From Candidatus Falkowiibacteriota bacterium (lineage in GTDB: Bacteria > Patescibacteriota > Patescibacteriia > Patescibacteriales > SZUA-104): a DNA stretch of 12,719 nucleotides. The notes below the pieces were generated by a model that was not told where the DNA came from, did no database searches, and saw only the letters and a program-made list of their open reading frames with translations. The stretch covers positions 1 to 12,719 of the forward strand of contig QIIF01000084.1 in the NCBI GenBank assembly GCA_003231075.1, written 5' to 3'. This document shows, one piece after another, positions 1 through 12,719 of the stretch (positions are counted from its first letter, which is position 1; each line of letters begins with the position of its first letter). Made by a program: the position numbers and the translations under genes.

Positions 1-68
1 TTTGTTCAATAGTCATAAAATTATAATTATGAATATGTGAATGCCGCAATAATGGTACGCGAAAAAAT

Positions 69-98
69 TTGCGGTTATTTATTTATTTATGGTATAAT
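69..98 (+). promoter_or_regulatory. Extended -10 promoter for the surface-protein pair
   Basis: TTGCGG at 69-74 and TATAAT at 93-98 are separated by 18 bases, and the -10 is preceded by TGG (90-92), which fits the TGn extended -10 motif. Transcription would start near 105, giving a leader of about 50 nt before the gene at 158. No second clear promoter is seen before the gene at 2829, so both surface genes may be read from here. Nothing else recognisable lies in positions 1-157. Confidence 0.6.
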
Positions 99-157
99 AT
101 TATTAAATAGTAAAACTGTGGATTAGTCAATGAGTAAAATTTAAAAATCAAGAAATA

Positions 158-544
158 ATGTTGAAAAAAGCAAAAAATTTAATAATTATTCTTTTCGTAT
201 TAACAGCCATGTCTATCGCGGTTAATTTCGCTTTGGCGCAAGGCGCCGATAGTTTGCTTTGGGGCGGAACGCAGAATGAAATCGGCAATACCATCGGATT
301 GGGAAGCGAAGATCCGCGCGTGTTGGCGGCTAAAATAATCAGGGTGTTTATCGGTTTTCTTGGCATTATCGCGGTCGGCTTGATAGTGTATGCCGGATTT
401 CTTTGGATGACTTCCGAAGGAGATGAATCGCAAATAACAAAAGCTAAACAAGTTCTGAAAAACGCGGTTATCGGATTAGCTATTATTTTATTGTCGTTTG
501 GCATAGTCACTTTTATTTTAAGTAAATTTTTAATCGCTACCGGA
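158..544 (+). repeat. Copy 1 of the duplicated anchor-coding segment
   Basis: The first 129 codons here and at 2829-3215 align without gaps, with roughly 97 of 129 residues identical by hand count, and the similarity is obvious at the DNA level too. It stops abruptly after the shared residues ATG at the end of the second membrane helix. The duplicated unit is exactly the signal peptide plus two-helix anchor. Confidence 0.85.
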
Positions 545-2770
545 GTGGGCGGACCGGGCGCGGGAACAAGCCCCCCCGGAGCCGGTATCGGATTTGGGGC
601 TTTAGGCAGTTGTACGGTTGAGAGCGTTTATCCGGAACCGAATCAAGAAGAGGTTCCGAGAAATACCGCCATTATGGTTACATTTAAAGAAGAGGTTGAT
701 CCGACAACTATTTGCAATGACGCGGGCGGGAATAATAACGGCGTTTGCGACGCGGGAGAATATATAATTCCGGAAAATGTGAAAATTTATAAAACCGCCG
801 CCGGGGACGCTTGCGGATCATCATGCAATGGGAATGTTCTTGAAGTGAATGTCGCTACCAATGACAATAAAACTTTTGTTTTTACGCCTGTTAAATATTT
901 GGGTTCGCCGTCGGAGAATATTTGGTACACGATTCATCTGACCAACGAGATAGAAAAAAACGATAAAAGCGGTATAAATGACGGAATTTTTTCCACTTGT
1001 TCAACGGATTATTTGGAATGGCAATTTAAGGTTAGCAATAAAGTGGACTTAACTCCGCCGCAAGTTAAAAAGGGAGGGGTTTTTCCGGCGCCCGACAATG
1101 ATCAGGATGAAATTAATGTGGCAACCGATGCCGTGGCGGCGGACGGCAGCATAGGGGTGCTTAGCCAGCCGAATGTTTATGCCGCGTCAACTGTCATAAG
1201 CGTTAGTAAAAATCCGTCTACCGGCAGCTGGAATGATGCTACCGCGGTTGCAAATAACGGTAATCAAGAGAATGGAATTTTATCAGTTACTATTTTGTCC
1301 GACGGTTTAACGGCTCAATTAAGCAAGGGAAGCGTGTTGCTTGGTTCGTCCGCATTTAGCGGTTCATCTGTATTTTTTTCCGGTTATTTTACCTTAACCG
1401 TTGGCGGCGACGGAAAATATGCCGTCGGCAATTCTTGGAATGTTAATATTACTGCCGAACAAAAAGCGGATACCTTAACCGTAGGCGGCACGATTTATGT
1501 TTTTGGAGAAGATATAGCTGTGGGCGGAACCACTGCCGCGACAGTGTCAAATATTATTGATGCTTTAATTAAAGCTAAAACCAAACTTTTTGGCAGTTTT
1601 GTCACTTCCGGAGATTCAATTTCCATGAGCGCCAATGTAGCCGGCAGCGCCGGTAATAATATTATATTATCAGTCAGTAATACAGGAGCTATTAAGATAA
1701 CACCTATGTCTGGAGGAAAAGATAGAGAAGTGACGACGATTATTAATGACAAAAAAGATCAGCCGAGAAACGCGGCTATTCAGATTAATTTTAATGAAGC
1801 CGTAAATCCTTTGACGATTTCAGGAGATGCCGAGAGCTTGCAAAATTATATCGCGGTAAAATGCGTTGGCGGAGATTGTTCCGGTTCTGAATTTTTTAAT
1901 TGCGGCTCTAATATCTGCGTGCGCGGCAGCTTTAAAGTTTCTAACGGCTATAAAACGGTTGAATTTATTTCAGATAATAAGTGCGGCGTTAACGGATGCG
2001 GGGAAGATATTTATTGTTTGCCGGAGAATAGCAATTTAAGGGTTGACATTACCGCGGCCGCGCTGGATTCATGCGCCGGCGCGAATGATTGCGTCCCGAG
2101 AACGCCGTATAATAATTGCGTGTCCGGCGTATGCCAAAACACGGATGGAGTAAATTACCCCCTTTCGCAATATCCATTAAGCGGAATTGCCGATGTTGCC
2201 TCCAATTCGTTGGATGGCAATAGAAACAAAGAAGCGAATGGTCCCTTGTCTTTTTATAATGAAAATATTGGAGGAGTCGGAGGGGATAATTTTCAATGGT
2301 CTTTTTATATTAACGGTGTAATAGATTTGGCGCCGCCGGAAATTAATTTTATTTCTCCGAAATATAATGATTCAGGCGCTTCTTTAAGTGATCCGGTATT
2401 AATTTCTTTTAGCAAAATAATGATGTCTGACAGTTTAAGAACCGGCAGTAAAACAGTGTCTAACGGCGGGAATAATGTTGAACATAAATTAATAAATATC
2501 AGGAATTTTAAAAATAAGCCAATCGGTTATTGGGTGACCAAAGAAAATATTGATAAACCTCCTTTGGACGGATATCCTGATTATACGCAAGCGCGAATTA
2601 ACCATTCAATGTTTTCCGACACGACCAGCTATCGCTCGCAAGTCGGGTCAGGCGTTAAAGATATATATCAGAATTGTTTCAAGCCAAGCGCCGGACCGAA
2701 TTGCGCGGCTACGGATGCCTTTCCTTCTTGTTGCGGAGAGACGCCCACCGCTGACAGTAAATGCCCGTAA
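158..2770 (+). CDS. Membrane-anchored Ig-like surface protein with pilin-like N-terminus and phage-sheath-like module
   Basis: This is an 870-aa secreted, membrane-held protein. Residues 1-28 look like a signal peptide ending FALAQ. Two membrane helices follow at about 61-84 and 102-124, joined by a short Lys-containing loop; this layout matches TrbC/VirB2-type T4SS pilins as seen in Patescibacteria. A Gly/Pro linker (130-148) leads to an SbsA-type (Big_5) Ig-like domain at about 150-296 (VYPEPNQEEVPRNTAIMVTF). Residues 300-525 form a long beta-rich insert whose part 437-521 resembles the accessory domain of phage tail sheath proteins. A second Big_5 domain begins near 537 (QPRNAAIQINFNEAVNP) and a third near 725 (PPEINFISP). 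The C-terminus has several Cys (840-869). The start is shared with the paralogue 58 bases downstream; no Shine-Dalgarno is visible. A surface or adhesion role is inferred, the ligand is unknown, and a pilus-subunit role is unlikely at this size. Confidence 0.88.
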   Translation: MLKKAKNLIIILFVLTAMSIAVNFALAQGADSLLWGGTQNEIGNTIGLGSEDPRVLAAKIIRVFIGFLGIIAVGLIVYAGFLWMTSEGDESQITKAKQVLKNAVIGLAIILLSFGIVTFILSKFLIATGVGGPGAGTSPPGAGIGFGALGSCTVESVYPEPNQEEVPRNTAIMVTFKEEVDPTTICNDAGGNNNGVCDAGEYIIPENVKIYKTAAGDACGSSCNGNVLEVNVATNDNKTFVFTPVKYLGSPSENIWYTIHLTNEIEKNDKSGINDGIFSTCSTDYLEWQFKVSNKVDLTPPQVKKGGVFPAPDNDQDEINVATDAVAADGSIGVLSQPNVYAASTVISVSKNPSTGSWNDATAVANNGNQENGILSVTILSDGLTAQLSKGSVLLGSSAFSGSSVFFSGYFTLTVGGDGKYAVGNSWNVNITAEQKADTLTVGGTIYVFGEDIAVGGTTAATVSNIIDALIKAKTKLFGSFVTSGDSISMSANVAGSAGNNIILSVSNTGAIKITPMSGGKDREVTTIINDKKDQPRNAAIQINFNEAVNPLTISGDAESLQNYIAVKCVGGDCSGSEFFNCGSNICVRGSFKVSNGYKTVEFISDNKCGVNGCGEDIYCLPENSNLRVDITAAALDSCAGANDCVPRTPYNNCVSGVCQNTDGVNYPLSQYPLSGIADVASNSLDGNRNKEANGPLSFYNENIGGVGGDNFQWSFYINGVIDLAPPEINFISPKYNDSGASLSDPVLISFSKIMMSDSLRTGSKTVSNGGNNVEHKLINIRNFKNKPIGYWVTKENIDKPPLDGYPDYTQARINHSMFSDTTSYRSQVGSGVKDIYQNCFKPSAGPNCAATDAFPSCCGETPTADSKCP

Positions 2771-2828
2771 AAGTTATAAAGTTTATCAAGTAGAAAAGTT
2801 AGAGTATTAAAAATTAATTTTAATTTTG

Positions 2829-3215
2829 ATGTTGAAAAAGGCAAAAAATTTAATAATTATATTCGTCGTATTAACAGCCATGTCAGTCGCGGTTAATTTT
2901 GCTTTGGCGCAAAGCGCCGACAGTTTGCTTTGGGGAGGGACACAGAATGAAGTCGGCAATGTTATCGGACTGGGGAGCGAGGATCCGCGCGTATTGGCTG
3001 CTAATATTATCAGGGTGGCTTTGGGATTTTTAGGCATTATCGCTTTGGTGTTGACAATATACGCCGGATGGCTTTGGATGTCTGCTGCCGGCAATATGGA
3101 GAAAATTGAAAAAGCTAAAAAAGTGCTGACCGGAGCGATAATCGGCTTATTGATAATTTTACTTTCTTTCGGTATTACCACTTTTGTTTTAAATAAATTA
3201 TTGGTCGCTACCGGC
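2829..3215 (+). repeat. Copy 2 of the duplicated anchor-coding segment
   Basis: This is the partner of 158-544. The most variable stretch between copies is the short cytoplasmic loop (residues 85-102); the signal peptide and the mature N-terminus (about residues 30-58) are nearly invariant. Beyond it this copy enters Cys-rich sequence, whereas copy 1 enters a Gly/Pro linker. Confidence 0.85.
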
Positions 3216-6200
3216 GGAGCATGCGATAATGGCGTCGTAAAAACTTGCGGTTGCGCTGATTTGGGAACGCAAACTTGCGTAAGTGAGTCATGGACTGATT
3301 GTAATTATACCTGTAGTACGGGAGAAGCATGCTGCGCTTTCGGATGCGCCGATTCTTGCGATTCTCCCCCTGAATTTCACATTAATTCAACATCTCCCCA
3401 AAACGGCGATACTAATGTTATACGGAATATAAAAATCAGGTATACTTCCAATTTATTTATAGGCAATACAAACCCTGTTAATGCCGTGAATTTTACCGTG
3501 GCAGACGAGTCGGGAGATCAGATTTCGGGAGTAAGAAAAGTGGATGGAAAACGAATCATTTTTACGCCTGACGGCGATTGCGGCAGTAATCCGTGCGGAG
3601 CAACTGACTGTTTTAAGGCGGGAGAAAAAGTGACAGTGGCGGCAGTCAACGGCGCGTCCGGTATTTTGAGCGTAGGCGATATCCAATTAGCTTGTCCCGG
3701 AATAGGCGTGGATTGCGCGATAACATTTAATGTAGGCGATTTAATTGATTGCGAAGATCCGACCGTTAATCTCGGGCTTGGGCAAATATGCGCTGTTCCC
3801 GATAATAATTTATTCGCGAGCAGCGCGGACGATAACGGCGTAGACAGTATAGCGTTTTCAGCCGATGGCGTCAGTGTCGGTTCGGTCGTTAATTCTGACG
3901 GCGATTCTCCTTTTAGCGCCAATGTTTTATGGGATGGAAGTGGTTATACGGCGGGTGATTCTGTGGCATTTACGGCTACCGCCTATGATATTGATAGCCG
4001 CAGCGCGAGCGACAATGAAACAATTAAAATTAAATCCGCGCATTGCTGTAACGGAGTTCAAGATATTGCTGATGGAGAAGAGGGGGTTGATTGCGGAGGT
4101 GAGTGCGGCGCTTGCGCGGGGTCGGCATGCGCTATTGACGCGGAGAATTTGCCGGCGACAAGTTGCAGCGATGATTTATGCGCTTCCGGATTTTGCTCTT
4201 CCAGCGGATCAAACAGCGATAGTTGTTCGGCAAACGGGTATAATTCTGGCGTGTCGGATTGCTGTCTTTGCCAGAACGCGCCGATTATTGATTGGGTGGC
4301 GCCGACAGGCGGATTTTGCGATGATAGCAATAATACGCCTTGCCAAAAGGACAGTGATTGTTCCACTACTTGCGATATAAGCGCGCCTAATGGAGCGAAT
4401 GGCAATTTAGCGACTATCGGCGGGCGGTATTTCGGCGCTGAGCAAGGAGCTGGTTCGGTGGTATTTAATGACGGCGTGAATACTTTTACCGCCGATTTAG
4501 CCGATACCGTGAATATAAATTGTACTAATAGTTGGCAAGACGGACAAATTATAGTTGTTGTTCCGGCCGGCTTGAATCTTGGGCCGGGAACAACTATTAC
4601 AGTGACGGCTGATAATGGATTTTCTGATAATACGCAAAGCGCGGATGGGCGCGGTCCTGATTTTGATTTTATTGTAAACACTATTAAACGCCCCGGACTC
4701 TGTTTAATAAATCCGGACGCAGGCGTAATGAATGATAGCATTACTTATTACGGCATAGGATTAAATGGCGCTACGGCGAAATTCGGCAGCGCGGTTAATA
4801 ATGTTAATGCTTTGAATTCTGTTTTTAGCGGCGATACGCAAGGAACAGCCGATGTGCCGAATATGCAGACGGGGAAAACGACCAGTTTTACCGCGATTAA
4901 ACAAGATAATATAAATATAAACAGTAATTTTTTACGATTTATTAAAAATTCTGAGCCAAAAATCGGACCGAAAATTACTTCTTTTAATCCGATTGAAGGT
5001 AAAGCCGGCCAATATGTGACTATTTACGGCAGCGGATTCGGCTATGCTAAAAAAGCGCAAATAGGCGCGACTCATCATGTTTATTTTGATGACAATCTTA
5101 GCGACTCTATTGACGGCGTGGAGGCGGATTATAATTTTCCGGATATTTGCGGCGACAGTTTATGGTCTGACAATCAAATTATAGTGAAAGCGCCGGCTGG
5201 ATTGGTTAATTTAACCGATTATTACATTGTCATAAATGTTCAGAATTGGGATAAGCCGATTGATTCAAGCGGCATTATCCCCACGGCAACCGCTAATGAT
5301 ACTTTTAAATATGATGAAAGCGCGTCTCTTAAACCGAGTTTATGCAGAATTCAACCAGTTATCGGACCAAATAATAGTGATATATCTTTATGGGGAGAAT
5401 ATTTCGGCGCGCAAGCCGCCGGTTTGGTTAGGTTTAATTTAAACAAAGATCAAAGCGGAAGCGCGATCAGTTATTGGGGCGATGATAACGATGCCAAAAG
5501 AATAGATACGACTGTCCATAATGACGCGGTAAGCGGTCCGGTGGTAGTTGTCCGGGGCGGTGATAAAGGAAATGGAATTAATTTTACGGTTGGTTCATGC
5601 GCGGAGCAAGATAATCCGGATGACGCTTGCGGAACGCAAATATGCTGTCCAGCCGGAACTTACGAAGAAGGAAGATGCGAAGCAACGGCAGATGATTGCT
5701 ATATGAATGTCTCCAGCTCGGTTTATGAGTGGGATTTTAGTACCGGCGGCAGCGGCGGGGCCGGTGATAGTTGCGACTTAGATCGCGGCACTTCTTTATG
5801 TGAGGATAATGGCAGTTGCGGGCAAGGGTTGATTTGCGATACCAGCACTTGCACTTGCCAGCTGCCGACTACATGCTCCGGCTATAATTTAAATCAATGT
5901 CAAGATACGGAATTTTGCCCTAATTCTCCCGGCCAATGTTCGCCTAACGCCGGCGGAGAAACTGTTGATATGGGCGGATGCTCAGACGCGGATTGCAATG
6001 GCGTAGGAGCGTGCGTTGCTCCTCCTTGCTCCTATAGTGTTGACTTAAATAAATGCGTTGATAATACGCAGGGAGATTGCAGTTTGGATTCAACCACTCA
6101 AGATGTTTTTGGCAAGAATATTGCTAAATATTGCTCTGAGTATAATGATGGCGCCAATACTTACGCGGTTTGGCATATTGCCACCGGCGCTTCCTGTCCG

Positions 6201-8843
6201 AATGGATGGACAAGAATTGCCGGCGATAAATGCGTTGATTCCATTACCGCGGATACTTGCAATATTTGTGATAGCGGTTTTACCTGTCTTGATGATAATG
6301 GCGGTGGCGGGCAAGGAATTTGCGGAATAGATCAAGATGTTTGTTCAGCCGGATCTACATGCAATACATCATCGGCAAGATGCGAAACAGCTGATGGCGC
6401 TTCTTGCGATTGTTGTTGTGAAATCGGGCAAGACGCGCGCGATTGCTGCACGGGATTGGTTTGCGGAGGAACATGCGGCAGCGATACCACGGATGATAAT
6501 TCCGGTTTCGGTTCATGCTCCGGATGCAAAATTGAAGTGAACGGAACAGCGGATCAATCTTTGAGCGACGCGGCTTGCAATTGTGAAGGCACAAGCGGAA
6601 AATATTGCGAGCTGAACGATACTGCTTATCCGTCGGGAGTTTGCCGTGATAAGATTTTGGATTGCGCTCCTCCCAATGAGTTATGCGATGATTCTACTTG
6701 TTGCTCCACTGCTTGCGAAGGAACTGTTGGCAGCACTTTTTGCCCGGCCACTTGCGGACCGGGAGAAGAAGAATGCGGAACAGCTTGTTGTTCGGTAGCG
6801 TCCGGAGGGTGTTTGGATGCTAGCGCGAACTTATGCGCGAATTGCGCTCCGGAAGAATATTTATGCGATGATAGTGAATGTTGCGATGTTAATTGCGAAG
6901 GTCCGGCTGGCGAAACATACTGCCCGACTAATCCGAAAATTGAAACTGTTTCTCCGGATAACGGCGCCGCTAATGTTTGCCGAAACGCTTTGATTACAGC
7001 TGATTTTGATCAGAAAATGAATATTCAGAGTTTTAACGGCAATGTAATTATGGTCGGCAATTACGGAGATCAAGTATGTCCGCCCGGCACCGAGTATTTA
7101 GCTATTAATCAGCGAGGGATAATTAATAGAGCGTGGAGAGGAGCTAAAAGGATTATTGCTGGAATATTATCTCCGATATTGCCGCAAGCGCGGGCTTTAT
7201 CTGATAATTTCTGCGCTATTTCAGGGGCTGTAAGCGGTTTTCAAAATTCCGATGATACCACTACTTTAACTTTTTCTCCCAAAGATTTACTTGATGCCGG
7301 AATTAAATATTACGCGGTTATTAAAGGAGATAGAGACTTGAATGACGATAATAAAGAAGGAGTTTTAAATTATAATGGAATCGGCATGGCGGATGATTGG
7401 CGCGATATTAATGGCACGGATCTTACGATCAGTAATGGCGGAACAGTCGATTTAATTGATAGAACGCTTAACAATAAAGAGTATTATGGGTATGTTTGGT
7501 CATTTACCACAATGGATGAACAATCGCCAAACAGCGGGATTTGCAAAATAGATCATGTGAATATCACGCCCGATTCATACTTATTCAATACTACTAATGA
7601 TGACATAAGCGAGAATGACGCTAATTCGGAAGATAGCAGTTTTGATACGGTGAACGATAGAGATAAAGTGTTTGCCGCTTGGGCAATTTCCGCTGATAAT
7701 CAGAAATTATCCAAAGTTGCCGGAGTATATGAATGGAATTGGATTTGGAGTTCTGATAATACCGCGATTATAAATTTAGACTCCGTTAATCCTTTTTCAG
7801 CGGATAGTTATAGGCAGTTATATGAGGTCCAGCAAGGTATTACCGACGGCAAGGCGGTAATATCGGCCATGGCTGATGTTTCAGGCAGCGCTGAAAATGG
7901 AGAAGAAAAATATACAGGCAAAGCTGACGCATGGGTATTTATTTGTAAAAATCCTTGGCCGCCGGTTACCACTAATGGGTTATGGGAGCCGTGGGGAGAT
8001 TATTTTGTTTGTAATGACGGCAGCGGCAGATGTCCGTCAACCGCGAATTTGGGAGATGCTTGCGGGAATGGCGGAACTTGCGCGCAAAATTGCACAATAC
8101 CGGAAGCAGGATGCTTTAATGTAAATTATGAATTTTATTATTGCCGCGACGCGGGAAGTGTAGGCACGGCTGATGATTTGCCGGCCATCTTAAGCGGCAG
8201 TACGATTATTAGAGGATCATCTACCGCGCAGAATTTATTGAAAGAATTTTACTTTTTGCGCGAAGATACGCCTGATGTTTCCGGTGGAATTGGCTTAGCG
8301 GCGGAGGACTTATCTAAAACTACCGAAGGCGTAGTCAAATTAACATGGGCGTCCACGGGAGCGGACGGATATAAAGTTTATTACGGAGGCAGCCCGGGAA
8401 ATTATAGCGATTATGTGGATGTAGGTAATGTCCTTACTAAGGATATTAGCGGTTTAATCATAGGCAAGACTTATTATTTCGCGGTCACCGCTTATGATAA
8501 TACCGGCGCGGAAAGCAAATATTCAAACGAAGCAAGTATTACTCCGAAAGACACGACGCCTCCGGCGCCGCCGGCAGGACTGGCGGAAGATAGCGCTTGC
8601 GAAGGTAAAATATCAATATCATGGGATGCAAATACGGACGATGCCGTCGGCTATAAAGTTTATTACGGAGTTTTATCTGGGCAATATGGAGATTCTTATG
8701 ATGTAAAAGGAGCAACAAGCGCGTCTTTAACCGGTTTAACCGACGGACAGACTTATTATATTGCGGTTACGGCTTATGACAGTTATAATAATGAAAGCGT
8801 ACATTCCAATGAATTGGAAATTAAAATTTTACCAAGTTGTTAA
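2829..8843 (+). CDS. Giant modular Cys-rich surface protein (pilin-like anchor, Ig-like, IPT/TIG, FN3)
   Basis: This 2004-aa protein starts at ATG 2829, aligned with its paralogue; a TTG just upstream (2826) is in frame but is not supported by that alignment. In order: signal peptide 1-28; pilin-like two-helix anchor 61-124; Cys-rich 131-180; Big_5-like 183-302; Big_7-like Ig 305-402; Cys-rich with a GVDCGGECGAC motif 403-484; four IPT/TIG-like domains at about 485-616, 620-707, 709-828 (clear: ITSFNPIEGKAGQYVTIYGSGFG-like) and 833-922; a Cys-rich stalk 923-1366 with about 64 Cys; Big_5 1368-1565; another Ig-like stretch 1572-1707; and two fibronectin III domains at 1817-1907 and 1911-2000 (both with YKVYYG and AVTAYD). 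About 116 cysteines in total suggest disulphide stabilisation outside the cell. It is likely cotranscribed with the 158-2770 gene (58-base gap). An adhesin or host/cell-contact role is inferred; no enzyme domain is seen. Confidence 0.88.
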   Translation: MLKKAKNLIIIFVVLTAMSVAVNFALAQSADSLLWGGTQNEVGNVIGLGSEDPRVLAANIIRVALGFLGIIALVLTIYAGWLWMSAAGNMEKIEKAKKVLTGAIIGLLIILLSFGITTFVLNKLLVATGGACDNGVVKTCGCADLGTQTCVSESWTDCNYTCSTGEACCAFGCADSCDSPPEFHINSTSPQNGDTNVIRNIKIRYTSNLFIGNTNPVNAVNFTVADESGDQISGVRKVDGKRIIFTPDGDCGSNPCGATDCFKAGEKVTVAAVNGASGILSVGDIQLACPGIGVDCAITFNVGDLIDCEDPTVNLGLGQICAVPDNNLFASSADDNGVDSIAFSADGVSVGSVVNSDGDSPFSANVLWDGSGYTAGDSVAFTATAYDIDSRSASDNETIKIKSAHCCNGVQDIADGEEGVDCGGECGACAGSACAIDAENLPATSCSDDLCASGFCSSSGSNSDSCSANGYNSGVSDCCLCQNAPIIDWVAPTGGFCDDSNNTPCQKDSDCSTTCDISAPNGANGNLATIGGRYFGAEQGAGSVVFNDGVNTFTADLADTVNINCTNSWQDGQIIVVVPAGLNLGPGTTITVTADNGFSDNTQSADGRGPDFDFIVNTIKRPGLCLINPDAGVMNDSITYYGIGLNGATAKFGSAVNNVNALNSVFSGDTQGTADVPNMQTGKTTSFTAIKQDNININSNFLRFIKNSEPKIGPKITSFNPIEGKAGQYVTIYGSGFGYAKKAQIGATHHVYFDDNLSDSIDGVEADYNFPDICGDSLWSDNQIIVKAPAGLVNLTDYYIVINVQNWDKPIDSSGIIPTATANDTFKYDESASLKPSLCRIQPVIGPNNSDISLWGEYFGAQAAGLVRFNLNKDQSGSAISYWGDDNDAKRIDTTVHNDAVSGPVVVVRGGDKGNGINFTVGSCAEQDNPDDACGTQICCPAGTYEEGRCEATADDCYMNVSSSVYEWDFSTGGSGGAGDSCDLDRGTSLCEDNGSCGQGLICDTSTCTCQLPTTCSGYNLNQCQDTEFCPNSPGQCSPNAGGETVDMGGCSDADCNGVGACVAPPCSYSVDLNKCVDNTQGDCSLDSTTQDVFGKNIAKYCSEYNDGANTYAVWHIATGASCPNGWTRIAGDKCVDSITADTCNICDSGFTCLDDNGGGGQGICGIDQDVCSAGSTCNTSSARCETADGASCDCCCEIGQDARDCCTGLVCGGTCGSDTTDDNSGFGSCSGCKIEVNGTADQSLSDAACNCEGTSGKYCELNDTAYPSGVCRDKILDCAPPNELCDDSTCCSTACEGTVGSTFCPATCGPGEEECGTACCSVASGGCLDASANLCANCAPEEYLCDDSECCDVNCEGPAGETYCPTNPKIETVSPDNGAANVCRNALITADFDQKMNIQSFNGNVIMVGNYGDQVCPPGTEYLAINQRGIINRAWRGAKRIIAGILSPILPQARALSDNFCAISGAVSGFQNSDDTTTLTFSPKDLLDAGIKYYAVIKGDRDLNDDNKEGVLNYNGIGMADDWRDINGTDLTISNGGTVDLIDRTLNNKEYYGYVWSFTTMDEQSPNSGICKIDHVNITPDSYLFNTTNDDISENDANSEDSSFDTVNDRDKVFAAWAISADNQKLSKVAGVYEWNWIWSSDNTAIINLDSVNPFSADSYRQLYEVQQGITDGKAVISAMADVSGSAENGEEKYTGKADAWVFICKNPWPPVTTNGLWEPWGDYFVCNDGSGRCPSTANLGDACGNGGTCAQNCTIPEAGCFNVNYEFYYCRDAGSVGTADDLPAILSGSTIIRGSSTAQNLLKEFYFLREDTPDVSGGIGLAAEDLSKTTEGVVKLTWASTGADGYKVYYGGSPGNYSDYVDVGNVLTKDISGLIIGKTYYFAVTAYDNTGAESKYSNEASITPKDTTPPAPPAGLAEDSACEGKISISWDANTDDAVGYKVYYGVLSGQYGDSYDVKGATSASLTGLTDGQTYYIAVTAYDSYNNESVHSNELEIKILPSC
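5595..6926 (+). other. Cys-rich stalk region within the giant surface protein
   Basis: Residues 923-1366 contain about 64 cysteines in 444 residues, many as CC or CCC, with Asp/Gly/Asn-rich spacers. It includes a diverged internal repeat: residues 1279-1306 and 1339-1366 share the pattern CAP-LCDDS-CC-CEG-G-CP. The spacing is reminiscent of EGF/TIL-like disulphide knots, but I cannot assign it to a named family. Confidence 0.65.
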
Positions 8844-8845
8844 TG

Positions 8846-8942
8846 TATAATTATTATTAATTAAAAGTAAAGGAATTTCAATATTATGCGGAGCATTTGG
8901 ATAATAATTCGCGGATTATGATTATAAGCGGACGCCTATAAT
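8846..8942 (+). promoter_or_regulatory. Candidate promoter region upstream of the TSP3 membrane protein
   Basis: Two exact TATAAT hexamers occur at 8846-8851 and 8937-8942, both with poor -35 matches. If the second is used, transcription starts near 8949, inside the first possible start codon (8947), which would favour the downstream start at 9007. An AAAGGA at 8869-8874 precedes a 12-codon reading frame (8886-8921) of unknown meaning. Confidence 0.3.
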
Positions 8943-9006
8943 TCTAATGTTCCGAATTATCGCCCGAATGCTTCAAGTAGATAATGTTGTAAATTATTTT
9001 AAATTT

Positions 9007-9786
9007 ATGTTTGATGATTTAAAATCACCATCATCCCAGGCGGATAATTCCGAACAGGGAGATGAACAAAAAAATAAGCCAGCCGGCGGAGAAGAAACTG
9101 ATATTCCAACCGCCCCGAAACAACAAGTGGAGGATATGTTCGCTGAAACAGATAAAACGCATGGCGCCCACTCCGGGTTAGAAGCAGAACAAGGTGAACA
9201 TTCGGTTAAACCGTCGGTTTTTCAGCCAAAATCGCCGGCTTCTTCCGAAGACATAGTGAGCGGTGAAAATAAGAGTGAAGGCGCGGATCAGTTGTCCGCG
9301 GAGGGATCACGGGGCATAAAGCATATTATTAAAAAATATACCGTGCTGGGTATAATAGCTTTGTCCGGGATTGTTATTTTGAGCGGAGGATGGTATGCTT
9401 ACAATAAGTTTTTCGCGGCGCGTGGCAGCTTGGTTCCGAAAGATAATATAAGTAAAACACAAACGCCTGAATCCAATAAAATAATAACAAAACAACAAAA
9501 TAGCGCAAAGGATGTTAAAGAGAATAAACAGGCGGTAAAGCCGATAACCAAGCCGTCTGATAAAGACCATGACGGATTATCCGACGCGGAAGAAGCAAAA
9601 TTGGGGACAAACCCGAATAATGTTGATACCGACGGCGACGGCTTATTTGACCGTGAAGAAGTTAAAGTGTATAAAACCGATCCGCTTAATCCCGATACCG
9701 ACGGAGATGGATTTTCTGACGGTGATGAAGTAAAAAACGGATATAATCCCAACGGACCGGGTAAATTGTATAAGATAAAAAAATAG
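9007..9786 (+). CDS. Single-pass membrane protein with extracytoplasmic TSP3 (calcium-binding type) repeats
   Basis: The product is 259 aa from ATG 9007; the frame is open back to an ATG at 8947 (279 aa). I prefer 9007 because MFDDLK is the N-terminus I associate with this Patescibacteria family, and the extra 20 residues are atypical. Residues 1-108 are polar and probably disordered and cytoplasmic (EDMFAETDK, VFQPKSP). A membrane helix lies at about 111-131 (VLGIIALSGIVILSGGWYAY). A Lys/Gln-rich linker follows, then at 184-251 TSP3-like repeats with three Asp-box turns (DKDHDG, DTDGDG, DTDGDG), ending NGYNPNGPGKL. Such Asp boxes bind Ca2+ in the thrombospondin family. It ends shortly after, without the extra domain of its neighbour. 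The membrane or envelope role is inferred and the partner is unknown. No Shine-Dalgarno is visible. Confidence 0.8.
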   Translation: MFDDLKSPSSQADNSEQGDEQKNKPAGGEETDIPTAPKQQVEDMFAETDKTHGAHSGLEAEQGEHSVKPSVFQPKSPASSEDIVSGENKSEGADQLSAEGSRGIKHIIKKYTVLGIIALSGIVILSGGWYAYNKFFAARGSLVPKDNISKTQTPESNKIITKQQNSAKDVKENKQAVKPITKPSDKDHDGLSDAEEAKLGTNPNNVDTDGDGLFDREEVKVYKTDPLNPDTDGDGFSDGDEVKNGYNPNGPGKLYKIKK

Positions 9787-9823
9787 TTAATTAGGGCTTA
9801 GTGAATAGTAAAAATATACTGCC

Positions 9824-9846
9824 TTGCGATTTTAAAATAATATAAT
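9824..9846 (+). promoter_or_regulatory. Weak candidate promoter before the PsbP-like membrane protein
   Basis: A TATAAT lies at 9841-9846, about 35 bases before the start at 9881. The only -35-like hexamer nearby, TTGCGA at 9824-9829, is just 11 bases away, too close for a standard sigma-70 promoter. The gene may instead be read through from the gene 94 bases upstream. Confidence 0.25.
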
Positions 9847-9880
9847 ATTCCTAATCATTAATTTACTAAACAACTAAAGA

Positions 9881-11212
9881 ATGTTTAATATATTAAAGAA
9901 AAAAAATAAAAACGAAGAATCAGGATTTGATATTGATAATAAAAAAAGCAAGGAGAAAGATTATAGAAAAGAAATAAATGATAATATTAATGTTTATGTA
10001 ATGCCTAAGCGTTTTCGTGTTGTTCACAAGCAAAAAAGCCGAGCTAAAACAACGGGTATTTTTATTATTGTCGCTGGAGTTTTATTTTTAATCGCCATAT
10101 CCGCGTTATTATATTTCTATTTAGTAAAAGAAAAACCGGCGGCAACTGAACCGGCTCCCCCTGTGGCTAATGTTAATATTAAAAAAAATAAAACTCCGAT
10201 TAAAAAAATAAAAAAAGAAGAAACGCAAAAACCGATTGTTGCTCCGGCAACGGTTGAAAGCCCTAAAAAAAGCTATATGAAAGCAAAAGTTGAATTTGAC
10301 GGGGTGGCGAATTTTAATGATTTTGAACAAATGATATTAAAGTATGGCAGCGTGAACAGAATAAAAGAATTTACAAAAGAAAAAAAAGAGGTTGAAGGTA
10401 TGCCAGATTCTTTCAAAAACAATATCGTATCATTGATAATACGGCAATCTATGCCGAAATTAAGCGAAATAAAGGATATAAAAGCAACAATAAAGGGTAA
10501 TACGGCTATATTATCCGCGGTCACCAATGATTTAAGCAAGAAGGGAACCATTCTTATGGCGCGTGAAAACAATGTTTGGAAATTAGACAGCGAAGGGTGG
10601 GAGAATGTAAAAGCAGAAACGAAAAATACCGAAATGAATCCGGTAAAACCGGCGGAGTTTAGCAACGGTTTGGATAGTGATAAAGATGGATTAACCGACA
10701 AAGAAGAGAACGCGATTGGAAGCGATTCAAACAATCCTGACAGCGACGGAGACGGTTATTCGGATTTAAGCGAACTTTTAAATTTATATAATCCGGACGG
10801 AGAGGGTAAATTAGAAGACAGTCCGGCGATTAAAAAGTATAAAAATAATACTTATGGCTACAGTTTACTTTATCCCGCCGGCTGGCTGATAAATAAAATA
10901 GAAGGGGATGATTCCGTTATTTTTAAATCAGGCGATAATTATTTTATTCAAGTTATCGTTCAAAAAAATGTTGATAAACAATCCATAGACGAATGGTATG
11001 AGAAGCAATTTAATACAGTTAATATAAATGATTCACAACGAATTTCCGGCGATAAATGGAGTGGAATTAAAAATGACGACGGTCTAACCGTTTATTTGAC
11101 AGATAATAACTATAACTATATTTACACGATTACTTATAATCTCGGCGATATGAATATCTCGGAGTATGGTAATATTTTTAATATGATGGTTAAAAGTTTT
11201 AAAGTTAATTAG
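9881..11212 (+). CDS. Single-pass membrane protein: NTF2-like, TSP3 repeat and PsbP-like domains
   Basis: The product is 443 aa. Residues 1-55 are charged and probably cytoplasmic. A membrane helix lies at about 57-82 (GIFIIVAGVLFLIAISALLY). A Pro/Lys linker (84-130) leads to an alpha+beta domain at about 132-245 ending in VWKLDSEGW, which resembles NTF2-like/lumazine-binding-type folds. Residues 262-310 carry two TSP3 Asp boxes (DSDKDG, DSDGDG) and end LYNPDGEGKL, homologous to the end of the upstream gene's product. Residues 318-443 match a PsbP-like domain (NNTYGYSLLYPAGW, then FKSGDNYFIQV, ending MMVKSFKV). The ectodomain is outside the membrane by topology. PsbP-like domains in non-photosynthetic bacteria have no settled function, so only an envelope role is inferred. 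The start has A/T-rich context and no clear Shine-Dalgarno. Confidence 0.82.
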   Translation: MFNILKKKNKNEESGFDIDNKKSKEKDYRKEINDNINVYVMPKRFRVVHKQKSRAKTTGIFIIVAGVLFLIAISALLYFYLVKEKPAATEPAPPVANVNIKKNKTPIKKIKKEETQKPIVAPATVESPKKSYMKAKVEFDGVANFNDFEQMILKYGSVNRIKEFTKEKKEVEGMPDSFKNNIVSLIIRQSMPKLSEIKDIKATIKGNTAILSAVTNDLSKKGTILMARENNVWKLDSEGWENVKAETKNTEMNPVKPAEFSNGLDSDKDGLTDKEENAIGSDSNNPDSDGDGYSDLSELLNLYNPDGEGKLEDSPAIKKYKNNTYGYSLLYPAGWLINKIEGDDSVIFKSGDNYFIQVIVQKNVDKQSIDEWYEKQFNTVNINDSQRISGDKWSGIKNDDGLTVYLTDNNYNYIYTITYNLGDMNISEYGNIFNMMVKSFKVN

Positions 11213-11260
11213 TAACTTTTAACGGACAGTTTGCTATAGCGATTTTTTCGGATAATTTAA

Positions 11261-11278
11261 ATAATAAAATTATCCACA
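11261..11278 (+). promoter_or_regulatory. DnaA box 1 in a repeated 18-mer
   Basis: ATAATAAAATTATCCACA contains the exact consensus DnaA box TTATCCACA (11270-11278). The same 18-mer with one change recurs at 11683-11700. Binding is inferred from consensus only. Confidence 0.5.
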
Positions 11279-11301
11279 GCGCCCCTTTTCACAAAATTAT
11301 T

Positions 11302-11321
11302 CCCCCCTTTTATTAGGGGGG
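11302..11321. terminator. C-run/G-run hairpin, possible terminator
   Basis: CCCCCCT (11302-11308) pairs with AGGGGGG (11315-11321) around a 6-base loop, and the G run continues to 11324. It is about 90 bases after the stop at 11212. There is no clean U-tract after the stem, so termination is uncertain; it may be a dispersed hairpin repeat. Confidence 0.35.
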
Positions 11322-11474
11322 GGGTATTAATTTTAAATAACAAATTTTAAATTTTACTCTACGAATTACGCTTGTCCGCTTTGGGCGGGAATGACAAAAG
11401 AAAAGGAGTTGGATGGCAAAAAGAGAATAATAATTTTTTAAATAATAATAAAATAAAATATTCGCAATTCGTTA

Positions 11475-11569
11475 GCGGACTGTTTGCGAACGAGAGTGAG
11501 CGGACAGTTTGCGGCTCGGCTCCAAACCCGCAAACTGTCCGTCCCGAAGCGTCGGGGCAAACAGTCCGC
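11475..11569. repeat. Nested palindrome of four 13-mer units
   Basis: The unit GCGGACWGTTTGC occurs forward at 11475-11487 and 11500-11512, and inverted at 11530-11541 (12 bases) and 11557-11569. The outer pair is a perfect 13-bp dyad. The inner arms 11501-11514 and 11528-11541 are a perfect 14-bp dyad with a 13-base loop. A third small stem, CCCGA/TCGGG around AGCG, lies in the right spacer. Another 12-base copy is at 11223-11234. This looks like a REP-type element; its function is unknown. Confidence 0.75.
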
Positions 11570-11659
11570 GCGGCGATATCACGGAAATAAGCAGATAATC
11601 ATTTTTCCGCAAAATCACATTATGTATTATACTTTCTACTATGCTTCCAATCCCAATTA

Positions 11660-11687
11660 TTGTTTTTTAACTATTTTGTGATATAAT
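11660..11687 (+). promoter_or_regulatory. Extended -10 promoter for the HEPN/MNT pair
   Basis: TTGTTT (11660-11665), a 16-base spacer and TATAAT (11682-11687) preceded by TGA (11679-11681) make a good TGn promoter. The start would be near 11694, inside the DnaA box at 11692-11700. The leader to the HEPN start is about 60 nt. Confidence 0.6.
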
Positions 11688-11691
11688 AAAG

Positions 11692-11700
11692 TTATCCACA
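11692..11700 (+). promoter_or_regulatory. DnaA box 2 overlapping the predicted transcription start
   Basis: Exact TTATCCACA begins five bases after the -10 hexamer. If DnaA binds here it would be placed to repress the HEPN promoter. This is consensus-based inference. Confidence 0.45.
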
Positions 11701-11753
11701 ATCATTACTCATTATAAAAATATCCCTCAAAAAACCTAAAATTGTAATTAATA

Positions 11754-12122
11754 ATGAAACAAGAAAAAAATATAAAACAAAATATAAAATACTGGCTTGC
11801 CGGCTCGGAAAAAGATTTTGACGCCGCCAAAGGCCTCTATAAATTAAAACATTATCCCCAGTGTCTATTTTTCTGCCATTTGAGTTTAGAAAAAATACTA
11901 AAAGCAATCGTTGTAAAAAGAATTAAAGATTACGCTCCGTTTATCCATGATTTAAGAAGATTATCAGAGATTGCAGGCGTGGAATTGGATAATGAAAGAA
12001 AAAAAATGTTGGATACTATTTTTACTTTTAATATCGCCGGCAGATACGCTGAAGAGAAATTTGATTTTTATAAAATAGACCTGTTGCCTAATAAGCTTCG
12101 TAACGAAATTTTCAGATTTTGA
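11754..12122 (+). CDS. HEPN-domain protein, C-terminally truncated by a MITE-like insertion
   Basis: As it stands this frame encodes 122 aa. Residues 11-54 fit the HEPN family (PF05168 type): WLAGSEKDFDAAKGLY, then CHLSLEKILKAIVV. FIHDLRRL (64-71) and FNIAGRYAEEKFDFYK (92-107) fit the family's later helices. It is not the HepT/DUF86 type: no Rx4HxY motif is seen, so RNase activity cannot be claimed. HEPN proteins paired with MNT nucleotidyltransferases form toxin-antitoxin or related modules. Residues 109-122 are encoded by the element inserted at 12076-12235, and the TGA stop lies inside it. The original 28 C-terminal codons persist at about 12239-12325, implying an ancestral protein of about 136 aa that overlapped the next gene by 31 bases. 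Whether the truncated protein folds is unknown. Confidence 0.8.
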   Translation: MKQEKNIKQNIKYWLAGSEKDFDAAKGLYKLKHYPQCLFFCHLSLEKILKAIVVKRIKDYAPFIHDLRRLSEIAGVELDNERKKMLDTIFTFNIAGRYAEEKFDFYKIDLLPNKLRNEIFRF

Positions 12123-12235
12123 GGAAATTTTTTCAAAAATTTTTGAGGGAATATGGCTATATTAGCGAAAAAATTTTTGGAAAAATTTACCAAAATATGG
12201 AAATTGCAGTAGGAGCTTATTAGGCAACAGGTCTA
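12076..12235. mobile_element. MITE-like non-autonomous element with 22-bp terminal inverted repeats
   Basis: The 22-base arms 12076-12097 and 12214-12235 are perfect reverse complements, with core AGACCTGTTGCCTAATAAG. The interior is A/T-rich and continues the dyad imperfectly toward a centre near 12155, so the whole element can fold into one long hairpin. No transposase is encoded. The flanks allow a 2-bp TA or a 3-bp AAT target duplication; removing the element under either model restores the HEPN frame. The GACCTGTTGC end resembles IS5-superfamily termini from memory, which is tentative. Confidence 0.85.
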
Positions 12236-12244
12236 ATATATAAT
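12217..12244 (+). promoter_or_regulatory. Possible hybrid promoter at the element's right end
   Basis: TATAAT at 12239-12244 lies in the original gene sequence just outside the element. TTATTA at 12217-12222, inside the right terminal repeat, is 16 bases away but matches the -35 consensus in only three positions. Transcription would start near 12251 and serve the nucleotidyltransferase gene at 12295. This is speculative. Confidence 0.3.
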
Positions 12245-12325
12245 GATAAAAATTACGCCGATAAATATTTAAAAATAACCAAAAATTTATTGCTATGGCT
12301 AAAAAAAGAATTCCTGAAAAAATAA
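12236..12325 (+). pseudogene. Severed 3' end of the HEPN gene
   Basis: From 12239 the frame reads YNDKNYADKY and continues to LLLWLKKEFLKK before TAA at 12323-12325. Lys-rich sequence with a WLKK end, following FYK, is typical of the final helix of HEPN proteins and matches what the truncated gene lacks. It has no start of its own. Its last 31 bases lie inside the next gene, recording the original overlapping HEPN-MNT arrangement. Confidence 0.8.
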
Positions 12326-12624
12326 ATAAAACAGTAAAAGATTACGCTATCAGATTATCCAAACAAGAAAAATTGCCGATCAGCAAGGTGATTATTTTTG
12401 GTTCTTACGCCAAAGGAAGCCAAAGGCAATGGAGCGATATTGATGTTTGCGTAGTTTCCCCTAAATTTAAAGACAGTATTCAGGCATTAAATTATTTATT
12501 ACAAATTAGGAATGATAAAGAAGTAAAAAGCGGATTAGAGCCGATTGGTTTTTCTATGAATGATTTCAAAAAAAGCAGCCCGCTGATAAATGAAATCCGA
12601 AAGACAGGGATTAGGGTTTTTTAA
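12295..12624 (+). CDS. MNT-type minimal nucleotidyltransferase, partner of the HEPN protein
   Basis: The product is 109 aa with the polymerase-beta-type nucleotidyltransferase signature: GSYAKG at 36-41 and DID at 48-50, i.e. GS followed by DxD at the usual distance, with Glu82 in GLEPIGF as a likely third acidic ligand. The length is normal for this family and no key residue is missing. In characterised MntA-HepT pairs the nucleotidyltransferase acts as antitoxin by adding AMP to the HEPN partner; applying this to a PF05168-type partner is inference. Before the element inserted, the HEPN stop lay 31 bases inside this gene, suggesting translational coupling that is now lost. No Shine-Dalgarno is visible. 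A TATAAT at 12239-12244 may now supply a promoter. Confidence 0.85.
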   Translation: MAKKRIPEKINKTVKDYAIRLSKQEKLPISKVIIFGSYAKGSQRQWSDIDVCVVSPKFKDSIQALNYLLQIRNDKEVKSGLEPIGFSMNDFKKSSPLINEIRKTGIRVF

Positions 12625-12649
12625 AGTGGATTCAGGGATTTCCCGAATA

Positions 12650-12698
12650 CCCCCTTGCCTGCCCCGCAGAGCGAAGCTCGCGCTGGGGATAAAGGGGG
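12650..12698. terminator. G/C-run hairpin after the nucleotidyltransferase gene
   Basis: CCCCC (12650-12654) faces GGGGG (12694-12698), CCCC (12662-12665) faces GGGG (12685-12688), and the tip is GAGC-GAA-GCTC (12669-12679). A smaller bulged dyad (12630-12648) sits just after the stop at 12624. Either could end transcription, but no U-tract follows, so a dispersed palindromic repeat is equally possible. Confidence 0.4.
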
Positions 12699-12719
12699 TG
12701 GGGGGTTTGATAGCCCTCT

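What the first reader, a model, noticed from the sequence alone, without database searches (positions are those of the whole stretch)
11754..12325. HEPN gene of a HEPN/MNT pair split by a MITE-like element, with the lost end still readable
The frame runs through FYK (residues 105-107), enters a perfect terminal repeat, and stops 14 residues later inside the element. Directly beyond the other repeat, a frame of 28 codons gives a Lys-rich helix ending WLKKEFLKK and TAA, just what a PF05168-type HEPN protein needs. Removing the element with one target duplication (TA or AAT) rejoins the frames and recreates a 31-base overlap with the nucleotidyltransferase gene. The putative toxin side is damaged and the antitoxin side is intact, the expected order of decay in such modules.
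Basis: partly seen in the sequence, partly recalled or inferred. Interest (0 to 1): 0.75.

Follow-up and report, generated by a model that had tools for sequence, protein, structure and literature searches.

The report
Small mobile element broke HEPN gene
A 158-base hairpin-forming mobile element has landed inside a HEPN gene (the presumed poison half of a poison/antidote gene pair) in a tiny-genome bacterium, leaving both halves of the broken gene readable and the antidote-type gene whole, so this is a clear but fairly ordinary case of a gene being switched off by a mobile element.

Summary
A HEPN gene (PF05168) is cut by a 158-bp palindromic element (12077-12234) flanked by AAT/AAT. The lost tail (12239-12325) is real: an HMM built without the window matches the first piece at positions 2-106 and the tail at 107-132 (21.2 bits; best unrelated tail-type hit 6.6 among 14,398 ORFs). 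The three nearest relatives (60-65% identical) are uninterrupted and 129-141 aa long. The element is a non-autonomous IS5-type MITE: identical 3-bp duplications flank 17 of 22 copies. Two other genomes hold ~1-kb elements with matching ends and a DDE_Tnp_4 transposase, open in one; none was found in the window's own, incomplete genome. Of 87 loci surveyed, window included, 7 have a broken HEPN beside an intact MNT; none shows the reverse. One has an unrelated repeat inserted within about two codons of the same place. Toxicity is untested, and the RNase motif RX4-6H is absent. New beyond the finding: the element's ~100-bp core recurs in a second MITE class with different ends and 5-bp duplications. 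The broken gene was not rejoined.

The parts
11754..12076 (+). HEPN gene, first part (residues 1-107 and two bases of the next codon); holds the E-x3-K motif, the invariant H and the invariant R-Y of the family
   Evidence: PF05168 50.9 bits; 60-65% identical to L055-L057; invariant columns in 20 relatives
12074..12076 (.). left 3-bp target duplication AAT
12077..12234 (.). 158-bp MITE (class A); supplies the last 14 residues and the stop of the truncated HEPN frame (12120-12122)
   Evidence: matches in 24 of 60 genomes (own included) at E<=0.001, one 96% identical full-length copy in G052
12077..12097 (+). left terminal inverted repeat AGACCTGTTGCCTAATAAGCT
   Evidence: 21 of 21 identical to the right end
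12214..12234 (-). right terminal inverted repeat
12106..12205 (.). AT-rich quasi-palindromic core shared with class B MITEs that have other ends
12235..12237 (.). right 3-bp target duplication AAT
12239..12325 (+). HEPN gene, displaced last 28 codons and TAA
   Evidence: HMM positions 107-132, 21.2 bits; 75% identical to the end of L057
12295..12624 (+). MNT nucleotidyltransferase gene, intact, 109 aa
   Evidence: PF01909 46.4 bits; 49-62% identical to the MNT genes of L055-L058, L060 and L061; weak match to solved Mnt antidote chains, best 5yep_A E 0.0035

Best explanation
A two-gene HEPN-MNT module, with the HEPN gene first and overlapping MNT by 31 bases, was hit by a non-autonomous IS5-type element (MITE). 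An IS5-type transposase supplied in trans (inferred) moved the 158-bp element into an AAT target, duplicating it. The HEPN frame now ends after 107 native residues plus 15 others, so the last stretch of the domain is lost (a helix by the family's description; not modelled here). MNT remains intact and its start lies 60 bases beyond the element. The putative toxin is most likely inactive and MNT is an orphan. Shown: the split, the element, its duplication, its copies, TIR-matched transposases and intact relatives. Inferred: transposition in trans, loss of HEPN activity, and continued expression of MNT.
For: Pieces match adjoining HMM positions 2-106 and 107-132. The three nearest intact relatives are 129-141 aa, and 15 of 18 rows overlap MNT by 16-40 bases, 5 of them by exactly 31. 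Flanks AAT/AAT; 17 of 22 class A copies have identical AWT flanks against 8.7 expected. A full-length copy 96% identical lies in a genome of another family. The end pattern gives 107 hits in 18 of 145 genomes, many as facing pairs about 160 bp apart, and 6 hits for the reversed control. The only PF13359 match in 60 relatives lies inside a 1056-bp element with the same ends. G153 has 1021- and 1023-bp elements with such ends and open transposase frames of 307 and 300 codons; the L127 protein matches DDE_Tnp_4 at 99 bits.
Against: No orthologous empty site is known: the same-genus genome searched has no HEPN match. No PF13359 transposase was found in the window's genome, which is only 80.7% complete. 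Of the three TIR-matched ISs only L127 has equal flanking triplets; L096 and L117 do not. L127's transposase falls below NCBIfam's cut-off for IS5 (75.5 against 140). Nothing shows that the truncated protein is inactive. Structure prediction was tried six times and never accepted.
Confidence: 0.93

Rival explanations
1. The truncated 122-residue HEPN is still a working protein; the element only swapped its last stretch for 15 other residues.
For: The E-x3-K, H and R-Y residues all lie in the retained part. Two lineages carry inserts within about two codons of the same site (window; L062, by eye), so this place may be tolerated. The first part is open from its ATG to the element.
Against: The 10 intact relatives aligned all have the tail region, and it is conserved enough to be recognised alone (21.2 bits). 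L062 also has an N-terminal frame change, so there the gene is plainly dead.
Confidence: 0.1
2. MNT is under selection as an orphan antidote (anti-addiction) or a separate regulator, and loss of HEPN was favoured; this is more than neutral decay.
For: 7 of 87 loci have a broken HEPN with an intact MNT, 0 the reverse. The window's genome has a second MNT-HEPN pair, G000:C4, in the same state.
Against: Small numbers, found with HEPN as bait; three loci with intact HEPN had no MNT hit, two of them cut by contig ends. Inactivating a toxin first is also what simple addiction predicts. No measure of selection on MNT was made.
Confidence: 0.3
3. The insert is an assembly artefact.
For: The contig ends 394 bases after the stop of the HEPN tail and the assembly is in 193 contigs.
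Against: Flanks show a target duplication and continuous HEPN homology on both sides; the held assembly has no second near-identical copy that could cause a mis-join (best other place 80% over 117 bases).
Confidence: 0.02

Closest known systems
HEPN-MNT (type VII) toxin-antitoxin modules: HepT/MntA (PMC7641770, start of abstract seen in a search listing) and the HEPN-T family PF05168 in Anantharaman et al. 2013 (PMC3710099, passages read)
   Same: HEPN next to a minimal nucleotidyltransferase; E-x3-K motif; MNT retained
   Different: HEPN comes first, whereas PMC3710099 says MNT is almost always first; no RX4-6H motif (that paper notes that D replaces H in several PF05168 cases and that such proteins have another conserved H); HEPN interrupted; MNT below the MntA equivalog cut-off (35.8 against 60)
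IS5-family insertion sequences with DDE_Tnp_4/HTH_Tnp_4 transposases (ISL2-like; subgroup name and its ANT duplication are recalled)
   Same: ends AGACCTGTTGC, 3-bp AWT duplication, TIR-matched elements of 1021-1056 bp with such a transposase
   Different: the window element has no transposase and shares with the three ISs only the ends (no interior match better than E 0.68)
Bacterial MITEs such as RUP, Correia/NEMIS and ERIC (recalled)
   Same: about 100-160 bp, long hairpin, many copies, no coding capacity
   Different: other sequence; here the core is shared between two classes with different ends and duplication lengths

Membership tests
HEPN domain PF05168 (HEPN-T) | Pfam gathering score | tested here: met
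   first piece 50.9 bits against 22
HEPN domain PF05168 (HEPN-T) | C-terminal tail of the domain | tested here: met
   present but displaced: HMM 107-132, 21.2 bits; not part of the current ORF, and no Pfam HEPN match alone
HEPN ribonuclease toxins | RX4-6H active-site motif | tested here: not met
   invariant R102-Y103 has no H at +5 to +7 in the window piece or the 10 relatives displayed; invariant H70 elsewhere
HEPN ribonuclease toxins | E-x3-[KR] motif named in PMC3710099 | tested here: met
   E51 and K55 invariant in 20 relatives and present in the window
Type VII HEPN-MNT toxin-antitoxin | adjacent HEPN and MNT genes | tested here: met
Type VII HEPN-MNT toxin-antitoxin | MntA equivalog NF047752 score | tested here: not met
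   35.8 bits against 60
Type VII HEPN-MNT toxin-antitoxin | toxicity neutralised by nucleotidylation | not testable with these tools
   needs expression experiments
MITE of an IS5-type IS | short, no transposase, terminal inverted repeats | tested here: met
   158 bp, 21/21 end match
MITE of an IS5-type IS | target duplication | tested here: met
   AAT/AAT; AWT identical in 17 of 22 copies
MITE of an IS5-type IS | ends shared with an autonomous element | tested here: met
   of 22 end bases: L127 17 and 17, L096 16 and 18, L117 17 and 14
IS5 family, NCBIfam equivalog transpos_IS5_4 | curated cut-off by the partner transposase L127 | tested here: not met
   75.5 bits against 140; Pfam DDE_Tnp_4 met at 99 bits against 24.8
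ISL2 subgroup of IS5 | ANT target duplication (recalled) | tested here: inconclusive
   AWT observed, but the subgroup rule was not found in the passages read, and a review that may hold it is not in the library

The most novel reading that the evidence does not exclude
The element belongs to a family of MITEs, in what appear to be Patescibacteria, in which one ~100-bp quasi-palindromic core is combined with two different sets of ends: class A (AGACCTGTTGC, 3-bp duplication, IS5-type transposase) and class B (GGGACTGTCGCC, 5-bp duplication, transposase unknown). The core would then be a selected module that has changed transposition machinery, for instance by helping to bring the ends of so short a DNA together. 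Such elements repeatedly silence HEPN genes while sparing their MNT partners, leaving orphan MNTs with a role of their own.
Probability: 0.3. Interest if true: 0.6.

Novelty: new member of a known kind. Interest (0 to 1): 0.38.

Why it matters
It is a clear snapshot of how a HEPN-MNT pair decays in a reduced genome, and it gives a countable test of whether the presumed toxin dies first. The MITE family gains a TIR-matched IS5-type partner. Its shared core with two kinds of ends makes it possible to test whether MITE interiors are functional. I saw no description of Patescibacteria MITEs in the held library, within these searches: (Patescibacteria with miniature inverted-repeat) returned 0 papers; held 148, 281 and 366 papers, of which only the 20, 12 and 10 listed were seen, by title and start of abstract, and none of these is on the subject.

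Tried and rejected
Rejected: a plain TA duplication (IS630-like). TA fits all 22 copies, but the co-variation of the flanking triplets is better explained by a 3-bp AWT duplication.

Rejected: the second piece being a chance ORF, and intact close relatives ending near residue 108.

Weak: phased A-tracts (curved DNA) as the reason for core conservation. Only 17 of 40 elements have at most 5 of 100 shuffles as good; 5 of 60 random window stretches pass a like test. Left as a lead.

Led nowhere: HEPN in viral contigs (16 stretches matched a pattern, none confirmed); solved structures for HEPN by sequence (best E 0.99 and 0.33); promoter and terminator scan (4 promoter-like sites against a shuffle mean of 4.9; no terminator-like site); a transposase beside class B ends in 20 fetched stretches (judged by eye from the first 70 residues of ORFs of 130 codons or more, no HMM run); structure prediction (six tries, machine busy).

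Rows dropped: for the survey, one search's L066 (a 12-residue match) was left out; 100 loci were given to the HMM search, of which 9 (L196, L199, L239, L246, L250-L254) gave no HEPN hit and were dropped, among them L250, which one search shows with a stop inside and a 60-aa frame; duplicates were merged, leaving 87. 'Intact' meant a single hit in an ORF of 100 codons or more, so L183 counts as intact although one search reports a TAA inside it. L018 lies near a contig end but its frame change is internal. Three loci with intact HEPN had no MNT hit: L243 and L185 lie at contig ends, L249 is a weak match; two with broken HEPN (L248, L221) had none either.

Full report
What was claimed and what is there. 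The ORF 11754-12122 is a HEPN domain protein: PF05168, 50.9 bits against a cut-off of 22. After 107 native residues it enters an exact inverted repeat and ends inside the element. The 28 codons at 12239-12325 have no Pfam HEPN match alone (one search shows only a weak unrelated one), so they were tested another way. An HMM of 14 intact relatives, without the window, matched the first piece at positions 2-106 and the second at 107-132, exactly adjoining. The second scores 21.2 bits; among 14,398 ORFs the only other tail-type hits above 6.6 bits are the displaced tails of L062 and L061, themselves broken HEPN genes. In an alignment with the pieces as separate rows, the first is 61% and the second 75% identical to the Nealsonbacteria protein L057.

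Intact relatives. One scan of the genome-contig collection gave 12 loci, nearest a Terrybacteria (65%), a Parcubacteria (60%) and a Nealsonbacteria (61%) record; the twelfth is a 12-residue match and was ignored. These three HEPN proteins have 129, 139 and 141 residues as extracted (137 for the second if its ATG at 3007 is used), and 15 of the 18 rows overlap MNT by 16-40 bases, 5 of them by exactly 31. The same-genus genome G001 has no HEPN match, so the empty site itself is not available.

The element. It is 158 bp with ends identical over 21 bases, and folds as one hairpin (z -11.5 as DNA with flanks; -12.7 as RNA). Of 60 genomes, own included, 24 have matches at E<=0.001, one of them a 96% full-length copy in a genome of another family. 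The end pattern gives 107 hits in 18 of 145 genomes and 6 for the reversed control. For 22 distinct copies with ends of this class, the flanking triplets are AAT/AAT in 11, ATT/ATT in 6 and unequal in 5; 17 identical against 8.7 expected from cross-pairing (Fisher p 0.0004 on the AAT/ATT part). The window has AAT/AAT.

The partner. In 60 relatives the only DDE_Tnp_4 match lies within a decayed 1056-bp element with these ends in G030. In 380 genomes of the class, 10 have a match, 7 over the cut-off; in G153 two elements of 1021 and 1023 bp have the ends and open transposase frames of 307 and 300 codons. Of these three ISs only the 1023-bp one is flanked by equal triplets (ATT/ATT); the others differ by a base. 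Its protein matches DDE_Tnp_4, DDE_Tnp_1 and, below cut-off, HTH_Tnp_4, and NCBIfam's IS5 model below its cut-off. No match was found in the window's own genome, which is 80.7% complete, so the element is probably immobile there now.

Does the HEPN side decay first? From the HEPN searches I took 100 loci; one gave a hit and 87 remained after merging duplicates. HEPN and MNT are both whole in 75 (58 with HEPN first, 17 with MNT first). HEPN is broken and MNT whole in 7: the window, L018, L022, L023, L061, L062 and L209. MNT broken beside a whole HEPN: 0. Five have no MNT hit (3 with whole HEPN, two of these at contig ends; 2 with broken HEPN). L209 is a second pair in the window's own genome, its HEPN broken by a frame change and a further stop, so both HEPN genes found there are broken. 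All seven pointing one way has probability 0.008 under a coin toss, but the loci were found with HEPN as bait and are few.

A parallel case. In L062 the HEPN gene is cut after FY, within about two codons of the window's site, by an insert beyond which the HEPN tail resumes (by eye). That insert is a repeat with 62 matches in its own genome, itself included, one 92% identical over 113 bases, and it has no match longer than 8 bases with the window's element. Two unrelated repeats at one place may mean a favoured target or a tolerated spot; two cases cannot decide.

The shared core. Class B elements (ends GGGACTGTCGCC) have end-pattern hits in 12 of 60 genomes, own included. Of 22 examined for flanks, 8 have identical 5-bp duplications against 0.24 expected. 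Sixteen of 22 class A and 24 of 29 class B elements have the window's core at E<=1e-3; part of these were found through the core, so the fractions are biased upward. Mean identity between classes is 0.65 in the core, between the within-class values of 0.72 and 0.63, but 0.51-0.52 at the ends, where within-class identity is 0.78-0.82. Ends and duplication length differ, the core does not. The ends still share a CTGTYGC-like stretch, so descent from one ancestor whose ends diverged is as possible as exchange of ends.

Function of the pair. Invariant residues in 20 relatives include E51, K55, H70, R102 and Y103. The RX4-6H motif is absent from the window piece and the 10 relatives displayed; PMC3710099 (passages read) reports that D replaces the H in several PF05168 cases and that HEPN proteins without the motif were still toxic in a genome-scale screen. 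So 'toxin' is a reasonable reading and not a result.

Verdict. It is a well-preserved example of a known kind of event, with a MITE family behind it that I did not find described in my searches.

Noticed in passing
window 11222-11234, 11475-11569: A third type of palindromic repeat, CGGACTGTTTGC and CGGACAGTTTGC in inverted pairs; 22 matches with up to one mismatch in the genome, none for the reversed control.
   Followed up: partly
L209 600-1400 (G000:C4 of the same genome): A second MNT-HEPN pair, MNT first; MNT whole, HEPN broken by a frame change and a further stop.
   Followed up: yes
L062 3262-3374: An unrelated high-copy repeat cuts another HEPN gene at nearly the same codon as in the window.
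   Followed up: yes
L004, L006, L035, L036, L039, L045 and others: Class B MITEs with GGGACTGTCGCC-like ends, 5-bp duplications in 8 of 22 examined, share the core of the window's element; no transposase partner found.
   Followed up: partly
L097 971-1130: A class A copy starts within the stop codon (TAG, 971-973) of an ORF that looks like a ribosomal protein gene (by eye), so it supplies part of that stop.
   Followed up: no
loci: HEPN comes before MNT in 64 of 82 pairs with both genes, although PMC3710099 says MNT is almost always first. The sample was drawn with HEPN queries, partly with the window's own H-first type.
   Followed up: partly
window 158-8843: Two long tandem genes (870 and 2005 aa) whose N-terminal parts look alike by eye; the first has a T4SS_pilin match, 31.4 bits; the second was not scanned.
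   Followed up: no
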